A stretch of 64,000 nt of DNA from Salsipaludibacter albus (GTDB lineage Bacteria; Actinomycetota; Nitriliruptoria; Nitriliruptorales; Nitriliruptoraceae): assembly GCF_019798055.1 (NCBI RefSeq), contig NZ_JAHOPH010000001.1, positions 1 through 64,000 of the forward strand. Reading direction: 5' to 3'. Below the pieces are notes generated by a model that was given only the letters and a program-made list of their open reading frames with translations, ran no database searches and had not been told where the DNA came from. Positions within the stretch are counted from its first letter, which is position 1, and the number at the start of each line of letters is the position of its first letter. This document shows, one piece after another, positions 1 through 64,000 of the stretch. Made by a program: the position numbers and the translations under genes.

Positions 1-749
1 CCGCCGCCCAGGCCGCGGCCGACGCCCGCGCCTCCGAGGCACGCAGCGAGGCCGAGGCAGCCGCTGACGCACGGGCCGAGGAGGCCCGACGCGAGGCCGA
101 GGAGGAGGCCCGGCGCCAGGCCGAGGCGGAAGCCCAGGCAGAAGCGGAAGCAGCGGCAGAGGCCGAGGCGGAAGCCGCCGCTGCGGCCGCACGCCGGGCG
201 GCCGAGGAGGAAGAGGAGGAAGAGGAGGAGCGCGCGTCGTCCAGGTCGTCGTCGTCCAGGTCCTCGTCGTCCTCCACGTCCTCGTCGTCGAGCTCGAGTT
301 CCTCGTCCGGCTCGTCGTCCGGCGGGTCGGTCTCGGTCTCGTACTCGGGCAGCCTCGCCACGGTCGGCGGAATCACGGTCGACGCATCGATCGCCGACAA
401 CCTCCGTCGCCTGCTCGAAGCCGCCCGCGGCGACGGGATCGTGCTCGGCGGGGGCGGCTACCGGTCGCCGGAGACCACCGCACGTCTGCGCATCGCCAAC
501 GGCTGCCCCGACGTCTACAGCTCGCCCGCGTCCTCGTGCCGCGTGCCGACGGCGATTCCCGGCTCGTCGATGCACGAGAAGGGCCTGGCGGTCGACTTCT
601 CCTACAACGGCGCCACGCTGTGCTTCCCCTCCAGCGCCTCGTCGTGCCACGGGAACCGGGCGTTCGACTGGCTGTGGGACAACGCCGGCAGGTACGGCTT
701 CCACAACCTGCCGTCCGAGGCCTGGCACTGGTCCACCAACGGCAACTGA
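1..749 (+). CDS. Secreted M15 (VanY-like) peptidase with coiled-coil and Ser-rich linker, 5' end missing
   Basis: The gene enters from the left edge; the frame is open from base 3 to the stop at 747-749. The first ~70 visible residues are almost only Ala, Glu and Arg and should form a long coiled coil. A ~45-residue Ser-rich linker follows, then a C-terminal domain of about 130 residues. That domain carries the M15/VanY signature: SSMHEKGLAVDF (His and Asp zinc ligands) and a terminal EAWHWS supplying the third ligand. Known family role: D,D-carboxypeptidase or endopeptidase cutting cell-wall peptides. A coiled coil before a peptidase domain suggests an exported, regulated wall hydrolase. Two Cys pairs in the domain fit an extracytoplasmic location. 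The signal peptide would lie outside the window. Confidence 0.85.
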   Translation, partial: AAQAAADARASEARSEAEAAADARAEEARREAEEEARRQAEAEAQAEAEAAAEAEAEAAAAAARRAAEEEEEEEEERASSRSSSSRSSSSSTSSSSSSSSSSGSSSGGSVSVSYSGSLATVGGITVDASIADNLRRLLEAARGDGIVLGGGGYRSPETTARLRIANGCPDVYSSPASSCRVPTAIPGSSMHEKGLAVDFSYNGATLCFPSSASSCHGNRAFDWLWDNAGRYGFHNLPSEAWHWSTNGN

Positions 750-849
750 GCACCCGCCGACACCGCCGGGCTGCGGCTGACCAACGCCCGGGTGCATTGG
801 AGTTCCTCGCTGCGCTCAGAACGTCCACACCCGCCAGGGCCAGCCGTCG

Positions 850-2001
850 TCAACGGCCACGCCAGCGGCGGGCAGTGGCGGGGTCGAAGCTGAGGTCGCC
901 GGGCTCGTCGCCCAGTCGCCACAGGTCACGCGTGCCGGGTCGCAGCCGCATGGCGATGGTGCCCAGGGCCCGCCCCGCCGCGTCACGATCCGCGGTGTAG
1001 AACAGCCCCAGGTCGTGGTCGGCGCTGCGCGGTGTGCCCAGTCCCATCGTCGGCTCCAGTGCCTCACGCAGGATGTCCTGGGTGACGGCGTGCGGGAAGT
1101 TGTACTGCGGGCTGCGGTCGGTGCTGGACACCAGCGTGACCTTCGGCGACATCCGTTCCATCAGTTCGAGGTTGATGCCGTGCTTGGACGCGTGGTGCGG
1201 CACCTTCAGGACGTCGGCCCGCAGGTGGTCGATGCCGGTCGCGGCGCCGATCGCCTCGGCCGCCGCGTTGTCGTGGGCGTGCAGGGCGGGGAAGTCCGTC
1301 GCCACGTGGGCCCATGAATCGGTCTGTGCATCGCCACCGAGGATCATGCTCACGGCGTTCTCGTGGTCGACCAGGACCCGGTCCTCGTCACGCTGGAGCA
1401 CCCGCGGCGCCGGGTAGTCCAGCCGCAGGGTGATCGAGGCCGAGTTGACCTCGACCCCGTAGGTGTCGTACCGGTTCCGCAGGTGGATCGCCGGCGCCAG
1501 CACGGTGATGCGGGTCTGGTGGAGCCAGCGTCGGAAACCGCTCGTGGGCTGGGCGTACAGCAGGTGCGGCAACCCGGAGATCTGCCCCATCAGGTCGTGG
1601 AACCCCCGGCTGGGGTGGAAGTACCCCGAGTCCCAGTACTCGCTGACGGCGTGGCCGTGGGAGGCCAGCAGGCCGGACAGTCCTCGGATGTGGTCGGCAT
1701 GCGGATGGGTCGCGACCACCAGGGCGATCGCGTCGGGGGCCAGGGAGCCGTCGGCGGTCGTCGGCAGCCACCCCGCGTCCACCGCCAGCGCCAGCAGGCC
1801 CTCGATCTTTCCGCTCCGACCGGCGTCGACGACGATGGCCCGCCGGGTGGCGTGGGGCGGTCGCGGTGGCAGGAGCAGGAGTTGGGCGTCGGCGTCACCG
1901 ACGTTGGCGCAGAAGTAGAGCAGGTCCTCGTCGGTGACCGCCTCGACGAACGAGGGCGCATCGTCCAGGCCGTCGCTGGGCAGCGGGCTGATCGCCGACA
2001 T
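850..2001 (-). CDS. Metallo-beta-lactamase-fold hydrolase
   Basis: 383 aa. The metal-binding signature THPHADH lies at residues ~98-104 (HxHxDH), with an upstream VVDAG strand and a later PHHASKHG motif, as in the ComEC/Rec2-type branch of the metallo-beta-lactamase superfamily. There is no signal peptide or membrane segment, so this is a soluble stand-alone domain and not ComEC itself. Start ATG 2001-1999 overlaps the TGA of the upstream 239-aa gene by one base, implying coupled translation. The substrate cannot be told; nuclease or phosphodiesterase activity is typical for this branch. The fold is clear, the function is not. Confidence 0.85.
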   Translation of the reverse strand: MSAISPLPSDGLDDAPSFVEAVTDEDLLYFCANVGDADAQLLLLPPRPPHATRRAIVVDAGRSGKIEGLLALAVDAGWLPTTADGSLAPDAIALVVATHPHADHIRGLSGLLASHGHAVSEYWDSGYFHPSRGFHDLMGQISGLPHLLYAQPTSGFRRWLHQTRITVLAPAIHLRNRYDTYGVEVNSASITLRLDYPAPRVLQRDEDRVLVDHENAVSMILGGDAQTDSWAHVATDFPALHAHDNAAAEAIGAATGIDHLRADVLKVPHHASKHGINLELMERMSPKVTLVSSTDRSPQYNFPHAVTQDILREALEPTMGLGTPRSADHDLGLFYTADRDAAGRALGTIAMRLRPGTRDLWRLGDEPGDLSFDPATARRWRGR

Positions 2002-2720
2002 CAGGCGGCCCCTCCCCCGGCCGGTCCATCGGCGTCGTCGAGCCGCTGGCCGTCGACCCGGACCCGCAGTCCGAGCTGGTCGAGGTCACCGGCGTCGAGC
2101 ACGCCGGTCGCCGCCTCGTCCGCGGCCGCGTGGGCCAGGGTGCGTGCGTTCGCGGTCACGTCGGCCAACAGCCCCGCCAGGTCCCGGGCGTCGGATCGCA
2201 TGGTCCGCCCGTCGGAGTGCCCGGCGGCCCGCGCGAACCACGCGAACCCGGGGTCGTCCGCCCACGCCGCCGACGGCGGTCGGGTCGGATCGGTCATCCA
2301 GGCCGATGCCTCCACCGGGTCGTCGAGGAGCCAGCGCACCAGGTCGTCGTGGACCGCGAACACGTCCCCGACGCGGATCGGCCGGTCCGGGGCCGGGGCC
2401 GACTGGCGACGCCGGGCCAGGGCGGCCAGCGCGGCGAGCAGGCCTCGGTCGATGGTCACGTCGACGGTCCCCACGTCCGGGTCGAAGCGCAGCCGTCCCT
2501 GCTCGTCGGTGCCGGGCCAGGGATCGACCGTGACCTGGCAGCGCTCGTCACCACACTCGTCGACCACGACGTACCACCAGCCGGGACCGGGACCACCGTC
2601 GCCGCCCGAGCGCGTGACCCGGGTGTCGACCGATACGGTGCCCAGGACTGCCGGGGTCCAGGCGCGGGTGGCCGGCCGGTCCAGGCCGGGGGCCACGGGT
2701 CGCTGCTCGTACATCCGCAT
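2001..2720 (-). CDS. Protein of unknown function coupled to the MBL hydrolase
   Basis: 239 aa, not recognised. The N-terminal half has alternating beta-type segments with several Trp and two Cys (ECGDERC); the C-terminal half is helical and Ala-rich. No signal peptide or membrane helix is visible. Its stop overlaps the ATG of the downstream metallo-beta-lactamase gene, so the two proteins probably act together. ATG 2720 is preceded by GGGAGGAG, a good ribosome binding site. It could be a partner or an immunity/regulatory protein for the hydrolase; nothing in the sequence decides this. Confidence 0.7.
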   Translation of the reverse strand: MRMYEQRPVAPGLDRPATRAWTPAVLGTVSVDTRVTRSGGDGGPGPGWWYVVVDECGDERCQVTVDPWPGTDEQGRLRFDPDVGTVDVTIDRGLLAALAALARRRQSAPAPDRPIRVGDVFAVHDDLVRWLLDDPVEASAWMTDPTRPPSAAWADDPGFAWFARAAGHSDGRTMRSDARDLAGLLADVTANARTLAHAAADEAATGVLDAGDLDQLGLRVRVDGQRLDDADGPAGGGAA

Positions 2721-2839
2721 CTCCTCCCGGTGTGGCCTCGGCCCCGGCCTGCCACCGTCGAGTGCCGTGGCGAGTACCGCGGCCCGGAGTCGTTCCTAGC
2801 AGGCGGCGCAGTCCACGGCAAGGATCGCCCGGGCGTCGC

Positions 2840-3379
2840 TCAGGCCGGTGGAAGGCCGAGCCCGGCGCCGGTCGTGGCCGAGTCGTCCAGCACCGAGTCC
2901 ACGCGGTCCACGATCCACTCCATCATGCTGGCACGCGAGACCACCTGCAGGACGAACCAGAGCACCAGCAGCACGAACGCGGCGACCACGGCGATCTTGA
3001 TCCAGCGGAGCAGGCTGGTCCCGTACTGGCTGATCAGCGGTTCGATCCGCCGCTGGGCGTCGCGGGCCTGCTCGCGGACGGCGTCGGTCGCGCGGTCCAC
3101 CTCGCTGCGGGCGACCTTGCGCACCTCGGTCATGATGTCCTGGGTGGCCTGGCGCCCGACCCCGGACGACGCACTCCCGGCGACCTGCCGCGCCGCCCGG
3201 CTGGCGGCCTCGGCCGGAGCCACCGGCTCCCCGTCGGCCGTCGCCACCGGGACCTCGACCCCACGATGCGGCGGGGCAGCGCGGTCGTCGGTCCAGTCCA
3301 GCCCGTCCCACCACCGCAGGCGCGCGCCACCGACCGGGTCGGGGTACCACCCGGCCGGCGGGGCGTCGGCCCTCCTCAC
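2840..3379 (-). CDS. DUF2510 domain membrane protein
   Basis: 179 aa. Residues 6-32 form a DUF2510 module (PPAGWYPDP followed by RWWDGLDWT), common at the N-terminus of actinobacterial membrane proteins. A helical middle part with RAARQ and TEVRKVARSEVDRA stretches follows, then one membrane helix around residues 128-150 (KIAVVAAFVLLVLWFVLQVV). GTG start 3379-3377 overlaps the inferred TGA of the SPFH gene (3378-3376) by four bases, so it is the third gene of the NfeD-SPFH operon. Its likely job is an accessory membrane protein of that complex. Confidence 0.75.
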   Translation of the reverse strand: MRRADAPPAGWYPDPVGGARLRWWDGLDWTDDRAAPPHRGVEVPVATADGEPVAPAEAASRAARQVAGSASSGVGRQATQDIMTEVRKVARSEVDRATDAVREQARDAQRRIEPLISQYGTSLLRWIKIAVVAAFVLLVLWFVLQVVSRASMMEWIVDRVDSVLDDSATTGAGLGLPPA

Positions 3380-4298
3380 GACAGGTCACGTGGTGGCGGC
3401 ACGTCCTCCACGCGCGCGGCCGGATCGGGGATCGGAAGCCCCCCGCGCGGCCGTCCCCGATCTCCTCCAGCGCCGACAGGTACTCCACGGTCAGCACCGC
3501 CTGGTCCGCCCCGGCCTCCTTGATGCCGGTCAGGCGGGCCAGTGCGGCCTCGCCCTCGCCCTCGCCGACCCGCGCCAGGCGCAGCTTCTCGGCGTCGGCA
3601 CGCAGCTCGATGGCCCGGGCGTCACCCTCGGCGTCCAGCACCGCCGCCTGCTTGCGACCCTCGGCCGCCAGGACGGCGGCCTCCTTCTCGCCGTTGGCCC
3701 GGGCGATCGCGGCCTCCCGGTAGCCGTTGGCCTCGGTCACGGTGGCGCGGCGATCGCGCTCGGCACGCATCTGGGCGTGCATCGCCGACACGACCTCCGG
3801 TGGGGGGTCGATGCGCTGGATCTCGACCCGGACGACCCGCACGCCCCACTTGTCGGTGGCGACGTCGAGCACGTCACGCAGCCGCGTGTTGATCGTGTCC
3901 CGCGAGGTCAGGGCACGGTCCAGCTCGAGGTCGCCGATCAGGTTGCGCAGGTTGGTCTGGGCCAGCTTGATGATCGCGTTGTAGAAGTCCGCGACGTTGT
4001 AGACCAGTCGCTTCGGGTCAGTGGCCTCGTAGTAGACGACGGCGTCGACCGAGACCACGACGTTGTCCTCGGTGATGACCTCCTGGGGCGGGACGTCGAC
4101 CACCTGCTCACGCATGTCGATCAGCTGGATCGTCTCGATGAACGGGATGATCAGGTTGAAGCCCGGGTCCTTGGTGGTCTTGTAGCGACCGAGCCGTTCG
4201 ACCAGGCCACGCTGGTAGGGCCGCACGATCTTGACGGCCAGCCCCAGGAAGACGATCCCGAGGATGACGATCGCGGCGATGGCGAAGGGCCAGATCAT
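3376..4298 (-). CDS. SPFH/band-7 (stomatin-like) membrane protein, with a frameshift near the 3' end
   Basis: About 307 aa if the frame is restored. One N-terminal membrane helix (FAIAAIVILGIVFLGLAV, residues ~6-23) is followed by a classic SPFH domain (IVRPYQRGLVERLGRY, DMREQVVDVPPQEVITEDN, DPPPEVVSAM) and an Ala/Glu-rich helical tail (IARANGEKEAAVLAAEG). Family role: organises membrane microdomains and protease access, usually paired with NfeD. ATG 4298 overlaps the NfeD stop (ATGA). Near the end, a run of six G (complement of 3439-3444) shifts the frame. With one extra G the tail reads LPIPDPAARVEDVPPPRDLS and stops at 3376, overlapping the next gene's GTG. As given, the frame instead runs on across the DUF2510 gene to 2796, which is not credible. 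Confidence 0.85.
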
Positions 4299-4789
4299 TG
4301 GCGAGCTCCCGTGTCGTCGACGGTGGCGGGCTCGACCAGCACCCGGGTTCCCTGCAGGTCGACGATCGTGACCTTCGCGCCAGCCTCGATCGCCACGTCC
4401 ACGGTGCTGACCGCGCCCCAGACCTCCGAGTCGACCGTCACCTGACCGACCGGGCCGTGGTCGACCGGGCCGATCGGCTCGGTGACGATCGCCGTGCGTC
4501 CGACCAGGCGGTTCGCACCGACGCCGACCGGCAGGACGTTGCCCGTGCGGACCATCGACGCCCACCGGGCGAACACGGCGAACAGGACCGCGCCGCCGGC
4601 GCCGAAGACCAGCCACTGGGCGACGATCGGTGCGTCGTAGAAGGCGATCACGGACGAGACGAAGGCCGAGATGGCGAACGGCAACAGGACCATCGAGCCA
4701 CCGAGGATGGTGACCTCGACGACGGCGAACAGGATCGCGACCGCGAGCCACACCCACGGCCACACCGCTGCGGCGAGACCAAGGTCCAT
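4295..4789 (-). CDS. NfeD family membrane protein
   Basis: 164 aa. Three membrane segments occupy residues ~8-80 (VWLAVAILFAVVEVTILGG, FAISAFVSSVIAFYDAP, WLVFGAGGAVLFAVFARW). A C-terminal OB-fold follows (LVGRTAIVTEPIGP, GQVTVDSEVWGAV, VDLQGTRVLVEP). This is the short NfeD form without the ClpP-like protease domain. Family members work with SPFH/stomatin proteins, and here the stop overlaps the SPFH start (ATGA at 4298-4295). Start ATG 4789 puts the first membrane helix at the N-terminus; the frame is open further upstream but shows no domain. Confidence 0.85.
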   Translation of the reverse strand: MDLGLAAAVWPWVWLAVAILFAVVEVTILGGSMVLLPFAISAFVSSVIAFYDAPIVAQWLVFGAGGAVLFAVFARWASMVRTGNVLPVGVGANRLVGRTAIVTEPIGPVDHGPVGQVTVDSEVWGAVSTVDVAIEAGAKVTIVDLQGTRVLVEPATVDDTGARQ

Positions 4790-4882
4790 GGTCTCCACCC
4801 TATCGCCGTCGGGGTCGCCGGTCCGGCGTGGCGACGCCCCCGGCAGGTCCGGGATGGGTAGCGTCGGCGAGGTCGGAGAGGA

Positions 4883-5254
4883 GTGGCCGTGCATCGACGT
4901 GGCGTGGTCCGTGCCGTGCAGCCGGAGCTTCCCGTGGCCGACCTCGAGCGGGCGATGGCCTTCCACCGACTCCTGGGGTTCGACGTGGAGGCCCACGAGG
5001 GCGGCGGCTACGCCTTCGTCACCGACCGGGGCCGGGAGGTGTGGCACCTGCGGCAGGTCGCGGACCTGGCGGACGGTGGCAGCCGCGCCGGTCTGTACGC
5101 CCACGTGAAGGACCCGCACGCCCTGCACGACCGGTTCGTGGCCCTGGGTGCCTCCCCGACCCCCGTGGTCGTCGAGCCGTGGGGCATGCGGGAGTTCTCC
5201 GTCACCGACCCCGACGGCAACCGCCTGCGGTTCGGGACCAACGCCCCGACCTGA
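4883..5254 (+). CDS. VOC (glyoxalase/bleomycin-resistance) family protein
   Basis: 123 aa, a single VOC module: PVADLERAMAFHRLLGF at the start, a middle HVKDPHALHDRFVALG repeat and the family end PWGMREFSVTDPDGNRLRFG. These small proteins form dimers that bind metals and small molecules (glyoxalase I, antibiotic-binding proteins, dioxygenases), so the substrate cannot be predicted. GTG 4883 follows a GGAGAGGAG ribosome binding site. It diverges from nfeD and ends one base before the stop of the convergent hydantoinase gene. Confidence 0.85.
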   Translation: MAVHRRGVVRAVQPELPVADLERAMAFHRLLGFDVEAHEGGGYAFVTDRGREVWHLRQVADLADGGSRAGLYAHVKDPHALHDRFVALGASPTPVVVEPWGMREFSVTDPDGNRLRFGTNAPT

Positions 5255-5255
5255 G

Positions 5256-8200
5256 TCAGGCGTCGCCGGGCCGTCCGTAGCCACCGCCTCCGGGGGTCTC
5301 GACGACGAACACGTCGTCGGGCGCGACGTCGACCTGGTCGCGTCCGTGCACCTCGGTCCGACTCCCGTCGGGATGCTCGACCCACTGCCGACCCAACGCC
5401 CCGGGCGACCCGCCGTCCATGCCGTAGGGCGGCACACGACGATGGCTGGACAGGATCGACACCGTCATCGGCTCGAGGAACCGGATCCGTCGGACCGCGC
5501 CGTCACCACCACGCCACCGTCCGTCACCACCGCTCCCGGTGCGGATGGCGTGCGACTCGACCCGCACGGGATGACGCCATTCCAGCACCTCGGGGTCGGT
5601 CAGGCGCGAGTTGGTCATGTGGGTCTGCACGGCCGCGGTCCCGGCGAAGCCCTCCCCGGCGCCGGACCCGCTCGCGACGGTTTCGTAGTACTGGTGGTCG
5701 TCGTTGCCGAACGTCACGTTGTTCATCGTGCCCGAGCCCTCGGCCTGGGCACCGAGCGCGGCGTACAGGGCGCCGGTCACCGCCTGCGAGGTCTCGACGT
5801 TGCCCGCCACGACCGCGGCCGGGTGGGTCGGTGCCAGCATGCAGCCGTCGGGGATCGTCACGTCGATCGGCTCGAGGCAGCCGGCGTTGAGCGGGATCGC
5901 GTCGGCCACCAGGGTCCGGAACACGTACAGGACGGCGGCCATCGCGACCGACGAGGGCGCGTTGGCGTTGCCGGGTCGCTGCTCGGAGGTCCCGGTGAAG
6001 TCGACATGGACCCGCCGGGCGTCGTGGTCGACCGTGATCGCCACGCAGATCCAGGCTCCGTCGTCCAGTTCGTAGGTCACCGCGCCGTCCTCGAGCGTGT
6101 CGATCACGCCCCGGATCGCCTCCGCCGCGTTCGCCCGCACGTGGTCCATGTAGGCATGCACGACGTCCAGCCCGAAGTGGTCGACCATCGCCCGCAGCTC
6201 GCGCACGCCCGTGGCGTTGGCGGCGACCTGGGCGGCGAGGTCGAGCAGGTTGGCGTCGGGGTCGCGGGACGGGTTCACCGCGGACGCGAGCAGCTCGCGG
6301 GTGGCGTCCTCGCGGATCTCGCCGTCCGACACCAGCAGCCAGTTGTCCAACAGCACGCCCTCGTCGTCGATGTGGCGCGACGACGACGGCATCGAGCCGG
6401 GCGTGATCCCCCCGATCTCGGCGTGGTGGCCGCGTGACGCCACGTAGAACTGCAGCTCCTCACCCGCCTCGTCGAACACCGGGGTCACCACCGTCACGTC
6501 CGGCAGGTGCGTCCCGCCCCGGTAGGGGTTGTTGAGGGCGAAGACGTCGCCGGGGCGCATCGTGTCGGCGTTGGCCTCGGCCACGACCCGGATGGACTCG
6601 CCCATCGATCCGAGGTGGACCGGGATGTGCGGCGCGTTGGCGACCAGGTTCGCGTCCGGGTCGAAGATCGCACAGGAGAAGTCCAGCCGCTCCTTGATGT
6701 TGACCGAGTGGGCGGTGCGCTGCAGTGCCACGCCCATCTGCTCGGCGACGGCCATGAACAGGTTGTTGAACACCTCCAGCAGCACCGGGTCCACCGCGGT
6801 GTCGAGGTCGACCGTGCCGCTGCGTGCCGCGACCCGTTCCAGCACCAGGTGGCCGACGTCGTTGGCCGACGCGCGCCAACCCGGCTCGACCACGGTGGTC
6901 GAGGTGTCCTCGGTGACCACGGCCGGCCCGTCCACCGTCACGTCGTCCACGACCTCCTCCCGAGCCACCAGGGCGACGTCCTGCCACGCCCCGTCGACGA
7001 ACATCCGCGCCGTCATGCCCTCCGGCCCGGTGGCCGACGGGTCGGCGGGGCGCTCCGCCCGGACCGCGGCCAGCCCCGCGGCGACGGCGTGCTCGTCGGC
7101 ACCCGCGGCGCCCACCACCTCCACCTCGACCGCCTCCACGACCAGGCCGGCGTCCTGCAGGAACGAGAACTGGCGTCGGTAGTCGGTCTCGAAGGCCGCG
7201 ACCATCTGGTCGACCGGGCCACGCGGGACCGCGATCGTGGTGTCGGACCCGGCGTAGCGCAGCAGCAGGTCGACGGAGGTGGACACGCGGTCGTCCGGCA
7301 GGTCGTCGTCGAGGTCCGCGCGGGCGTCGACCGTGAGCCGGTCCACGAGGTCGTCCAGACGTTCGAGCACCCCCTCGTCCAGGGGCTCCTCGACGGCCTG
7401 CTCCCGCATCGCGGTGACGTCGGCCAGGCCCATCCCGTGGGCCGACAGGACCCCCGCCAGCGGGTGGATGAGCACGGCGGACATGCCGAGCCGGTCGGCC
7501 ACGGCGCAGGCGTGCTGGCCCCCGGCCCCACCGAAGGTCACCAGCGCGTACTCGGTGACGTCGTGGCCGCGTTCCACCGAGATCGTGCGGATCGCGTTCG
7601 CCATGTTGGCCACGGCGATGTCGAGGTAGCCCGCGGCGACCTGCTCGGGCGAGCGATCGTCGCCGGTGGCCTCGGTGATCCGGTCCGCCAGGTGCGTGAA
7701 CGCCTCGACCACGACCTCCCGGTCCAGCGAGGCGTCGCCGTCGGGGCCGAACACGTGGGGGAACGCGTCCGGCTGGATCCTGCCGAGCATGACGTTGGCG
7801 TCGGTCACGGTCAGCGGTCCGCCACGGCGGTAGCTGGCCGGTCCCGGGTCGGCCCCGGCCGAGTCGGGCCCCACCCGGTACCGGCTGCCGTCGAAGTGCA
7901 GGATCGAGCCGCCACCGGCGGCCACCGTGTTGATCGCCAGCATCGGCGCACGCAGGCGCACCCCGGCGACCTCCGTCTGCAGTTGGCGCTCGAACGATCC
8001 GGCGAAGTGCGACACGTCGGTCGACGTCCCCCCCATGTCGAAGCCGATGACCTGGTCGAAGCCCGCGGCCCGGGCCGTGCGCGCCATGCCGACCACGCCA
8101 CCGGCGGGGCCGGACAGGATCGCGTCCTTGCCCCGGAAGTGCTCGGCCCCGACCAGGCCGCCACTGGACTGCATGAAGTGCAGGCGGACGTCGCCGAGCG

Positions 8201-8903
8201 TCGACGCGACCCGGTCGACGTGGCGACCGAGGATCGGCGACAGGTAGGCGTCGACCACCGTGGTGTCGCCTCGCGGCACCAGGCGCATCAGCGGGCTGGC
8301 CTCGTGCGACAACGACACCTGGGAGAACCCGACCTCGCGGGCGAGTTCGCCGATCGCCTGTTCGTGCGCCGGGTGGGCCCAGCCGTGCAGCAGCACGACC
8401 GCCACCGCGTCCAGGCCGTCGTCGTGGGCGGCGGCGAGCCGGGCGCGCACGTCCTGGGCGTCCAGCGGGGCGAGCTCGGTGCCGTCGGCGGCGACCCGGG
8501 CGGTCACCTCGACGACGCGGTCGTGGAGCAGTTCGGGCAGCACGATCTCGCGGGCGAAGATGTCCGGCCGGGCCTGCCAGCCGATCCGCAGGGCGTCGGC
8601 GAAGCCCTCGTCGACCACCAGCAGGGTGGGCTCCCCACGTCGTTCGAGCAACGCGTTCGTCGCCACGGTCGTGCCCATCCGCACGCTCGCGATCCGCTCG
8701 GACGGCAGCTCCTCGCCGGGGACGAGACCGAGCAGGTCACGGATGCCCCGGACGGCCGCGTCCTCGTCGCCTCCCTCGGAGAGGACCTTGTGCGCCAGCA
8801 CGCCACCGTCGGGTCGTCGGGCGACCACGTCGGTGAAGGTGCCGCCCCGGTCGATCCAGAACTCCCAGCCCGACCGGTCGTCGGGGCCTCGTCGGGAGGT
8901 CAT
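5256..8903 (-). CDS. Fused HyuA-HyuB hydantoinase/5-oxoprolinase-type enzyme
   Basis: 1215 aa from ATG 8903, which has AGGA eight bases upstream; a GTG 42 bases earlier is possible. The N-terminal ~680 residues are HyuA-like: [11 protein letters not shown] near residue 18, an ATP-binding [12 protein letters not shown] and a [13 protein letters not shown] motif. The remaining ~520 residues are HyuB-like ([46 protein letters not shown]). Family reaction: ATP-dependent opening of a five-membered lactam or hydantoin ring (5-oxoproline, hydantoins) or acetone-type carboxylation. Fusion of both halves in one chain matches 5-oxoprolinase. It stands alone, without a transporter or PxpABC genes to indicate the substrate. 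Confidence 0.9.
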
Positions 8904-8970
8904 CGTCGTCCTGTCGTCGATCGTGGGCCGGCGCACCGCGGTCACGGGCGCGGGGCCCGATCGCGCTGGT

Positions 8971-9480
8971 TCAGCTGCGCTCCCACAGTCCGCGAACCTC
9001 GCCGGCCTGGCCGACGTGCTGCCAGTTGTCGGCGACCACGCTGTTCAGCCGGACGCCCAGGGTCACCGGTGGGTCCCACGAGTCGTCCACCACGCGGTCG
9101 AGGTCCTCGGGGGTCACGGTGTCCAGCAGGGCGACGGTCTGCTCGGTGACCTCGGTGAGGTAGTCCACGACGACGGTCGAGCTCCCGGGCTGCACGCCCG
9201 CCACGTCGTCGGGGTCGTGGCCGTACCCGGTGTCCATCGTGTCGTCGGGCAGCCCGAAGCGCCGGGCCCAGCCGCCCGTCACCCAGACCTGTTCGACGTC
9301 GGCGACCTCGGCGACGTGGTCGTCCTGGACCCGGCCCACGTGCCACAGCAGCCAGCCCACGCTGTTGGACTGCGGGTCGGGCCGCCACCCCAGGGCCTGG
9401 TCGGGCAGCTCGTGGCTGACCCGGGTGGCCGTCGCGAGGATCCGGCGGACGTGGTCCTGCAGCAGGTCGGACGGGGTCAT
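8971..9480 (-). CDS. DinB-like (DUF664) family protein
   Basis: 169 aa, mainly helical. It has features of the DinB/mycothiol-dependent four-helix bundle: [33 protein letters not shown] (metal-ligand His pair) and a late [17 protein letters not shown] (third His). Members are metal-dependent thiol transferases or of unknown role, often called DUF664 in actinobacteria. ATG 9480 is the natural start. It diverges from the ArsR-SRPBCC operon and might share its regulation, because the two operators lie in the common intergenic region. Confidence 0.8.
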
Positions 9481-9590
9481 GGACGGCTCCTGGTGGCGGG
9501 CCACCAGTGCACCACGTCGCGGCGCTGTCCGCAGGTGCCCGGGGGTCGGTCCGCCCCACGCAGCCCGACGGACGACATGGCTCCGCGTAT

Positions 9591-9606
9591 TCAACCGAAC
9601 GGTTGA
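9591..9606. promoter_or_regulatory. ArsR operator 1 (palindrome)
   Basis: TCAACCGAACGGTTGA: 7-bp arms TCAACCG/CGGTTGA around two bases. It overlaps the -35 element of the arsR-type gene and shares its core (TCAACC, four bases, GGTTGA) with the second site 45 bp downstream. Both sites most likely bind the regulator encoded immediately downstream. Confidence 0.75.
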
Positions 9607-9631
9607 CAACGGGCAGCTTCGGTCGTACCGT
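9603..9631 (+). promoter_or_regulatory. Promoter of the ArsR-SRPBCC operon
   Basis: TTGACA (9603-9608) and TACCGT (9626-9631) are separated by 17 bases, a near-ideal primary sigma factor promoter. The -35 box is embedded in operator 1 and operator 2 starts four bases after the -10 box, so binding at either site would block transcription; autorepression is the obvious reading. Confidence 0.65.
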
Positions 9632-9634
9632 TCA

Positions 9635-9652
9635 TTCAACCAACTGGTTGAA
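9635..9652. promoter_or_regulatory. ArsR operator 2 (palindrome)
   Basis: TTCAACCAACTGGTTGAA: perfect 8-bp arms around AC, located over the expected transcription start and 23 bases before the ATG. Centre-to-centre distance to operator 1 is 45 bp, a little over four helical turns, compatible with two dimers bound on similar faces. Confidence 0.8.
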
Positions 9653-9675
9653 CACGAACGACCCACGGAGCCACG

Positions 9676-10074
9676 ATGACCACGGCCGACCGCCTCTCCG
9701 ATGTCTTCGCCGCACTGGCGGACCCCATCCGGCGAGACATGGTCGCGACCCTGGCCGAGGCCGACGCGACCGTGACCGAGCTGGCCGAGCCGCACGACGT
9801 GACCGTCCAGGCGATCTCCAAGCACCTCAAGGTGCTCGAGGAGGCCGGCCTGGTCAGTCGCACGCGCGACGCCCAGCGACGCCCGGCACATCTCGAGGCG
9901 GACGTGTTCGGCCTGCTGACCACGTGGCTGGAGCGCCACCGGCGCCTCGCCGAGGAGCGCTACCGCCGGCTCGACGCCGTCCTGGCGTCGATGCCCGACG
10001 ACCCGTCCTCGACGCCGCTCGCCGAGCGGGCCACGACCACGCACGACCACCCGGACGACAGGACCACCCCATGA
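9676..10074 (+). CDS. ArsR/SmtB family transcriptional repressor (SRPBCC-associated type)
   Basis: 132 aa. A winged-helix ArsR domain fills residues 5-85: LSDVFAALADPIRRDMVATL, TVTELAEPHDVTVQAISKHLKVLEEAGL (recognition helix) and SRTRDAQRRP (wing). The alpha-3/alpha-5 metal-site Cys residues of metal sensors are absent, which fits the SdpR-like autorepressors that pair with SRPBCC proteins. Its stop overlaps the ATG of the SRPBCC gene (ATGA at 10071-10074). Two palindromic operators lie just upstream, so it very probably represses its own operon. Confidence 0.9.
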   Translation: MTTADRLSDVFAALADPIRRDMVATLAEADATVTELAEPHDVTVQAISKHLKVLEEAGLVSRTRDAQRRPAHLEADVFGLLTTWLERHRRLAEERYRRLDAVLASMPDDPSSTPLAERATTTHDHPDDRTTP

Positions 10075-10556
10075 CCACCACCACCCACCCCGAGACCACC
10101 ATCACCGCCGACCGGGACGTCCCGCTGGTGCGGATCGTCCGCGAGTTCGACGCCACTCCCGACCAGGTCTTCCGCGCCCACGTGGATCCGGACCTGCTCG
10201 CCCAGTGGCTCGGACCGCGCGACGTCGAGATGCGCATCGACCGCTTCGACGCCCGGACCGGGGGCGAGTACCGCTACGTCCATGGCCGCGGCGACGACGA
10301 GTACGCCTTCCACGGCTCCTTCCACGAGGTGCGACCGGAGGACCACACCATCGTCCAGACGTTCACGTTCGAGGGCATGCCCGACCACGTCGCGCTCGAG
10401 CGACTGGTCCTGACCGACCTCGGCAACGGGCGCACCCGGCTGGAGGCCACCTCGCTGGTCGACAGCTTCGCCGACCGCGACGCCTTCCTGGCCAGTGGCA
10501 TGGAGGACGGCGTGAACCAGGGCTACGAGCAGCTCGACGACCTCCTCGCCGGCTGA
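10071..10556 (+). CDS. SRPBCC/AHSA1 domain protein
   Basis: 161 aa. One AHSA1-like START-fold domain: VRIVREFDATPDQVFRAHVDPDLLAQWLGPRD at the start, GGEYRYVHGRGDDEYAFHGSFHEV in the middle and EQLDDLLAG at the end. The fold makes a hydrophobic cavity for a small ligand. ArsR-SRPBCC operons are frequent in actinobacteria and the partner is thought to act in stress response or xenobiotic handling; the ligand is unknown. Translationally coupled to the repressor by a 4-base overlap. Confidence 0.9.
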   Translation: MTTTTHPETTITADRDVPLVRIVREFDATPDQVFRAHVDPDLLAQWLGPRDVEMRIDRFDARTGGEYRYVHGRGDDEYAFHGSFHEVRPEDHTIVQTFTFEGMPDHVALERLVLTDLGNGRTRLEATSLVDSFADRDAFLASGMEDGVNQGYEQLDDLLAG

Positions 10557-10600
10557 CCCTCGACCGGGAGGGCGGTGGCCGAGGGGTACCTTCGGCGGCC

Positions 10601-12115
10601 ATGCCTGCCTTCCTCGCCGCCCTCCTGGTCTTCGTCTCGTCCGGTGCCGTGCTGGTCCTCGAGACGCTCGCCGGTCGACTCATGGCCCCCTACGTCGGGG
10701 TCACGCTGGAGTCGTTCACCGGCATCATCGGCACCATCCTCGCCGGCATCGCGGCCGGGTCCTGGCTCGGCGGGCGGCTGGCGGACCGCTACGACCCACG
10801 GGTCATGCTGGGACCCACCATGGTGCTGGGCGGCGCGTTGGGCCTGCTGTCCATCCCCGTGATCGACTACCTCGGATCGTCGATGCAGGGGGCGACCCCC
10901 TCGGTGATCGTGATCCTGACCTTCGCCGGCTTCTTCATCCCCTCGGCGATCCTGTCCGCGGTCACGCCCATGGTCGTGAAGCTGCAGCTGTCGGACCTGG
11001 CAGACACCGGTCGCGTGGTCGGATGGCTGTCCGCGGTCGGGACGGTCGGGGCACTGATGGGCACGTTCACGACCGGGTTCATCCTGGTCGCCGCCTGGCC
11101 GACCCGGCCGATCATCCGCTGGCTGGGCGGCCTGCTGGTGCTCGGCGGACTGGTGCTGTGGGTCTGGCTGCGGCGCGACGCCGACCCCGACGGTGACCTC
11201 ACCCGCCCCACCGCCGGGATGCTGGTCGTCCTGGTCGCGGCCGGCGCGTTGTCGTTCGCCGCCGCCCACCCGTGCGAGCAGGAGTCGGCCTACTTCTGTG
11301 CCCGCGTCGAGGTCGACCCCGAACGATCGACCGGACGGGTCCTGTGGCTGGACACGCTGCGTCACTCCTACGTCGACGTCGAGGACCCGACGCACCTGGA
11401 GTTCACCTACGCCCAGACGATGTCGGACGTGCTGGCGACGATCGCGCCCGAGGGCGAGGCGCTGGACGTCACCCACGTCGGCGGGGCCGGGATGAGCCTG
11501 CCGCGGTACCTGCGCGAGACCCGACCGGGCACGCAGTCGACCGTGCTCGAGCTCGACCCCCTGATGACCGAGATCGCGGTCGAGGAACTGGCGTGGGAGC
11601 CCGGTCCCGACGTCGAGGTGCTGCACGGCGACGCCCGGCTGCGCCTGGACGAGGTCCCGGAGGGATCCCAGGACCTGGTGATCGGGGATGCCTTCGGGGG
11701 CGTGTCGGTCCCGTGGCACCTGGCCACCGAGGAGTTCGTGACCGCCATCCACGACGTCCTCCGTCCCGGCGGGGTGTATGCCCTGAACATGATCGACTAC
11801 CAACCGCTGGGCTTCGCCCGTGCCGAGCTCGCGACCCTCGCGGCGGTGTTCGACCACGTCGCCGTCCTGGCCCCGCCCGAGCGGCTGACCGGTGAGTCGG
11901 GCGGCAACTTCATCCTGGTCGGGTCCGACGAGCCGCTCCCGGTCACCGAGATGCTCGCCCGCAACACCTCCCGGGGCGACGACGAGCAGGCGCTGTGGAC
12001 CGAGGGCTCGACCGTCGACGGCGTCACCCTGGAGGACTTCGTCGGGGACGCCCGGGTCCTGACCGACGACTTCGCCCCCGTCGACCAGCTCCTCACCCCC
12101 TACCCCACTCGCTGA
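10601..12115 (+). CDS. Membrane-anchored spermidine-synthase-like protein (fused MFS/spermidine synthase type)
   Basis: 504 aa. The N-terminal ~220 residues form about seven membrane helices in MFS style (LLVFVSSGAVLVLETLAGRLMAPYVG, GTILAGIAAGSWLGGRLADRYDP). The C-terminal ~250 residues are a Rossmann methyltransferase-like domain of the spermidine synthase family (THVGGAGMSLPRYLRE, VLELDPLMTEIA, GDARLRLDEVPEGSQDLVIGDAFGG). A periplasmic-type patch HPCEQESAYFC lies between them. Family members are called fused MFS/spermidine synthases; aminopropyl transfer is not established for them. ATG 10601 was chosen because the first helix begins at residue 3. Confidence 0.85.
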   Translation: MPAFLAALLVFVSSGAVLVLETLAGRLMAPYVGVTLESFTGIIGTILAGIAAGSWLGGRLADRYDPRVMLGPTMVLGGALGLLSIPVIDYLGSSMQGATPSVIVILTFAGFFIPSAILSAVTPMVVKLQLSDLADTGRVVGWLSAVGTVGALMGTFTTGFILVAAWPTRPIIRWLGGLLVLGGLVLWVWLRRDADPDGDLTRPTAGMLVVLVAAGALSFAAAHPCEQESAYFCARVEVDPERSTGRVLWLDTLRHSYVDVEDPTHLEFTYAQTMSDVLATIAPEGEALDVTHVGGAGMSLPRYLRETRPGTQSTVLELDPLMTEIAVEELAWEPGPDVEVLHGDARLRLDEVPEGSQDLVIGDAFGGVSVPWHLATEEFVTAIHDVLRPGGVYALNMIDYQPLGFARAELATLAAVFDHVAVLAPPERLTGESGGNFILVGSDEPLPVTEMLARNTSRGDDEQALWTEGSTVDGVTLEDFVGDARVLTDDFAPVDQLLTPYPTR

Positions 12116-12147
12116 CCCCTCCAGGCCCCGGCCGGTCCCACCAGGCC

Positions 12148-12199
12148 CGTCGAGTGTGCGCATCGAGGCCACGGACGGCCGGGAACAGCACACTCGACG
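12148..12199. repeat. 52-bp inverted-repeat element, copy A
   Basis: Arms CGTCGAGTGTGC (12148-12159) and GCACACTCGACG (12188-12199) flank 28 bases. Copies B (13423) and C (54389) have the same 12-bp arms and exactly the same total length, but a different 28-base centre. Copy A sits between the stops of two convergent genes, six bases after the DUF3037 stop. It could be a terminator, a REP-like element, or one end of the cassette at 12.2-13.4 kb. Confidence 0.85.
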
Positions 12200-12205
12200 C
12201 GGGGT

Positions 12206-12595
12206 TCAGGCCACCAGGTCGGTGAACAGGCGCTCGAGCTCGGCCAGGGGATCGTCGGTGAGGCCGGTGTGGATCGGGCTGGGCTGCACCATCGCGCTGC
12301 GCGGTGCGGCCAACCATCGGAACCTCGCACCGGGCGGCCCGGCCGCGGCCGGGATGGCCGGATCCTGCTCGCCCTCGGTGACTCGCCGCACGGCCTCCAG
12401 TGCCGCGGCGACCCCCGCCAGGTCGACGTCGGGGTCGAGCGCGCGGACCCGGTCGGGGTCGACGGCGAGTCTCCCGCCGAACCAGTCCGCGGCACCGCAG
12501 TGCAGGAGCACCCCGACGTTGACGAACTCGCCACGATCGACCCGGGGCACGACCCGCACGACCACGTACTCGTAGGGCACCGGCGTCCCGATCAT
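12206..12595 (-). CDS. DUF3037 family protein
   Basis: 129 aa. It matches the DUF3037 pattern: YEYVVVRVVPRVDRGEFVNVGVLLHC near the N-terminus, a helical middle (PDRVRALDPDVDLAGVAAALEAVRRV) and an SPIHTGLTDDPLAELERLFTDLV end. The biochemical function of the family is unknown. ATG 12595 overlaps the stop of the upstream HipA-like kinase gene (ATGA, 12595-12592), so the two are made together; DUF3037 genes commonly sit beside HipA-like kinase genes. The pair is bracketed by 52-bp repeats A and B. Confidence 0.85.
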   Translation of the reverse strand: MIGTPVPYEYVVVRVVPRVDRGEFVNVGVLLHCGAADWFGGRLAVDPDRVRALDPDVDLAGVAAALEAVRRVTEGEQDPAIPAAAGPPGARFRWLAAPRSAMVQPSPIHTGLTDDPLAELERLFTDLVA

Positions 12596-13383
12596 CGCCC
12601 GACCTCCCCCGTGGGCGCGCGGCTCGGTCGCCACGGCTCCCGCTCGGCGAGCCGCGCGGCCAGCACCTCGACGTGACGCGCGCGGGCACGCTCGACCTCG
12701 TCCGGACCCTCCAGGTCGTCCAGCCACGCGGTCGGGACGTCCGCCAGCACGTCGTGGAGCACCCCCGGGTCGACCCGCGTCGCCAGGGCCTGGTCCACGG
12801 CGGCGAGGTCGGCGTCGGCGAGGTCGGCGGTGAACGGGGCCAGGACGTGGTCGGACAGCTCGAGGCGTCGCGTCGCCGCCCCCGACGCGGGTGGCCACTG
12901 GTGTTGCCAGACCAGCGCAGCACCGTGGTCGATCAGCCACAGGTCGCCGTGCCACACCAGCAGGTTCGGGTTCCGCCACGTGCGATCCACGTTGACGGTC
13001 AACGCGTCCAACCACATGACCCGGGCAGCCTCCAGCGGGTCCACGTCGAACCCGGCGGGCTCGAACCCGACCGACCCGGGAAGCCAGTCCACACCGAGGT
13101 TGGTGCCGGCACTGGACACGAGCAGGTGCTGGATCTCGGGGTCGGGCTCGAGGCGGCCGATGCCCGGGTCGAGTTCGAGGGCGACCAGGTCCGGCACCCG
13201 CAGCCCCAGTCGGCGGGCGAGACCCGCCACGACGACCTCGGCCACCAGCGCGGCCGGTCCCTGGCCAGCCCCACGGAACTTGGCGACGTAGGTGCCGAGG
13301 TCGGTCGCCTCGACGATGCCGGGCAACGACCCGCCCTCGCGCAACGGCGTGGTGTACCGGGTGGCGTCGACGGTGGGGAGCAT
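12592..13383 (-). CDS. HipA-like kinase family protein
   Basis: 263 aa. Kinase-like elements of the HipA type are present: a candidate ATP-binding Lys in YVAKFRG (K35), a helical Glu near AEVVVAGLARRLG, a catalytic loop NVDRTWRNPNLL (D133, N138/N140) and a metal-binding DHG in LIDHGAAL (D152). It is far shorter than E. coli HipA (~440 aa), lacks the N-terminal subdomain that binds HipB, and no HipB-like antitoxin gene is adjacent. Instead it is coupled to a DUF3037 gene. A Ser/Thr kinase role is plausible; the target is unknown. Confidence 0.8.
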   Translation of the reverse strand: MLPTVDATRYTTPLREGGSLPGIVEATDLGTYVAKFRGAGQGPAALVAEVVVAGLARRLGLRVPDLVALELDPGIGRLEPDPEIQHLLVSSAGTNLGVDWLPGSVGFEPAGFDVDPLEAARVMWLDALTVNVDRTWRNPNLLVWHGDLWLIDHGAALVWQHQWPPASGAATRRLELSDHVLAPFTADLADADLAAVDQALATRVDPGVLHDVLADVPTAWLDDLEGPDEVERARARHVEVLAARLAEREPWRPSRAPTGEVGR

Positions 13384-13422
13384 GCCCGCGATCCTAGGGT
13401 GCACGCCACGTGGCCCCATCCC

Positions 13423-13474
13423 CGTCGAGTGTGCGGATCGCTGCAGCCCGCGGGAGCGGGACGCACACTCGACG
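13423..13474. repeat. 52-bp inverted-repeat element, copy B
   Basis: Arms CGTCGAGTGTGCG and CGCACACTCGACG (13 bp; the 12-bp core is shared with copies A and C). Its 28-base centre contains a second small hairpin, CCCGC-GGGA-GCGGG. It lies 36 bases past the stop of the copper-operon cytochrome gene and 39 bases before the HipA-like kinase start, so it separates the two transcription units. Confidence 0.85.
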
Positions 13475-13510
13475 GTCAGGCGGACGGCTCACTCGAGGAG
13501 GCCGGCGGGG

Positions 13511-13888
13511 TCACTCCATCAGGCCGGCGCGGCGCTGCTCGTCGCGGACGTGGGCGACGACGGCCGCGACCTCGTCGTCGGACAGGCCCCCGATGGCCGG
13601 CATCGGTCCGAAGTCCCAGTGGTGCGCCTGCACCCCGTTGGCGATGGCCGTCGCGAACACCACGTCGGGATGGTGGTCCGGCAGGTAGTACTCGTGCAGC
13701 AGGGGCGGACCGCGGTCGGTGCCACCCAGGTCCGGGCCGTGGCAGGTGGCGCAGTTCGCCGCGAACACGCGCGCACCGACGTCGTCGCGGTCGGCCGGTG
13801 CGGCGGCGTCCGTGCCACAGGCGGCGAGCACCAAGGTCGCCACGAGCGCCACCGGGCCGGCGACACGGGTGGTCGTCGCGCCCCTCAC
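13511..13888 (-). CDS. c-type cytochrome lipoprotein
   Basis: 125 aa from GTG 13888, which overlaps the copB stop by four bases. A lipoprotein signal (VALVATLVLAAC, Cys24 lipidated) is followed by one heme-binding CATCH (C46, C49, H50) and a distal Met ligand in GPMPAIGG (M96). This is a small mono-heme class I cytochrome held at the outer face of the membrane. As the last gene of a copper-export operon it may carry electrons or help copper oxidation outside the cell; a role in copper handling is inference from position only. Confidence 0.85.
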   Translation of the reverse strand: MRGATTTRVAGPVALVATLVLAACGTDAAAPADRDDVGARVFAANCATCHGPDLGGTDRGPPLLHEYYLPDHHPDVVFATAIANGVQAHHWDFGPMPAIGGLSDDEVAAVVAHVRDEQRRAGLME

Positions 13889-16047
13889 GCGGTGCCCGCC
13901 GGACTCGGACGCCGAGCGGCCGTCGCGGGCTCGCAATCGTCGGGACGGTGGTCACCCGCTGGGCGTTCGCCGTCGCCGGGTCCGCCGTCACCGGGTCCGG
14001 CCACCTCGTCCGGGTCGAGGTCGACCCGACGGAGCAGTTGCGCGTTGGCCGCGACGATGATCGTGGACAGGCTCATGAGGATCGCCCCGACCGCCGGGGG
14101 CAGCACGAACCTGATCGGGGCGAGCACCCCTGCGGCCAGCGGCACGGCGATCACGTTGTAGCCGGCTGCCCAGGCGAGGTTCTGCTGCATCTTGCGGTAC
14201 GAGGCGGCCGACAGGCGCCGCACGACCGCGACGTTGCGGGGGTCGTCGGAGGCCAGCACGATGTGTGCCGACGCGGCCGCCACGTCGGTGCCGGCCCCGA
14301 TCGCGAGCCCGACGTCGGCCCGGGCCAGCGCCGGGGCGTCGTTGACCCCGTCCCCGACCATCGCCACGGTGGCGCCATCGTCCTGGAGGTCGGCGACCAG
14401 GCGCTCCTTGTCCTCGGGCAGGACCTGGGCGTGGACCTCGTCGATGCCCAGCGCGTCGGCGACGTGGTCGGCGACCTGCGGTGCGTCGCCGGTGGCCATG
14501 ACCACGCGGATCCCGGCGTCGTGCAGGCCCGCGACGGCACTCGCCGACACGTCCCGGATCGTGTCCTCCAGCGCGAGGGCGGCGACCACCTGCTCGTCGA
14601 CGACCAGGTGCAGGACCGCCGCGCCGCGGTCCCGCCACCCGTCCGTGACCTCGCCCAGTTCGCGGGTCCCGGCGCTGTCCGCCAGCGACTCCTCGTCGAG
14701 CAGGGACGGCCCACCGACGGCGACGCGCCGGCCGTCGACCTGCGCGGCCACACCGCGGCCGGCGATGGACCGGAAGTCGCCGGCCTCCGGGACGGCGATC
14801 CCGGCGTCGGCGGCAGCCGCCACGATCGCGCGGGCCAGGGGGTGCTCGGAGTCCGACTCGACGGCCGCGGCCAGGGCGAGCGCCTCGTCGTCGTCCCACC
14901 CGTCGACCACGACCCGGTCCGTGACCCGGTGGTCGCCGGCGGTCAGCGTGCCGGTCTTGTCGAACAGGACGGTGTCGACCTGGCGCATCCGTTCGAGGGC
15001 CAGCCGGTCGCGGACCAGGATCCCGCGTCGGGCGGCCATGGCCGTGGACAACGACACCACCAAGGGGATGGCCAGTCCCAGCGCGTGGGGACACGCGATC
15101 ACCAGGACCGTCACCGTGCGGGTCACGGCCTGGTCCGGCTGGCCCAGCAGGAGCCACACCACGGCGGTCACGAGCGCGGCGATCGAGGCGTACCAGAACA
15201 GGGCCGCCGCGGCCCGGTCGGCCAGCACCTGGGTGCGCGACCGGGAGGTCTGGGCCTCCTGGACCATCGCCTGGATGCCGGCCAGCGTCGTGTCGTCACC
15301 GGTCGCGGTCACCTCCACCCGGACGGCGGAGCCGGCAGCGACCGACCCGGCCACCAGCTCGTCGCCGGGACCGTGGGCGACCGGCGCGGACTCGCCGGTC
15401 AGCATCGACTCGTCGAACTCCGCCTCGCCGTCGACGATCGTGCCGTCGGCCGGGACGGCCGCGCCGGGGCGGACCAGCACGACGTCACCGGCCGACAACT
15501 CCGACGCCGCGACCGTGCGGGTGCCGTCGTCGGTGACCAACTCGGCCTCGTCGGGCAGCAGCTCGGCGAGGCTGTCCAGCGCCGACTGGGCCTGCCCGAT
15601 CGCCTTCATCTCCTGCCAGTGGCCCAGCAGCATGATGACGATCAGCCCGGCGAGCTCCCACCAGAACTCGAGGTCGAGGACCCCGAACTCGCTGAGCCAC
15701 GACGCGACGAAGGCGACGGTGATGGCCATGCCGATCAGGGCCATCATCCCGGGCGAGCGATCCCGCAGCTCGCGCCAGCCGGAGGTCAGGAAGACCCGTC
15801 CCCCGTCCAGGAACAGGATCGTGCCGAGGACCGGCCCGACGGCATCGACCAGGACGTTGTCGGGCAGCTCGACCCCGAACCACATCCAGATCATCCGCGA
15901 CGTCAGGATGATGGGGATCGCGAGCCACAGCGAGCGCACGAACTGCCGACGGAACATCTCGGCGTGGTCGCCGTGGCCACCGCCGTGGCCACCGGCGTCG
16001 TCATGGTCGGCGTGCTCGTCATGGGAGTGGTGGTCGTTCGGAGTCAT
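13885..16047 (-). CDS. copB: Copper/silver-exporting P1B-type ATPase, CPH subtype
   Basis: 720 aa. A His/Asp-rich N-terminus ([23 protein letters not shown]) replaces a Cys-type metal domain. P-type ATPase hallmarks are present: TGES, the transmembrane CPH in [20 protein letters not shown] with the phosphorylated Asp, and [11 protein letters not shown] with a His-rich tail is the CopB subtype (P1B-3; Cu(II)/Ag export), different from the CPC enzyme upstream. ATG 16047 overlaps the copA stop (ATGA). Expression should follow the CsoR-controlled copZ promoter. Confidence 0.9.
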
Positions 16048-18266
16048 CGCGCGAACCTCCGCAGGCGCAGGGAGTTCAGGACGACCGACACGGACGACAG
16101 CGCCATGGCAGCGCCGGCGATGGTCGGGGAGAGCAGGCCGAGCGCGGCCACCGGGATCGCCAGGACGTTGTAGCCGAAGGCCCAGCCGAGGTTCTGGATG
16201 ATGGTGCGGTAGGTGGCAGCCGACAGGTCGATCGCGGTCACGACCGACCCGACGTCGCCGCCGAGCAGGGCCAGGTCACCGGACTCGATCGCCACGTCGG
16301 TGCCGGTGCCCATGGCGATGCCGAGGTCGGCCTGCACCAGGGCGGGGGCGTCGTTGATCCCGTCGCCCACCATGGCGACGACCTCGCCGGCCTCCTGGAG
16401 GGCCACGACCTCGGCCTGCTTGTCGCCGGGGAGGACCTCGGCCCGGACCCGGTCGATGCCGACCTGCTCGGCGATGCCCTCGGCCGTCGCACGGTTGTCC
16501 CCGGTCAGCAGCACGACCTCCAGGCCGCGGCTCCGCAGCGCCGCCACCGTCGGCGCCGCGGCGTCCTTGAGGCTGTCGGCCACCCCGAGCACGGCCCGGG
16601 CCGCGTCGTCCCAGCCGACCCACACGGCCGTCTCGCCCCGCTGCTCACTGGACCGCGCGGCATCGACGAGCGTGTCCGGCAGGTCGAGCCCGTGGTCGGC
16701 CAGCAGGCTCGCCCGGCCGACGACGACCTCGGTTCCGTCGACCTTGGCGCGCACGCCCTGGCCCGGCACGGCGGTGAACGCCTCGACCACGGCGGCAGTG
16801 CCGTGGCCGACCGCGTCCGGGTCGTCGGCGGCCGCGGCGATCGCGCGGCCGACCGGGTGCTCGGAGCCGGTCTCGGCCGCGGCGGCCCGGGCCAACGCGG
16901 TGACGCGATCCGTGTCCGCGATGGCGACCTCGACGACCCGCATGTCCCCACGGGTCAGGGTCCCCGTCTTGTCGAAGACCACCGTCGTGACCTCGCGGAC
17001 CTGCTCGAGCGTCTCGATGGACTTGATGACGATGCCCAGGTCGGCGCCGCGGCCCGTCCCGACCATGATCGCGGTCGGCGTGGCCAGTCCGAGGGCGCAG
17101 GGGCAGGCGATCACCAGGACGGCGACCGCGGCCGCGACCGCCTCGGACGCGTCACCCCCGACCACCAGCCAGCCGACGAGGGTCACGAGCGCGATCGCGA
17201 TGACGGTCGGCACGAACACCATCGACACGCGGTCGGCGAGACGCTGCAGGTCGGCCTTGCCGGCCTGGGCCCGCTCGACCATGGCCACGACCTGGGCGAG
17301 CATCGTCTCGCCGCCGACGGCGGTGACCTCGACCACGAGGGTCCCGGTGGTGTTGAGGCTGGCCCCGACGACCCGGTCGCCGACCTCCTTGGCCACGGGC
17401 CGGGACTCGCCCGTCAGCATCGACTCGTCGACCGAGGACGCACCCTCGACGACCTGGCCGTCGACCGGCACCTTCTCGCCCGGGCGCACCCGGACCCGGT
17501 CTCCCGGGGCGACCTGCTCGATGGGGACCTGGACCTCGGCGCCGTCCCGCAGCACGGTGGCCTGCCGGGCCCCCAGCTCGAGCAGGGACCGCAGGGCCGA
17601 CCCCGCCCGTCGCTTGGCCCGGGCCTCGAGCCACCGGCCGAGGACGAGGAAGGTGATGATGAGCGCGGCCGACTCGAAGTAGTGCTCGTGGCTGCCCTGC
17701 AGGAGCAGGACCACCGACCAGCCCCAGGCCGAGAGGGTTCCCAGCGCGATGAGGGTGTCCATGTTCACGGTGCGGCGTCGCGCGCGACGGGCCGCCTCGA
17801 CCAGGAACGGCCAGCCGGCGACGAACTGCACGATCGTGGCGAGTCCGGCGACGACCCAGGCACGCGCGTCCGGGGCGAGCAGATCACCCACGGGGGTCAT
17901 GGCCAGCAGCAGGACGGCGAGTCCGAGGGGCCCGGCGATCCACAGGCGGCGCTGCCACCGGGCGACCTCGCGATCGGCCGCGTCGTCGGGGGTCGGCATC
18001 GGGACGTGCTCGCGGAGGCCGTAGCCGATGCGGTCGACGGCGGCCCGGAGGTCGGCGGCCTCGACGCCGTCGACGACGCCGACGTGTGCCCGCCCGGTCG
18101 CGTAGTTCACCTCGGCGGAGACGACGCCGTCCTGGCGGTCGAGGATCTTCTGCACCCGGGCAGCACAGGAACCACAGGTCATGCCCTCGACGTCGAAGTC
18201 GAGCTCACGGTCCGGCACCTCCCGCGCGGGGCGGGAGGCGGTGGCGGTGGCGTCGGTGCTGGCCAT
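16044..18266 (-). CDS. copA: Copper-exporting P1B-type ATPase, CPC subtype
   Basis: 740 aa. One N-terminal heavy-metal-binding domain with [11 protein letters not shown] (C31, C34), eight membrane helices, TGES, the transmembrane metal site CPC (C388-P-C390 in [13 protein letters not shown]), DKTGTLT and GDGINDAP. This is a standard Cu(I) exporter of the inner membrane. It sits between the copZ chaperone and a second ATPase. The spacer upstream of its ATG contains a 12-bp tandem repeat. Confidence 0.95.
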
Positions 18267-18268
18267 GA

Positions 18269-18298
18269 GAGGTCCTGGGGGAGGTCCTGGGGGAGGTC
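18269..18298. repeat. 12-bp tandem repeat in front of copA
   Basis: Two exact units of GAGGTCCTGGGG plus a partial third (GAGGTC), directly before the copA start codon (minus strand). It forms part of the copA leader and would place C-rich sequence next to the ribosome binding site. Confidence 0.7.
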
Positions 18299-18347
18299 GG
18301 ATCGGTGCGGTGCTGGCCGGGGAGGACGGCGTGGAAGTCCACGGCCG

Positions 18348-18560
18348 TCAGCCGGCCGGGACGTCGTAACCCTGGTCCTCGATGGTGCGCACGAGGTCGT
18401 CGCGGCTGGCACGCGCGGGGTCCCAGGTGACCGTCACGGACGTGTCCTCGAGGTCGACCGACGCCGACGAGACGCCGTCGATCGGGACCAGCGCGCCCTC
18501 GATCGAACGGACACAGTGCTGGCAGTGCACCTCGGGAACGTCGATGGTCGTGGTCTCCAT
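18348..18560 (-). CDS. copZ: Copper chaperone, heavy-metal-associated domain
   Basis: 70 aa, exactly one ferredoxin-like HMA domain. The metal site is CQHC (C13, C16) in place of the more usual CxxC with Met-x-x before it; the preceding VPEVH lacks that Met. The Ser/Val beta strands VSSASVDLEDTSVTVTWDP and the YDVPAG end are typical. It should carry Cu(I) to CopA and to CsoR. It is the first gene of the operon, divergent from csoR, with the CsoR-type site between them. Confidence 0.9.
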   Translation of the reverse strand: METTTIDVPEVHCQHCVRSIEGALVPIDGVSSASVDLEDTSVTVTWDPARASRDDLVRTIEDQGYDVPAG

Positions 18561-18576
18561 GGGAATGGCCCTCCAG

Positions 18577-18612
18577 GTCTGGCGTTCGGTCTGGCGTTCG
18601 GTCTGGCGTCGG
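18577..18612. repeat. 12-bp tandem repeat in the copZ leader
   Basis: GTCTGGCGTTCG occurs twice exactly and a third time with changes (GTCTGGCGTCGG), ending 16 bases before the copZ ATG. It lies in the untranslated leader of the copper operon on the minus strand. Confidence 0.75.
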
Positions 18613-18661
18613 TGGCGTCGTCGGGTGTCCGCCCGCACGGCGTGCGCCTCCGGGTTGCGAC

Positions 18662-18689
18662 CGTATACCCCCTCGGGGTATTGTTGCAA
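18662..18689 (-). promoter_or_regulatory. copZ operon promoter
   Basis: On the minus strand TTGCAA (18689-18684) and TATACG (18667-18662) are 16 bases apart. The CsoR-type palindrome lies inside the spacer and -10 box, so bound CsoR would block RNA polymerase. Confidence 0.55.
18665..18681. promoter_or_regulatory. CsoR-type copper operator
   Basis: ATACCCC-CTC-GGGGTAT, perfect 7-bp arms. G/C-tract palindromes flanked by TA are the known CsoR recognition pattern (GTATACCCCC type). It sits midway between the divergent copZ and csoR genes and overlaps both predicted promoters. For csoR, TTGCGA (18655-18660) and TATTGT (18679-18684) are a possible -35/-10 pair. Confidence 0.85.
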
Positions 18690-18719
18690 CACCGGATCGA
18701 CGATGCAGGGACCACGGCC

Positions 18720-19052
18720 ATGACCACCTCCACCACTCCGCCCACCGAGCACCGGTCCGACGAGGACAGCCACCACCACCCACCCGGCTACCTCGGGGAC
18801 AAGGCCAAGGTGCTCGCCCGCCTCCGGCGCGTCGAGGGACAGGTCCGGGGACTGCAACGAATGGTCGACGAGGACACCTACTGCATCGACGTCCTCACCC
18901 AGGTCTCCGCCGCGACCAAGGCGCTCGAGAACGTCGCGCTCCTCCTGCTCGACGACCACGTGCGCCACTGTGTCGCCGACGACGTCCGCTCGGGGTCCAC
19001 CGAGAAGGTCGACGAGGCGATGCAGGCGATCACCCGCCTCGTCAAGTCCTGA
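18720..19052 (+). CDS. csoR: Copper-sensing transcriptional repressor CsoR
   Basis: 110 aa, all helical DUF156 family. The Cu(I) ligands are all present and correctly spaced: C55 (in EDTYCIDVL), H80 and C84 (in DDHVRHCV), the same 25- and 4-residue intervals as the Mycobacterium enzyme. The N-terminus is His-rich (DSHHHPPG). Apo-CsoR binds its operator; Cu(I) releases it. It diverges from copZ-copA-copB-cytochrome c over a shared operator, so it represses both sides. Confidence 0.93.
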   Translation: MTTSTTPPTEHRSDEDSHHHPPGYLGDKAKVLARLRRVEGQVRGLQRMVDEDTYCIDVLTQVSAATKALENVALLLLDDHVRHCVADDVRSGSTEKVDEAMQAITRLVKS

Positions 19053-19159
19053 CCCTCCCGGTCGGACGAGCCCACGTGTCCTTCGGCGGTGACCAGACGC
19101 AATACCCTGTGCGTCCGGGATCCGGCGCTGCCACCTCCTCCTCCACCTCGAGGTCATCC

Positions 19160-19759
19160 ATGCGCACCATCACCGACCACCTCGCCACCGTCGACGGCGT
19201 GAGCCCGTCGCTCGCCTCCGAGCTCGCCGACGCCTTCCCGACGTGGAAGGACCTGACCGCCGCCAGCACCGACGACCTGCGTGCCGTCAAGGGCGTCGGT
19301 CCCGTCCTGGCCACGCGCATCCAGGCCGCCGCCGTCGAGGCCAGCCCCAAGACGGCCGCCAAGACCCGCACCGACGAGGCTGCCGCCGCCACGCGCACGG
19401 CCGCCTCGGCCACGGGGACCCGCGCGAAGCAGGCGACCTCGAAGGTCGCGGCACGCGCCGACCGGTCCGCCACGGCGGCCAAGGCCGCCGCCAGTCGAGC
19501 CGGCGAGACGGCGACCGACACCCTCGACGAGGCCACCGACCGGGTCGCCACGACGTCCGAGCGTGCCGGGGACGCCACGGCGCGCGCCGATCGCGACTTC
19601 GCCGACGCGGTCGAGCGACGCCAGTTCGGCCCGATCACCCTGCCGGCCGACCTCCCCTGGCCCGTCAACTTCGCCCTGGACACCACCGAGACCGTCGTCG
19701 GCTTCGGGCTCAAGGTGAGCTCCGGGGTGCTCCACACCGTCGGCCGCAAGCTGCGCTGA
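19160..19759 (+). CDS. Helix-hairpin-helix protein with Ala-rich coiled tail
   Basis: 199 aa. Residues 5-60 are a helix-hairpin-helix repeat pair (LATVDGVSPSLASELADAF, LRAVKGVGPVLATRIQAAA), a DNA-binding fold. About 90 residues of Ala/Thr/Arg/Asp-rich low-complexity helix follow, then a conserved-looking end RRQFGPITLPADLPWPVNFALDTTETVVGFGLKVSSGVL. ATG 19160 is preceded by CTCGAGGTCATCC (GAGG). It could be a nucleoid-associated protein; the C-terminal block resembles phasin-like membrane-surface segments and is unexplained. It precedes dsbB by 24 bases. Confidence 0.7.
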   Translation: MRTITDHLATVDGVSPSLASELADAFPTWKDLTAASTDDLRAVKGVGPVLATRIQAAAVEASPKTAAKTRTDEAAAATRTAASATGTRAKQATSKVAARADRSATAAKAAASRAGETATDTLDEATDRVATTSERAGDATARADRDFADAVERRQFGPITLPADLPWPVNFALDTTETVVGFGLKVSSGVLHTVGRKLR

Positions 19760-19783
19760 CCCGCACGCCGTCCTCGAGGACCG

Positions 19784-20326
19784 ATGAACGCGCCCGACTT
19801 CGCCAACGCGATGGCCGTCCTGGCCATCGCGGCCGCACTGATGGCGATCGCCGTCGTGGTCCAGCGGCTCCGGGGGCGGCCCCTCCTGGACGCCCACACG
19901 TCACTGGTGGTCGCTGCCGCGATCGCGGTGGGCGCGACCGCCGGATCGCTCGTCATGAGCGACGTGTTCCACTTCGAACCCTGCCTGCTGTGCTGGTGGC
20001 AGCGCATCCTGATGTACTCCTCGGCGATCGTGCTGACGCTGGCGGCGGTGAGGCGCGACCTGTCGGTGCGCCCCTACGTCCTGGCCCTGGCAGCCCCGGG
20101 GGCCGCGATCGGGGCCTGGCAGCTGCTGACCCAGCGGATCCCGACGCTGACCGGCTCGAACTCCTGCGATCCCGACAATCCCTGCTCGCTCATCTGGGTC
20201 GAGGGACTCGGGTTCGCGACGATCCCTACCATGGCGTGCATCGCCTTCATCGCGATCGTCGCCATCCTGGCAGCCGCTCCCTCCGAACCACTGGCCGACA
20301 CGACCGACGCGCCGGTCCGGCGCTGA
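19784..20326 (+). CDS. DsbB/BdbC-type disulfide oxidoreductase
   Basis: 180 aa, four to five membrane helices. The quinone-coupled pair is PCLLCWWQR (C67, C70), and a second pair C128/C134 lies in the loop SNSCDPDNPCS. Both pairs are in the expected outer loops. It would reoxidise an extracytoplasmic thiol oxidase using the quinone pool, and the thioredoxin-like protein encoded next (26 bases on) is the evident partner. Confidence 0.9.
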   Translation: MNAPDFANAMAVLAIAAALMAIAVVVQRLRGRPLLDAHTSLVVAAAIAVGATAGSLVMSDVFHFEPCLLCWWQRILMYSSAIVLTLAAVRRDLSVRPYVLALAAPGAAIGAWQLLTQRIPTLTGSNSCDPDNPCSLIWVEGLGFATIPTMACIAFIAIVAILAAAPSEPLADTTDAPVRR

Positions 20327-20351
20327 CCCGCCCGTCACGAGGAACCACACC

Positions 20352-21098
20352 ATGAGCAACGAGACCCGCCCCGTCAAGGGCCGCTCCGGCCAGACACGAC
20401 GTGCGGCCGAACCGACCAAGAAGTCCTCCTCCGGCCTCGACCTGACCACCCTGATGGGCATCGGCGTGATCGTGGCCGTCATCGGGCTCGCCGCCTACTT
20501 CGTGTTCGGCTCGGGTGGCAACACGCCTGCCGCCAACGCCGTCCAGGAGTCGGCCGACGTCACCGTCGAGGGCGAGGCCCTGCCCCAGTTCAACGCGCAG
20601 AACCCCGGCGAGGACCAGGCACTGGGCATGGCGGCGCCCCAGGTCACCGGCGAAGACTTCGCGGCCGACGAGGTCACGCTGCTCACCGAGGGCGAGGCCA
20701 ACATCCTCGTCTTCCTCGCACACTGGTGCCCGCACTGCCAGGCCGAGACCCCGCTGCTGGTCGACGAGTGGTCCTCGGGCCTGCCCGACAACGTCAACGT
20801 CACCGCCGTCGTGACCGCCCAGGACGCCAACCAGCCGAACTACCCCCCGTCGACGTGGCTCGACCGCGAGGACTGGACCCACCCGGTCATCCTCGACAGC
20901 GAGGCCAACGACATCGCGGGGGCCTACGGCCTGACCAGCTACCCGTTCTTCGTCGTCACCGACGCCGAGGGCAACGTGGTGGCCCGCACCTCCGGTGAGC
21001 TCGGTCGCGAACAGATCCAGAACCTGGTGGATGTCGCCGAGGGGGCCGCCGACGCCTCCACCGTCCAGACCGACGAGGACTCCAGCGACGTCGAGTGA
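20352..21098 (+). CDS. Membrane-anchored thioredoxin-like (TlpA/DsbA-like) protein
   Basis: 248 aa. One N-terminal membrane helix (residues ~33-53) anchors an outer thioredoxin domain with the active site WCPHC (C126, C129) and a cis-Pro in TSYPFFVV. The WCPHC dithiol resembles that of oxidising DsbA-type proteins. Paired with DsbB, it most likely introduces disulfides into exported proteins. A strong terminator follows the gene. Confidence 0.88.
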   Translation: MSNETRPVKGRSGQTRRAAEPTKKSSSGLDLTTLMGIGVIVAVIGLAAYFVFGSGGNTPAANAVQESADVTVEGEALPQFNAQNPGEDQALGMAAPQVTGEDFAADEVTLLTEGEANILVFLAHWCPHCQAETPLLVDEWSSGLPDNVNVTAVVTAQDANQPNYPPSTWLDREDWTHPVILDSEANDIAGAYGLTSYPFFVVTDAEGNVVARTSGELGREQIQNLVDVAEGAADASTVQTDEDSSDVE

Positions 21099-21124
21099 CC
21101 ATCGGCGGTCGCCACTCCCACACC

Positions 21125-21155
21125 ACGAGGCCCGGTCCACGCGACCGGGCCTCGT
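21125..21155 (+). terminator. Intrinsic hairpin terminator after the disulfide operon
   Basis: A 13-bp perfect stem, ACGAGGCCCGGTC / GACCGGGCCTCGT, with a 5-base loop, 27 bases after the thioredoxin gene stop. There is no U tract, as usual for high-GC actinobacteria. Confidence 0.8.
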
Positions 21156-21230
21156 CGCGTCGGAGCCGGCCGGCCGGACGACCAGCGTCCCATCTGCCAG
21201 AGCGCCCGGCGCGTACGATCACGTGAAGCC

Positions 21231-23225
21231 GTGGGCGCGCCCGTCGCGACCGCATCGCCGACGTCCGGCGGGCCCCCGGCCGACGCCCCGAGCCCCTTCC
21301 GATCCTCGCATGCTGGCCCCGCCGTGTCCGACACCACCCCTCGCCTGCTGGCGCGACAGCCGACCTCGTTCGGTCACCGGCCGGGGCTCGACGGTGTCCG
21401 CGCACTGGCGGTGGTCGCGGTCCTGCTCTACCACGGCGGCGTGTCCTGGATGCCCGGCGGCTTCCTGGGTGTCGAGGTCTTCTTCGTCCTGAGCGGCTAC
21501 CTGATCACGTCGCTCCTGCTGGCCGAGTTCGCCCGTGACGCAGGGATCTCGCTGCGTTCGTTCTGGATCCGCCGTGCGCGACGGCTGCTGCCCGCCGCCT
21601 GGGCCCTGCTGGCAGGCGTCTTCGTGCTGGTGCTGTTCCACCCTGCGGAGATCGCGCGGTTCTTCCGCGAGCTGCCATCGGCACTGTCCTACGTCTACAA
21701 CTGGTTCCTGGTCCTCAGCGAGCAGTCCTACTTCGCCTCGATGGGGCGCCCGTCGCCGCTGCGCCACCTGTGGTCACTGGCCGTCGAAGAGCAGTTCTAC
21801 CTCGTGTGGCCGATCATGGCCCTGGTGGCGTTGCGCAGTGGCGGTCGCCGGCGACTGCTGGCGCTGAGCGTCGTCGGCGCCCTCGTCTCGCTGTTCATCA
21901 CCCTGGTCCTGTACGTGCCCGGTGCCGACCCGTCCAGGATCTACTTCGGCACCGACACCCGCGCCGCAGGTCTCCTGCTCGGAGCGGCGGGGGCCGTGCT
22001 GTGGCACCCCTCGCGCCCGATCTCCGGCCTGCACCGCGTCGCACTGACCCGGGTCGGCATGGTCGCACTCGGCCTGCTCGGCGTGGCGTTCTGGCAGGTC
22101 GACGAGTTCGGTTCGTTCCTGTACCGCGGCGGGCTGTTCCTGGTCTCGATCGCGTCGTTGTTGCTGGTCGTCGCCGCAGCGGACCCCGACAACGTGGTCG
22201 CCCGGGCGCTGTCGACCCGCCCCCTGCAGTGGCTGGGGTCGCGGTCCTACGCGCTGTACCTGTGGCACTGGCCGGTCATGGTCTTCACCCGGCCCCAGGT
22301 CGACGTCGCACTCGACGGGTGGCGGCTGCTGGCGCTGCAACTCGTCCTGTCTGGCGTCCTGGCCGAGGCCAGCCACCGCCTGGTCGAGACCAGGTTCCGC
22401 CGCGTGCACCGCCGCCATCCGCAGGTCGACGCCACTCCACGCGTCCCGGTCGGCCGGCGCCGCGCCGTGGTGGCGGGCGGGTTCGCCACGGTCGCCCTGG
22501 CCGCGATCGGACTGCTGGTGGTCCCCATGGTGGACCCCGTCGCCGAGGACGCCTCCGCACTGGCGATGGCCAGCGCCCAGGACGATCGCGCTCCCGGACC
22601 GACGACCGACGACCCCGCCCCGGCGCCCAGCCTGTCGCCCGACGACCCGACGCCTCGCAGCGCCACCACGGCCGACGACGCGAGCCCCGACCCGACCGAG
22701 GCCGCCGGCGCGCCGTCGCCCAGCGCCGCGCCGGTCGAGGAACGTGCTGAGGACGACGCCGAGGAGCAGGTGTCGGCCTTCGGCGACAGCGTGATGGCCG
22801 GCGCCGTCCCCGAGATCGAGGACGCGATCGACGGTGCGGTGGTGGACGCCGACGTCGGGCGGACCAGTGACCAACTGGTCGACCTGGTGGCGGCACGGGC
22901 GGACGCAGGTGACCTGGCACCCACCGTGGTCATCCACTCCGGCAGCAACGGCCCCCTACCGAAGGGGTTCGTGGACCGGGTGATGGACGTGACCGGACCG
23001 GACCGCCGGGTGCTCTTCGTCAACGTCCGGGTGCCCCTGCGCTGGCAGGACCAGGTCAACAGGGCCCTGGCCAGCGGTGTCGCGAACCACGACAACGCCA
23101 CACTCGTGGACTGGTACGGCACCAGCAGTGGACACGCCGAGTGGTTCACCCCCGACGGGGTGCACATCATCGACCGACCCGGCGCCGACCAGTTCGCGGC
23201 GATGCTGGTGGCGGCCGTCGCCTGA
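21231..23225 (+). CDS. Acyltransferase family 3 membrane protein with C-terminal SGNH domain
   Basis: 664 aa from GTG 21231; GTG 21324 (SDTTPRLLARQ) would also fit and loses no domain. Residues ~45-400 are an acyltransferase-3 domain: GLDGVRALAVVAVLLYHGG with the catalytic His, GVEVFFVLSGYLITSLLL, and about ten membrane helices. A Pro/Thr/Asp-rich linker follows, then an SGNH-hydrolase-like domain starting FGDSVMAGAVP and ending GHAEWFTPDGVHI (Asp/His of the triad). The OafA type transfers acyl groups to cell-wall or exported glycans. A TACGAT -10 box at 21214 suggests its own promoter. Confidence 0.88.
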   Translation: MGAPVATASPTSGGPPADAPSPFRSSHAGPAVSDTTPRLLARQPTSFGHRPGLDGVRALAVVAVLLYHGGVSWMPGGFLGVEVFFVLSGYLITSLLLAEFARDAGISLRSFWIRRARRLLPAAWALLAGVFVLVLFHPAEIARFFRELPSALSYVYNWFLVLSEQSYFASMGRPSPLRHLWSLAVEEQFYLVWPIMALVALRSGGRRRLLALSVVGALVSLFITLVLYVPGADPSRIYFGTDTRAAGLLLGAAGAVLWHPSRPISGLHRVALTRVGMVALGLLGVAFWQVDEFGSFLYRGGLFLVSIASLLLVVAAADPDNVVARALSTRPLQWLGSRSYALYLWHWPVMVFTRPQVDVALDGWRLLALQLVLSGVLAEASHRLVETRFRRVHRRHPQVDATPRVPVGRRRAVVAGGFATVALAAIGLLVVPMVDPVAEDASALAMASAQDDRAPGPTTDDPAPAPSLSPDDPTPRSATTADDASPDPTEAAGAPSPSAAPVEERAEDDAEEQVSAFGDSVMAGAVPEIEDAIDGAVVDADVGRTSDQLVDLVAARADAGDLAPTVVIHSGSNGPLPKGFVDRVMDVTGPDRRVLFVNVRVPLRWQDQVNRALASGVANHDNATLVDWYGTSSGHAEWFTPDGVHIIDRPGADQFAAMLVAAVA

Positions 23226-23268
23226 CCCGGTCGGACGGCCAGGGATGGACCCGTCGGCCGCGAACGGG

Positions 23269-24189
23269 TCAGGCCGGCGCGAGACAGTCGTCGCAGGCAT
23301 CGCCGGCGTGGTCCGGCGGGTCCAGTTGCACGGTGGCATGGCCGATGCCGTGCCGGTCCCGCAGGATGTCCTGGGCGTCGTGCAGCACGTCGTGGGACGC
23401 CCCGACGTGGGCCAGCGACAGGTGCACGGAGGCCACCTCCATGCCCGACGTCAGGGTCCACACGTGCAGGTCGTGCACGCCGACCACGTCGTCGATCCCG
23501 GCCAGGTCGCGCGTGACCGCCGGCATGTCCACGTGCTCGGGGGCTGCCTGGACCAGGACCCGGAGCGCCTTGCGACCCAGCATCCACGTCCGGGGAAGCA
23601 CGAACAGGCCGATCGCGATCCCGAACAGCGGGTCGACGAGGGTGAAGTCGGTGAACACCAGGACGAGTCCGGTGACCACGGCGGCCAGCGATCCCAGCAG
23701 GTCCGCCAGCACCTCGAGGTAGGCACCCTCGAGGTTGAGCGACTCGCGACTGCCGGCATGGAGCAGTCGGAACACGACCAGGTTGACCACCAGCCCCCCG
23801 AGGGCCACCCAGAGCACGGTGCCGCCGGAAAGCTCGGGCGGGTCGAGCAGGCGGCTGACCGCCTCGACGAGCACCCAGATCGCCACGCCGAACAGCAGGA
23901 CCGCGTTGGCCAGCGCTGCGAGGATCTCCAGTCGGTACAGCCCGAAGGTCCGCTGGTCGCTGCGTGACCCACCCATCGCGACCTGGATCGCCGCCAGGGC
24001 CATGCCCAGTCCCAGCACGTCGGTCAGCATGTGGCCGGCGTCCGACAGCAGGGCCAGTGACCCGGTCAGCAGGCCCGCCACCAGCTCCACGACGAAGAAC
24101 GCCAGCAGCAGCGCGAGCGACCACACCAGGGCACGGCGGTGCCGGCCGCCGGCGCTGACCGGCGGCGCGTGCTGGTGGTCACGACTCAT
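23269..24189 (-). CDS. Cation diffusion facilitator (zinc-type) exporter
   Basis: 306 aa. Six membrane helices, with the metal-site motifs SDAGHMLTDVLGLGMAL in helix 2 and LEVLADLLGSLAAVV in helix 5 (H..D and D ligands), and a cytoplasmic domain VHDLHVWTLTSGMEVASVHL. A His-containing start (SRDHQHAPP) and a Cys-rich end (CDDCLAPA) are extra possible metal ligands. Exports Zn(II) or similar ions in exchange for protons. Start ATG 24189. Confidence 0.92.
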   Translation of the reverse strand: MSRDHQHAPPVSAGGRHRRALVWSLALLLAFFVVELVAGLLTGSLALLSDAGHMLTDVLGLGMALAAIQVAMGGSRSDQRTFGLYRLEILAALANAVLLFGVAIWVLVEAVSRLLDPPELSGGTVLWVALGGLVVNLVVFRLLHAGSRESLNLEGAYLEVLADLLGSLAAVVTGLVLVFTDFTLVDPLFGIAIGLFVLPRTWMLGRKALRVLVQAAPEHVDMPAVTRDLAGIDDVVGVHDLHVWTLTSGMEVASVHLSLAHVGASHDVLHDAQDILRDRHGIGHATVQLDPPDHAGDACDDCLAPA

Positions 24190-24354
24190 GGGACGTCGTC
24201 CTGTGACGGCGATGGGACAGGGCGCCATCGTAGCCCTTCGAGCCCCCCGCCCCGGAGGACCGATTCGGTCGAATTCCGGTGATCGAGCCCGATCAGGAAC
24301 GATTCTCACAACCAGTTGCACACCGGTTCGTGACGTACCGACCCGCCGCGACGG

Positions 24355-24693
24355 TCAGCCCGGCACGAGGCCGCGGATCGCCTCCAGCAGGGCGTCGGTC
24401 CATGCCCGATCGTGGTCGGTCAGGGGCGGGTCGATGCGATGGCGGCGAGCACGGGTCCAGTGGAACAGGCAGGCACGGAGCAGGTCCACGTCCCCGGGCA
24501 GGTCACCGTGGTCCTGCCATGCGGCATGCACCGACTCCACCCGCGGACCCAGGACGTGCGGTCCCCCACCCCAGGCGTAGCCGTTGAAGGTCTCGCCGAA
24601 GGCCGCCACCTCGTCCACGCCCGTCCCGTCGGCTGCCACGCCGGCCGGCACGTCGACGCGACGCAGGTCGATGCTGGCGATGCGCGTGACCAC
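24355..24693 (-). CDS. Small protein of unknown function
   Basis: 112 aa from GTG 24693, with GGAG seven bases before it. Not recognised. Acidic-aromatic protein with FNGYAWGGGPHVLGP and CLFHWTRARRHRIDPPLTDHDRAWTDALLEAIRGLV at the end; no signal or membrane helix. It lies opposite and just upstream of the tRNA-Arg gene, with the CDF exporter gene 165 bases downstream. Good ribosome binding site and coding-like codon use support it as real. Confidence 0.55.
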   Translation of the reverse strand: MVTRIASIDLRRVDVPAGVAADGTGVDEVAAFGETFNGYAWGGGPHVLGPRVESVHAAWQDHGDLPGDVDLLRACLFHWTRARRHRIDPPLTDHDRAWTDALLEAIRGLVPG

Positions 24694-24752
24694 GACCACT
24701 CCGGTCCGTCGGTGGACGGCCCACGGTACGGCTCCGACGCGGGTCGCCGACC

Positions 24753-24780
24753 GTTGCCCGGTCCTGCCCGGCGTTACGAT
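24753..24780 (+). promoter_or_regulatory. Promoter of tRNA-Arg
   Basis: GTTGCC (24753-24758) and TACGAT (24775-24780) are 16 bases apart, and the -10 box is 40 bases before the mature tRNA. The -35 match is weak. Confidence 0.4.
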
Positions 24781-24819
24781 TCCCGGGACACCGGCCGCCC
24801 GCTCCCGGGCGACGCCGTG

Positions 24820-24891
24820 GCCCCCGTAGCTCAGTGGACAGAGCGTCGGTTTCCTAAACCGAGCGCGCAGGTTCGATTCCTGCCGGGGGCG
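24820..24891 (+). tRNA. tRNA-Arg (anticodon CCT)
   Basis: 72 bases fold into a full cloverleaf: acceptor GCCCCCG/CGGGGGC, D-stem GCTC/GAGC, anticodon stem TCGGT/ACCGA with loop TTCCTAA (anticodon CCT at 24853-24855), a 4-base variable loop, T-stem GCAGG/CCTGC with TTCGATT, and discriminator G. CCA is not encoded. It reads AGG codons, rare in this genome. Confidence 0.97.
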
Positions 24892-24908
24892 CCGTCGTGG
24901 ACGGGCCG

Positions 24909-26288
24909 TCACCTGTCCGGGTCGCCCCAGTCGCCGGACCGCCCGCCCGGCACCGCACCCGCAGGTGCGTAGGGGTGCCGCGTGAGGGCGAACGATCCCA
25001 GGTCGAGGTGGCTGACCCGACCGTCGTCGTCGCGCACGACCCGGGCCGGCTCCCCGTCCCAGTAGCCGCCACGACCGATCCAGCGCTCGTCCGCCACGTG
25101 GTCGAGGACGGTGTCCCGGGTGGCCTGGCCGAGGTCGACGACCAGCCGCCCGCCGGCCTCCGCCCGCACGGTCAGCGGCCGGGGCCCCCAGTACCAGGTG
25201 CCCACGAGGTCGCCGACGAGCTCGTCGACCGGTGTCGTGTCGGACTGCGCCGTCCACGTCGGTCCGGTGCGTGGGACGACGGATCGCGCCAGGCGCACCA
25301 GGTCGGTCGCGAGCTCGCCGTCGAAGCCGTGGGTCGCGTTGCCGAGCACGACCACGCCGGCGTGGTCGTCGCGGTCCACGAACAGCGTGGCCACGAACCC
25401 GGGGATCGAACCACCGTGGCCCACCATGGTCCGGCCGTCCCGGTGCACCACCTGCAGGCCGAGACCGTGTGCGAGCGGCGGGTCCAGCAGCGCGACCGTC
25501 CGGGGACGGGCCATCTCGGCGAGCGTCGCCGGGGCGAGCACGTCCGGGTCCGGGTCGGCGAGGAACGCACACCACCGACCGAGGTCCGCGACGGTCGACC
25601 AGGACTGGCCGGCGGGGGCCATGGCGCCGGTGTCGACGTCCGGCTCCTCCAACAGCACCTCGCGATGGGGGTGCACGGCCAGCGGTCGGGCGGACGGATC
25701 GGACCGCATCCTGGTGGTGCGGTCCATGCCCAGGGGTGCCAGCAGGCGGTCGGCCAACAGCTCGTCCCACGACCGACCCGACCGGGTCGCCAGGACCCGT
25801 CCCAACACCGCGTACCCGACGTTGGAGTAGTGGAAGGTCCCGCGTGGCGCCGGGCAGGAACCGGCCGCGAGCAGGTCGGGGAGCAACTCGTCCCACGACC
25901 GCCCGGGAGCCCGCTCCCACCACGGTGGAGCCGGCTCGGCACGCAGCCCCGAGCCGTGGCACAGCAGCTCGGCCAGGCGCAGGTCGCCGACCGGGTGCCC
26001 GTCGAGGTCCCCCAGGTGGTCACCGACCGGGTCGTCCAGGTCCAGACCACCGGCGTCGCGCTCCTGCAGGACGAGCACCGCGGTGAAGGTCTTGGTGATC
26101 GACCCGATGCGATAGGCAGTGGTCTCGTCGGGCGCGGCCCCGCCCGGCCGACCGTCGACGTGGCCGGCGCCGCCGGCCCACGCCAGGTGGCCGTCCAGGA
26201 CGACCCCGGCCGCCAACGAGGGCACGCGTGCGTCACGCTGGGCCCGGGCGAGCCGGGCGTCCAGTCGGCGCATCGGGTCGGGCTCCAT
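24909..26288 (-). CDS. Serine hydrolase, class C beta-lactamase-like
   Basis: 459 aa. The catalytic SxxK is SITK (S63, K66) in YRIGSITKTFTAVLVL; YSN lies in HYSNVGYAVLG and the third motif is HGG in MVGHGGSIPGF. About 100 C-terminal residues form a beta-rich extension typical of D-aminopeptidase/esterase-like members. No signal peptide is seen, so it is probably cytoplasmic and an esterase or peptidase, not a true beta-lactamase. It is 8 bases downstream of the YihY gene and likely co-transcribed. Confidence 0.88.
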   Translation of the reverse strand: MEPDPMRRLDARLARAQRDARVPSLAAGVVLDGHLAWAGGAGHVDGRPGGAAPDETTAYRIGSITKTFTAVLVLQERDAGGLDLDDPVGDHLGDLDGHPVGDLRLAELLCHGSGLRAEPAPPWWERAPGRSWDELLPDLLAAGSCPAPRGTFHYSNVGYAVLGRVLATRSGRSWDELLADRLLAPLGMDRTTRMRSDPSARPLAVHPHREVLLEEPDVDTGAMAPAGQSWSTVADLGRWCAFLADPDPDVLAPATLAEMARPRTVALLDPPLAHGLGLQVVHRDGRTMVGHGGSIPGFVATLFVDRDDHAGVVVLGNATHGFDGELATDLVRLARSVVPRTGPTWTAQSDTTPVDELVGDLVGTWYWGPRPLTVRAEAGGRLVVDLGQATRDTVLDHVADERWIGRGGYWDGEPARVVRDDDGRVSHLDLGSFALTRHPYAPAGAVPGGRSGDWGDPDR

Positions 26289-26296
26289 GGCAGTCC

Positions 26297-27355
26297 TCAG
26301 GCGTCGACGGCAGAACCGGTGTCCACGGTGTCCGGCGCGGCCGAGGGAGGGTCACCGCGCCGATCGTCGGCCGTGTGGTCGTAGGGCCCGTCCGGGGTCG
26401 GCCACAGCTTCTCGATCTCGGCGTTGAACTCCGCGCCCAGGAGGACGGCGATCCCGCTGGCGTAGACCCACACCAGCAGGACCAGGGGTGCGGCCAGGCC
26501 CCGGAAGTCGCCCCCGGTGAACCCGGCGAACTCGGCCACGTACACGCGCACGGCGGCACTCGACCCGACCCACACGACGAAGGCCAGGACGGCTCCCGGC
26601 AGGTCGCGTCGCCACGGCGTCGTGAAGCCGGGCGCGACGTGGTAGAGCCAGGTCAGGGCGGACACCGCCAGCAGGGCGACCCCCGTCCAGTACAGCACCG
26701 GGAAGACCCTCGCCAGCCCCGGGTCGAGCCCGACGAGGGTGAGCAGGTCCCGGGCGACGTCGGGCCCGATCACCAGCAGCGGCAGCACGACCACGGCCGT
26801 GGCGATCCCCGCCAGGGTCATCGCCAAGGCGAGCCCACGTCGTCGCCACGCGGCGCGTTGTTCGGGGACGTCGTAGGCGATGACGACCGTGCGGAGCACC
26901 ACGTTGGTGGACCGCGAGGCCGACCACAGGGTCAGCACGATGCCCAGCGAGACGATGTCGCTGCGTCCGTCCCGCAGGAGTGCGGCGACCGGCCCCTCGA
27001 GCACCTGCGCGACCGTCTCCGGGGTGAGGAAGGTGCCCAGCGCATCGGTGATGGCCTCCTGCAGGGCAGCGACGTCGGCCTCCGGACGACCCTCGACGAC
27101 GAATCCGACCGAGCCGAGCACCACCAGCAGCAGGGGCGGCAGCGACAGCACGATGTAGAAGGCCATCTCGGCCGCCAGCCCGGGGACGCGGTCGTCGAAG
27201 GTGTCGACCACGGTGCGCACGACGAGACGACGCGCGTCGGCGAGACGACCGTCGGCATGCGGGTCGGGCAGCGCCCAGGTCTCCACGCGGCTCGCGACGT
27301 CAGGCACGGCCGGGCTCCGCGGGACGTGGCGAGGGTGGCGGCGACATGCGGTCAT
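26297..27355 (-). CDS. YihY/BrkB family membrane protein
   Basis: 352 aa with about six membrane helices. The family opening is recognisable (TFDDRVPGLAAEMAFYIVLSLPPLLLVVLGSVGF), as are the internal SLGIVLTLWSASRSTNVVLRTV and the late LLVWVYASGIAVLLGAEFNAEIE. Members were once called ribonuclease BN in error; the function is still unclear, perhaps transport. ATG 27355 is the longest start; initiation nearer VASRVETW is possible. Confidence 0.88.
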   Translation of the reverse strand: MTACRRHPRHVPRSPAVPDVASRVETWALPDPHADGRLADARRLVVRTVVDTFDDRVPGLAAEMAFYIVLSLPPLLLVVLGSVGFVVEGRPEADVAALQEAITDALGTFLTPETVAQVLEGPVAALLRDGRSDIVSLGIVLTLWSASRSTNVVLRTVVIAYDVPEQRAAWRRRGLALAMTLAGIATAVVVLPLLVIGPDVARDLLTLVGLDPGLARVFPVLYWTGVALLAVSALTWLYHVAPGFTTPWRRDLPGAVLAFVVWVGSSAAVRVYVAEFAGFTGGDFRGLAAPLVLLVWVYASGIAVLLGAEFNAEIEKLWPTPDGPYDHTADDRRGDPPSAAPDTVDTGSAVDA

Positions 27356-27456
27356 CGTAGGAGGCCGCGCCCTGTGCGAAACCCCGGCGTGCCCGGCCGA
27401 CCCCGACCGGCCTGTCGGTAGGGTCCGAACCGGACGCGATCCCGGAGGAGGTGGCC

Positions 27457-27795
27457 GTGCCGCTGGTCAGGTGCCCTCGGTGCGGCGAGGACGACGACCT
27501 GTCCGGATCGCGCCGGGACGACCGGATCGTGATCACCTGTAGGAGGTGCGACACCGTCTTCGACCGGGACACGACCCCCACCTGCCGACTCTGCGGCAGC
27601 ACCGACCTCGAGGCCATCCACACCTCGACCCTTCGCGAGGCAGGGCGCGGGGAGCAGTGGGCACCGTCGGGCGTCCGGGTGGCCTGGTTCTGCTGGGACT
27701 GCACCGGCCGCGACGTCACCAGTCCCGCCCCGGTCCCCGGCCCGAACCCCCCACCGGGCAACCACGACGACCTGCGCGGGCTGCGCGATCGGTGA
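27457..27795 (+). CDS. Protein with four CxxC zinc knuckles
   Basis: 112 aa from GTG 27457, eight bases after GGAGG; an in-frame GTG at 27451 is too close to that site. Four pairs: CPRC (C6, C9), CRRC (C28, C31), CRLC (C43, C46) and CWDC (C79, C82), enough for two zinc ribbons. No helicase, methylase or regulator domain is attached. The fold implies nucleic-acid or protein binding. Diverges from the YihY gene; a DUF2510/AIM24 gene follows after 77 bases. Confidence 0.7.
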   Translation: MPLVRCPRCGEDDDLSGSRRDDRIVITCRRCDTVFDRDTTPTCRLCGSTDLEAIHTSTLREAGRGEQWAPSGVRVAWFCWDCTGRDVTSPAPVPGPNPPPGNHDDLRGLRDR

Positions 27796-27872
27796 CCGCG
27801 TGGTCGACAGGGCACGAGACAACCTCCCGAGCGTCCAACTACCGTGCACCTCCCACGTTCAAGGACGCACCG

Positions 27873-28829
27873 ATGGCCAACCCTCCTGCCGGATGGCACC
27901 CCGACCCCCTCAGCCGCCACGCCCAGCGCTACTGGGACGGCCAGCAGTGGACCGAGCACGTCGCGGACCAGTCCGGGAACATGTCGACCGACCCGCTGGA
28001 CGGCGGTGGCCAGCAGGCCCAGTCCCAGTCCCAGTCGGGTGACCAGCAGGCGTCGTGGGGCACGCAGGACACCACGACCCAGCAGGATGCCGGCTGGGGT
28101 GGCCAGCAGGAGCAGTCGAGCTGGGGTGACCAACAACAGGACACGACCCCGTCGTGGGGACAAGGCGACACCGGTTCCGACTGGGGTGGCAGCGAGACGA
28201 CCGCGACGTCCGAGGAGCCCGCCTGGGGCAGCACCGGGACCGACGCGGCGACGGCAGGTGCCGGCGCTGCCGCCGGGGCGGCCGCCGCCTCGACCATCGG
28301 GTCCGACTCGGATGACGGCGTCTCCTCGACCGGTGACGTGGACCTGCCGATCGTGGACCAGCCCGGCCTGGTGAGCATCGACGCGGGCCCGGGTGTCGTC
28401 GTGCGTCACGGCAGCGTCGTGGCGTACTCGTCGGGCGTGACCGCGACCGACAGTGCCCACCCCGGATCGCTCGACGTCACCGGCACCGGACAGGTGCACG
28501 TGGCGGCCGGCGGGCAGGCCGTGGCGGTGCTGGAAGTGTCACCCGGCGGCCTGACCGTGCGCAACGACGCCCTGCTCGCCCACAGCGGCGGCCTGGACCG
28601 CACGGCCGCCCCCGACGGCATCGTCGGCTACGACGCCACGGCGATGTCCGGCGGCGGCTGGGTCGCCGTCACGGCGCCGGGCGGCATCCTCGAACTGTCC
28701 TCGGTCGGCGGGATCGACGTCACCACGTCGGCACTGGTCGCGTGGACCTCGGACCTCGACGTCGCCCACACCGAGGACGTCAACCTCGCCGGGCACGGTC
28801 TCGTGCTGGTGTCGGCCGAGACGACCTAG
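27873..28829 (+). CDS. DUF2510 protein with Gln/Trp-rich linker and AIM24-like domain
   Basis: 318 aa. Residues 4-30 are a DUF2510 module (PAGWHPDPLSRHAQRYWDG). Residues ~35-125 are a low-complexity linker with repeated Gln runs and spaced Trp-Gly (SWGTQD, GWGGQQ, SWGDQQ, DWGGSE). An Ala stretch follows, then a beta-rich C-terminal domain (residues ~155-318) like AIM24/TIGR00266 proteins: GVVVRHGSVVAYSSGV, GGLTVRNDALLAHSGGLD, TSALVAWTSDLDV. No membrane helix. Function unknown; the linker looks like an interaction scaffold. Confidence 0.7.
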   Translation: MANPPAGWHPDPLSRHAQRYWDGQQWTEHVADQSGNMSTDPLDGGGQQAQSQSQSGDQQASWGTQDTTTQQDAGWGGQQEQSSWGDQQQDTTPSWGQGDTGSDWGGSETTATSEEPAWGSTGTDAATAGAGAAAGAAAASTIGSDSDDGVSSTGDVDLPIVDQPGLVSIDAGPGVVVRHGSVVAYSSGVTATDSAHPGSLDVTGTGQVHVAAGGQAVAVLEVSPGGLTVRNDALLAHSGGLDRTAAPDGIVGYDATAMSGGGWVAVTAPGGILELSSVGGIDVTTSALVAWTSDLDVAHTEDVNLAGHGLVLVSAETT

Positions 28830-28888
28830 TCGAACCCACGCGACCGCGCCGCCGCCGGAGCCTCCTCGGCCCGGCCGGTGACCGACGA

Positions 28889-30532
28889 TCAGTCCGTGAT
28901 GACGATGCGCTCCAGCGGCACCCACGTGACCTGGACCTCGTGGGCGTCGCTGGAGACGGCTCGCAGGTCGCTCGCCAGGGCGTCCAGCCCGGGTGGCTCA
29001 CCGGGCCCGGCCAGGTCGATGGTGATCGTGCCGTCCTCGGGTGACACCCGCACCTCGTTGACCCGGTAGTCCTCGTGCTCGGACGACCAGTCGGCCATCA
29101 CCTGGTCGAGTTGTGCTCGGGTCGCCTCGCGCTGGGTGATCTCGGCGCCGTTGAGGCCGAGCAGGAGCACGACCAGGATCCCGACGGAGGCGAAGCCCGT
29201 CAACACCGTGCGGACACGGTGTTGTGACGCCGACACCCGCTCCAGCGGCGCCGCCCCGACCAGGACGAACACGGCCCCGCCGGCCAGCACGATCGCCAGC
29301 CCGTTGGTGGTGAACAGCAGGAGCGCCCCGTTGCCGGCGGACCATGCGGCCTGCTGCCAGCACAGCCCGACGACGGTCAACGGGGGCACCAGGGCGATCG
29401 CCACGGCCACGCCGGGCAGCGAATCGGAGACGTCACGCCGCGCCAGCGCGTAGGCACCTGCTGCCCCGGCCGCCACGGCGATGCCCATGTCCACCAGGGT
29501 CGGGGAGATCCGGGCGAGGATCTCGGTGTTGCTCGTGACGTCGACGGCCCGCGGGATCACGCCCCCGACGAGGGCGCCGATCCCGATCGCGAGGGCGATC
29601 CCCGACAGTGCGATGCCCCCACTGCGTCGGAGTCGACGGGGCCATCCCATCGGCACCGCCATGGCCAGCCCCATCAGCGGCGTCATCAACGGCGCGATCA
29701 GCATCGCGCCGATCACGACCGCGGTCGACTCGACGACCACGCCGATCGAGGCGATGATCGATGCGAACGTCATCAGCGCGACCCACCGCACGTACCGGGT
29801 CGGGGCCTGCTCACCCTCGAAGTAGACCTTGTCCATCAGGACGTCACGGTCCTCGGCCAGGTCCGGCCGCTGGCTGATCCATGCCAGGGCCCGTGTCCCG
29901 GGTCGCCCCGAGCCACCGACGTCACGCACGATCGACGAGGCCGGGGTGAGCACCTCGATGAGGCCGACCGCGGCCGTCAGGAAGGCGGCGATCGACAGCA
30001 CCGCGACCACGGACGCGTCCGGCCACACGAGCAGGATCACCCCGACGACCAGCAGGGCACCGGCGCGGACCAGGAACCAGGAGCCCGTCCGGCGCCTGGT
30101 GCCCACGAGCACCACGTCCAGCACGGCCAGGGCGACCAGGAGCCCGCCCACCAGTTGGGCCGCGGTCGACAACGACTGGCTCGGATGGATGATCAGCCCG
30201 GAGGCGAGGCCGAGGGACACGCCCAGGGAGAGCATGCGCCGGAAGGTCCGCCGGTCCCGGTGGCGCACCAGGTCGACGGCCAGCGTCACCGCCATCACCC
30301 CGAGGCCCACCCCGGCGAGCCTGGCCAGGACCTGGTCACTGCGCTCGGGCCACAGCAGGACCGCCACCGCCAGGACGAACAGGACCAGGCCTCGCAGCGT
30401 GTCGGGGCTCCAGAGGTCCGCCCAGGGAACACCCAGCAGCGGCACGTCCCCGGTCATGTCCCGCTCGCCCATGCCCTCGCGGCTGTCGACCTCGTCGACC
30501 GGCACCGTGCTCAGGCTCCCGTCCCCACTCAT
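28889..30532 (-). CDS. DUF389 family membrane protein
   Basis: 547 aa from ATG 30532, which overlaps the upstream gene's stop (ATGA). The N-terminal half has about six membrane helices unrelated to the hallmark. The second half is the DUF389 core: VALMTFASIIASIGVVVESTAVVIGAMLIAPLMTPLMGLAMAV and a following GIAVAAGAAGAYALARRDVSDSLPGVAVAIALVPPLTVVG. A ~90-residue tail outside the membrane ends the protein. Family role unknown, suspected transport. Confidence 0.85.
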   Translation of the reverse strand: MSGDGSLSTVPVDEVDSREGMGERDMTGDVPLLGVPWADLWSPDTLRGLVLFVLAVAVLLWPERSDQVLARLAGVGLGVMAVTLAVDLVRHRDRRTFRRMLSLGVSLGLASGLIIHPSQSLSTAAQLVGGLLVALAVLDVVLVGTRRRTGSWFLVRAGALLVVGVILLVWPDASVVAVLSIAAFLTAAVGLIEVLTPASSIVRDVGGSGRPGTRALAWISQRPDLAEDRDVLMDKVYFEGEQAPTRYVRWVALMTFASIIASIGVVVESTAVVIGAMLIAPLMTPLMGLAMAVPMGWPRRLRRSGGIALSGIALAIGIGALVGGVIPRAVDVTSNTEILARISPTLVDMGIAVAAGAAGAYALARRDVSDSLPGVAVAIALVPPLTVVGLCWQQAAWSAGNGALLLFTTNGLAIVLAGGAVFVLVGAAPLERVSASQHRVRTVLTGFASVGILVVLLLGLNGAEITQREATRAQLDQVMADWSSEHEDYRVNEVRVSPEDGTITIDLAGPGEPPGLDALASDLRAVSSDAHEVQVTWVPLERIVITD

Positions 30533-30969
30533 GTGGCGAAGAACCGGTCGGTGGACGCCGCCCCGTACAACAGCCACAGGATGCCCACGGACACCACCAA
30601 CTGGGCGATCGCGGTGACCTGGAAGTCCCGCAGGGCGACGGTCGAGTAGACCCCGACGCCGATCTGCAGGACGGCAACGCCACCGAAGAGCGCCCGGGCA
30701 CCGTGCCCGCCCCGGGCGAGGAAGAACGCGGCGAGCATCTGGCCCAGGCCCAGGAGGAGTGCGACGAGTCCCAGGCCCACGGCGACGGTCTCGGCATCCG
30801 TCCCCGTCACCTCCAGGTCGACGTCACCGCGGAGGACCACGAGGACGAGGCCGACCAGCAGGAGCAACAGGCCCTGGACCATGCCGAGGACGACGACCAG
30901 CCAGATCGCCGCGGGACGACGCCCGTGAACGGGCTCCGGCGCAGGGTCGGGGGTGCCAGGTGTCGTCAT
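30529..30969 (-). CDS. Four-helix membrane protein
   Basis: 146 aa, four membrane helices (IWLVVVLGMVQGLLLLLVGLV, AVGLGLVALLLGLGQMLAAFFL, ALFGGVAVLQIGVGVYST, AIAQLVVSVGILWLLYGA). No known signature seen. Start ATG 30969 gives a short Pro-rich cytoplasmic N-terminus; an earlier in-frame start adds no domain. The 4-base overlap with the DUF389 gene suggests a subunit of the same membrane assembly. Confidence 0.7.
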   Translation of the reverse strand: MTTPGTPDPAPEPVHGRRPAAIWLVVVLGMVQGLLLLLVGLVLVVLRGDVDLEVTGTDAETVAVGLGLVALLLGLGQMLAAFFLARGGHGARALFGGVAVLQIGVGVYSTVALRDFQVTAIAQLVVSVGILWLLYGAASTDRFFAT

Positions 30970-31056
30970 GATGTGCGACACCCTAGCCAGCACCCCCGGC
31001 ACGAACGTGCACGGACCCGGCAGTCGGTCCGGACCCGGCCCGACCGACCCGACGAC

Positions 31057-32436
31057 TCAGCCGGTCGACGACGGCGCGGTGGCCGGGGCCGGCGTGGAGG
31101 CCGCGACGACGGGCGGGGCGGGGGCGACGTCGTCGGTGGTCGCCACCGTGTCGTCAGCATGCCCGGGGTCGTCGTCGGCCTCGGGGCCACCGTCGGCCGG
31201 GTCCCGGGTCGACTCGGCCCACCGGGCGAACAGCGCGGCCAGGAAGCCCGACAGCGCGAACGCGACCGCGATCGGGGTGATGGTGTCGTCGAACAGCAGT
31301 TGCACCACCGTGCCCAGCACGGTGCCCACGCCCAACGAGATCGCACCGATCAGCGCGGAGGCGACCCCGGCGACCTCGCCCATCGGGTCCATCGCGAGCG
31401 ACTGGGCGTTGGACTGCAGGAAGGCGTGGCACATCAGGATGCTCGCCATGCCGACCACCAGGACCCACAGCGGCGGGACACCTCCACTGGCGACGGCGAC
31501 CGCCACCAGGACCAGCGTGACGCCGCAGTAGAGCGCCAGCACGAGCCGGACCAGGCGACGCGCACCCACCCGCTCCACCACGCGGGCATTGCCCAGTGAC
31601 GCCACCGCCATGCTCAGGGCGAGTGCCCCGAACAGGAACGGGAAGGCCGTCTCCATGTCGTAGATGCCGATGATCACGGGCTCGGCCAGCGAGATCCAGG
31701 CGGTGAACGCCGACGTCAGCGCGGTGAGTGCCAGGAGGTAGCCGATGGTCACCCGGTTGGCGAACACGAGGCTCATCGACCCGACGACCTGGCGCGGCGC
31801 GAGCGAGCGGACCCGCTCCGGGGTCAAGGTCTCGGGCAGACGACGCAACCACACCAGTTCGACGAGTGCGGCCACGGCGATGGCGACGAACAGGCCACGC
31901 CACGAGGTCACGGCCAGCGCCCCGGCGCCGATGGTGGGCGCCACGACCGGCACGAGGATGAACACGCTCATGATCAGCGACATCACCGAGGCCATGCGGT
32001 CCCCGCGGTAGCGGTCCCGAACCACGGTGAGCGTGGTGGAACGAGCAGCCGACGCGCCGAAGCCCCACGCGAACCGGGTCGCGAGCAGCACGGGCAGGCT
32101 GGGCGCGACGGCCGAGGCAAGGGCACCGGCCACGATCACGAACAGGCCGAGGTTCAGTGCGACCTTGCGGCCGTAGCGATCGGCGAGCGGACCCCACAGG
32201 AGCTGCCCGACGGCAAGTCCCAGGAAGTAGGTGGTGACGATCCCGGCGACCCCGGTCGAGTCGGCGACCCCGAGATCGGCGGCGATGTCGGCCATGCCGG
32301 GCAGCATCAGGTCGATGCCGATGGCGATCAGGCCCATCAGCAGGGACATCATCGCGACGAACTCGACCCGACCGGGCATCGGGCGGGTCGGTCGCGACGT
32401 GGCGGTCGGGGAGGGTGGAGCGGAATTCGGTGACAT
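31057..32436 (-). CDS. Bcr/CflA-type MFS multidrug efflux transporter
   Basis: 459 aa, twelve membrane helices. MFS motif A variant GPLADRYGRKVALNLG in loop 2-3 and the Bcr/CflA look of helix 1 (AIGIDLMLPGMADIAADLGV) identify a drug/proton antiporter. A ~65-residue Asp/Pro/Ala-rich tail beyond helix 12 is longer than usual. ATG 32436 chosen; ATG 32445 adds three residues. Substrate unknown; family members export bicyclomycin, sulfonamides or chloramphenicol. Confidence 0.85.
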   Translation of the reverse strand: MSPNSAPPSPTATSRPTRPMPGRVEFVAMMSLLMGLIAIGIDLMLPGMADIAADLGVADSTGVAGIVTTYFLGLAVGQLLWGPLADRYGRKVALNLGLFVIVAGALASAVAPSLPVLLATRFAWGFGASAARSTTLTVVRDRYRGDRMASVMSLIMSVFILVPVVAPTIGAGALAVTSWRGLFVAIAVAALVELVWLRRLPETLTPERVRSLAPRQVVGSMSLVFANRVTIGYLLALTALTSAFTAWISLAEPVIIGIYDMETAFPFLFGALALSMAVASLGNARVVERVGARRLVRLVLALYCGVTLVLVAVAVASGGVPPLWVLVVGMASILMCHAFLQSNAQSLAMDPMGEVAGVASALIGAISLGVGTVLGTVVQLLFDDTITPIAVAFALSGFLAALFARWAESTRDPADGGPEADDDPGHADDTVATTDDVAPAPPVVAASTPAPATAPSSTG

Positions 32437-32609
32437 CAGGAGCATCTCGGCAAAAGCATGGACAAGAAGTGGCGCAAGTGCCCGGCGCAACGCGCGGCCA
32501 GTGGCAGGGCATTCCCGACCCGGACGGTCGTCGCCGGGCCGGTCGGCCAGTGCCCTGCGAGCGAGCGGCCGGCCCTGCACACTCTGAAACGAGCGACGGG
32601 AGGCACGAC

Positions 32610-33650
32610 GTGCGTGTGAGCCTGCAGGACTGGGCGGTCGAGGCCCTCGACCGCATGGATGAGCAGGCCCGCGACTACGTGGCGGAGCCCGCGATGGACG
32701 GTCGCACCCTGGCCGACAACGAGGCGGCCTTCGCCCGCCGCCGCGTCCGCCCGCACGTGCTGGCCGGCGACGCCGACCCGGACACCTCCAGAACGGTGCT
32801 GGGACGGAACTGGGTGCACCCGGTGTTCGTCGCCCCGACGGCCCGACACGGACTGCTGCATGCCGACGGCGAGGTCGCCACGGCCCGGGGTGCACGTCGC
32901 GCGGACGCCACGATGACGGTGTCGACGTCGTCGAGCCGGCCGCTCGGCGACGTGGCCTCCGCGGCCGGCCCGTGGTGGTTCCAGCTGTACCTCCCCCGCG
33001 AGCACCGCCATCGGGAGCCGCTCGTGGCGGCGGCCGTCGAGGCCGGGGCGGAGGCGCTCGTCCTGACGGCCGACCTGGCGACCCGGGGTCGCCGCGAGGC
33101 CGCGTTGCGCCGCGGCCGCACCGGCTTCCCCACCGCCGCCGCGGCCGTCAACCTCGCCGCGCTCACCGGCCTGGAGGTCGACCAGGTCGACGAGGTCGGG
33201 CACGTCGGCCCGGTCGGCCCCGACGACGTCGCCTGGCTGGCGGGGTACGGCCTGCCGGTGGTCGTGAAGGGCATCCTGCGGGGCGACGACGCCCGCCGGG
33301 CCGTGGACGCCGGGGCGGCCGCCGTCCAGGTCTCCAACCATGGCGGCCGCCAGCTCGACGGCGCCATCGCCAGTCTCGATGCGCTCGAGGACGTGGTCGC
33401 CGCGGTCGGCGCCGAGGTGCCCGTGCTGCTCGACGGCGGGATCCGTCGCGGGGTCGACGTCCTGGTCGCGCTGGCGCTGGGCGCGACGGCGGTCGGCGTG
33501 GGGCGTCCGGTGCTCTGGGGCCTGGCGGTGGACGGTGCCGACGGTGTCGCTGCCGTGCTCGACCTGCTGGTGGACGAGCTCGACCACGTCATGCGCCTGG
33601 CCGGTGTCCCCGACCTGTCGGGGATCGGCCGTGATCTCGTCGTCCCCTGA
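32610..33650 (+). CDS. FMN-dependent alpha-hydroxy acid oxidase/dehydrogenase
   Basis: 346 aa from GTG 32610, six bases after GGGAGG. TIM-barrel flavoprotein of the lactate/glycolate oxidase family: VFVAPTARHGLLHADGE near the N-terminus, a substrate/FMN region WWFQLYLP, catalytic Lys in VVKGI, and the diagnostic SNHGGRQLDGA with the active-site His and Arg, followed by VLLDGGIRRGVD and GVGRPVLWGL for FMN phosphate. It is shorter than lactate oxidases (~370 aa). Substrate not predictable. Confidence 0.88.
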   Translation: MRVSLQDWAVEALDRMDEQARDYVAEPAMDGRTLADNEAAFARRRVRPHVLAGDADPDTSRTVLGRNWVHPVFVAPTARHGLLHADGEVATARGARRADATMTVSTSSSRPLGDVASAAGPWWFQLYLPREHRHREPLVAAAVEAGAEALVLTADLATRGRREAALRRGRTGFPTAAAAVNLAALTGLEVDQVDEVGHVGPVGPDDVAWLAGYGLPVVVKGILRGDDARRAVDAGAAAVQVSNHGGRQLDGAIASLDALEDVVAAVGAEVPVLLDGGIRRGVDVLVALALGATAVGVGRPVLWGLAVDGADGVAAVLDLLVDELDHVMRLAGVPDLSGIGRDLVVP

Positions 33651-33662
33651 GGGACGCGCGGC

Positions 33663-35324
33663 TCACGCGGGGTCGACCTCGAGCTTGGGGAACAGGACCT
33701 CCGGCTCACTGATCGGGGTGCCGGCGACGACCTCGGGGCGCTGCCAGCCACCCTCCACGACCGGCCCGAGTCCCAACCAGCCGCGCAGGACGTCGACGCT
33801 GAACGGGGTGAACGGCGCGAACGCGACGGTGCCGGCACCGATCGCCTGCAGCGCCACCCACAGGGTGGTCCCGGTGCGGACCGGGTCGTCCTTGCGGGTC
33901 CGCCACGGCTCACGGGCGTTGAGGTAGGCGTTCGCGGCGCGGGCCAGGCCCAGCGCCTCCTGCACGGCGCTGCGCAGCTCGACCGCTTCGATGGCGGCGG
34001 CCTCGGCCGCGAGCCGGGCCTCGACCTCGGCGAGCAGGGCCCGGTCGACGTCGTCGAGGTCGGCGGGCTCGGGCACCGACTCGTCGAAGTGCTTGCGGGT
34101 CATCGTGAGCACCCGGTTGACCAGGTTGCCCCAGTCGTTGGCCAGTTCGTCGTTGGCCACCTTGACCAGGTCCTCCTCGGTGATGTCCGCGTCGTTGAGC
34201 TCGGGCAGGTGGCGGGCGACCGCGAAGCGCAGCTGGTCGGCGGAGAAGGTGTCGAGGTAGTCCAGCACGAGCGTGCCGACACCGCGCGACGTCGACGCCT
34301 TCTCGCCCTTGAACGTGACGTACTGGTTGGCCGGGACGTCGGTGGGCAGGTTGAGATCCCGATCGCGGTCGGCCCGGTTGTAGCCCAGCAGGTAGGAGGG
34401 CCAGAACACCGCGTGGAAGGGGATGTTGTCCTTGCCGACGAAGTAGTAGGACTCGGCGTCGTCGTTCCACCAGCGACGCCACGCCTCCGGGTCGTCGGTC
34501 CCGGCCGCCCACTCGCGGGCCGCGGACAGGTAGCCGATCACGGCCTCGAACCAGACGTAGATGCGCTTGCCCTCCCCCAGCGTGTCGTACTCGGGCGGGA
34601 TCGGCACGCCCCAGGTGAGGTCGCGGGTGATGGCGCGGCGCTGCAGGCCCGAGCGCACGAAGCCACGGGCCCAGTTGATGACGTGGGGCCGCCAGTCCTC
34701 GCGACCCTCGAGCCACTCGGCCAGCTCGTCGGCGATCCCGGGGAGGTCGATGAACCAGTGCTCGGTCTGGCGCAGCTCGGGGGTCGCTCCCGACAGGGTC
34801 GACCGTGGATCGATCAGGTCGGTCGGGTCCAGGGTCGAGGTGCAGTTGTCGCACTGGTCGCCACGGGCGTCGGGGTACCCGCACACCGGGCACGTGCCCT
34901 CCACGTAGCGGTCGGGGAGGAAGCGCTGCTTCTCGGGGTCGAAGTACTGGTCGGTGACCTCCGAGACGACCAGGCCGGCGTCGTGCAGTCCCCGGAACAG
35001 CTCCCAGGTGACCTCGCGGTGGTTGTCGGTCATGGTGGTGGTGAACAGGTCGAAGTCGATGCCCAGCTGCTCCCACTGGTCGAGCATCAGCGGGTGGAAG
35101 TGCTCGACGATCGAGGACGGCTCGACCCCGTCCTCGTCCGCGGCCACGGTGATCGGGGTGCCGTGCGCATCGGCACCGGACACCATCAGCACGGCGTTGC
35201 CGGCGATCCGGTGGTAACGCGCGAAGATGTCCGGCGGCAGGTAGGCACCGGCGAAGTGGCCGAGGTGCTGGAGCGCCTTGGCGTAGGGCCAGGCGACGGC
35301 GACGAGGATGTGGCGTGTGCTCAT
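33663..35324 (-). CDS. metG: Methionyl-tRNA synthetase
   Basis: 553 aa. Class I signature HLGH (residues 20-23, in WPYAKALQHLGH) and a zinc knuckle with four Cys (C146, C149, C159, C162). The KMSKS-like loop appears as GEKASTSRG, keeping the Ser/Thr pattern. Anticodon-binding helical domain at the end; no C-terminal EMAP domain. Charges tRNA-Met. ATG 35324 gives MSTRHILVAVAWPYAK, a normal start. It ends 12 bases past the convergent hydroxyacid oxidase stop. Confidence 0.96.
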   Translation of the reverse strand: MSTRHILVAVAWPYAKALQHLGHFAGAYLPPDIFARYHRIAGNAVLMVSGADAHGTPITVAADEDGVEPSSIVEHFHPLMLDQWEQLGIDFDLFTTTMTDNHREVTWELFRGLHDAGLVVSEVTDQYFDPEKQRFLPDRYVEGTCPVCGYPDARGDQCDNCTSTLDPTDLIDPRSTLSGATPELRQTEHWFIDLPGIADELAEWLEGREDWRPHVINWARGFVRSGLQRRAITRDLTWGVPIPPEYDTLGEGKRIYVWFEAVIGYLSAAREWAAGTDDPEAWRRWWNDDAESYYFVGKDNIPFHAVFWPSYLLGYNRADRDRDLNLPTDVPANQYVTFKGEKASTSRGVGTLVLDYLDTFSADQLRFAVARHLPELNDADITEEDLVKVANDELANDWGNLVNRVLTMTRKHFDESVPEPADLDDVDRALLAEVEARLAAEAAAIEAVELRSAVQEALGLARAANAYLNAREPWRTRKDDPVRTGTTLWVALQAIGAGTVAFAPFTPFSVDVLRGWLGLGPVVEGGWQRPEVVAGTPISEPEVLFPKLEVDPA

Positions 35325-35508
35325 GCACGAAACGCTACCACCGGGGACAGGTGCCTCCGTCCTCCGGGTCGGACCGTCCGACGCCCGGAACAACGACCCT
35401 GCCATCGCTCGTTGGACACCGCAGGACCTGCCCTGACCAATCCCCCGACGGGGCCGTCCCCGAACCCCCGGCGACCCGCCGCGCCCACCTCCACCCGAGG
35501 AGTCCTTC

Positions 35509-36450
35509 GTGATGGACCGACCAACGCCCGCCCTGGAAGGGATCAGGACGTCCTTCACCGACGTGGAGGGGGTGGCGATCCACGCTGCCGAGGTCGGATC
35601 GGCCGTCGACGGCGACACCGGTGTCCTGCTGCTGCACCACTTCTACGGCAACGTCGCGACCTGGCGGCGGGTGCTGCAGGGCCTGGGCGACCGCGGGGTG
35701 CACGCGATCGCCGTCGATCGTCCCGGCTTCGGCTGGACCGAACGACCCGCACCCGGGCGACGCCCCGAGGTCTACACCCGCCGGTTCGCGGCCGAGGCGG
35801 CGCGTGCCGTTGCCGCGGAGCGGGGGATGGACCGAGTGCTGGTCGTCGGATCGTCGATGGGGGGCACGCTCGCCCTGGAGACGACCATCGCCCGCCCGGA
35901 CGGCGTCGACGGGCTGGTCCTGCTGTCACCGGCCCTCACCGGCGACGTCGGCATGCCGCCACCGTTGCGACCGCTGCTGCGGACCGCGCCGGTGCGACGG
36001 GCGGTCCGGCCGCTGGTCGATCGGCTGTCACGCGACATCGACCTCCAACGGGTCGCCGGCGGGTGGGTCGACTCGTCCACCGCCGGTCCCGACGACGTCG
36101 CCGCCTACCGCGACCCGACCCGCCTGCCCGGCTGGGCGGCCGGCATCTGGGCGGTGATGACGGTCGAGGAACCGCCCCGGCTGAACGGTCGCCTGGGGGC
36201 CATCGACGTCCCGGTCACCGTCGTCGCGGGCACGCACGACCGCACGATCCGCCCCCGCTGGAACCAGCGCACGGCGGCCGCCCTGGACGCGGACCTCGTC
36301 GAGGTTCCGACGGGCCACACGCCCCAGGAGGAGGCGCCGGACACGGTCGTCGACGTCGTGGCCGGTCGACTGGGCGACGGGCAGGGCCAGCGATCGACCC
36401 CGGCCGCCACCGCCGACGGCATCCGGGCGAGATCCCGCCCAGACCCGTGA
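35509..36450 (+). CDS. Alpha/beta hydrolase
   Basis: 313 aa. Oxyanion region HHFYGNVATWRRVL, nucleophile elbow GSSMGG (Ser ~116), acid in VVAGTHDRTIRP and His in VPTGHTPQEEAP: a complete triad. There is no signal peptide. GTG 35509, six bases after GAGGAG, is the likely start, with ATG 35512 next to it. Its stop overlaps the GTG of the following membrane protein gene. Substrate unknown (ester, epoxide or C-C hydrolase). Confidence 0.88.
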   Translation: MMDRPTPALEGIRTSFTDVEGVAIHAAEVGSAVDGDTGVLLLHHFYGNVATWRRVLQGLGDRGVHAIAVDRPGFGWTERPAPGRRPEVYTRRFAAEAARAVAAERGMDRVLVVGSSMGGTLALETTIARPDGVDGLVLLSPALTGDVGMPPPLRPLLRTAPVRRAVRPLVDRLSRDIDLQRVAGGWVDSSTAGPDDVAAYRDPTRLPGWAAGIWAVMTVEEPPRLNGRLGAIDVPVTVVAGTHDRTIRPRWNQRTAAALDADLVEVPTGHTPQEEAPDTVVDVVAGRLGDGQGQRSTPAATADGIRARSRPDP

Positions 36451-37073
36451 GCGGGGAGGGGCCGGAGCCCGGGACGTTCCGCGCATTCGAGGTCAGCCAG
36501 CAGCGGATCCGGCGACGCGATCTGGTGCGCGACACCGTGATCATCGTCGTCGCGAGCCTCGTCGTCACGGTGGCCACCCTCCTGCGGACCGTGCCGAACC
36601 CCCAGTACGAGCGCGCCCTGGCCGTCACGGAGGAGCTCGAGGCGGCATGGCAGGTGGTCGTGTCGGAGGACGTCACGCTCACCGACGAGCCGGACGAGGT
36701 GGTCGACGGCGTGCTCGCGGCCCGGGTCTCGGAGACGCTCGTGGCCTTCACCGCCGAGGCAGGACCGGAGTGCTACGTGCTGTGGCTCGATCGCCAGGGT
36801 GGGCGGCACGTCCGAACGCTGACCCGGGGCGAGCCGTGCGAGCCGACCGTCGCCGTGACCTCCCCCACCCCGGGATCGTGGGACCGGATCGGCACCACCG
36901 CGAGCCCGGACGAGCCCCGTGCCCGCTGGGAGACCGTCCTGCCGGAGACGGAGGCGGCGCGGGCGTGGTTCCTGCCCGTGACGCTGGTGGCCGTCGGCAT
37001 CCTGCTCGGAGCGTTCGTGCGGATCGTGATCGCCCTGGTCACCGGCAAGCCGTCGCGTTCGACCCGCACCTGA
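36447..37073 (+). CDS. Membrane protein with two helices and an outer domain
   Basis: 208 aa from GTG 36447, overlapping the hydrolase stop by four bases. One membrane helix at residues ~28-50 (TVIIVVASLVVTVATLL), a ~115-residue outer segment with two Cys (PECYVLW, GEPCEP) likely disulfide-bonded, and a second helix near the end (WFLPVTLVAVGILLGAFVRIVIALV). Not recognised. Probably a small sensor or accessory protein of the cell envelope. Confidence 0.7.
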   Translation: MSGEGPEPGTFRAFEVSQQRIRRRDLVRDTVIIVVASLVVTVATLLRTVPNPQYERALAVTEELEAAWQVVVSEDVTLTDEPDEVVDGVLAARVSETLVAFTAEAGPECYVLWLDRQGGRHVRTLTRGEPCEPTVAVTSPTPGSWDRIGTTASPDEPRARWETVLPETEAARAWFLPVTLVAVGILLGAFVRIVIALVTGKPSRSTRT

Positions 37074-37081
37074 ACCCCGCC

Positions 37082-38359
37082 TCAGGGGCCCTCGTCCGGC
37101 ATCGGCAGCGGGCCCGTCTCGGGGTCGGGTGCCGTGAAGGCATCCTCGGCCGACACCACCTCCTCGACCTCGGCCGGCGCGAGGATCTCGCGCACGTAGT
37201 CGTCGACGCCCTCCTCGAAGGGCATCTCCCGACCCTGCTCGCCCATGATCCAGTGCCAGTGGTCGAGCGACTCCGCGAAGATCTGGGGGCCCTCGCGACG
37301 ACCCCACAGGTCGTCGGGAACACGGGACAGGGCGTTGAGGTAGGAGTCCTGGTACCAGCGACGGTCCAGCACGTCGCGGGGCAGGTCGTGGCCGTAGGTC
37401 TCGTTCAGCCAGGCTCCGTACCCATCGATGTCGGCCAGCAGGACCCGTGCCTGGGACTCCTCGGCACGCAGTCCGGTGCGCTCGAAGAGCAGTCGCCGGT
37501 GCCGGTTGGGCTCGACGACGTGCAGCGCCATGCGCAGCTTCTCGGCACCCGAGTCCTCGGCCGACACCTCGACCTCGCCGACGTCGTAGCCCAGGGCGTT
37601 CACGGCGTTGAGACGTGCCCGGATGCGGTCACGATCCGAGGCCGCGAAGGTCTCCTGGGCGGTCAGGACGTCCCACGTGTGGGTGTAGCGCTCGAGCAGC
37701 TGGTCGCCGAACCAGACGGGGTCGAGCCCGTCCGGGACCAGCCCCTGGGCCTCGAGGTCGAGCAGCTCGCCGGCCGTGCGTTCCATCGCGAGGTCGAGGT
37801 CGTAGCCCCGCTGGCCGTCGGTGAGGTTGGGGTGGAGCTCGCCCGTCTCGGTGTCGACCAGGTAGGCGGCCAGCCGACGGGCGTCCCGGCGGAACAGGGT
37901 GTTGGACAGCGAGCAGTCCCCCCACATGAACCCGACGAGGTGGATGCGCACGAGCAGGTCGACGAGCGCGTCGAGCATCGAGTCGACCAGGTCGTGGGTG
38001 GACCGTCGGGAGAACAGCAGTCGGTAGGGCAGCGAGTACGGCAGGTGCTTGGTGATGATCACCGACTCGAGCGGCTCGCCGTCGCGGTGCCGGTCGGTCG
38101 CGACCCCGGCCGCCTTCACCACCGGCACGCCCTCCTCCCGGAGGAAGGTGAGGAAGCGGTACTCACGCTCGGCGTATCGCTTCGGCAGTTCCTTGAAGAC
38201 GTACAGGCCCTGGTCGTAGCGGACGAAGCGCACCACGTGTCGGTGCAGCCCGGCCGGGATGTCCACCAGCCGTGGGTCGTCCCACTCGTCGAGGGGCTCG
38301 TCCCACGGCAGGTCGAGGAAGTCGGGGTGCCCGGTCCGGGCGAACAAGTGCAGTGCCAC
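37082..38359 (-). CDS. DUF4032 family protein with kinase-like N-terminal part
   Basis: 425 aa from GTG 38359 (GAGG 6 bases upstream). The N-terminal ~200 residues resemble a lipopolysaccharide-kinase-type fold: LYVFKELPKRYAEREYRFL (Lys and helical Glu), catalytic-loop-like LVGFMWGDCSLSNTLF (Asp and Asn) and metal-type Asp in LVDTETGEL. The C-terminal half is the DUF4032 domain with WDVLTAQETFAASDRDRI and HWHWIMGEQGREMPFEEGVDDYVREIL. Function unknown, conserved in actinobacteria; phosphotransfer is inferred from the motifs. Confidence 0.82.
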   Translation of the reverse strand: MALHLFARTGHPDFLDLPWDEPLDEWDDPRLVDIPAGLHRHVVRFVRYDQGLYVFKELPKRYAEREYRFLTFLREEGVPVVKAAGVATDRHRDGEPLESVIITKHLPYSLPYRLLFSRRSTHDLVDSMLDALVDLLVRIHLVGFMWGDCSLSNTLFRRDARRLAAYLVDTETGELHPNLTDGQRGYDLDLAMERTAGELLDLEAQGLVPDGLDPVWFGDQLLERYTHTWDVLTAQETFAASDRDRIRARLNAVNALGYDVGEVEVSAEDSGAEKLRMALHVVEPNRHRRLLFERTGLRAEESQARVLLADIDGYGAWLNETYGHDLPRDVLDRRWYQDSYLNALSRVPDDLWGRREGPQIFAESLDHWHWIMGEQGREMPFEEGVDDYVREILAPAEVEEVVSAEDAFTAPDPETGPLPMPDEGP

Positions 38360-38387
38360 CGGGCCCTCGGCGTCGGATCGGCGAACA

Positions 38388-38401
38388 TGACATCGATGTC
38401 A
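38388..38401. promoter_or_regulatory. Perfect 14-bp palindrome upstream of the DUF4032 gene
   Basis: TGACATCGATGTCA. On the minus strand it directly follows a TAGATT -10-like hexamer (38406-38401), so it would cover the transcription start. Likely an operator, regulator unknown. Confidence 0.5.
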
Positions 38402-38410
38402 ATCTAGCGG

Positions 38411-38608
38411 TCACGCCCGCCGCGCCGCCGGGATGGCCCGGTGTTCCCCCAGGCGGGTCCCGGCACGCACCAGCAGGTCACCGAGGCGCGCCCGCCAGGC
38501 CGCCGACGTGGCGGGTCGCGCCATCGCCTGCAGGCGCCACGCCGACGCCTCGCGGTGGCGCTCCTCCATGACCAGTCGGCTCATCATCGCACTGTGTTCG
38601 GGGTGCAT
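38411..38608 (-). CDS. Small basic helical protein
   Basis: 65 aa. ATG 38608 has an excellent ribosome binding site (AGGAG, six bases upstream). The sequence is Arg/Ala-rich and helical, with EERHREASAWRLQAMARP and RARLGDLLVRAGTRLGEHRA, like the short basic proteins found widely beside actinobacterial regulators. No Cys, no membrane helix. It diverges from the DUF5937-ArsR gene over a region with inverted repeats and may be controlled by that regulator. Confidence 0.65.
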   Translation of the reverse strand: MHPEHSAMMSRLVMEERHREASAWRLQAMARPATSAAWRARLGDLLVRAGTRLGEHRAIPAARRA

Positions 38609-38663
38609 GGCGTTCTCCTCTGCTCGTTGGATCGAGCGTGACCTGCTAGGATCGCAAGATCAA

Positions 38664-38687
38664 TTGATTCGCCAAAGTACGAATCAA
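38664..38687. promoter_or_regulatory. Inverted repeat, probable operator of the DUF5937-ArsR regulator
   Basis: TTGATTCG and CGAATCAA, perfect 8-bp arms, 8 bases apart, in an unusually AT-rich island. An extra ATCAA half-site adjoins on the left, so that ATCAATTGAT (38659-38668) is itself a palindrome. It lies 34 bases before the regulator's ATG and 56 bases from the divergent small gene. Confidence 0.65.
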
Positions 38688-38721
38688 AGCTCTCTCGGCG
38701 GGCTCGGAGGAGGATCCCCAC

Positions 38722-39933
38722 ATGACACTTCGCCTCGCCTTCCCACCGGGCCAGGTCTTCGGCCAGGTCGGGTTCGCCTACTCGCCGGCCATGGAGGCGG
38801 CGCTGTCGCTGCGCGCCGTCGTGGATCCCAAGCGCCATCCCATGCACCTGCCCTGGTCACGCAGCACGCGCGACCTGTCCCCCGACCTGCGTGCCGAGAT
38901 CGAGCTCCTGTCGTTCACGTTCCGCGACTACCTCCCGGGCGTGTTCGAGGTCGGGCTGACCGGCGACCACCCCACGATCGACGACGAGCTCCACCGCATC
39001 GAGACCTTCGACGACGACGTGGTGCTGTTCGAGCTGACCATGCCGTTCGGGGGATGGGACTGCGCGACCCAGTCGGTCGCCTTCAGCGGTGACCCGACCC
39101 CGGCAGCCGTCCACGAGTCGTGGTTCCAGGACCAGGTCCTCGAGCGCGCGCGGGTGGTCGACGAGCGCCAGGCCGACGTGCTGGCGGCCGCCTTCGTCGA
39201 CCCGGCGGCGATCCGGACACGCATCGCGACGATGCTTCGGCGCTACTGGGACGAGGCGTTCGCCCGTGAGTGGTCGCGCGTGCAGGATCGCCTCGACGCC
39301 GAGATCGCGGAGGGCTCACGGCTCCTGGTCTCCGGCGGGCCCGGGGCGCTGGTGGACGAGCTCGTCCCGGAGGCCACGTGGGACCCCGACGGCTGGGCGA
39401 TCGTGTTGGACAAGCGTCGTGACGTCACCGTGGACGTTGCCGCCCGGGGTGGGCTGAGCCTGGTCCCGACCGTCTACGGCTGGCCGCGGGTCGCCGTCGA
39501 GATCGACCCGCCGTGGTCGGTGGCCATCATCCACCCGATCCGCGCCCTGCAGTCCCCGGAGCAGCGCCAGCCCAGCGACAGCGAGGTCGCGGCCGGGCTG
39601 CGAGCGCTGGGTGACGAGACCCGGCTGCAGATCAGCCGGCTGGTCGCCACCGAGCCCCGGTCCACCACCGAGCTCGCCCAGTTGCTGAGCCTGTCGGAGT
39701 CGTCGGTGTCACGACACCTCAAGACCCTGGCGGGGGCCGGGATCCTCGCGGCCGAGCGCGACGGCCACTACGTCCTGTACCGACTCGCCCCCGAGCGCAT
39801 CGGCGCCCTCGGGGGCGCGCTGCGACGCCAACTGGGCCTGGGCCCGGCCCCGTCGACCGGTCGCCAGCGGCTGCCGGTCGTCGGCCCGCGCCGTGCCGAG
39901 GACGGGGGGGACGCGCCCTCGGGCACCACGTGA
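38722..39933 (+). CDS. DUF5937 plus ArsR winged-helix transcriptional regulator
   Basis: 403 aa. Residues ~1-280 match the DUF5937 sensor-like region (LRAVVDPKRHPMHLPW, CATQSVAF, RYWDEAFAREWSRVQ). Residues ~290-375 are an ArsR-type winged helix: AAGLRALGDETRLQISRLVATEPRSTTELAQLLSLSESSVSRHLKTLAGAGIL and HYVLYRLAPERI. Known actinobacterial architecture with unknown ligand. The intergenic inverted repeat just upstream suggests autoregulation and control of the divergent 65-aa gene. Confidence 0.85.
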   Translation: MTLRLAFPPGQVFGQVGFAYSPAMEAALSLRAVVDPKRHPMHLPWSRSTRDLSPDLRAEIELLSFTFRDYLPGVFEVGLTGDHPTIDDELHRIETFDDDVVLFELTMPFGGWDCATQSVAFSGDPTPAAVHESWFQDQVLERARVVDERQADVLAAAFVDPAAIRTRIATMLRRYWDEAFAREWSRVQDRLDAEIAEGSRLLVSGGPGALVDELVPEATWDPDGWAIVLDKRRDVTVDVAARGGLSLVPTVYGWPRVAVEIDPPWSVAIIHPIRALQSPEQRQPSDSEVAAGLRALGDETRLQISRLVATEPRSTTELAQLLSLSESSVSRHLKTLAGAGILAAERDGHYVLYRLAPERIGALGGALRRQLGLGPAPSTGRQRLPVVGPRRAEDGGDAPSGTT

Positions 39934-39940
39934 TTTCGGG

Positions 39941-41377
39941 TCAGGCCGCTCCCAGGCCGACCAGTCGGACGCGGCCGCGTCGGTCGAGGTAGGACGCGAC
40001 CACCAGGTCGCTCGAGCTGGCCATGCCCGCCAGGGGGGTGCCGCGGAACGACACCTCCCAGACGGGCTCCAGGTCGTCGTAGCCGTACAGCCCCAGCGTG
40101 CAGTCCGTCCCCACCTGCTCCCAGAGCAGGACCCCGTCCGCGGTCGCCAGCATCGGTGGGGCGAGCACCATCCGTCGCGTGGCCAGGACGCTGCCGTCAC
40201 CATCGAGGACCCGCACGACGTTGGCGTCGGGCGAGCGTGACCAGGTGCCGGAGGCCACCAGCTCGGGCACCGGGAACGATCCGTCGTCGACGACCCGGAC
40301 GTCGCCGTCCACCACGACAGGGACGGCGGACGGGGCGAACGGTCCCAGCAGGCCCGGCGTGTCGAGGTCGATCACGTACTGCTCCACCCCGGCGAAGGCG
40401 GCCACGTGGCCGGCGTCGACGGCCGTGTCCGCGAACCGGTCGAGGCGTGGCCCGGGGATGGTCGTCTCCCGCCCGTCACGGGTGATCACGAGCACGTCCT
40501 GCCCACGAGTCGCCACCACGCGATGGCGGACCACCCGGGGCGCGACGCCGGCCGGGTCCACCACCGCGACGCGCTGGCCGTGGGTGTCCAGGACGGTCCA
40601 CCCGTCGGGCGAGTCGAGGGCCAGGCCCTGGGCCGCGGGGACGCAGGTCCGCCCGGGCTCCACGAACAGCGGCAGCCCGGTCGCGGGATCCAGGAAGCCA
40701 CAGCGCCTGTTGCCCGACACGAACAGTGATCCGCTCGGGTCCACCCACCCGGCGAAGTCCGCACCGACCGGCTCCTCCCACAGGTCGGTCCCGTCCGCGA
40801 CCGCGAGTCCGACCAGCCCCCGGTCGCCGTTGCGAGCCGTCAGCCAGCGGCCGAACGGCCCGGAGACCACGCCCGACGACGCCACGACGACCGGTTGCAC
40901 GCCCTTGTCGATGTCGCGCCGCCAACCGACCTGGCCGGTCGCCGTGGACCGCTGGACCACGGCCGTCACCTGCCCGACGCGCGAGCGCAGGGTGTGGACC
41001 ACGACCCCGTCGACGACCTCGAGCGTGGGCCCCACGGTCGCCCGGCCAGGTGTGCCGGGCACGACCGCCGACGCCCCCTCGACGACCACCGACCAGCGCG
41101 ACGTGACGGGCGCGGTCGGGGCGCCGGGTGGTCCGACCGGGTCGGCGCGCTGTCGCGACAGTCCGAGCGCCGCGACCACCGCGACCACGGCCACCGTGGC
41201 GATGACGACGCCCAGCCGTCCCAGGCGTCCCACGCGCCCTCGTGGCCGCGGGTCGCGCTCCACCGGCGGTTCCGAACCGGCGTCCCCGACCACCATCGAC
41301 ACCGTGCCGGGCGGGCCCACGTCCTCGTCGCCGCGCGCACGCCCTGCTGGAGAGCCTCCACGATCGCGCTGGTCCAT
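39941..41377 (-). CDS. Membrane-anchored PQQ-like beta-propeller protein
   Basis: 478 aa. About 50 charged cytoplasmic residues, one membrane helix (LGVVIATVAVVAVVAALGL, residues ~54-72), then ~400 outer residues of repeated beta blades (WSVVVEGASAV, VGWRRDIDKGVQPVV, GTDLWEEPVGADFAGWVDPSGSLFV, LEPVWEVSFRG) like PQQ/quinoprotein-type propellers without enzyme residues. Four Cys may form disulfides. Probably an outer binding or assembly protein; specific role unknown. Confidence 0.7.
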   Translation of the reverse strand: MDQRDRGGSPAGRARGDEDVGPPGTVSMVVGDAGSEPPVERDPRPRGRVGRLGRLGVVIATVAVVAVVAALGLSRQRADPVGPPGAPTAPVTSRWSVVVEGASAVVPGTPGRATVGPTLEVVDGVVVHTLRSRVGQVTAVVQRSTATGQVGWRRDIDKGVQPVVVASSGVVSGPFGRWLTARNGDRGLVGLAVADGTDLWEEPVGADFAGWVDPSGSLFVSGNRRCGFLDPATGLPLFVEPGRTCVPAAQGLALDSPDGWTVLDTHGQRVAVVDPAGVAPRVVRHRVVATRGQDVLVITRDGRETTIPGPRLDRFADTAVDAGHVAAFAGVEQYVIDLDTPGLLGPFAPSAVPVVVDGDVRVVDDGSFPVPELVASGTWSRSPDANVVRVLDGDGSVLATRRMVLAPPMLATADGVLLWEQVGTDCTLGLYGYDDLEPVWEVSFRGTPLAGMASSSDLVVASYLDRRGRVRLVGLGAA

Positions 41378-41481
41378 CGTGATCCTGCCACGCCGGCTGC
41401 CACGCCGGACAACGCAGCGGTTCCCGGGGACCTTCCGTCACGCCCCGGTGCCACGGGTGCCGGGGGCGTCGGAAGTACCGG

Positions 41482-41964
41482 TCAGTCGCCGTCCTCGGCC
41501 CACGGATCACGCTTGGCGAACAGGTCACCGACGCCGGCCGCGGTGAACGGCAACGCCGGGGCGATGACCGCCGTCGGGACGAACGCGACCGACATCCCGA
41601 CCACGGCGATCACCGAGACGACCGCGGCGGCCACGGCCCGGGCGTGCCAGCTCGTGCCGGAGGGGCGGGAGACCGCCACGACCGCTCCCGCCGAATAGCC
41701 GACGATCAATGACGCCACCGGGTTGCGGAACAGCAGGGTCGGGAGGCCGACCGCCACCGCCAGGCCCATGCCGGCGAGCACCCCGATGAAGGGGTCGTCG
41801 CGGCGGGACACGAACGCGGCGGCGGCCATGGCGGCGGGCACCAACGACAGGCCCACCGCCAGGGCGAGCAGCCCGGTCGAGACCTGCTGCTCCTCGCCGC
41901 CGCCGTTGGGCAGCCCGCTGGTCAGCACGGTCAGTCCGTACGCCGTGGTCCAGAAACTGACCAC
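41482..41964 (-). CDS. Small membrane protein at the end of the sugar-transport operon
   Basis: 160 aa from GTG 41964, but the same frame is open to CTG 42027-42025, which overlaps the stop of the permease gene (CTGA). The extra 21 residues (ending RRWAGISLATLVVVV) complete the first membrane helix, so the true start may be that CTG. Four to five membrane helices in all. No family recognised. Position suggests co-expression with the sugar importer; a link to sugar uptake is unproven. Confidence 0.7.
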   Translation of the reverse strand: MVSFWTTAYGLTVLTSGLPNGGGEEQQVSTGLLALAVGLSLVPAAMAAAAFVSRRDDPFIGVLAGMGLAVAVGLPTLLFRNPVASLIVGYSAGAVVAVSRPSGTSWHARAVAAAVVSVIAVVGMSVAFVPTAVIAPALPFTAAGVGDLFAKRDPWAEDGD

Positions 41965-42023
41965 GACGACGAGCGTCGCCAGGCTGATGCCAGCCCAGCG
42001 ACGCGTCGACGAGGCGCCAGGTT

Positions 42024-43028
42024 TCAGCCCTTCACCGCCCCTGCGGTCATGCCCCGCACGAAGAAGCGCTGGAGGCTGAAGAAGACCACCATGGGCAGGA
42101 CCATCGAGATGAACGCGCCCGCCGTCAGCAGGTGCCAGGAGTTCTGGAACTGTCCGTTGAGGGCGTTCAGGGCGATCGTCAGGACCCGCACGTCGGCGGT
42201 CTCACCCAGGAACACCAGCGCCACGAGGAAGTCGTTGAAGACCCACAGGAACTGGAAGATCGCGAAGCTGGCCAGTGCCGGCACCGACAGCGGGATGATC
42301 AGCCGGGTGAAGATCGCGTAGTGGTCGGCCCCGTCGATCCGGGCCGACTCCATGAGCTCGGACGGCAGCGATCCGATGTAGTTGCGCAGCAGGTACACGG
42401 CCAGCGGCAGGCCGAAACCGGTGTGTGCGAGCCACACGCCCAGGAAGGTCCCGTTGAGATCCAACGGGATGCCCACTTCGACGGTCACCACCTCCCACGG
42501 CGTCAGGAAGGACACCACGGGTGCGAGCCAGCTGACGTCGAACAGCGGACCGCCGTTGTACAGCTGCAGGATCGGGATGAGCGCCACGTGGAGTGGCACG
42601 ACCAGCAGTGCCACGACGAACACGAACATCAGGAACCGGCCCTTGAACTCCATCCAGCTGAAGGCGTAGGCCGCGAAGGTCGCGATGACGATCGGCATGA
42701 TCGTCGCAGGGACGGACACGACCAGCGTGTTGAGGAACGCGCCGGCGAAGCCGTTGGACTCGAGCACCTCGCGATAGTTCTGCAGGGTCCACTGGCTGGT
42801 GTCCCCGATCGAGGCGAAGACGGTCCACCAGCCACTGGACTCGATCGCGGCGGGGGTCCGCAGCGAGGTGATCAGCAGGCCGATCGCGGGGATCAGCCAG
42901 ATCAACACGATCACCAGCACGATGACCCGGACGAGGTTGCGAGACCCCGTGTTGGTCACGCCACCTTCGGTGCCCTTGATGCCCTTGCCGGACTGGGTGT
43001 CCTCCACGGGAGGGGAAGTCGCACTCAT
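42024..43028 (-). CDS. Sugar ABC transporter permease (MalG-like)
   Basis: 334 aa, six membrane helices after a ~30-residue polar start. EAA loop: SELMESARIDGADHYAIFTRLIIPLSVPAL, with the Gly that contacts the ATPase. The end MTAGAVKG is the MalG-type terminus. ATG 43028 overlaps the MalF-like stop (ATGA). Forms the channel together with the other permease. Confidence 0.93.
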   Translation of the reverse strand: MSATSPPVEDTQSGKGIKGTEGGVTNTGSRNLVRVIVLVIVLIWLIPAIGLLITSLRTPAAIESSGWWTVFASIGDTSQWTLQNYREVLESNGFAGAFLNTLVVSVPATIMPIVIATFAAYAFSWMEFKGRFLMFVFVVALLVVPLHVALIPILQLYNGGPLFDVSWLAPVVSFLTPWEVVTVEVGIPLDLNGTFLGVWLAHTGFGLPLAVYLLRNYIGSLPSELMESARIDGADHYAIFTRLIIPLSVPALASFAIFQFLWVFNDFLVALVFLGETADVRVLTIALNALNGQFQNSWHLLTAGAFISMVLPMVVFFSLQRFFVRGMTAGAVKG

Positions 43029-44185
43029 CGGATGCTCTCTTCCTCGCGGAACCGGCGAATGTTGATGATCATGATCGGGATGACCGCGATGAACATGAAC
43101 ACGGCGATGGCGGCCCCCCGGCCGAAGTCGCGGAAGGTGAACATGTTGCGGATCATCCGCTCGGCGATCACCTCGGTGCCGTCCTGGCCACCGGTCATGA
43201 CCCACACGATGTCGAACACCTTCAACACCCCGATGACCATCGTCGTGAACACCACGACGATCGAGGACATGATGTTGGGCACCACGACACGCCAGAAGAC
43301 CTGCACCTCGGTCGCACCGTCGATGCGAGCGGCCTCGAGCATGTCCTCCGGGACACCCTTGATGGCCGACGACAGGATCACCATGGCGAACCCGGTCTGC
43401 AGCCAGACCATGATGACCATCAGCAGCAGGTTGTTCCACCCGTTGATGGACAGCCAGTCCACGGGCGCGTTGCCCAGGCTCGTCCAGGCCGCGTTGAGGA
43501 TCCCGATCTGCTCACCGGAGCCTTCGATCCGGAAGGCGTAGACGAACCGCCACACGATCCCCGCACCGATGAACGAGATCGCCATCGGCAGGAAGATCAT
43601 CGACTTGGCGAGCGACTCGAGCCGGCGCAGCTTGTCGGCCAGGACCGCGAAGCCCAGGCCGATCGCCACCGCGGAGACCGGGACCACGAAGATCCAGGCC
43701 AGGGTGTTGCGCAGCGAGCGCAGCATGGCCGGATCGGTGAACACGTACTCGTAGTTGGCCCAGCCGACGAAGTTCGTGCTGGTCGCGTCGAGGAACGACA
43801 GCTGGATGGTGTTCACCGCCGGGTACACGAGGTAGATCAGGAGGATGACCACGGCCGGGCCGGCCCAGGCATAGGGCCGGACCCGTTCGCTGAGTGTCCC
43901 CGGCAACCGCCGGATCGCGAGGTCGACGGCGGTGTAGACCCCGAAGACGCCGAAGACGGCGATCAGGATGGCCACGAAGCCGGTCAGGATCGGGGAGAGG
44001 TTCTGGCTCTCCATGAACTCGAAGGTGGCCTCGAGTGCGACGAAGAACAGGGCCGGGATCGCGACCGCGGCGATCACCGCGAGGATGAACACCACGATCC
44101 CGCTGCCACGGCGAGGACCGGGAGGTCGGTAGACCTCTTCCTCGTCGGTCCCCGCCTGTTGTTGCGGGCTCAGCACGTCGGACAT
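43025..44185 (-). CDS. Sugar ABC transporter permease (MalF-like)
   Basis: 386 aa. EAA loop EDMLEAARIDGATEVQVFWRVVVPNIMSS. Two extra N-terminal membrane helices (IVVFILAVIAAVAIPALFFV and LTGFVAILIAVFGVFGVY) precede the usual six, as in MalF-type permeases. ATG 44185. The solute-binding protein gene ends 37 bases upstream. Confidence 0.93.
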   Translation of the reverse strand: MSDVLSPQQQAGTDEEEVYRPPGPRRGSGIVVFILAVIAAVAIPALFFVALEATFEFMESQNLSPILTGFVAILIAVFGVFGVYTAVDLAIRRLPGTLSERVRPYAWAGPAVVILLIYLVYPAVNTIQLSFLDATSTNFVGWANYEYVFTDPAMLRSLRNTLAWIFVVPVSAVAIGLGFAVLADKLRRLESLAKSMIFLPMAISFIGAGIVWRFVYAFRIEGSGEQIGILNAAWTSLGNAPVDWLSINGWNNLLLMVIMVWLQTGFAMVILSSAIKGVPEDMLEAARIDGATEVQVFWRVVVPNIMSSIVVVFTTMVIGVLKVFDIVWVMTGGQDGTEVIAERMIRNMFTFRDFGRGAAIAVFMFIAVIPIMIINIRRFREEESIR

Positions 44186-44222
44186 GACGAACCTTTCTGG
44201 TGAGCGCTCCTCGTCGTCGGGG

Positions 44223-45644
44223 TCATCCCTCGCTCTCGGAGGCGGCCTCGCTCTCGGAGGGGGCCTCGCTCTCGCCACCGCCGCCGCCGTCGGACGGGAA
44301 GGCTGCGTCGATGTCGGCCAGCACCTGCTCGAGGTTGTCCGGACCGTCGTTGGTGTACTCGTTCATCCCGTTCCAGAACTCACCGGAACCGACCGCCGGC
44401 GGCATCAGGTCGGAGGCGTCGAAGCGCGCCGTCCCGGCGGCGATGGCCTCTGCGAGCGGGATCGAGGCCTGGCCGATGAGCTCGTTCTGCGTGTAGCAGT
44501 CCGGGCTGACGTCCACGTTGGCGCCCATGGTCGTGGTGTTCTCCTGCTTGCCGTACAGGCACTGCACGTCGGCGCTCGTGTAGAGGTCGAAGAAGTCCAC
44601 GATCTCCTGGCGGTTGCTGAAGATCGCCGCCAGGCCGCCGGCCATCAGGACGCCCTCGTTGCCGTCGATGGTCGGGAACGGGAAGAAGTCGTAGTCCTCG
44701 AAGGGCACGACCCCGTCGGGGAAGAACGCCGGGATGAACGTCGCCTGGCGGTGCATCAGGCAGTTCGGCGGGTCGTTGAACATCGGGTCCGGGGCGTCCC
44801 GGAAGTCGGTGCTGGAGATGTTCTCGGCGCCGCCGAACACGTAGCCCTCGGTGAAGATGATGTCCCCGAACGACTCGGCCGCGGCCGTGATCTCCGGCGA
44901 GGAGAACGGCAGCTCACCAGCGACCCAGGCGTCGTAGGCGTCGGTGCCGGCCTGGCGGAGCACGATGTCCTCCATCCAGTCCGTGGCCGGCCACCCGGTC
45001 GCAGCCTCGGACCCGGTGCCGATGCACCACGGCGTCTGGCCGTCCGCGACCATCTGGTCGGACAGCGCGATCAGGTCCTCCCAGGTCTCGGGGATCTCGT
45101 AGCCGCCATCCTCGAAGGCCGGCACGTTGTACCAGATGGCGCTCTTGAAGTTGACGGTGTCGGGCATCCCGTAGTGCTTGCCCTCGTACTCGCCCAGCGA
45201 CATCAGGTACTCACCGAAGCGGGCCTCCAGGTCGGCGATGTCGAAGCCCATGTCCTCCAGCGCGATGGCGTTGCCCTGTGCGGCCTGCTCGATGACGGTC
45301 CCGGGCTGCGGGAAGAACCCGATGTCGGGTGGCGTGCCACCCTCGATCTGGATGATCACGTTCTGCTCGAACGAGTCCGACCCGGTGTAGGTGGCGGTGA
45401 ACTCGTCCTGGACGTCGTTGACGCCCTCGTCGATCACGCCCTGGATGGCATTGGCCTCGTCACCCGAGGCCGCTCCGGCGATGGCGATCTCGCCCGTGTC
45501 CGGCTCCTGGTTGACGGCAGCGCCCTCGCCGCCGCCGCCGCCTCCGCCGCCGGCGAAGGATCCCTCCTCGTAGACGTTGATGCTGCACGCCGCCAAGACG
45601 ATCGGGACGGTGGCGAGCACTGCCAGTCGTGACCTGAGCTTCAT
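44223..45644 (-). CDS. Sugar ABC transporter solute-binding lipoprotein
   Basis: 473 aa. Lipoprotein signal VLATVPIVLAAC (lipobox LAAC) and an eight-Gly linker, then a type I solute-binding fold (PDTGEIAIAGAAS, GTPPDIGFFPQPG, NVPAFEDGGYEIPETWEDLIALSDQM, VLMAGGLAAIFSNRQEIVDFF). Trp residues (WCIGTG, GWPATDWMEDI) suit a disaccharide site. An unusual low-complexity C-terminal tail (SEAPSESEAASESEG) ends the protein. Ribosome binding site AGGAGG, eight bases before ATG 45644. Delivers sugar to the two permeases. Confidence 0.92.
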   Translation of the reverse strand: MKLRSRLAVLATVPIVLAACSINVYEEGSFAGGGGGGGGEGAAVNQEPDTGEIAIAGAASGDEANAIQGVIDEGVNDVQDEFTATYTGSDSFEQNVIIQIEGGTPPDIGFFPQPGTVIEQAAQGNAIALEDMGFDIADLEARFGEYLMSLGEYEGKHYGMPDTVNFKSAIWYNVPAFEDGGYEIPETWEDLIALSDQMVADGQTPWCIGTGSEAATGWPATDWMEDIVLRQAGTDAYDAWVAGELPFSSPEITAAAESFGDIIFTEGYVFGGAENISSTDFRDAPDPMFNDPPNCLMHRQATFIPAFFPDGVVPFEDYDFFPFPTIDGNEGVLMAGGLAAIFSNRQEIVDFFDLYTSADVQCLYGKQENTTTMGANVDVSPDCYTQNELIGQASIPLAEAIAAGTARFDASDLMPPAVGSGEFWNGMNEYTNDGPDNLEQVLADIDAAFPSDGGGGGESEAPSESEAASESEG

Positions 45645-45859
45645 CGTTCGTCCTCCTGCACGGGGGCGGCGGGCACAGGCCGTTCCTGCGTTACGCCACC
45701 CACCTGCGACGACGGTAGTCGGACACTGGCCGGAAGGAAGGGGTTTGCGAAAATGGCCGAGAACGGCTCGTGGGCGACCCGAATGGGCCGCCCACGACGA
45801 TGGCGGGGTCGCTCGATCCATCGCTGCGCCCCGGAGGACCCGGGGCGCAGCCAGGTGGC

Positions 45860-47056
45860 TCAGCGCAGTGCGAGTCCCGACTCGCGGTCGAAGAAGTGGG
45901 CGCGGTCGGTGCGGAACCCGACCGAGATCTTGGAGCCGAGCTTGGGCGGCGCACCCGGCTCGAACCGGGCGACGAAGGTCTGGCCACCGGCCTTGGCCTG
46001 CCGCTCCAGCTCCTCGAAGGCGTCGTCGTCGTCCAGTGCGGCACGCATCTGCTCGCTGATGACCGGCGGGACGTCGGTCTTGAGGTGCACCAGCATCTCG
46101 GCCCCCAGCATCTCGACCAGCTCGACCTCGAGGTCGTCGATCCGGTTGCTGACGCCGTCACCGGTCTCGCGGTCGAAGTGCTCGGGCCGCAGCCCCACGG
46201 CGACGTCGCTGCCGACCCGATCGGTGACTCCCGGGTACTTCTCCAGCGCCGCCTGGGGGATGTCCAGCGTGCTGCCACCGATCTTGATGGCCACGGGGCT
46301 GCTGCTCCCCTCAACGACGTCGACGACCCCCAGGTTCATGGCCGGGGACCCGATGAACCCGGCGACGAACAGGTTGTCGGGGTTCTCGTAGAGCGCCTGC
46401 GGCGAGTCGACCTGGCTGAGCACGCCCTTCTTGAGCACCGCCACGCGGTCGCCCATCGTCATGGCCTCGACCTGGTCGTGCGTGACGTAGATGGTCGTGA
46501 CACCCAGCCGGTTCTGCAGCGCGGCGATCTCGGCCCGCATCTGCACCCGCAGCTTGGCGTCGAGGTTGGACAGGGGCTCGTCCATCAGGAAGGCCTTGGG
46601 CTGGCGCACGATCGCCCGCCCCATCGCGACCCGCTGGCGCTGTCCACCCGACAGGGCCTTGGGCTTGCGATGCAGGAGCTCGTCCAGCCCGAGGACGTCG
46701 GCCGCCTCGTTGACCCGCTTGTCGATCTCGTCCTTGGGGGTCTTGGAGAGCTTGAGCGAGAAGCCCATGTTCTCGGCGACCGTCATGTGCGGGTACAGCG
46801 CGTAGGACTGGAACACCATCGCGATGTCCCGCTCCTTCGGGGTCATGTCGTTGACGACCTGGTCGCCGATCAACAACTCCCCGCTGGTGATCTCCTCGAG
46901 GCCGGCCACCATGCGGAGCGCGGTGGACTTCCCGCAGCCGGACGGGCCGACGAGGATGACGAACTCGCCGTCGTCGATGCTCATCGTCAGGTCGGTGATG
47001 GCGTGGTAGCCATCCGGGTAGTACTTGTTGACGTCGCGGAACTCGACGTTGGCCAT
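45860..47056 (-). CDS. Sugar ABC transporter ATP-binding protein (UgpC/MsmX/MalK type)
   Basis: 398 aa. Walker A GPSGCGKST, Q-loop VFQSYALYPH, signature LSGGQRQRVAMGRA, Walker B FLMDEPLSNLD and H-loop THDQ. A ~160-residue OB-type regulatory domain follows (VGLRPEHFD motif). First gene of the importer operon, behind two LacI-type operators. ATPases of this class may serve several importers. Confidence 0.95.
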   Translation of the reverse strand: MANVEFRDVNKYYPDGYHAITDLTMSIDDGEFVILVGPSGCGKSTALRMVAGLEEITSGELLIGDQVVNDMTPKERDIAMVFQSYALYPHMTVAENMGFSLKLSKTPKDEIDKRVNEAADVLGLDELLHRKPKALSGGQRQRVAMGRAIVRQPKAFLMDEPLSNLDAKLRVQMRAEIAALQNRLGVTTIYVTHDQVEAMTMGDRVAVLKKGVLSQVDSPQALYENPDNLFVAGFIGSPAMNLGVVDVVEGSSSPVAIKIGGSTLDIPQAALEKYPGVTDRVGSDVAVGLRPEHFDRETGDGVSNRIDDLEVELVEMLGAEMLVHLKTDVPPVISEQMRAALDDDDAFEELERQAKAGGQTFVARFEPGAPPKLGSKISVGFRTDRAHFFDRESGLALR

Positions 47057-47132
47057 GGCAACTCCCTGGTCGCGGCTGGGACGTGGACGGACTCGTTCGT
47101 GTGCCTGCAGCGTGCAGTCCGCTGCCCGGGAA

Positions 47133-47160
47133 TGCAAGGGCTTTCATGCAAGCGCTTGCA
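47133..47160. promoter_or_regulatory. Two adjacent LacI-type operators
   Basis: A perfect 14-bp palindrome TGCAAGCGCTTGCA (47147-47160) abuts a variant TGCAAGGGCTTTCA (47133-47146) with no gap. CAAGCGCTTG is a typical LacI-family core. The pair lies 77 bases upstream of the ATPase ATG and 40 bases after the lacI stop, so it should control the importer operon. Confidence 0.85.
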
Positions 47161-47200
47161 GAACCGGGTTGCCCACGTCGCGGCGCGTGCCCGGCCCCGT

Positions 47201-48205
47201 TCAGCGAGTGCGTGGTGGCGCGGTGGAGCCCCGCTTGACCAGGGAGGTCGCGACGACCTCGTGGCGAGCGGGGACGTCGGAGCCGTCGAGTCGCTCGAGG
47301 ACCCAGTCACAGGCCCGGGCGGCCATCCGGGCGACGTCGCGGTGGACCGTCGTCAACCCCACGAACTGGGCGACCGGCTGGTCGTCGACGCCCACCACCG
47401 ACAGGTCACCGGGCAGGTCGAGTCCTCGCGACCGGGCGACCTCCATCGCGCCGAGCGCCATCTCGTCGGACGCGACGATCACGGCGGTGGGCGGGTCGAC
47501 CTCGTCCAGCAGCAGGCTCAGCGCGGCGGCGCCACCGGTCGACGAGGCCTGCGACTCCACGACCCGGTGCACCACCTCCTCGATGCCGGCCGTCGCCAGG
47601 GTGGACGTGAACGCCGAGCGGCGGGCTGCCGGCGCCACCAGCCGCGCATCACTGCTGCCGCCGCCGATGAAGGCGATGTCGACGTGGCCGAGCGACAGCA
47701 GGTGGGTCGTGGCCTCGGCGATGCCGCGCGCGTCGTCGGCGACGACCGTGTCGACCTCCGGGGCGTCCAGCCCGATCGCCGCGACCGGCCGCCCCTCGCC
47801 GAGCCGGAGCAGCTCGGCGCCGTCGAGCGGGACCTCCGCGACCACCAGGCCGTCCACGCGCCGTCGGAAAGGGTGGCGGGTCAGGAAGAACTCGCGCGCG
47901 GCGGCGGACGCCAGCGTGACCGGAAGGACGTCGTAGCCGGCCGCCCCTGCCCGGTCCTGCACGACCTCCAGCATCCGCGCATGGGCCCACCGGCCCATCC
48001 CGGGCACGACCAGGCCGAGGGTGGCGGTCCGCCCCGCGGCCAGGGCACTCGCAGCCGGGTCGGCGACGTAGTCCAACAGGTCGGCGGCGCGCTGCACCTT
48101 CTCGCGGGTGGCGACGGCGACGTTGGGCAGGCCACGAAGGGCCCGGGACACCGTTGCCGTGGACACGCCGGCCAGCGCGGCGACGTCGTCGATGGTGGCT
48201 GGCAC
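47201..48205 (-). CDS. LacI family transcriptional regulator of sugar uptake
   Basis: 334 aa. N-terminal HTH TIDDVAALAGVSTATVSRALRGLPNVAVATREKVQRAADLLDYVADPAASAL with the minor-groove hinge helix, then a periplasmic-binding-like sensor domain (LGLVVPGM, VDGLVVAEVPL, AVIVASDEMALGAMEVARSRGLDLPGDLSVVGVDD). GTG 48205 start. Likely releases the operators at 47133-47160 when the imported sugar binds. Confidence 0.94.
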   Translation of the reverse strand: MPATIDDVAALAGVSTATVSRALRGLPNVAVATREKVQRAADLLDYVADPAASALAAGRTATLGLVVPGMGRWAHARMLEVVQDRAGAAGYDVLPVTLASAAAREFFLTRHPFRRRVDGLVVAEVPLDGAELLRLGEGRPVAAIGLDAPEVDTVVADDARGIAEATTHLLSLGHVDIAFIGGGSSDARLVAPAARRSAFTSTLATAGIEEVVHRVVESQASSTGGAAALSLLLDEVDPPTAVIVASDEMALGAMEVARSRGLDLPGDLSVVGVDDQPVAQFVGLTTVHRDVARMAARACDWVLERLDGSDVPARHEVVATSLVKRGSTAPPRTR

Positions 48206-48221
48206 CGGGTTCGCTCCCCCT

Positions 48222-48265
48222 GGACGTGGATCGGACGAGGATGGGACGTGGATCGGACGTGGATC
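48222..48265. repeat. Four 11-bp direct repeats upstream of lacI
   Basis: GGACGTGGATC three times exactly and once as GGACGAGGATG, head to tail. The spacing is about one helical turn. Located between the lacI start and the divergent GH13 gene, beginning 17 bases before the lacI GTG. Confidence 0.85.
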
Positions 48266-48350
48266 GGTCGTCGCAGGAGCCTGGGCTCACGACCCGCTGA
48301 CGGCCACGACAGCACTACGGTAGGCCCTCGACCAGCGACGAGGACGAGCC

Positions 48351-49964
48351 GTGGACGACCCGCCCCCGCCGCCGACGACCACGACCGGCTGGTGGTCCGG
48401 TGCGGTCGGCTACCAGGTCTACGTGCGGTCGTTCGCCGACTCGACCGGTGACGGTGTCGGCGACCTGGGGGGCGTGCTGGCCCACGTCGACCACATCGCC
48501 GACCTGGGCGTCGACTACGTCTGGCTCAACCCCGTCTTCCCGTCGCCGGGGCTCGACCACGGCTACGACGTCAGCGACTACACCACGATCGCCGACGAGA
48601 TGGGCGGCATGCCCGCATTCGAGGCACTGCGCGACGCCCTGCACGACAACGGCATCCGGCTGGTGATGGACGTGGTCCCCGGCCACACGTCCTCGGCGCA
48701 CCCCTGGTTCGTGTCCGCACGGCGTGGCAGGGACGCCCCGCATCGTGACTTCTTCGTGTGGCGCGACCCCGCCCCCGACGGGGGGCCGCCCACCAATTGG
48801 GAGTCGGTGTTCGGCGGCTCGGCCTGGGAGTACGACGAGCGGTCCGGCCAGTACTGGATGCATCGGTTCCTGCCGGACCAGCCCGACCTCGACTGGCGCA
48901 ACCCTGCCGTGCGCGCGGCCTTCGACGACATCCTGTCGCTGTGGTTCGAGCGAGGGCTCGACGGCTTCCGCGTCGACGTTGCCCAGGGGCTGCTGGCAGA
49001 CCCCGAATGGGCCGACGTCCCCGACGTCCCGCCGGACATGCCCCGAGCCCAGGGCAACGACCTGCGCCTGAGTGGGTTCATGGGGCGTCCGGAGACACCG
49101 GCCCTGTACCGCTCGTGGCGTCGGATCGCGGATCGCCACGATGCCCTGCTGCTGGGCGAGGTCGCCCTGAGCTCGCCCGAGGCGGTCGCGGCCTACCTGT
49201 CGGACGACCTCCTGCACCGGGCCTTCTTCCTGCCACTGCAGCACACGGGGTGGAACCGCGACGAGATCGCCGAGATGCTGGTCGGGGCCGTGGCCGCCGG
49301 CGGTGGGCGCTTCGCCTGGCCCCAGTCCTCGCACGACGACCCACGCGCCGCCACCCGGTTCGGGGGTGGCGCGACGGGCACTCGCAGGGCCCTGGCCTTC
49401 CTCCACCTCGTGGCCACCCTGCCGGGCAACCCGGTGATCCTGGCCGGGGACGAACTGGGCCTGGAGAACGGACTGATCCCCGCCGGGCTCGCCCAGGATC
49501 CCGTGAGTGGCCGGGGCGAGACCCTGGTGGCCAGCCGTGACGGCTCGCGAACCCCCATGCCGTGGGACGCCGAGCGTCCCAACATGGGCTTCACCACCGG
49601 AACGCCGTGGCTCCCGCTGGGAGCCAACCGCGCCGCGGCCGACACCGTCGCGCACCAGCGCGACGACCCCGGCTCGCCCCTGCAACGGACCCGGAGGCTG
49701 CTGGAGACGCGTCGCGGCCTGACCGGCATGCTGGCCACCGATGACGTGACCTGGCTGGACCTCGGCCCCGACCTGCTGGGCCTGCGCCGGGGCGACGTCG
49801 TGGTCGTGTGCAACTTCGGCCCGTCCACGACGGTCGACGTCGGGCGCTGCCGACTGCTGGTCGCCAGCAGTGACGACGCGGTCGTCGACGACCGGGACGG
49901 CGTGTCGATCGGCCGCGACACGACCGTCCTGCTCCGTGCCGCCGAGGCCGTCACCTCCCCCTGA
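48351..49964 (+). CDS. GH13 alpha-glucosidase, first copy
   Basis: 537 aa. TIM-barrel GH13 with the four conserved regions: DVVPGHTS, GFRVDVAQG (nucleophile D209), LLLGEVALS (acid E270) and SSHDDPRAATR (D329, stabiliser). The C-terminal beta domain is present. No signal peptide, so it acts on imported sugar in the cytoplasm. Closely similar to the next gene throughout, an evident tandem duplication. Divergent from lacI. Splits alpha-glucosides such as maltose, trehalose or sucrose. Confidence 0.92.
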   Translation: MDDPPPPPTTTTGWWSGAVGYQVYVRSFADSTGDGVGDLGGVLAHVDHIADLGVDYVWLNPVFPSPGLDHGYDVSDYTTIADEMGGMPAFEALRDALHDNGIRLVMDVVPGHTSSAHPWFVSARRGRDAPHRDFFVWRDPAPDGGPPTNWESVFGGSAWEYDERSGQYWMHRFLPDQPDLDWRNPAVRAAFDDILSLWFERGLDGFRVDVAQGLLADPEWADVPDVPPDMPRAQGNDLRLSGFMGRPETPALYRSWRRIADRHDALLLGEVALSSPEAVAAYLSDDLLHRAFFLPLQHTGWNRDEIAEMLVGAVAAGGGRFAWPQSSHDDPRAATRFGGGATGTRRALAFLHLVATLPGNPVILAGDELGLENGLIPAGLAQDPVSGRGETLVASRDGSRTPMPWDAERPNMGFTTGTPWLPLGANRAAADTVAHQRDDPGSPLQRTRRLLETRRGLTGMLATDDVTWLDLGPDLLGLRRGDVVVVCNFGPSTTVDVGRCRLLVASSDDAVVDDRDGVSIGRDTTVLLRAAEAVTSP

Positions 49965-50049
49965 CGAAGGGGCTGGGAGCGAACCGGTCGTGGCGGTGCC
50001 GGCGAGTAGGTTGGAACATCGCCGCCGCCCCACGATCCGTGAGACATCC

Positions 50050-51672
50050 GTGCACCAGACCCAGGACGCCCCGGCCACCGCGCCCGCCCCCCACTCGCCC
50101 CGACGCTGGTACGACGACACCGTCGGCTACCAGGTCTACGTGCGCTCGTTCGCCGACACGACCGGCAACGGCATCGGCGACCTGCCCGGTGTGCTGGCCC
50201 ACGTCGACCACATCGCCGACCTGGGCGTGGACTTCGTGTGGCTCAACCCGGTGTACCCCTCGCCGGGATTCGACCACGGCTACGACGTCGCCGACTACCG
50301 CGACATCGCCGACGACATGGGGGGGATGGCCGCGTTCGAGGAACTGCGCGACGCCCTGCACGCCCGTGGCGTGCGGATGCTGATGGACATCGTGCCCGGC
50401 CACACCTCCCACACCCACGCGTGGTTCCGGTCGGCCCGGCAGGGTCGCGACGCCCCGTACCGCGACTTCTACGTGTGGCGTGACCCGGCACCGGACGGGG
50501 GGCCACCCAACAACTGGGAATCGGTCTTCGGCGGTCCGGCCTGGGAGTTCGACGACCACTCCGGCCAGTACTACATGCACCGGTTCCTGCCCGAGCAGCC
50601 CGACCTGGACTGGCGCAACCCGGCCGTCCGCGACGCCTTCGACGACATCCTGCGCTTCTGGTTCGAACGGGGCGTGGACGGGTTCCGGGTGGACGTCGCG
50701 CAGGGGATGCTGGCCGACCCCGACTGGACCGACATCCCCGAGATCGACCCCGACCTGCCGCCGGACGAGGCGGCCGACCTGCGGTTCTCGGGCTACATGG
50801 GACGGCCCGAGACCCCCGAGCTGTACGAACGCTGGCGCCGGATCGCCGACTCCTACGACGCCCTGCTCCTGGGGGAGGTCTACCTGTCGGACCCCGACGT
50901 GGTCGCGACCTACATCACCGACGACCGGCTCCACCGCGCGTTCTTCCTGCCGCTGCAGCACACCACGTGGGACCGCGACCAGGTCGCGACCCGGCTCCGA
51001 CGCGCCGTGGAGGTGGCCCAGGGCCGGTTCGCCTGGCCCCAGTCGTCCCATGACGACCCCCGTGCCGGCTCCCGGTTCGGTGGCGGCGACCGCGGCCGGC
51101 GCCGGGCCATGGCGTTCTTCCACCTGGTCGGCGCGCTGCCCGGCACCCCGGTCATGCTGGCCGGGGACGAGTTGGGCCTGGACGACGGCCAGGTGGCCCG
51201 ACTGGACGCCGAGGACCCGATCACGACCCGCAACGCCGACCGCGAGGACGGACGGGACGGGTCGCGCACCCCGATGCCGTGGGACCCCGACCTGCCCAAC
51301 CTGGGCTTCAGCGAGGTGGAACCCTGGCTGCCGCTGGGGAGCAACCGCGGTGCCGACGACACCGTGACCGTGCAGGAGGGTGACCCGGACTCGCCGCTGC
51401 ACCGCATGCGACGCTTCCTGGCCGCACGACGTGGGCTCGTGGGGATGCTGGCGACCGACGAGGTGGCCTGGCTCGACCTCGGTGACGACGTCCTGGCGCT
51501 GCGGCGTGGCGACGTCGTGGTGGCCTGCAACTTCGGATCCGCGACGCACCTGGACCTCCCCGGGACCGGCCGACTCGCCGTGGCCAGCAGCGACGACGCC
51601 GCGGTGACCGGCACCGACCTCGCCCTCGGCCGCGACACCACGGCCCTGGTCGTGCTGGAGGAGGACGCGTGA
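50050..51672 (+). CDS. GH13 alpha-glucosidase, second copy
   Basis: 540 aa from GTG 50050. Same architecture as the first copy with identical blocks (VGYQVYVRSFAD, VLAHVDHIADLGVD, DGFRVDVAQGM with nucleophile D215, LLLGEVYLSDPD with acid E276, SSHDDPRAGSRFGGG). Differences cluster in loops (LARDDGQVARLDAE region), which could shift substrate preference. Cytoplasmic. 85 bases separate the two copies. Confidence 0.92.
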   Translation: MHQTQDAPATAPAPHSPRRWYDDTVGYQVYVRSFADTTGNGIGDLPGVLAHVDHIADLGVDFVWLNPVYPSPGFDHGYDVADYRDIADDMGGMAAFEELRDALHARGVRMLMDIVPGHTSHTHAWFRSARQGRDAPYRDFYVWRDPAPDGGPPNNWESVFGGPAWEFDDHSGQYYMHRFLPEQPDLDWRNPAVRDAFDDILRFWFERGVDGFRVDVAQGMLADPDWTDIPEIDPDLPPDEAADLRFSGYMGRPETPELYERWRRIADSYDALLLGEVYLSDPDVVATYITDDRLHRAFFLPLQHTTWDRDQVATRLRRAVEVAQGRFAWPQSSHDDPRAGSRFGGGDRGRRRAMAFFHLVGALPGTPVMLAGDELGLDDGQVARLDAEDPITTRNADREDGRDGSRTPMPWDPDLPNLGFSEVEPWLPLGSNRGADDTVTVQEGDPDSPLHRMRRFLAARRGLVGMLATDEVAWLDLGDDVLALRRGDVVVACNFGSATHLDLPGTGRLAVASSDDAAVTGTDLALGRDTTALVVLEEDA

Positions 51673-51709
51673 GGCACGGCGTGTGCACGTCGCAGCCGGG
51701 AGGGCGTCG

Positions 51710-52630
51710 ATGAGTGGCGTGGCGGTCCTGGGCGAGGCGCTGGTCGACCTGATGGGTGACGGCGACCGCACCTTCCGGGCCGCACCGGGTGGCTCGCCGG
51801 CGAACATCGCCGTCGCGCTGGGGCGCCTGGGCCACCGAGCGGTGTTCCTTGGCGGGTTGTCGACCGACCGGTGGGGACGCCTGCTGGCCGACCACCTGGC
51901 GGCCGGCGGGGTCGAGGTCGATCGTGCACCGCGCTCGGACCGACCCACCGCGATCGCGCTGGTCGACCTGGCCGAGGACCGCAGCGCCGTCTACCGCTTC
52001 CTGTGGGAGGACACCGCCGACCGGGTGGTGACCCTCGACGACCTGCCGGCCGACCTCGACGACGTGGACTGGATCCAGGTCGGGTCGGTGGCGGCGGCGT
52101 TGCCCGACTCGGGCGCGGTGGCCGCCGCGCTGGTGGCACGCGAGGGTGGTCGCCGACTGGTCGCGTGCGACCCCAACGTCCGCACGATGGTGCATGGTGA
52201 CGGACCCGAGCCCCGGGCACGCCTGCGCGACCTGTGCGACGTGGCGGACCTCGTGAAGATCTCCGACGAGGACCTCGACTTCGTCCTGCCGGACACCTCG
52301 ATCGACCAGGCGGTCGACCGGTGGCTCGAGCGTGGCGTGGCACTGGTGGCCGTCACCCGGGGTCGCGACGGCGCCACGCTGGCCGGCCCGTCCGGCCGGG
52401 TCGACGTGCCGGCTCCGGCGACGACGGTCGCCGACACGGTCGGCGCGGGTGACACGTTCATGGCCGGCGTGCTCGCCGGGCTGCTCGACGCCGAGGTGAC
52501 CGATCGCGCGACCCTGGAGTCCCTGGAGACCGACGAGCTGGGCGCCATCGGCGAGCTCGCCGCCCGCGCCGCCGCCATCACCGTCTCCCGCGTCGGCGCC
52601 GACCCACCCATGCGCTCCGACCTGGCCTGA
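51710..52630 (+). CDS. PfkB family sugar kinase (fructokinase-like)
   Basis: 306 aa. PfkB motif 1 GGSPANIAVALGRLG (residues ~27-41) and motif 2 DTVGAGDTFMAG with catalytic Asp248. The GEALVDLMGDG start and GGSPANVA-type motif resemble fructokinases. GGGAGGG is six bases before ATG 51710. As the third gene behind two alpha-glucosidases, it would phosphorylate the fructose set free from sucrose-like sugars. Confidence 0.88.
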   Translation: MSGVAVLGEALVDLMGDGDRTFRAAPGGSPANIAVALGRLGHRAVFLGGLSTDRWGRLLADHLAAGGVEVDRAPRSDRPTAIALVDLAEDRSAVYRFLWEDTADRVVTLDDLPADLDDVDWIQVGSVAAALPDSGAVAAALVAREGGRRLVACDPNVRTMVHGDGPEPRARLRDLCDVADLVKISDEDLDFVLPDTSIDQAVDRWLERGVALVAVTRGRDGATLAGPSGRVDVPAPATTVADTVGAGDTFMAGVLAGLLDAEVTDRATLESLETDELGAIGELAARAAAITVSRVGADPPMRSDLA

Positions 52631-52643
52631 GTCTCGGCGGGCA

Positions 52644-53384
52644 TCAGGCTCCAGCTGGGTCGATGGCGTGGGCGGTGACCTCGTCGTGGAGGTCGACGCA
52701 CGCGGCCAGCAGGTCCTCGAGGTGGTCGGGGACAGGCCGGGTGCTCGTCCGGGGCGGCCCGAACCCGGTCGACGCACGGACCGACCCGTACCAGAAGTCC
52801 CCCCACGGACCGTCCTCGGGCTTGGGGCCCGCCTCCCACGACAGCATCGCCGGGTCCCACGGGATGTCGCAGCGTCGACAGACCTCGGCCAGGACTCCCG
52901 GGGGGTCGGCCAGCAGGGTCGCGGTCTCGACCACCACAGGTGTCCGGCCGGCGGCCAGCTCGCGACGAACGAGCGCGACCTGGCCGGGCAGACCGGTCTC
53001 GAACAGCTGGGGGTCGGGGATCCCCTGCACCAGGCTCGGGAGCATGTGGCGCGGGTCCCGCGTCAGGACGACGTTGCGGACCTCGTCGAGGAAGTCGTCG
53101 TCCAGGTCGACCAGGTGGTGGGCCATGTTCTTGGCGAACAGCACCGGGGTCGGGCACGGCCCCAGCAACTGCTCGCGCACGACCCGGTCCCCGTCCAGGT
53201 CGAACGTCGCCAGCACCTCGTCACGGGCGGGCTGGTCGACCCCGGTGACCCGCAGGTAGTGGCCCAGGAGCGGCTCGTCGACCACGGTGGTGTCGGACCG
53301 CGACCGGAACGCGTACATCAGCGCCGTCGAGACGTTGCGCGGCCCGCTCCACAGCGAGATCCGCGCCGTCTGCCCGTCGCTCAC
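52644..53384 (-). CDS. Sulfotransferase-like P-loop protein
   Basis: 246 aa from GTG 53384, overlapping the aminotransferase stop (GTGA). N-terminal phosphosulfate-loop-like motif ISLWSGPRNVSTALMYAF followed by DTTVVDEPLLGHYL; later VLFAKNMAHHL, VVLTRDPRHMLPS (3'-phosphate-type RxxR/S region) and DIPWDPAMLSWEAGP. These match the sulfotransferase fold, substrate unknown. No signal peptide. Coupled to a class IV aminotransferase, a combination also known as a single fused protein in plants. Confidence 0.75.
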   Translation of the reverse strand: MSDGQTARISLWSGPRNVSTALMYAFRSRSDTTVVDEPLLGHYLRVTGVDQPARDEVLATFDLDGDRVVREQLLGPCPTPVLFAKNMAHHLVDLDDDFLDEVRNVVLTRDPRHMLPSLVQGIPDPQLFETGLPGQVALVRRELAAGRTPVVVETATLLADPPGVLAEVCRRCDIPWDPAMLSWEAGPKPEDGPWGDFWYGSVRASTGFGPPRTSTRPVPDHLEDLLAACVDLHDEVTAHAIDPAGA

Positions 53385-54364
53385 GAGGTGGCCCGTTCCT
53401 CGAGGCAGCCACCACCGCTGCTGCGCGGGGCCACGGCCTGGGCCCGGCGTCGGGCGTCGGCCGCCGCCGACGCGGCCACCGCGGCGTCGTAGCGCGCCCG
53501 CAGGTCGGTCGTGACGGGGCGGGCGGCGCCGGGGCCGATCGCGCGACCGTCCACCGTCGCGACCGGGGTCAGGCCACCGAAGGTCCCGGTCACGAACACC
53601 TCCTGGGCGGCGTAGACGTCGGTCAGCGTGAAGGGCGCCTCGTGCACCTCCATGCCGGCGTCGCGGGCCACCTCCAGCACCACGGCCCGGGTGATGCCGG
53701 GCAGGTTGTACTGCCCGGTCGAGGTCCACAGCGCACCGTCACGGACACAGAAGAAGTTCGTGGCGTTGCACGTCGCCACCGCGCCGGTCGGGTCGAGCAT
53801 CAGTGCCTCGTCGGCCCCGGCCGAGGTCGCCTGGAGCAGGGCCATGACCTCGTGCAGCTTGGAGTGGCTGTTGAGCCGCTGGTCCAGGGTGTCGGGCGGC
53901 GGGCGGCGCACGGTCGCGGTGAACAGCGAGATCCCCCGCTCCCGGGCCCCCGGGTCCGCGACCTTGTGCTCGGCGGTGATGACGACGTTGGGGCCGCCCA
54001 CCAGGTTGGAGGGGTGCTGGGACGGGGTCGTCTTGTCCCCACGGGTCACCATCAGGCGCACGTGGACGGCGTCGTCCATCTCGTTGGCGTCGACCACCTC
54101 GCGCAGCGCCGCCACGACGTCCGCGCGGGACATCCCGAGCTCGATGCGGGTCGCGGCCAGGCCACCGAAGAGCCGGTCCAGGTGGCGGTCGAGGAAGGCG
54201 AACCCGCCGTCGTGGAGCCGGATCCCCTCCCAGATGCCGTCGCCGACCAGGAAGCCGGAGTCGAACACCGACACCACGGCCCGCTCCCGCGGCACCAACT
54301 CACCGTTGATCCACACCAGCACGTCGGCGTTGCGTGGATCCGGCAGTGCGTCATGGGTGCCCAC
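53381..54364 (-). CDS. Class IV PLP-dependent aminotransferase (branched-chain/D-amino acid type)
   Basis: 327 aa. The PLP Lys is K169 in LNSHSKLHEV. Fold type IV blocks: VWINGELVPRERAVVSVFDSGFLVGDGIWEGIRL, DEALMLDPTGAVATCNATNFF and LPGITRAVVLEVARDAGMEV. In the ATCNATNF block the Glu that usually contacts the pyridine nitrogen appears as Thr by eye alignment, which would be unusual. Transfers amino groups between amino and keto acids; the substrate may be special given the coupled sulfotransferase-like gene. Confidence 0.85.
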   Translation of the reverse strand: MGTHDALPDPRNADVLVWINGELVPRERAVVSVFDSGFLVGDGIWEGIRLHDGGFAFLDRHLDRLFGGLAATRIELGMSRADVVAALREVVDANEMDDAVHVRLMVTRGDKTTPSQHPSNLVGGPNVVITAEHKVADPGARERGISLFTATVRRPPPDTLDQRLNSHSKLHEVMALLQATSAGADEALMLDPTGAVATCNATNFFCVRDGALWTSTGQYNLPGITRAVVLEVARDAGMEVHEAPFTLTDVYAAQEVFVTGTFGGLTPVATVDGRAIGPGAARPVTTDLRARYDAAVAASAAADARRRAQAVAPRSSGGGCLEERATS

Positions 54365-54388
54365 GAACGATCCTTCTCCATCTCGGGA

Positions 54389-54440
54389 CGTCGAGTGTGC
54401 TGCGCGCGGCCACGTGCGGCCGCGAAGCGCACACTCGACG
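54389..54440. repeat. 52-bp inverted-repeat element, copy C
   Basis: Same 12-bp arms as copies A and B, extended to ACGTCGAGTGTGC/GCACACTCGACGT. The 28-base centre holds a second perfect stem CGCGGCC/GGCCGCG. It lies eight bases downstream of the kgd stop and 24 bases before the aminotransferase start. Confidence 0.85.
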
Positions 54441-54448
54441 TGGACGAC

Positions 54449-57400
54449 TCAGTCGTCGGACAGCTCGGGCAGGGTGAAGACCTGGTCCAGCAACTGGGCG
54501 AGTTCCTGCTGGTGCACGACGTGCGACCCGGTGGCCGGCGACGCGGAGGCCACGCGGCTGACCCGACGCAGCCTGCGGTCGCCGGACTCGGGCGACGGCA
54601 GCTCGTTGAGGATGTTCCACAGGCGGCCGTCGACGAAGCCCCACGGCCCCATGTTCTTGGGTTCCTCCTGGGCCCACACGACGTCGCGGGCGTTCGGGTA
54701 GGAGGCCAGCAGGTCCGCGACCTGCTGTTCGGGCCACGGGTACAGCTGCTCGACCCGCGCCACGGCGGTGGCGGCGTCGCGCTCGTCGCGCTCGGCCATG
54801 AGGTCGTAGGCGACCTTGCCGGAGCAGAGCACCACCGACTCGACGTCGGCGCGGTCGCGGTCGCCCGCCACGAAGGCGGGGTCGTCGAGGACCTCCTGGA
54901 AGGTGCCCTCGACGAACTCGTCCAGGTCGGAGTAGGCGTCGCGGGAACGCAGCAGCGACTTCGGCGTGAACACCACCAGCGGCTTGCGGACGTCGCGGTG
55001 CATCTGGCGTCGCAGCAGGTGGAAGTACTGCGCGGCATTGGTGGCGTTGGCGACCTGGATGTTGTCCTCGGCGCAGAGGGTGAGGAAGCGCTCGATGCGG
55101 GCCGAGGAGTGCTCCGGGCCCTGGCCCTCGTAGCCGTGCGGCAGCAGCAGGACCAGGCCGCAGGTCAGGTTCCACTTGTCCTCGGAGGCCACGATGTACT
55201 GGTCGATGACCACCTGCCCACCGTTGGCGAAGTCGCCGAACTGGGCCTCCCACGCGACCAGCGTGTCGCGCGCCTCGGTGGCGTAGCCGAACTCGAAGCC
55301 CAGCACCGCGAACTCGCTCAGCAGCGAGTCGTAGATGAAGAAGCGACCCTGGTCCTCGTCCAGGTGGCTGAGCGGCTGGTGCTCCGCCCCGGTCTCGTAG
55401 TCGACCTGCACGGCGTGGCGGTGCGAGAAGGTCCCGCGTCGCGAGTCCTCGCCCGACAGCCGGACGTCGAAGCCCTCGGCGAGCAGCGAGCCCAGCGCCA
55501 GGGTCTCGCCCAGGCCCCAGTCGATCTCGCCCTTGTCGTAGCGCTGCCTGGCCTTGTCGAAGATCCGGTCGAGCTTGGGGTGGCGCGTGAAGCCGTCGGG
55601 CAGGTCGAACTGGGCCGAGGCGATCCGGTCCAGCAGGTCGCGCGCGACACCGGTCTTGACGTGGGGCAGGGGACCCCGGGTCTCGGGTGGCACGGCGGCA
55701 GTCGGGGGGTCGGCCTCCTCGGAGGCGCGGGTCTCGTCGAACGCCGTGCGCAGCTTCTCCTCGAAGTCCTCGAGGAACTCCTCGGCCTGGTCGATCGAGA
55801 TGTCGCCGCGCCGCACCAGCCGCTCGGTGTAGAGCTTGCGCACCGGACGCTGGTTCTCGATGATCTTGTACATCCCGGGCTGGGTGTAGGACGGGTCGTC
55901 GGCCTCGTTGTGGCCGTGCCGGCGATAGGCGATCAGGTCGATGACGACGTCGCGGTGGAACGTCTGCCGGTAGGCGAAGGCCAGCTTCGCGACCCGGACG
56001 CACGCCTCGGGGTCGTCACCGTTGACGTGCAGGATCGGCGCCTGGACCATCTTGGCGATGTCGGTGGCGTAGAAGCTGGACCGGGCGGCCTCGGGCGAGG
56101 CGGTGAAGCCGACCTGGTTGTTGATGACGACGTGGACCGTCCCGCCGGTGCGGTAGCCCCGCAGCATCGACAGGTTCATGGTCTCGCCGACGACGCCCTG
56201 GCCCGCGAACGCGGCGTCACCGTGCAGCAGCAGGGGCAACACCGGGTAGGTGCCGGTCTCGCTGTGGACGTCGTAGGTGTCCTGCATCGCCCGCGCGATC
56301 CCCTCGACCACCGGGTCGACCGCCTCGAGGTGGCTGGGGTTGGGTGGCAGGTGCAGCGCCAGCTCGTTGCCGGAGCGGGCGGTGTAGGTGGATTCCTGGC
56401 CGAGGTGGTACTTGACGTCGCCGGAGCCCTGCACGGTGTCGGGGTCGATGTCGCCGTCGAACTCCCGGAACAGCTTGTCGAGGTCCTTGTCCATGATGTT
56501 GACCAGGACGTTGAGCCGGCCACGGTGGGCCATCCCCATCACGATGTCACTGACCGCGGCGTCGTCGGCGGCCGCCTCCAGCAGGGAGTCCATCAGCGGG
56601 ATGAGCGACTCCGAGCCCTCGAGTCCGAAGCGCTTCTGGCCGATGTACTTGGTGCCCAGGAACGACTCGAAGGCGTCGGCGGCGTTCAGCCGGTCGAGGA
56701 TCCAGCGCTTGTCGGTGGTCGACGGCTCGTCGTCGACCCCCTCGAGGTGCTCCTTCCACCACTGCTTCTGCTGGGGGTCGAGGACGTGGCCGAACTCCAC
56801 CCCGATGGTGCGGCAGTAGGCGTCGCGGAGGATGCCCATGATCGTGCCGAGCGGCTTCATGACCGGACCGCTGCCCACGTCGACGAGGAACTCGCGGTCG
56901 TTGTCCCAGATGCTCAGCCCGTAGTAGGTCGGGTCGAGCTCGGGGTGCATCGTCGCCTTCTCCTGGCGGAGCGGGTCGAGGTCGGCGATCAGGTGGCCCC
57001 GGACCCGGTACATGTTGGCGAGCTGGTCGACCTTCATCTGCTTGTGGAGGATGTCGGTGGCGTCCAGCGCGCCCGAGTCGGTGCGCCAGCGCGCCGGCTC
57101 GTAGGGCAGCTCCATCGACTGGAAGACCTCGTCGTAGAAGTCGTGCTCGCCCAGCAGCAGCTCGTGCACCCGCTGCAGGTACATGCCCGACTCGGCCCCC
57201 TGGATGACCCGGTGGTCGTAGGTCGAGGTCAGGCTGATGACCTTGGAGATCCCCAGCTGCGCGATGGTGGCGGGGTCGGCCGCCTGGTACTCGGCCGGGT
57301 AGTTGATGGCGCCGACACCCAGGATCGCGGCCTGGCCCGGCATCAGCCGTGGGACCGAGTGCACGGTGCCGATCGTCCCGGGGTTGGTCACCGTCAGGGT

Positions 57401-58072
57401 CGCCCCGGCGAACATGTCGGGGCTGAGCTTGCCGGTGCGGATCTTGCGGATGACCTCCTCGTAGGCCCGGAGGAAGTCCTCGAAGCCGAGGGTGTCGACG
57501 TCCCGGATGACCGGCACGAGCAGCGTGCGGGTCCCGTCGTCCTTGGCGACGTCGACCGCCAGCCCCAGCCCGAAGTGCTCGGGCTTGGCCACCGACGGCT
57601 TGCCCTCCACCTCGACGTAGGTGTTGGTCATGGCCGGGACCTCGCGGACCGCCCGCACCATCGCGAACGCGATCAGGTGGGTGAACGACACCTTGCCGCC
57701 ACGGGTCCGGCCGAGGTAGTTGTTGAGGATGGTCCGGTTGATCTCGAGCAGCTTGGCCGGGACGTCGCGCACCGACGTCGCGGTCGGGATCGTCAGCGAC
57801 TGCTCCATGTTCTCGACGATGCGTGCCCCCGCACCACGCAGGCGGGTGACGTCGTCGACGTCGATCCCCGCCGGCAGCGGCACGGGCTGGTCGACCTCGG
57901 GCGGGGCGCCGCCCGACGCGGGCTGGTCGCCGTTGGTGGTCGCCGTCGGTCGATAGTCGGCGAAGAAGTCCTGCCAGCTCTCGGTGAGCTCGCTCGGATC
58001 GTCGCGGAACTGCTCGTACATCTCCTCGACGAGCCAGGAATTGAGCTCGGACTGGGAATGCGGGCTGGACAT
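54449..58072 (-). CDS. kgd: Multifunctional 2-oxoglutarate decarboxylase/dehydrogenase E1 with E2-type domain
   Basis: 1207 aa. N-terminal E1-like helix segment (SELNSWLVEEMYEQFRDDPSELTESWQDFF), Pro/Ala linker, then an acyltransferase E2 catalytic domain with the DHRVIQG motif (His ~287), and from residue ~380 a thiamine-diphosphate E1 domain (GMAHRGRLNVLVN, LLLHGDAAFAGQGVVGE, AYRRHGHNEADDPSYTQP). No lipoyl domain, as normal for the actinobacterial Kgd/SucA fusion. Citric-acid-cycle step from 2-oxoglutarate; usually controlled by GarA. ATG 58072. Confidence 0.97.
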   Translation of the reverse strand: MSSPHSQSELNSWLVEEMYEQFRDDPSELTESWQDFFADYRPTATTNGDQPASGGAPPEVDQPVPLPAGIDVDDVTRLRGAGARIVENMEQSLTIPTATSVRDVPAKLLEINRTILNNYLGRTRGGKVSFTHLIAFAMVRAVREVPAMTNTYVEVEGKPSVAKPEHFGLGLAVDVAKDDGTRTLLVPVIRDVDTLGFEDFLRAYEEVIRKIRTGKLSPDMFAGATLTVTNPGTIGTVHSVPRLMPGQAAILGVGAINYPAEYQAADPATIAQLGISKVISLTSTYDHRVIQGAESGMYLQRVHELLLGEHDFYDEVFQSMELPYEPARWRTDSGALDATDILHKQMKVDQLANMYRVRGHLIADLDPLRQEKATMHPELDPTYYGLSIWDNDREFLVDVGSGPVMKPLGTIMGILRDAYCRTIGVEFGHVLDPQQKQWWKEHLEGVDDEPSTTDKRWILDRLNAADAFESFLGTKYIGQKRFGLEGSESLIPLMDSLLEAAADDAAVSDIVMGMAHRGRLNVLVNIMDKDLDKLFREFDGDIDPDTVQGSGDVKYHLGQESTYTARSGNELALHLPPNPSHLEAVDPVVEGIARAMQDTYDVHSETGTYPVLPLLLHGDAAFAGQGVVGETMNLSMLRGYRTGGTVHVVINNQVGFTASPEAARSSFYATDIAKMVQAPILHVNGDDPEACVRVAKLAFAYRQTFHRDVVIDLIAYRRHGHNEADDPSYTQPGMYKIIENQRPVRKLYTERLVRRGDISIDQAEEFLEDFEEKLRTAFDETRASEEADPPTAAVPPETRGPLPHVKTGVARDLLDRIASAQFDLPDGFTRHPKLDRIFDKARQRYDKGEIDWGLGETLALGSLLAEGFDVRLSGEDSRRGTFSHRHAVQVDYETGAEHQPLSHLDEDQGRFFIYDSLLSEFAVLGFEFGYATEARDTLVAWEAQFGDFANGGQVVIDQYIVASEDKWNLTCGLVLLLPHGYEGQGPEHSSARIERFLTLCAEDNIQVANATNAAQYFHLLRRQMHRDVRKPLVVFTPKSLLRSRDAYSDLDEFVEGTFQEVLDDPAFVAGDRDRADVESVVLCSGKVAYDLMAERDERDAATAVARVEQLYPWPEQQVADLLASYPNARDVVWAQEEPKNMGPWGFVDGRLWNILNELPSPESGDRRLRRVSRVASASPATGSHVVHQQELAQLLDQVFTLPELSDD

Positions 58073-58254
58073 GGATGGGGGCCTGTACACCGAAGATGCG
58101 TGTGTTCGAGGATACGTCCCCGCCCGCGGGGTCGCCGGTCCACGACGCCCTCTGGTGGGCCACGTGGACACCACCGCGGGTGGGGTCCGGGCGGGGTCGC
58201 CACCGGGCGATCACACGGTGCCAGCCCGTAGGCTGCGCACACCGGGAGGGGCCC

Positions 58255-60336
58255 ATGCGCAACGTCATCGCCGCACTGGTCGCGATCGCGGCCGTGGGTG
58301 CGGTCGTGTGGTTCGGCTGGACCGAGCTGTCGACCCGCACGGAGCCCCAGGAGTCCGGTCCCGGCGCCGAGGAGGTCCTGGGCGCCTTCGCCACGGCGTG
58401 GTCGACCGACGACACGACCGCCATGGAGGACCTGGTGCATCCCGACGACCGGGTGGGCCTGGACGGGTTCCTGTCGGCCACGGACGAGATGCGCACGAGC
58501 CTGGACCTCGCCGCGGTGAGCATGTCGATCGACGAGGTCGACGAGACCGACGACCGCGCGGTGACGAGCACGTCGGTGACCGTCACCCTGGCCGACCTCC
58601 CGGGCGGCGAGGCCGACGCCGGCGACGTCGGCACCATCGGGTGGTTGTCCTCGCTCGAGGCGATCCAGCGACGCAGCGGTTGGTTCGTGCGACCCGACCG
58701 CGCCAGCCTGCACCCGCAGCTGGCCGGCAGCACCCGCTTCGAGCGCCGCGAGGTCGACACCCCCCGCGCGTCGATCCTGGCCGTGGACGGGACCCCGCTG
58801 ACGATCCATGGCGACCTGGAGACGCTGGGGATCTCGCCGGGACAGATCCGTGACCGCGAGGTCCTGGTCCAGCGCTGGGCCGAGGTGCTCCCCCAGTCGG
58901 TGCCGCTCCTGGAGGACGTGCTGGCCCGTGACGACCTGGAGCCCGACTGGTTCTACCCGGTGGTGTCCCTGCCGAGCAGCGAACTGGAGGCGGCGTGGAG
59001 CAGGCTGCGCACGCTGGCCGGGGTGATCCGCCGTTCCGCCGACGAGGTCTCGGCACCCACGAGCCGCACCACCGCGAGCCACGTGGTCGGCAGCGTCGGC
59101 CCGGCCGACGAGGAACGCGCCACCGAGCTGGGCGTCGAGGCCGGCACGACGGTCGGCGTCACCGGTTTGGAGCGGGCGTACGAGACCCAGCTGGTCGGCT
59201 CCGACACCGTCCGGGTCGAGCTGGTCAGCGAGTCCGGCGAGGTCCTGGACGAGCTGGGTGACGCACAGGTCGACCCGTCCTCGCCACTGTCGACCTCCCT
59301 GGACGCCGACGTGCAGGCCGCCGTCGAGTCGGCCCTGCTGGGGATCGAGGACCCGATCGGGGTGGTCGCGGTCCGGGCGGACGGCGGCATCGCAGCCTCG
59401 GCGTCCCGTCCGCTGAGCGGCTACAACCGGGCCTGGGAGGGCCGCTATCCCCCCGGCGACGTCTTCATGCCGATCACGGCCGCCACGATGGTGCGCTCGG
59501 GCGTCGACATGGCCACCCCGGTGGAGTGCCCGCCCGAGGTGACCGTGTCGGGGGCCGACGCGGTGGCCCCGGCGCCCTTCGAGGGGCAGGTCCAGCTGGG
59601 CACCGCGCTCGCCGCGGGCTGTGACACCACCATCGCCACGGCCGCCGTCGACCTGGCCCCACCCGACCTGGTGGACATGGCGGCACGGTTCGGCTGGGGT
59701 GCCGAGCCAGCACTGCCCCTGGCCGCGGCGACGCCGACCTTCCCGGAGCCGGTCGACGAGACCGAGCTGGTCCGGGCAGCCCTCGGGCAGGCCCGGGTCG
59801 AGACCTCGGTGCTGCAGCTCGCGTCGGTCGCCGCCTCCAGCCTTTCGGGGCAACGCATCGCCCCGTGGCTGGTGGTCGGCGAGGCCGGCGAGCCCGAGCG
59901 GATCCCCATCGACACGACCCCGATCGTCGACGTGATGCGGCAGGCCGCCGTCGACGGGTCCGGCGCCACCGTCTCGTCCCGCGACGTCGGGGTGATCGTC
60001 GGGACGGCACCGGTCACCGGGGACACCACCGTGCACGCGTGGGCGATGATGGTGGTCGACGACCTCGGGATCGTCGTGCTCGCCGAGGACACCGACGGCG
60101 AGGTCGAACTCGCCCGCACGGTCATGCGACGCATCGAGGGCGAGCTGGTCGGGCTGGGCGCGACGGGCGGCGCCAGCCCGGAGCCCTCCCCCGGGGCGGA
60201 CGCCACGCCCGCGACGGGTCCGTCCACCGCGCCTGACACGACCCCGAGCACCACCCCCGGTGCGGGCGCCAGCCCCGGAGCCATCCCGTTGCCGTCGGCG
60301 CCCCCGACGTCGCCCAGCCCGGAGCCGACCTCGTGA
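58255..60336 (+). CDS. Penicillin-binding-protein-like protein with lost catalytic motifs
   Basis: 693 aa. N-terminal membrane helix (VIAALVAIAAVGAVVWFGW), an NTF2-like MecA_N-type domain (residues ~35-160, EEVLGAFATAWSTDDTTAMEDLV), a middle linker domain (RASILAVDGTPL), then a transpeptidase-like domain. SxxK is PGDVFMP: Ser replaced by Asp402 and Lys by Met405. The SxN position reads GCDTT and the KTG position IVGTAP. The tail is Pro/Thr/Ser-rich. It should not acylate penicillin or make crosslinks; a structural or sensor role is likely. ATG 58255 after GGGAGGGG. Confidence 0.85.
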   Translation: MRNVIAALVAIAAVGAVVWFGWTELSTRTEPQESGPGAEEVLGAFATAWSTDDTTAMEDLVHPDDRVGLDGFLSATDEMRTSLDLAAVSMSIDEVDETDDRAVTSTSVTVTLADLPGGEADAGDVGTIGWLSSLEAIQRRSGWFVRPDRASLHPQLAGSTRFERREVDTPRASILAVDGTPLTIHGDLETLGISPGQIRDREVLVQRWAEVLPQSVPLLEDVLARDDLEPDWFYPVVSLPSSELEAAWSRLRTLAGVIRRSADEVSAPTSRTTASHVVGSVGPADEERATELGVEAGTTVGVTGLERAYETQLVGSDTVRVELVSESGEVLDELGDAQVDPSSPLSTSLDADVQAAVESALLGIEDPIGVVAVRADGGIAASASRPLSGYNRAWEGRYPPGDVFMPITAATMVRSGVDMATPVECPPEVTVSGADAVAPAPFEGQVQLGTALAAGCDTTIATAAVDLAPPDLVDMAARFGWGAEPALPLAAATPTFPEPVDETELVRAALGQARVETSVLQLASVAASSLSGQRIAPWLVVGEAGEPERIPIDTTPIVDVMRQAAVDGSGATVSSRDVGVIVGTAPVTGDTTVHAWAMMVVDDLGIVVLAEDTDGEVELARTVMRRIEGELVGLGATGGASPEPSPGADATPATGPSTAPDTTPSTTPGAGASPGAIPLPSAPPTSPSPEPTS

Positions 60337-60551
60337 GCACGTCGATCCCCCTCGTCCTCGTCGCCGCCCAGACCGATCCTCCGGGCTTCGCGTGGTGGGT
60401 GCTGGTGCCCACGCTGGTCCTGCTGTCGGTGGCCGTGGCCGCCGCACCGGTGTGGCCGTGGAGTCGGCGCTGGGGGTGGCCCGTCGCCGGCATCTTCGGG
60501 GTGTCCGCCGCGACCGCCGCCCTGTTCACCGTCGCCTGGTGGTTCTCGTGA
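60333..60551 (+). CDS. Small two-helix membrane protein
   Basis: 72 aa from GTG 60333, overlapping the previous stop by four bases. Two membrane helices (FAWWVLVPTLVLLSVAVAAAPV and WPVAGIFGVSAATAALFTVAWWF) joined by a short basic turn (SRRWG). No family recognised. Coupled to the penicillin-binding-like gene and 31 bases ahead of the channel-like gene. Confidence 0.65.
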   Translation: MSTSIPLVLVAAQTDPPGFAWWVLVPTLVLLSVAVAAAPVWPWSRRWGWPVAGIFGVSAATAALFTVAWWFS

Positions 60552-60582
60552 CGCGCCCGAGCGTCGCGTGGGAGAGGCATCG

Positions 60583-61674
60583 GTGAGCGGTGAGGTCGCC
60601 GTGCGGATCGTCGCTGGGATCGTGGGCCTGGTCGTGGTGGTGCTCGCGCTGGAGTCGGCGGTCATCACCCTCGTGCTGCCGCGTGGCGGAAACACCCGGA
60701 CGGCCCACCTCGCCACCAGGCTGACCCGCGCCGCCCTGACCGCGACCGCCCGACGCACCCGACCTCGACGCCGCGAGCGTGCGCTGGCGTTGTTGGCGCC
60801 GATCGCGTTGCTGCTGATGCCGATCGCCTGGCTGCTGCAGGTCTGGCTGGCCTACGCCGCCCTGTACGTGGCCGCCGGGGTCGGCGACGTCTGGGACGCC
60901 CTCGTGCTGTCCGGGTCGTCCCTGCTCACCCTGGGCTTCGCCACCGCCGACGGGATCGTCGTCCACCTGCTGATCTTCAGCGAGGCGACCCTGGGACTGG
61001 GCATCGTCACGCTGCTGATCGCCTACCTGCCCACCATGTACACCGCGTTCTCCGAACGCGAGACCCAGGTCGCCCTGCTGGCGGTGCGCGCCGGCACGCC
61101 GCCGCGGGCCGACGAGATGCTGTGGCGCTACAAGCGGATCGGCAACGAGCACGAGCTCGGCGGGGCGATGCTCGAGTGGGAGGAGTGGTTCGCCCAGCTG
61201 TCCGAGACCCACACCACGCTGACCACCCTCCCACTGTTCCGCTCGAGCGATCCGGCGCAGTCGTGGATCACGGCGGCCGGGGCCGTGCTGGACGCGGCGT
61301 CACTGCTGCACTCCACCGTCGAGGACGGCCCGAGGGCGCCGGCTGCGCTGTGCATCCGGTCCGGCTTCCTCGCCCTGCGCGCGATCGCCGACGAGTGGGC
61401 CCTGCCCTACGACCCCGACCCCGCACCCGATGACCCGATCGCGATCACCCGCGCCGAGTACGACGAGGTCTACGACCGGCTGGCCGAGGCCGGGCTGGAC
61501 CTCGTCGAGCGCGAGCAGGCCTGGCGCGACTTCGCCGGCTGGCGCGTCAACTACGACACCCCACTGCTGGCACTGGCCGAGATGATCGAGGCGCCGAGCG
61601 CACCATGGACCAGCGACCGGCCCCCGCTCACCGGCATGAGCCGCATGGGCCGCTCCTCCTCCATGCGCCGCTGA
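60583..61674 (+). CDS. Ion-channel-like membrane protein
   Basis: 363 aa. GTG 60583 is preceded by GAGAGG; GTG 60568 is a weaker option. An N-terminal helix (VAGIVGLVVVVLALESAVITLVL), a basic loop, then a helix-pore-helix unit with ALVLSGSSLLTLGFATADG in the place of a K-channel filter (TLGF for TVGYG), and VVHLLIFSEATLGLGIVTLLIAYL as the following helix. A ~190-residue cytoplasmic helical domain ends the protein. Ion selectivity is not predictable. Confidence 0.7.
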   Translation: MSGEVAVRIVAGIVGLVVVVLALESAVITLVLPRGGNTRTAHLATRLTRAALTATARRTRPRRRERALALLAPIALLLMPIAWLLQVWLAYAALYVAAGVGDVWDALVLSGSSLLTLGFATADGIVVHLLIFSEATLGLGIVTLLIAYLPTMYTAFSERETQVALLAVRAGTPPRADEMLWRYKRIGNEHELGGAMLEWEEWFAQLSETHTTLTTLPLFRSSDPAQSWITAAGAVLDAASLLHSTVEDGPRAPAALCIRSGFLALRAIADEWALPYDPDPAPDDPIAITRAEYDEVYDRLAEAGLDLVEREQAWRDFAGWRVNYDTPLLALAEMIEAPSAPWTSDRPPLTGMSRMGRSSSMRR

Positions 61675-61681
61675 CGGGCTC

Positions 61682-61999
61682 TCAGGCGACCCAGCCGCCG
61701 TCTCCGTCATCGTCGACGATGGGGAGGTCGGCGTCTTCCCAGGCGTGCATGCCACCTTCGAGGTTGTGGGCCTGGAAGTCGGCGCGGTTGAGCGCGTCGG
61801 TCACGGCCCGCGACCGGCTGCCCGAACGGCACACGCACACGATCGGGGTGTCCTTCGGGATCTCGTCGATGCGGGCGTTGAGCTGACCCATCGGGATGTG
61901 GACCGCCTGCGCGATCCTGCCCGCGTCCCACTCCTGGTCCTCGCGGACGTCCAGGACGAACACGTCGTCGAGCTGGTCGTCGAGTTCGGTGGGCTCCAT
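61682..61999 (-). CDS. Rhodanese-like sulfurtransferase
   Basis: 105 aa, a single rhodanese domain. Active-site loop VCVCRSGSRSR with Cys57, and family motifs FVLDVREDQEWDAGRIAQAVHIPMGQL and GGMHAWEDADLPI. Single-domain enzyme, GlpE-like; donates sulfur to a thiol acceptor. ATG 61999 chosen; the frame is open upstream without a good start. Confidence 0.9.
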   Translation of the reverse strand: MEPTELDDQLDDVFVLDVREDQEWDAGRIAQAVHIPMGQLNARIDEIPKDTPIVCVCRSGSRSRAVTDALNRADFQAHNLEGGMHAWEDADLPIVDDDGDGGWVA

Positions 62000-62080
62000 C
62001 GGCAAGGTCTCCGGGTCGGTGCAGGTGGTCCGCGGAACGGTACGGGCAGCATCCGCGGCCTGCCGGTCCCGCACGTCGGG

Positions 62081-62608
62081 TCAGCCCGCCACCCGCTCCA
62101 GCGACGCGGCCAGGTGGTGGGTCCGGGTCGTCACCTCCGCCGTGGTCATCCACAGGTCGTAGGTCAGCCGGTCGTCGGCGAGGTGGAAGCGACGTCGGAC
62201 GTCGACGACCTCGACGGCCGAGGGGGTCCGCTGCGGCACCGCGACGACGTCCAGGACACCGTCGTGCAGCGTTCCGGCGGCCGCCTCGACCAGCCCGGTC
62301 GGCTGCGCCACGACCCACTCGACGACGACCGGCCCGGCGTGCCCCGGCTCGTCCGCGTCGGCCGCGACCAGGCGGATCCAGCCCGACTCGGCGTGCAACG
62401 GTCGACCATCGGACCCGCGGGTCCGCTGGACGTAGGACAGCACGGGCTTGCCGGTCACGCCCAGGACGACCTCCTCGGTGTAGTCGAAGCCGGCGATGGT
62501 CGGGTAGTCGCCGTGCCCCGTCCCCCGCCAGGTCCCGACCCAGTCGGCCAACGGGCCGAGCAGGTCCCCGTGGTCCGGCGACGGAGTGGGGTGCAGGTCG
62601 GTGCTCAC
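62081..62608 (-). CDS. Nitrobindin-family heme-binding protein (peroxynitrite isomerase type)
   Basis: 175 aa, ten-strand beta-barrel family. The hallmark GTWRGTGHGDYPTI is at residues 25-38, and a His pair near the end (THHLAASLERV, residues ~164-165) supplies the heme iron ligand. Related mycobacterial proteins convert peroxynitrite to nitrate. GTG 62608 overlaps the preceding gene's stop (GTGA). Confidence 0.9.
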   Translation of the reverse strand: MSTDLHPTPSPDHGDLLGPLADWVGTWRGTGHGDYPTIAGFDYTEEVVLGVTGKPVLSYVQRTRGSDGRPLHAESGWIRLVAADADEPGHAGPVVVEWVVAQPTGLVEAAAGTLHDGVLDVVAVPQRTPSAVEVVDVRRRFHLADDRLTYDLWMTTAEVTTRTHHLAASLERVAG

Positions 62609-63783
62609 GGATCGTCCTGTCGTTGCCGCGGCCCGGACGCGGGCTCGTCGTCGTGCTCGGCGACGTCACGGATCGCCCGATCCAGGGCCGCCCACGGGTC
62701 GAGGTCGTCCTCGTCGTCCGTCGCCGACACCGACGCGACAGGGTCGTCGTCCTCCGCCACGGGCAGGACCAGGTCGTCCGGAGGTGGGTCGTGGGCGTCG
62801 ATCGCCAGGCTCCACCCGTCGGGATGCTGACCCGCGAGCCGCAGGCTCCAGCCGCCCTGCGCCGCCGACTCGTCGCCGTCGGTGCGAGGGGCCGGCGACG
62901 GACCGTCGAAGACGTACCAGGACCAGTCGGACAGGTCGTCGTGGAGCTCGTCCGGGGGGCTCCACGGCTCGTGGCCGACCAGGACGCGCAGCGCCCACCA
63001 GGTCGCCGACCGACCCGCCGCACCGCCACGTCGACGCTGCAGCGCCCCGCCCGACGAGGCCGCCCAGGTCACCAGCGCCACCACGTCGGGCAGGGCCACC
63101 GGGCGCAGCCGGACGCCCGGCGCCAGGTGGGCGACGGCGGCCGGTGCAGGCCCGTCGGCCACGGCCACGTCGACCCGGCCGTCGGGAGAGGTCGCCCACG
63201 GCGCCACCAGCACCTCCCAGGCCTGCACCAACTCCGGATCGTCGATCGGCGGTCCGGGAGGTCCCGGATCCACCGCCGGCCCGACCGGGACGGGAACCGG
63301 GGCCGGGGACAGCACGTCCCGGGCGCGGTACTCGACGACCGGTGCCGGACCCTCCCAGGGGACCCGTCGGGGCGGGACGTCCAGGTGGTGCGTCTCCGCG
63401 CGGGGATCGTCCCCGAGGTCGTCGCCACGCAGGACCCGCTCCACGGCCACCGTCCCGGACACCGGGCCCGGCGGGAGCATCCCCGCCAGGTCCGTCCACG
63501 CATGGTGCTGGGCCACGACCTCGGTCAGCGGGCCCAGCGTGTGGCGGTCCTGTGCGACCAGCAGGGTGTCCACCGCCAGCTCGACGGGTGCCTCCAGCAC
63601 CAGCCGGTAGGCCGCGTAGGCCGCCGGCCCCCACAGTTGGCGCCCGGAGAACTCGACCGCGTCGAGGCACGCCCGACGCAGTGCCAGCACCTCGTCGAAG
63701 TCCCGACGCGACGCGGCGACGTCGACGGCCCGGACGAGTTCGTCGAGGTCGCCCCGGTGCACCAGTTCCGCCACGCCTGCCAT
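62605..63783 (-). CDS. Protein of unknown function coupled to nitrobindin
   Basis: 392 aa. Not recognised. N-terminal helical block (LVRAVDVAASRRDFDEVLALRRACLDAVEF, AYRLVLEAPVELAVDTLLV) followed by a Pro-rich linker and a beta/alpha region with RSATWWALRVLVGHEPW and DLSDWSWYVFDG. Soluble, very acidic C-terminus (DDEDDLDPWAAL). The 4-base overlap with the nitrobindin gene hints at a shared pathway. Confidence 0.7.
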   Translation of the reverse strand: MAGVAELVHRGDLDELVRAVDVAASRRDFDEVLALRRACLDAVEFSGRQLWGPAAYAAYRLVLEAPVELAVDTLLVAQDRHTLGPLTEVVAQHHAWTDLAGMLPPGPVSGTVAVERVLRGDDLGDDPRAETHHLDVPPRRVPWEGPAPVVEYRARDVLSPAPVPVPVGPAVDPGPPGPPIDDPELVQAWEVLVAPWATSPDGRVDVAVADGPAPAAVAHLAPGVRLRPVALPDVVALVTWAASSGGALQRRRGGAAGRSATWWALRVLVGHEPWSPPDELHDDLSDWSWYVFDGPSPAPRTDGDESAAQGGWSLRLAGQHPDGWSLAIDAHDPPPDDLVLPVAEDDDPVASVSATDDEDDLDPWAALDRAIRDVAEHDDEPASGPRQRQDDP

Positions 63784-63870
63784 CGGCCACCTCCGGCCCG
63801 CCAGCCTAGGTGCCGGGCGCCCACGGCTAGCATCCGCTGCGTCCGTTCGGCCGTCACCGGGAGTGCGTGC

Positions 63871-64000
63871 ATGGGGTTGCTGGTCGTCCACCACGACGAG
63901 GCGGTCGGCCTCGGTCGGCTCGCCGAACCGCTCGCCGCCCGGGACCTCGACCTGGTCCACGTCGACGCCACCACCGATGACCTCAGCGACCCCGGTGCGC
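63871..64000 (+). CDS. Type 1 glutamine amidotransferase, 3' part outside window
   Basis: Only the first 43 residues are present. ATG 63871 is six bases after GGGAGTG. The start MGLLVVHHDEAVGLGRLAEP with LDLVHVDA matches the opening of GMP-synthase-like class I glutamine amidotransferases (VLVVQHxP...LxxxLxxRG). The catalytic Cys would lie beyond the window, so function is tentative. Diverges from the 392-aa gene. Confidence 0.6.
   Translation, partial: MGLLVVHHDEAVGLGRLAEPLAARDLDLVHVDATTDDLSDPGA

Follow-up and report, generated by a model that had tools for sequence, protein, structure and literature searches.

A family of REP-like palindromes behind genes in Salsipaludibacter albus and other Actinobacteria

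Short extragenic palindromes that occur in tens to hundreds of copies, lie behind genes and occasionally form regular clusters have been described as REPs or BIMEs, and the GTAG REPs are associated with a RAYT (PMC2817692, PMC3733652). What copies REPs that have no RAYT is a recognised puzzle (PMC3733652). CGTC-tagged REPs also have no dedicated transposase and are located between co-directional and convergent genes. They carry an unpaired CGTC followed by a stem of 8-9 bp and a CCA tail, with a loop of 4-5 nt and a total length of 20-40 bp, and none of those reported came from Actinobacteria (PMC3733652). In M. tuberculosis, untagged REP-like repeats with 64 copies (PMC1525189) and the 72-bp Myt-1 with 75 copies (PMC2267715) have been reported, and the available portions of these two papers do not describe links to other Actinobacteria.

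Here we analysed a palindromic element found in 64,000 nt of Salsipaludibacter albus (contig NZ_JAHOPH010000001.1, positions 1-64,000; the window). The element fits best among REP-like repeats in a broad sense, being multicopy, extragenic, palindromic and mostly located behind genes. It is neither a GTAG REP nor a CGTC REP, because the defining features of both were looked for and were absent. The 47 aligned copies of the genome start with CGTCGAGTGTGC or a near variant that is paired to the opposite arm, and no unpaired GTAG was found at the foot of the palindrome in these copies. In contrast to REPs and BIMEs with a RAYT, the elements are 49-61 bp in length, have paired outer arms and no GTAG tag, form direct rather than head-to-head pairs wherever pairs were observed, and occur in a genus without a RAYT. 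Linkage to a RAYT was rejected, since the Y1 transposase domain (PF01797) had no match in either genome of the genus (G000 and the sister species G001); there was also none in 18 of the 20 other carriers, and search controls such as E. coli were positive. The arms begin with CGTC, the tag of the CGTC-tagged REPs, by coincidence; here, unlike in those REPs, CGTC lies within a paired arm (with GACG) and the length is 52 bp. The likeness to the M. tuberculosis repeats is by description only, as far as the available portions of those papers go: they are actinobacterial, structured and extragenic, with similar copy number and size. In the literature, the arm sequence retrieved only human and eukaryotic primer-type papers among the matches listed, and the family was not described in the literature found on actinobacterial REPs or RAYTs.

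Copies in the window and the HipA_2/DUF3037 pair

The original prediction was of three copies with 12-bp arms around a 28-nt centre. All three were recovered at exactly the predicted positions and with perfect arms, where none was expected by chance (100 shuffles):

Copy A, 12148-12199, no strand assigned: 52-bp element, exact pattern match with 0 expected; arms 12148-12159 and 12188-12199, inner stem GGCC 12167-12170/12177-12180.
DUF3037 protein, 12206-12595, minus strand: neighbouring gene outside the element, downstream in the coupled pair (PF11236, E 5.8e-39).
HipA_2-like kinase, 12592-13383, minus strand: neighbouring gene outside the element, upstream in the coupled pair (PF20613, E 3.5e-9).
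Copy B, 13423-13474, no strand assigned: 52-bp element, exact pattern match; arms 13423-13434 and 13463-13474, inner stem about 13438-13442/13455-13459.
Copy C, 54389-54440, no strand assigned: 52-bp element, exact pattern match; arms 54389-54400 and 54429-54440, inner stem GGCC 54408-54411/54418-54421.

Each copy is located downstream of a minus-strand stop, as had been claimed. Copy A is flanked by two convergent stops, with gene ends at 12115 (plus strand) and 12206 (minus strand), and lies 6 bp from DUF3037 and 32 bp from the convergent plus-strand gene. Copy B is placed between the HipA_2 start and the cytochrome c stop (13511), 36 bp off that stop, and copy C lies 8 bp past the kgd stop (54449). 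The predicted fold energies are -32.7 (A), -35.4 (B) and -40.5 kcal/mol (C). The centres, which had been regarded as unrelated, proved to share an imperfect inner palindrome design, with GGCC/GGCC in A and C and a sequence nearer TCCAG/CTGGA in B. No target-site duplication was visible at the three copies.

The arrangement of copies A and B around the coupled genes had suggested that they might delimit a HipA_2/DUF3037 cassette, either mobile or insulated. In the sister species, the plus-strand gene and P-ATPase 2 are only 100 bp apart, and the site contains neither the element nor DUF3037, HipA_2, cytochrome c or P-ATPase 1. The segment missing there is DUF3037-HipA_2-cytochrome c-P-ATPase 1 (window 12120-16047). 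Because the gap reaches P-ATPase 2, the segment present in S. albus begins near A and ends beyond B. The comparison with relatives thus agreed with a boundary in one respect, as the sister species lacks the cassette at this site and copy A is located at the left edge of the variable segment, but the segment does not stop at copy B and also takes in cytochrome c and P-ATPase 1. Copies also flank unrelated genes, and a class-level relative (G040) has the same coupled pair with other neighbours and no elements. It is therefore highly improbable that A and B bound such a cassette, and a composite cassette was likewise rejected because the segment ends do not match the element positions. Element pairs 0.7-1.4 kb apart were observed four times against about 1.1 expected (p=0.03), which suggests mild local clustering around one or two genes, with A/B as one case. 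The elements do not mark the HipA_2/DUF3037 pair; they are part of a widespread, poorly described kind of bacterial repeat, and for annotation a repeat pair around two genes is not evidence for a mobile cassette.

Architecture and placement at gene ends

The expectation of a family of repeats was well founded. A covariance model counted about 50 copies genome-wide, and exact arms (GTCGAGTGTGC/GCACACTCGAC) were found in 21 copies in the 4.25-Mb genome, all with a spacing of 28 in a search that permitted 10-40; 47 copies were obtained at spacing 28 with up to 3 arm mismatches. Among these 47, the outer arms are near-invariant and the inner-stem pairs covary, with 10-12 double changes in each of the pairs 20-33, 21-32 and 23-30, and the arm-adjacent positions 13-15 and 38-40 are frequently unpaired. 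The centres form an imperfect inner palindrome that falls into several sequence classes.

Several other kinds of repeat were considered. Inverted pairs of DNA uptake sequences also have a constant short motif at gene ends, but here the motif is rarely single: exact arms are almost always paired in the genome, and a DNA-uptake-like single motif was rejected on this ground. An integron attC was set aside because the arms read CGTCGAGTGTGC and not the attC core GTTRRRY. CRISPR was rejected since regular pairs comprise only 2-3 units. With regard to MITE features, no transposase was found, in a comparison that covered only the commonest families among 125 neighbouring proteins, and no duplication at A-C. 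The 125 flanking proteins are mostly involved in ordinary metabolism and transport, and a linked gene next to the elements was rejected for this reason.

In the two species of the genus, nearly all of 68 good copies are located outside predicted genes, with a median of 15 bp to the nearest stop codon, and four overlap a stop codon within the arm (overlap 10 bp). Gene ends were taken from a home-made codon-usage gene finder applied to fetched loci of about 3 kb, and individual distances may therefore be off. The setting was co-directional for 39 copies, convergent for 24, divergent for three and a contig end for two; in co-directional gaps the stop was closer than the start in 31 of 39 (p=0.0003). 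Copies in other Actinobacteria were convergent in 35 cases, co-directional in 27 and divergent in four. Convergent gaps were enriched in the genus (p=0.02) and elsewhere (p=5e-5), relative to a small background taken from the window. The host genes upstream of the copies are unrelated housekeeping genes.

The level of constraint and the terminator question

Selection at the transcript level would give more G.U pairs than A.C mismatches on the sense strand. In gene-oriented copies, 38 of each were counted, and the sense hairpin was the more stable one in 32 of 65 (p=0.46); RNA-level selection was rejected on these two results. No U-tract was found after 39 oriented copies with the hairpin present, where the next 10 nt contained 18% T, and 10 element-bearing loci had no match in Rfam. 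Because no RAYT, Rfam match or U-tract was found and the hairpin is as stable on the antisense as on the sense strand, the constraint on the element looks DNA-level. The stretch between stop and element is slightly C-rich (51% C and 26% G, compared with 42% C and 36% G after other genes), which might help Rho.

The original prediction had left a terminator role equally open, and that role has lost ground. A U-less bidirectional hairpin terminator, or an mRNA 3'-end stabiliser acting as RNA and reused at gene ends, would resemble intrinsic terminators in having a stable hairpin behind the stop codon. Copies do lie behind stops and between convergent genes, the hairpins of A, B and C reach about -31 to -40 kcal/mol, and some gaps contain no other possible terminator, such as the convergent gap L012, in which 1 bp is left on each side of the element, the sole candidate there. 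We nevertheless consider it unlikely that the element acts in this way. The U-tract is missing and the sense strand is not preferred; the arms are fixed in sequence and length, unlike RNA stems, which conserve pairing alone; and about 50 of roughly 4000 genes carry an element. Further evidence came from a convergent mycobacterial locus, the genes of which we take to be fadA-like and BI-1-like. In most species, the palindrome there adjoins a separate conserved intrinsic terminator, which speaks against a terminator role for the palindrome, and some species have the palindrome alone, as in L207 and L220, which agrees with such a role; others have the terminator alone.

The fadA/BI-1 locus also showed a second type of mycobacterial palindrome, TTGACTCTGCG ... 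AAAAGTGCGAGTAG ... CGCAGAGTCAA, the asymmetric loop of which is conserved (L207, L214, L215, L220, L224, L226, L227, L229 and L230). In L194 and L223, the palindrome CGAGCAG(A/T)CG(C/T)AAAAGCCCC with its complement is apparently another type of repeat or terminator.

Distribution across Actinobacteria and the proposed origin

In a scan of 84,980 species genomes, 70 stretches carried the 11-bp arms, and all titled records among them were actinobacterial, save one bin named only 'bacterium'. Variant elements are undercounted because the scan demanded exact arms. Named genomes had 1-38 copies, and the reversed-pattern control gave 0. The length depends on the lineage: Acidimicrobiia have 49, the genus has 50 (or 52 if the outer pair is counted), Williamsia has 55, and mycobacteria, rhodococci and some Micrococcales have 60-61, with 40 in two mycobacteria. 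A single viral-contig match to the arms was observed, on an IMG/VR contig (L184).

The sister species has about 28 copies with differing cores, and no convincing copies were found in other members of the family. Elements were missing in 39 of 40 relatives tested and in 395 of 397 phylum genomes, and the distribution is therefore patchy. Three of 28 element loci of the sister species match an element locus in S. albus, against about 0.34 expected by chance (p=0.005); sites are therefore partly inherited but mostly not, with high turnover and some retention. The inner stem class differs at two slots common to both species. At L110 (1074-1891) and L142 (131-1556), the same small gene is flanked in both species and the inner stem classes differ.

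Arm variants were species-specific over loci, GTGTGC in 9 of 9 in G415 and TCTGC-type arms in 3 of 3 in G492 and 2 of 2 in G481, with few loci in each case. Mycobacterial arm changes are mirrored in both arms at one locus and agree between the loci of a species.

Regular arrangements were also found. An Acidimicrobiia bin (G432, L164-L183) contains 37 near-identical 49-bp copies, in which most of the 49 bases hardly vary and the base at loop position 21 is close to random (1.94 bits); its direct pairs keep a period of 71-73 bp although their 22-24 nt spacers are unrelated. In mycobacteria, further half-sites occur every 20 bp, all facing the centre. In Mycobacterium gastri (L080, 4171-4560), a nested array surrounds one palindrome between convergent genes, with forward half-sites on the left (up to 7) and reverse half-sites on the right (at least 9) in 20-bp steps. 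In Williamsia (L041, L048, L088 and L097), an outer half-site GCTGACTGTGYGGAAA / TTTCCACACAGTCAGC lies beyond the arms and recurs at 30 bp in L041, and near-identical copies are 244-281 bp apart.

Such constrained spacing of pairs and half-sites, together with the DNA-level symmetry, the constant arms, the placement behind genes and the three loci retained between species, would also be in line with a functional site in the DNA that serves a host chromosome protein, as supercoiling sink, roadblock or domain site, and that is kept by selection and is not selfish. Very patchy occurrence in relatives and high site turnover are, however, unusual for a core chromosome function, and we judge this explanation rather improbable.

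The element is probably a dispersed non-coding REP-like DNA palindrome, without a RAYT, the arms of which are recognised by a putative protein. This reading builds on the directly observed family, its fixed length, stop-codon placement, patchiness and species-specific arms, and the lack of RNA-strand bias. Two inverted arms of 11-12 bp with near-fixed sequence flank a core of constant length, which is again an imperfect palindrome but free in sequence. A trans-acting DNA-binding protein other than a RAYT would recognise the arms and copy or maintain the elements. No trans-acting gene was found among the flanking genes, which are ordinary, or as a RAYT in the genus, and no insertion with an exact empty site was seen. 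New copies would persist chiefly after stop codons, where they are least harmful, and any benefit to the host as supercoiling sink, roadblock or terminator would be secondary. The three loci retained since the split of the sister species also fit a conserved function.

More tentatively, the elements may represent a phylum-wide actinobacterial family of transposase-less palindromes with one conserved putative reader, in which arms and reader change in step and copies extend into nested arrays of half-sites. Mycobacteria are among the carriers; their REP-like repeats had been counted before, and wider relatives are not described in the available portions of the papers (PMC1525189, PMC2267715). 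Because the arms are constant, the length is specific to the lineage, arm variants are homogenised within species and orthologous sites can be compared, a search for the reader protein is feasible.

Follow-up and report, generated by a model that had tools for sequence, protein, structure and literature searches.

What does a HipA-like kinase do when the gene that overlaps its own encodes a DUF3037 protein, and when no HipB gene stands beside the two? The question is raised by a gene pair in the window, which is the whole stretch of 64,000 nucleotides of Salsipaludibacter albus DNA analyzed here. A sequence-only reading of these letters had suggested a toxin-like module in which DUF3037 might neutralize or direct the kinase, and had held the function of such a pair to be undescribed. 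The latter view has been wrong since 2025, when longer relatives were described, according to the parts of two reports drawn on here (PMC12548924, PMC13092281). The window pair is probably, although by no means certainly, a short form of this “HipAD” kind of kinase-inhibitor pair.

The overlapping genes and their products

Pfam recognizes the kinase as HipA_2 (PF20613, E=3.5e-9, 36.7 bits against a 27-bit cut-off) and its partner as DUF3037 (PF11236, E=6e-39). PADLOC matches the kinase to PDC-M66A (1.4e-19) and DUF3037 to PDC-M66B (1.2e-9), the latter over positions 4-128 of 281 only; NCBIfam matches neither protein. Each has one match in the whole S. albus genome. The open reading frames, the two Pfam families, and the shared ATGA bear out the overlap that the sequence-only reading had seen (Table 1), and this overlap presumably couples the translation of the two genes. 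Its view that DUF3037 is the only partner also stands. On one side of the pair lies a cytochrome c gene, on the other a convergent MFS/spermidine-synthase gene; no HipB-like gene adjoins the pair (Pfam and NCBIfam place the neighboring genes in other families), and no profile match to HipB was obtained.

Table 1. Features of the window and their positions
Feature	Position	Strand	Basis or remark
Kinase gene, HipA_2-type, 263 aa	12592..13383	(-)	ORF, Pfam, PADLOC, alignment, AlphaFold2 model
DUF3037 gene, 129 aa from ATG	12206..12595	(-)	ORF, Pfam, PADLOC; protein ends with the DUF domain
ATGA overlap	12592..12595	(-)	Kinase stop TGA and DUF3037 start ATG
3.9-kb segment (palindrome, DUF3037, kinase, palindrome, cytochrome c, first Cu-type P-ATPase)	12116..16043		Absent in same-genus genome G029
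Cytochrome c gene and His-rich Cu-type P-ATPase	13511-16047		Same accessory segment; missing at the G029 site
50-bp palindrome	12149..12198		Separates DUF3037 from the convergent MFS/spermidine synthase gene
50-bp palindrome, same family	13424..13473		Separates the cytochrome c gene from the kinase start
50-bp palindrome, same family	54390-54439		

The kinase carries a Gly-rich loop, REGGSLP. Thirteen residues (R15, E16, G17, G18, S19, K35, E49, D133, R134, N138, N140, D152, and H153) are invariant in all 28 aligned actinobacterial kinases; the roles of the motifs, Gly-rich loop and catalytic residues alike, we take from general knowledge of kinases. K35, E49, D133, R134, N140, and D152 are also retained in five distant long-form kinases. 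Lys35, Asp133, and Asp152 had been picked out correctly from the sequence, together with an Asn that is either N138 or N140. Here, N140 is the better candidate, because all five long-form kinases have it, while three have N138. The window kinase is 61% identical to that of Actinomycetospora over 241 columns, and 41% identical to that of Bacteroides finegoldii.

An AlphaFold2 model of the kinase, built from a 28-row alignment (pLDDT 89.1, pTM 0.88), finds its closest fold in CtkA (3akk_A; Z 16.2, rmsd 3.3, 212 aligned). PI4K II comes second (8a5x; Z 14.1, rmsd 4.0, 224 aligned), followed by CotH (5jd9; Z 13.0, rmsd 3.9, 226 aligned), Legionella HipT (8ezs_B; Z 12.3, rmsd 3.8, 192 aligned), Shewanella HipA (4pu4_B; Z 11.8, rmsd 3.4, 188 aligned), and E. 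coli HipA (2wiu_C; Z 11.5, rmsd 3.8, 191 aligned). Z values as middling as these show a common kinase arrangement; they are not, of course, evidence of function. The HipA chains align to the model only from about chain residue 125-152 onward. This, in turn, means that HipA N-subdomain 1 is missing, as the sequence-only reading had said of the HipB-binding part. The model thus suggests a minimal PI4K/HipA-like kinase fold without that subdomain. Profile comparison detected no relation between the kinase and E. coli HipA.

The DUF3037 partner was modeled with confidence from a 31-row alignment (pLDDT 93.9); the model has three strands, then helices in its middle part, a pair of short strands, and a helix at the end. 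Against the PDB, Foldseek returned nothing at E 0.001 (best 0.51), VIA gave a best Z of only 3.2 (7ktr_C, rmsd 4.5, 67 aligned), and sequence searches, including one with the DUF3037 profile, gave nothing convincing. The lack of a convincing fold relative in Foldseek and VIA is not, of course, proof of a new fold. Profile comparison detected no relation of DUF3037 to HipA or HipB; for E. coli HipA this was a single-sequence comparison, which is a weak test.

Short and long forms

The published relatives are long forms. In Retron-Sda1, as described in the part of PMC12548924 used here, removing the kinase cost the system its defense against Bas51, removing DUF3037 was toxic, and the RT and ncRNA could be dispensed with. 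The sections of PMC13092281 that bear on DS-6 report that it loses defense when a predicted catalytic residue is mutated, and rename it HipAD, after Brenes and Laub (2025). There, AlphaFold3 predicts that its A and B proteins bind (ipTM 0.76-0.79). The B protein joins DUF3037 to DUF1829, and its contacts with DNA are predicted more weakly than those with A.

The record of the Escherichia phage PhiR5_1 labels its own pair “HipA toxin” and “HipD antitoxin.” A profile of 28 short kinases matches the former (E=4.5e-11, 192 columns), the short DUF3037 profile matches residues 4-126 of the 275 in the latter (E=2.1e-6), and PhiR5_1 HipD itself matches PDC-M66B at positions 6-271. The window proteins are only 21% (kinase) and 20% (DUF3037) identical to the PhiR5_1 pair, so their function may have changed.

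The long-form set assembled here has five members: PhiR5_1, a Sulfurimonas phage, one Vibrio plasmid, and two Pseudomonas plasmids. Their partner proteins have 248-280 amino acids. In a DUF3037 tree of 34 rows, a 99/99 branch splits these five from 29 short forms, the window's among them. A 100/100 branch of the kinase tree sets off four of the five; the Sulfurimonas phage row, on a very long branch, falls among the short forms, a placement marked as unsure in a tree where long-branch joins may be false.

The two forms also differ within the domain that they share. Y10, P17, E23, N26, G28, L66, and F92 of DUF3037 are common to at least four of the five long forms. Conversely, R21, R91, A97, S100, H109, and G111 occur in at least 90% of the 29 short proteins and in none of the five long forms, which have Q104 in one case and P98 in two. 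The motif of the short class reads RFxWLxAPRSTVxQPxxVHTG. The window DUF3037, with 129 amino acids against about 250-280, lacks the C-terminal half of HipD. Because that half was tested for and is absent, the window pair is not a full member of HipAD; judged by sequence, it is a class apart from the mobile long form.

Where the pair is found

Relatives were gathered by a kinase-profile search of genome contigs, which gave at least 596 pattern stretches and at least 591 relatives; the best 80 were kept, and are by record title 59 Streptomyces and 21 others. As the search was made with the kinase, DUF3037 was not a condition for entering the set. All 80 of these named relatives (the best 80 of at least 591) have DUF3037 in frame with a four-base overlap, which is GTGA in 52, ATGA in 25, and TTGA in three. 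With the in-frame NTGA overlap in every one of the 80, the arrangement is not chance. The DUF3037 proteins of the same 80 have 122-153 amino acids and no C-terminal extension.

A similar picture comes from family f15, whose first-sample membership was read from the genome numbering. The kinase is present in 28 of its 39 genomes. Of the 38 searched with both models, 27 have both genes, nine have neither, and two have one only; these two (G180 and G365) are cut at contig ends, and no genuine kinase-only or DUF-only relative was found. One genome (G273) has two copies of the pair, on contigs C88 and C108.

DUF3037 matches were found in 56 of 396 genomes drawn across the phylum, in one of 36 in the window's order, and in one of 35 in its family. 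In genus g49, 76 of 81 genomes have it, with a single match each. This genus, with genomes of 5.5-12.1 Mb, is presumably Streptomyces. Seventeen of its matching genomes are single contigs, and in these the median distance from the gene to the nearer end is 1.03 Mb (by rounded lengths).

Downstream of the pair, the best 80 of at least 591 relatives share several gene families, whose names we take from the sequences themselves: an SDR oxidoreductase-like gene at 56 loci (about +1.6 kb), a substrate-binding protein gene at 42 (+3.1 kb), a uracil-DNA-glycosylase-like gene at 51 (about +4.8 kb), and an Lnt-like gene at 32 (+8.2 kb). These counts, nearly all from Streptomyces loci, are lower bounds because the gene calls are crude (a GC-position filter); one clustered family, at offset +701 on the minus strand, is possibly an artifact of calling the reverse strand. 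Outside Streptomyces the neighbors are different, and 84 neighbor proteins from 15 of the 21 loci concerned are mostly metabolic. PADLOC, run on the 84 with no control set, gave six matches to a TAP-like hydrolase, two to mad2, and one each to many PD-T4-6 models, all generic-looking by family; the single PD-T4-6 matches fit one Ser/Thr kinase. No obvious defense island was seen around these 15 loci.

Among 50,697 phage records there is no match to either window protein, and of the 23 pattern stretches that the DUF3037 profile found in viral contigs, not one was confirmed. Among 72,556 plasmid records, DUF3037 has six matches and the kinase five. Two records in the plasmid collection look like chromosomes (NZ_LT559118.1, 11.9 Mb; NZ_CP119140.1, 2.2 Mb), the first of them evidently so and among the matches just given, so plasmid counts slightly overstate mobility. 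Bacteroides queries reached the long forms: the DUF query matched 21 plasmid records, long and short together, and the kinase query two phage records. In many actinobacteria, the pair looks resident rather than mobile.

One plasmid of Streptomyces globosus (NZ_CP030864.1, L136:8031-9172) has a short pair inside a polyketide-type gene region, adjoining ccrA and a phosphopantetheinyl transferase gene.

The pair is kept together across Actinomycetota, and it occurs in Bacteroidota too. Two short-form pairs fetched from the latter have 127-residue partners and kinases about 41% identical to the window's; they adjoin ordinary metabolic genes. Bacteroides ihuae gave the one match among 14 control genomes. 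The open-licence literature naming DUF3037 has, in the portions available, nothing on the actinobacterial pair, and resident distribution in one genus was not found in open-licence literature.

In the family to which the window belongs, the two genes are accessory and rare (one of 35 genomes). In G029, a genome of the same genus, orthologs of the spermidine synthase (81%) and of the second Cu-ATPase (76%) are convergent neighbors about 100 bases apart (L155, 4296 and 4396); the window has 3.9 kb between the same orthologs. As far as this one genome shows, either the window's lineage acquired the segment or G029 lost it. Four other family members also have the synthase gene, but the stretches read, one of them a short contig, contain no other query gene.

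The palindromes in Table 1 follow the pattern GTCGAGTGTGC-N28-GCACACTCGAC with a second inner stem, and are always exactly 50 bp. With exact arms, the pattern occurs 28 times in the S. albus genome and four times in G029, and is absent from another 33 genomes of the family; a backwards control pattern gave no matches. Three copies have RNA fold z values of -4.5 to -5.1. Of 15 of the 28 copies placed with a crude coding filter, four lie between convergent genes, one between divergent genes, and the rest are same-strand or undecided; six of the 15 overlap a coding-like stop-to-stop frame. The simple reading of the palindromes as mobile-element ends of the pair is rejected, as the 28 copies are spread across the genome. 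They look like a REP- or terminator-type repeat.

What the pair may do

By analogy with the long form, DUF3037 is most likely an inhibitor that binds the kinase, much as HipD acts on HipA, although it has no counterpart to the DNA-binding half of HipD. Translational coupling would give about equal amounts of the two proteins; DUF3037 would bind the kinase and hold it off; and the loss or modification of DUF3037 would free the kinase to phosphorylate a target, probably translational, and so to slow growth. In Streptomyces and other actinobacteria, the pair would have settled as a single-copy chromosomal resident. Lacking the predicted DNA-binding half of HipD, the short DUF3037 should not repress its own promoter. 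The short form thereby separates the role of the DUF3037 domain, which would be to restrain the kinase, from that of the extra half of HipD, which probably binds DNA.

The proposal that DUF3037 neutralizes the kinase, in a defense pair, has published support for the long-form relatives, but does not transfer directly to the short form. For the window pair, “defense pair” is not established, because the C-terminal half of HipD is missing and because the class is mostly chromosomal. Further, a toxin-antitoxin or defense system is not usually carried by nearly every genome of one genus, in single copy and in synteny, and this counts against the kinase-inhibitor reading itself.

The pair may instead serve physiological signaling, with DUF3037 not as an antitoxin but as the kinase's activator, sensor, or substrate adaptor. 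Of 81 genomes in one genus, 76 have a single copy; the kinase is present in 28 of 39 f15 genomes; and the neighbors are fixed in named Streptomyces. All this favors a signaling role. So does the strongly conserved polar motif of DUF3037 (R91, A97, S100, Q104, H109, and G111), which is mostly missing from the long form and exceeds the needs of a plain plug, as well as the modeled kinase, whose best structural neighbors are CtkA and then PI4K II, not HipA. However, the toxicity of losing the long-form DUF3037, in the part of PMC12548924 cited above, favors restraint, and we regard a signaling role of this kind as rather unlikely.

A more ambitious proposal is possible, and we hold it tentatively. 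Actinobacteria would keep the short pair as a resident signaling module that is inherited vertically and is nearly universal in Streptomyces. DUF3037, whose fold is unmatched in the PDB searches, would be dedicated to regulating the kinase and would have a conserved motif of its own for binding a ligand or the kinase. The phage-borne HipAD defense systems would have branched off, becoming mobile and acquiring a DNA-binding half, or descent would have run the other way. If the pair is near-core in Streptomyces, a genetically tractable antibiotic producer would be at hand for work on the target and the regulator of the kinase. Tools that give the PDC-M66 “defense” label to all such pairs would then over-call.

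Those labels do favor a working anti-phage toxin-antitoxin module like HipAD, in which phage infection would release the kinase and halt the growth of the infected cell. So do homology to pairs tested in defense, occurrence in one of 35 family genomes, and absence of the segment from the same-genus genome, as expected of accessory defense genes. We nevertheless consider it unlikely. The phage records (0 of 50,697), viral stretches (0 of 23), and plasmid records (six and five of 72,556) speak against it, as do near-core carriage in one genus, the missing half of HipD, commonest neighbor families that belong to ordinary metabolism (84 neighbors, 15 of 21 non-Streptomyces loci), and the single generic PADLOC match among the window's four neighbors.

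That the pair has decayed and is inactive in this genome is very improbable: it is rare in the family, and E108, R173, and H237 deviate at nearly invariant kinase positions, but both frames, all invariant catalytic residues, and the overlap are intact.

Preferring the kinase-inhibitor reading, how does the pair compare with known systems? The closest solved fold to the window kinase is CtkA of Helicobacter pylori, but identity is 14% over the alignment, and a shared fold shows no function. HipBA shares the HipA-superfamily kinase fold; the window pair differs in lacking HipB and N-subdomain 1, and profile comparison matches it to neither HipA nor HipB of E. coli. The ten Hip gene organizations of Gerdes (2021) appear not to cover the pair, as “DUF” is absent from that article's main text (PMC8262856); the available part of PMC9600765 has HipA in its reference list only.

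HipBST is similar in part. Its HipT is likewise a kinase core that lacks HipA N-subdomain 1, has a Ser in the Gly-rich loop, and is paired with a separate small protein. In the portion of PMC10627512 concerned, this protein, HipS, is a detached HipA N-subdomain 1 that wedges a Trp near the Gly-rich loop of HipT and inhibits it, and the loop serines matter for toxicity. The window pair differs in lacking HipB, and Foldseek, VIA, and a single-sequence profile, together a weak test, detected no link between DUF3037 and HipS.

HipAD (DS-6; PADLOC PDC-M66; PhiR5_1 HipA/HipD and Retron-Sda1) has the same order, a HipA_2 kinase followed by an overlapping DUF3037 gene, the same K35, E49, D133, N140, and D152, and detectable homology in both proteins. 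It differs in its partner, since the HipD-type proteins of five loci have 248-280 amino acids and that of the window, at 129, stops at the DUF domain. It may differ also in where it lives: the long forms were found on phages and plasmids, whereas the short form is mostly chromosomal.
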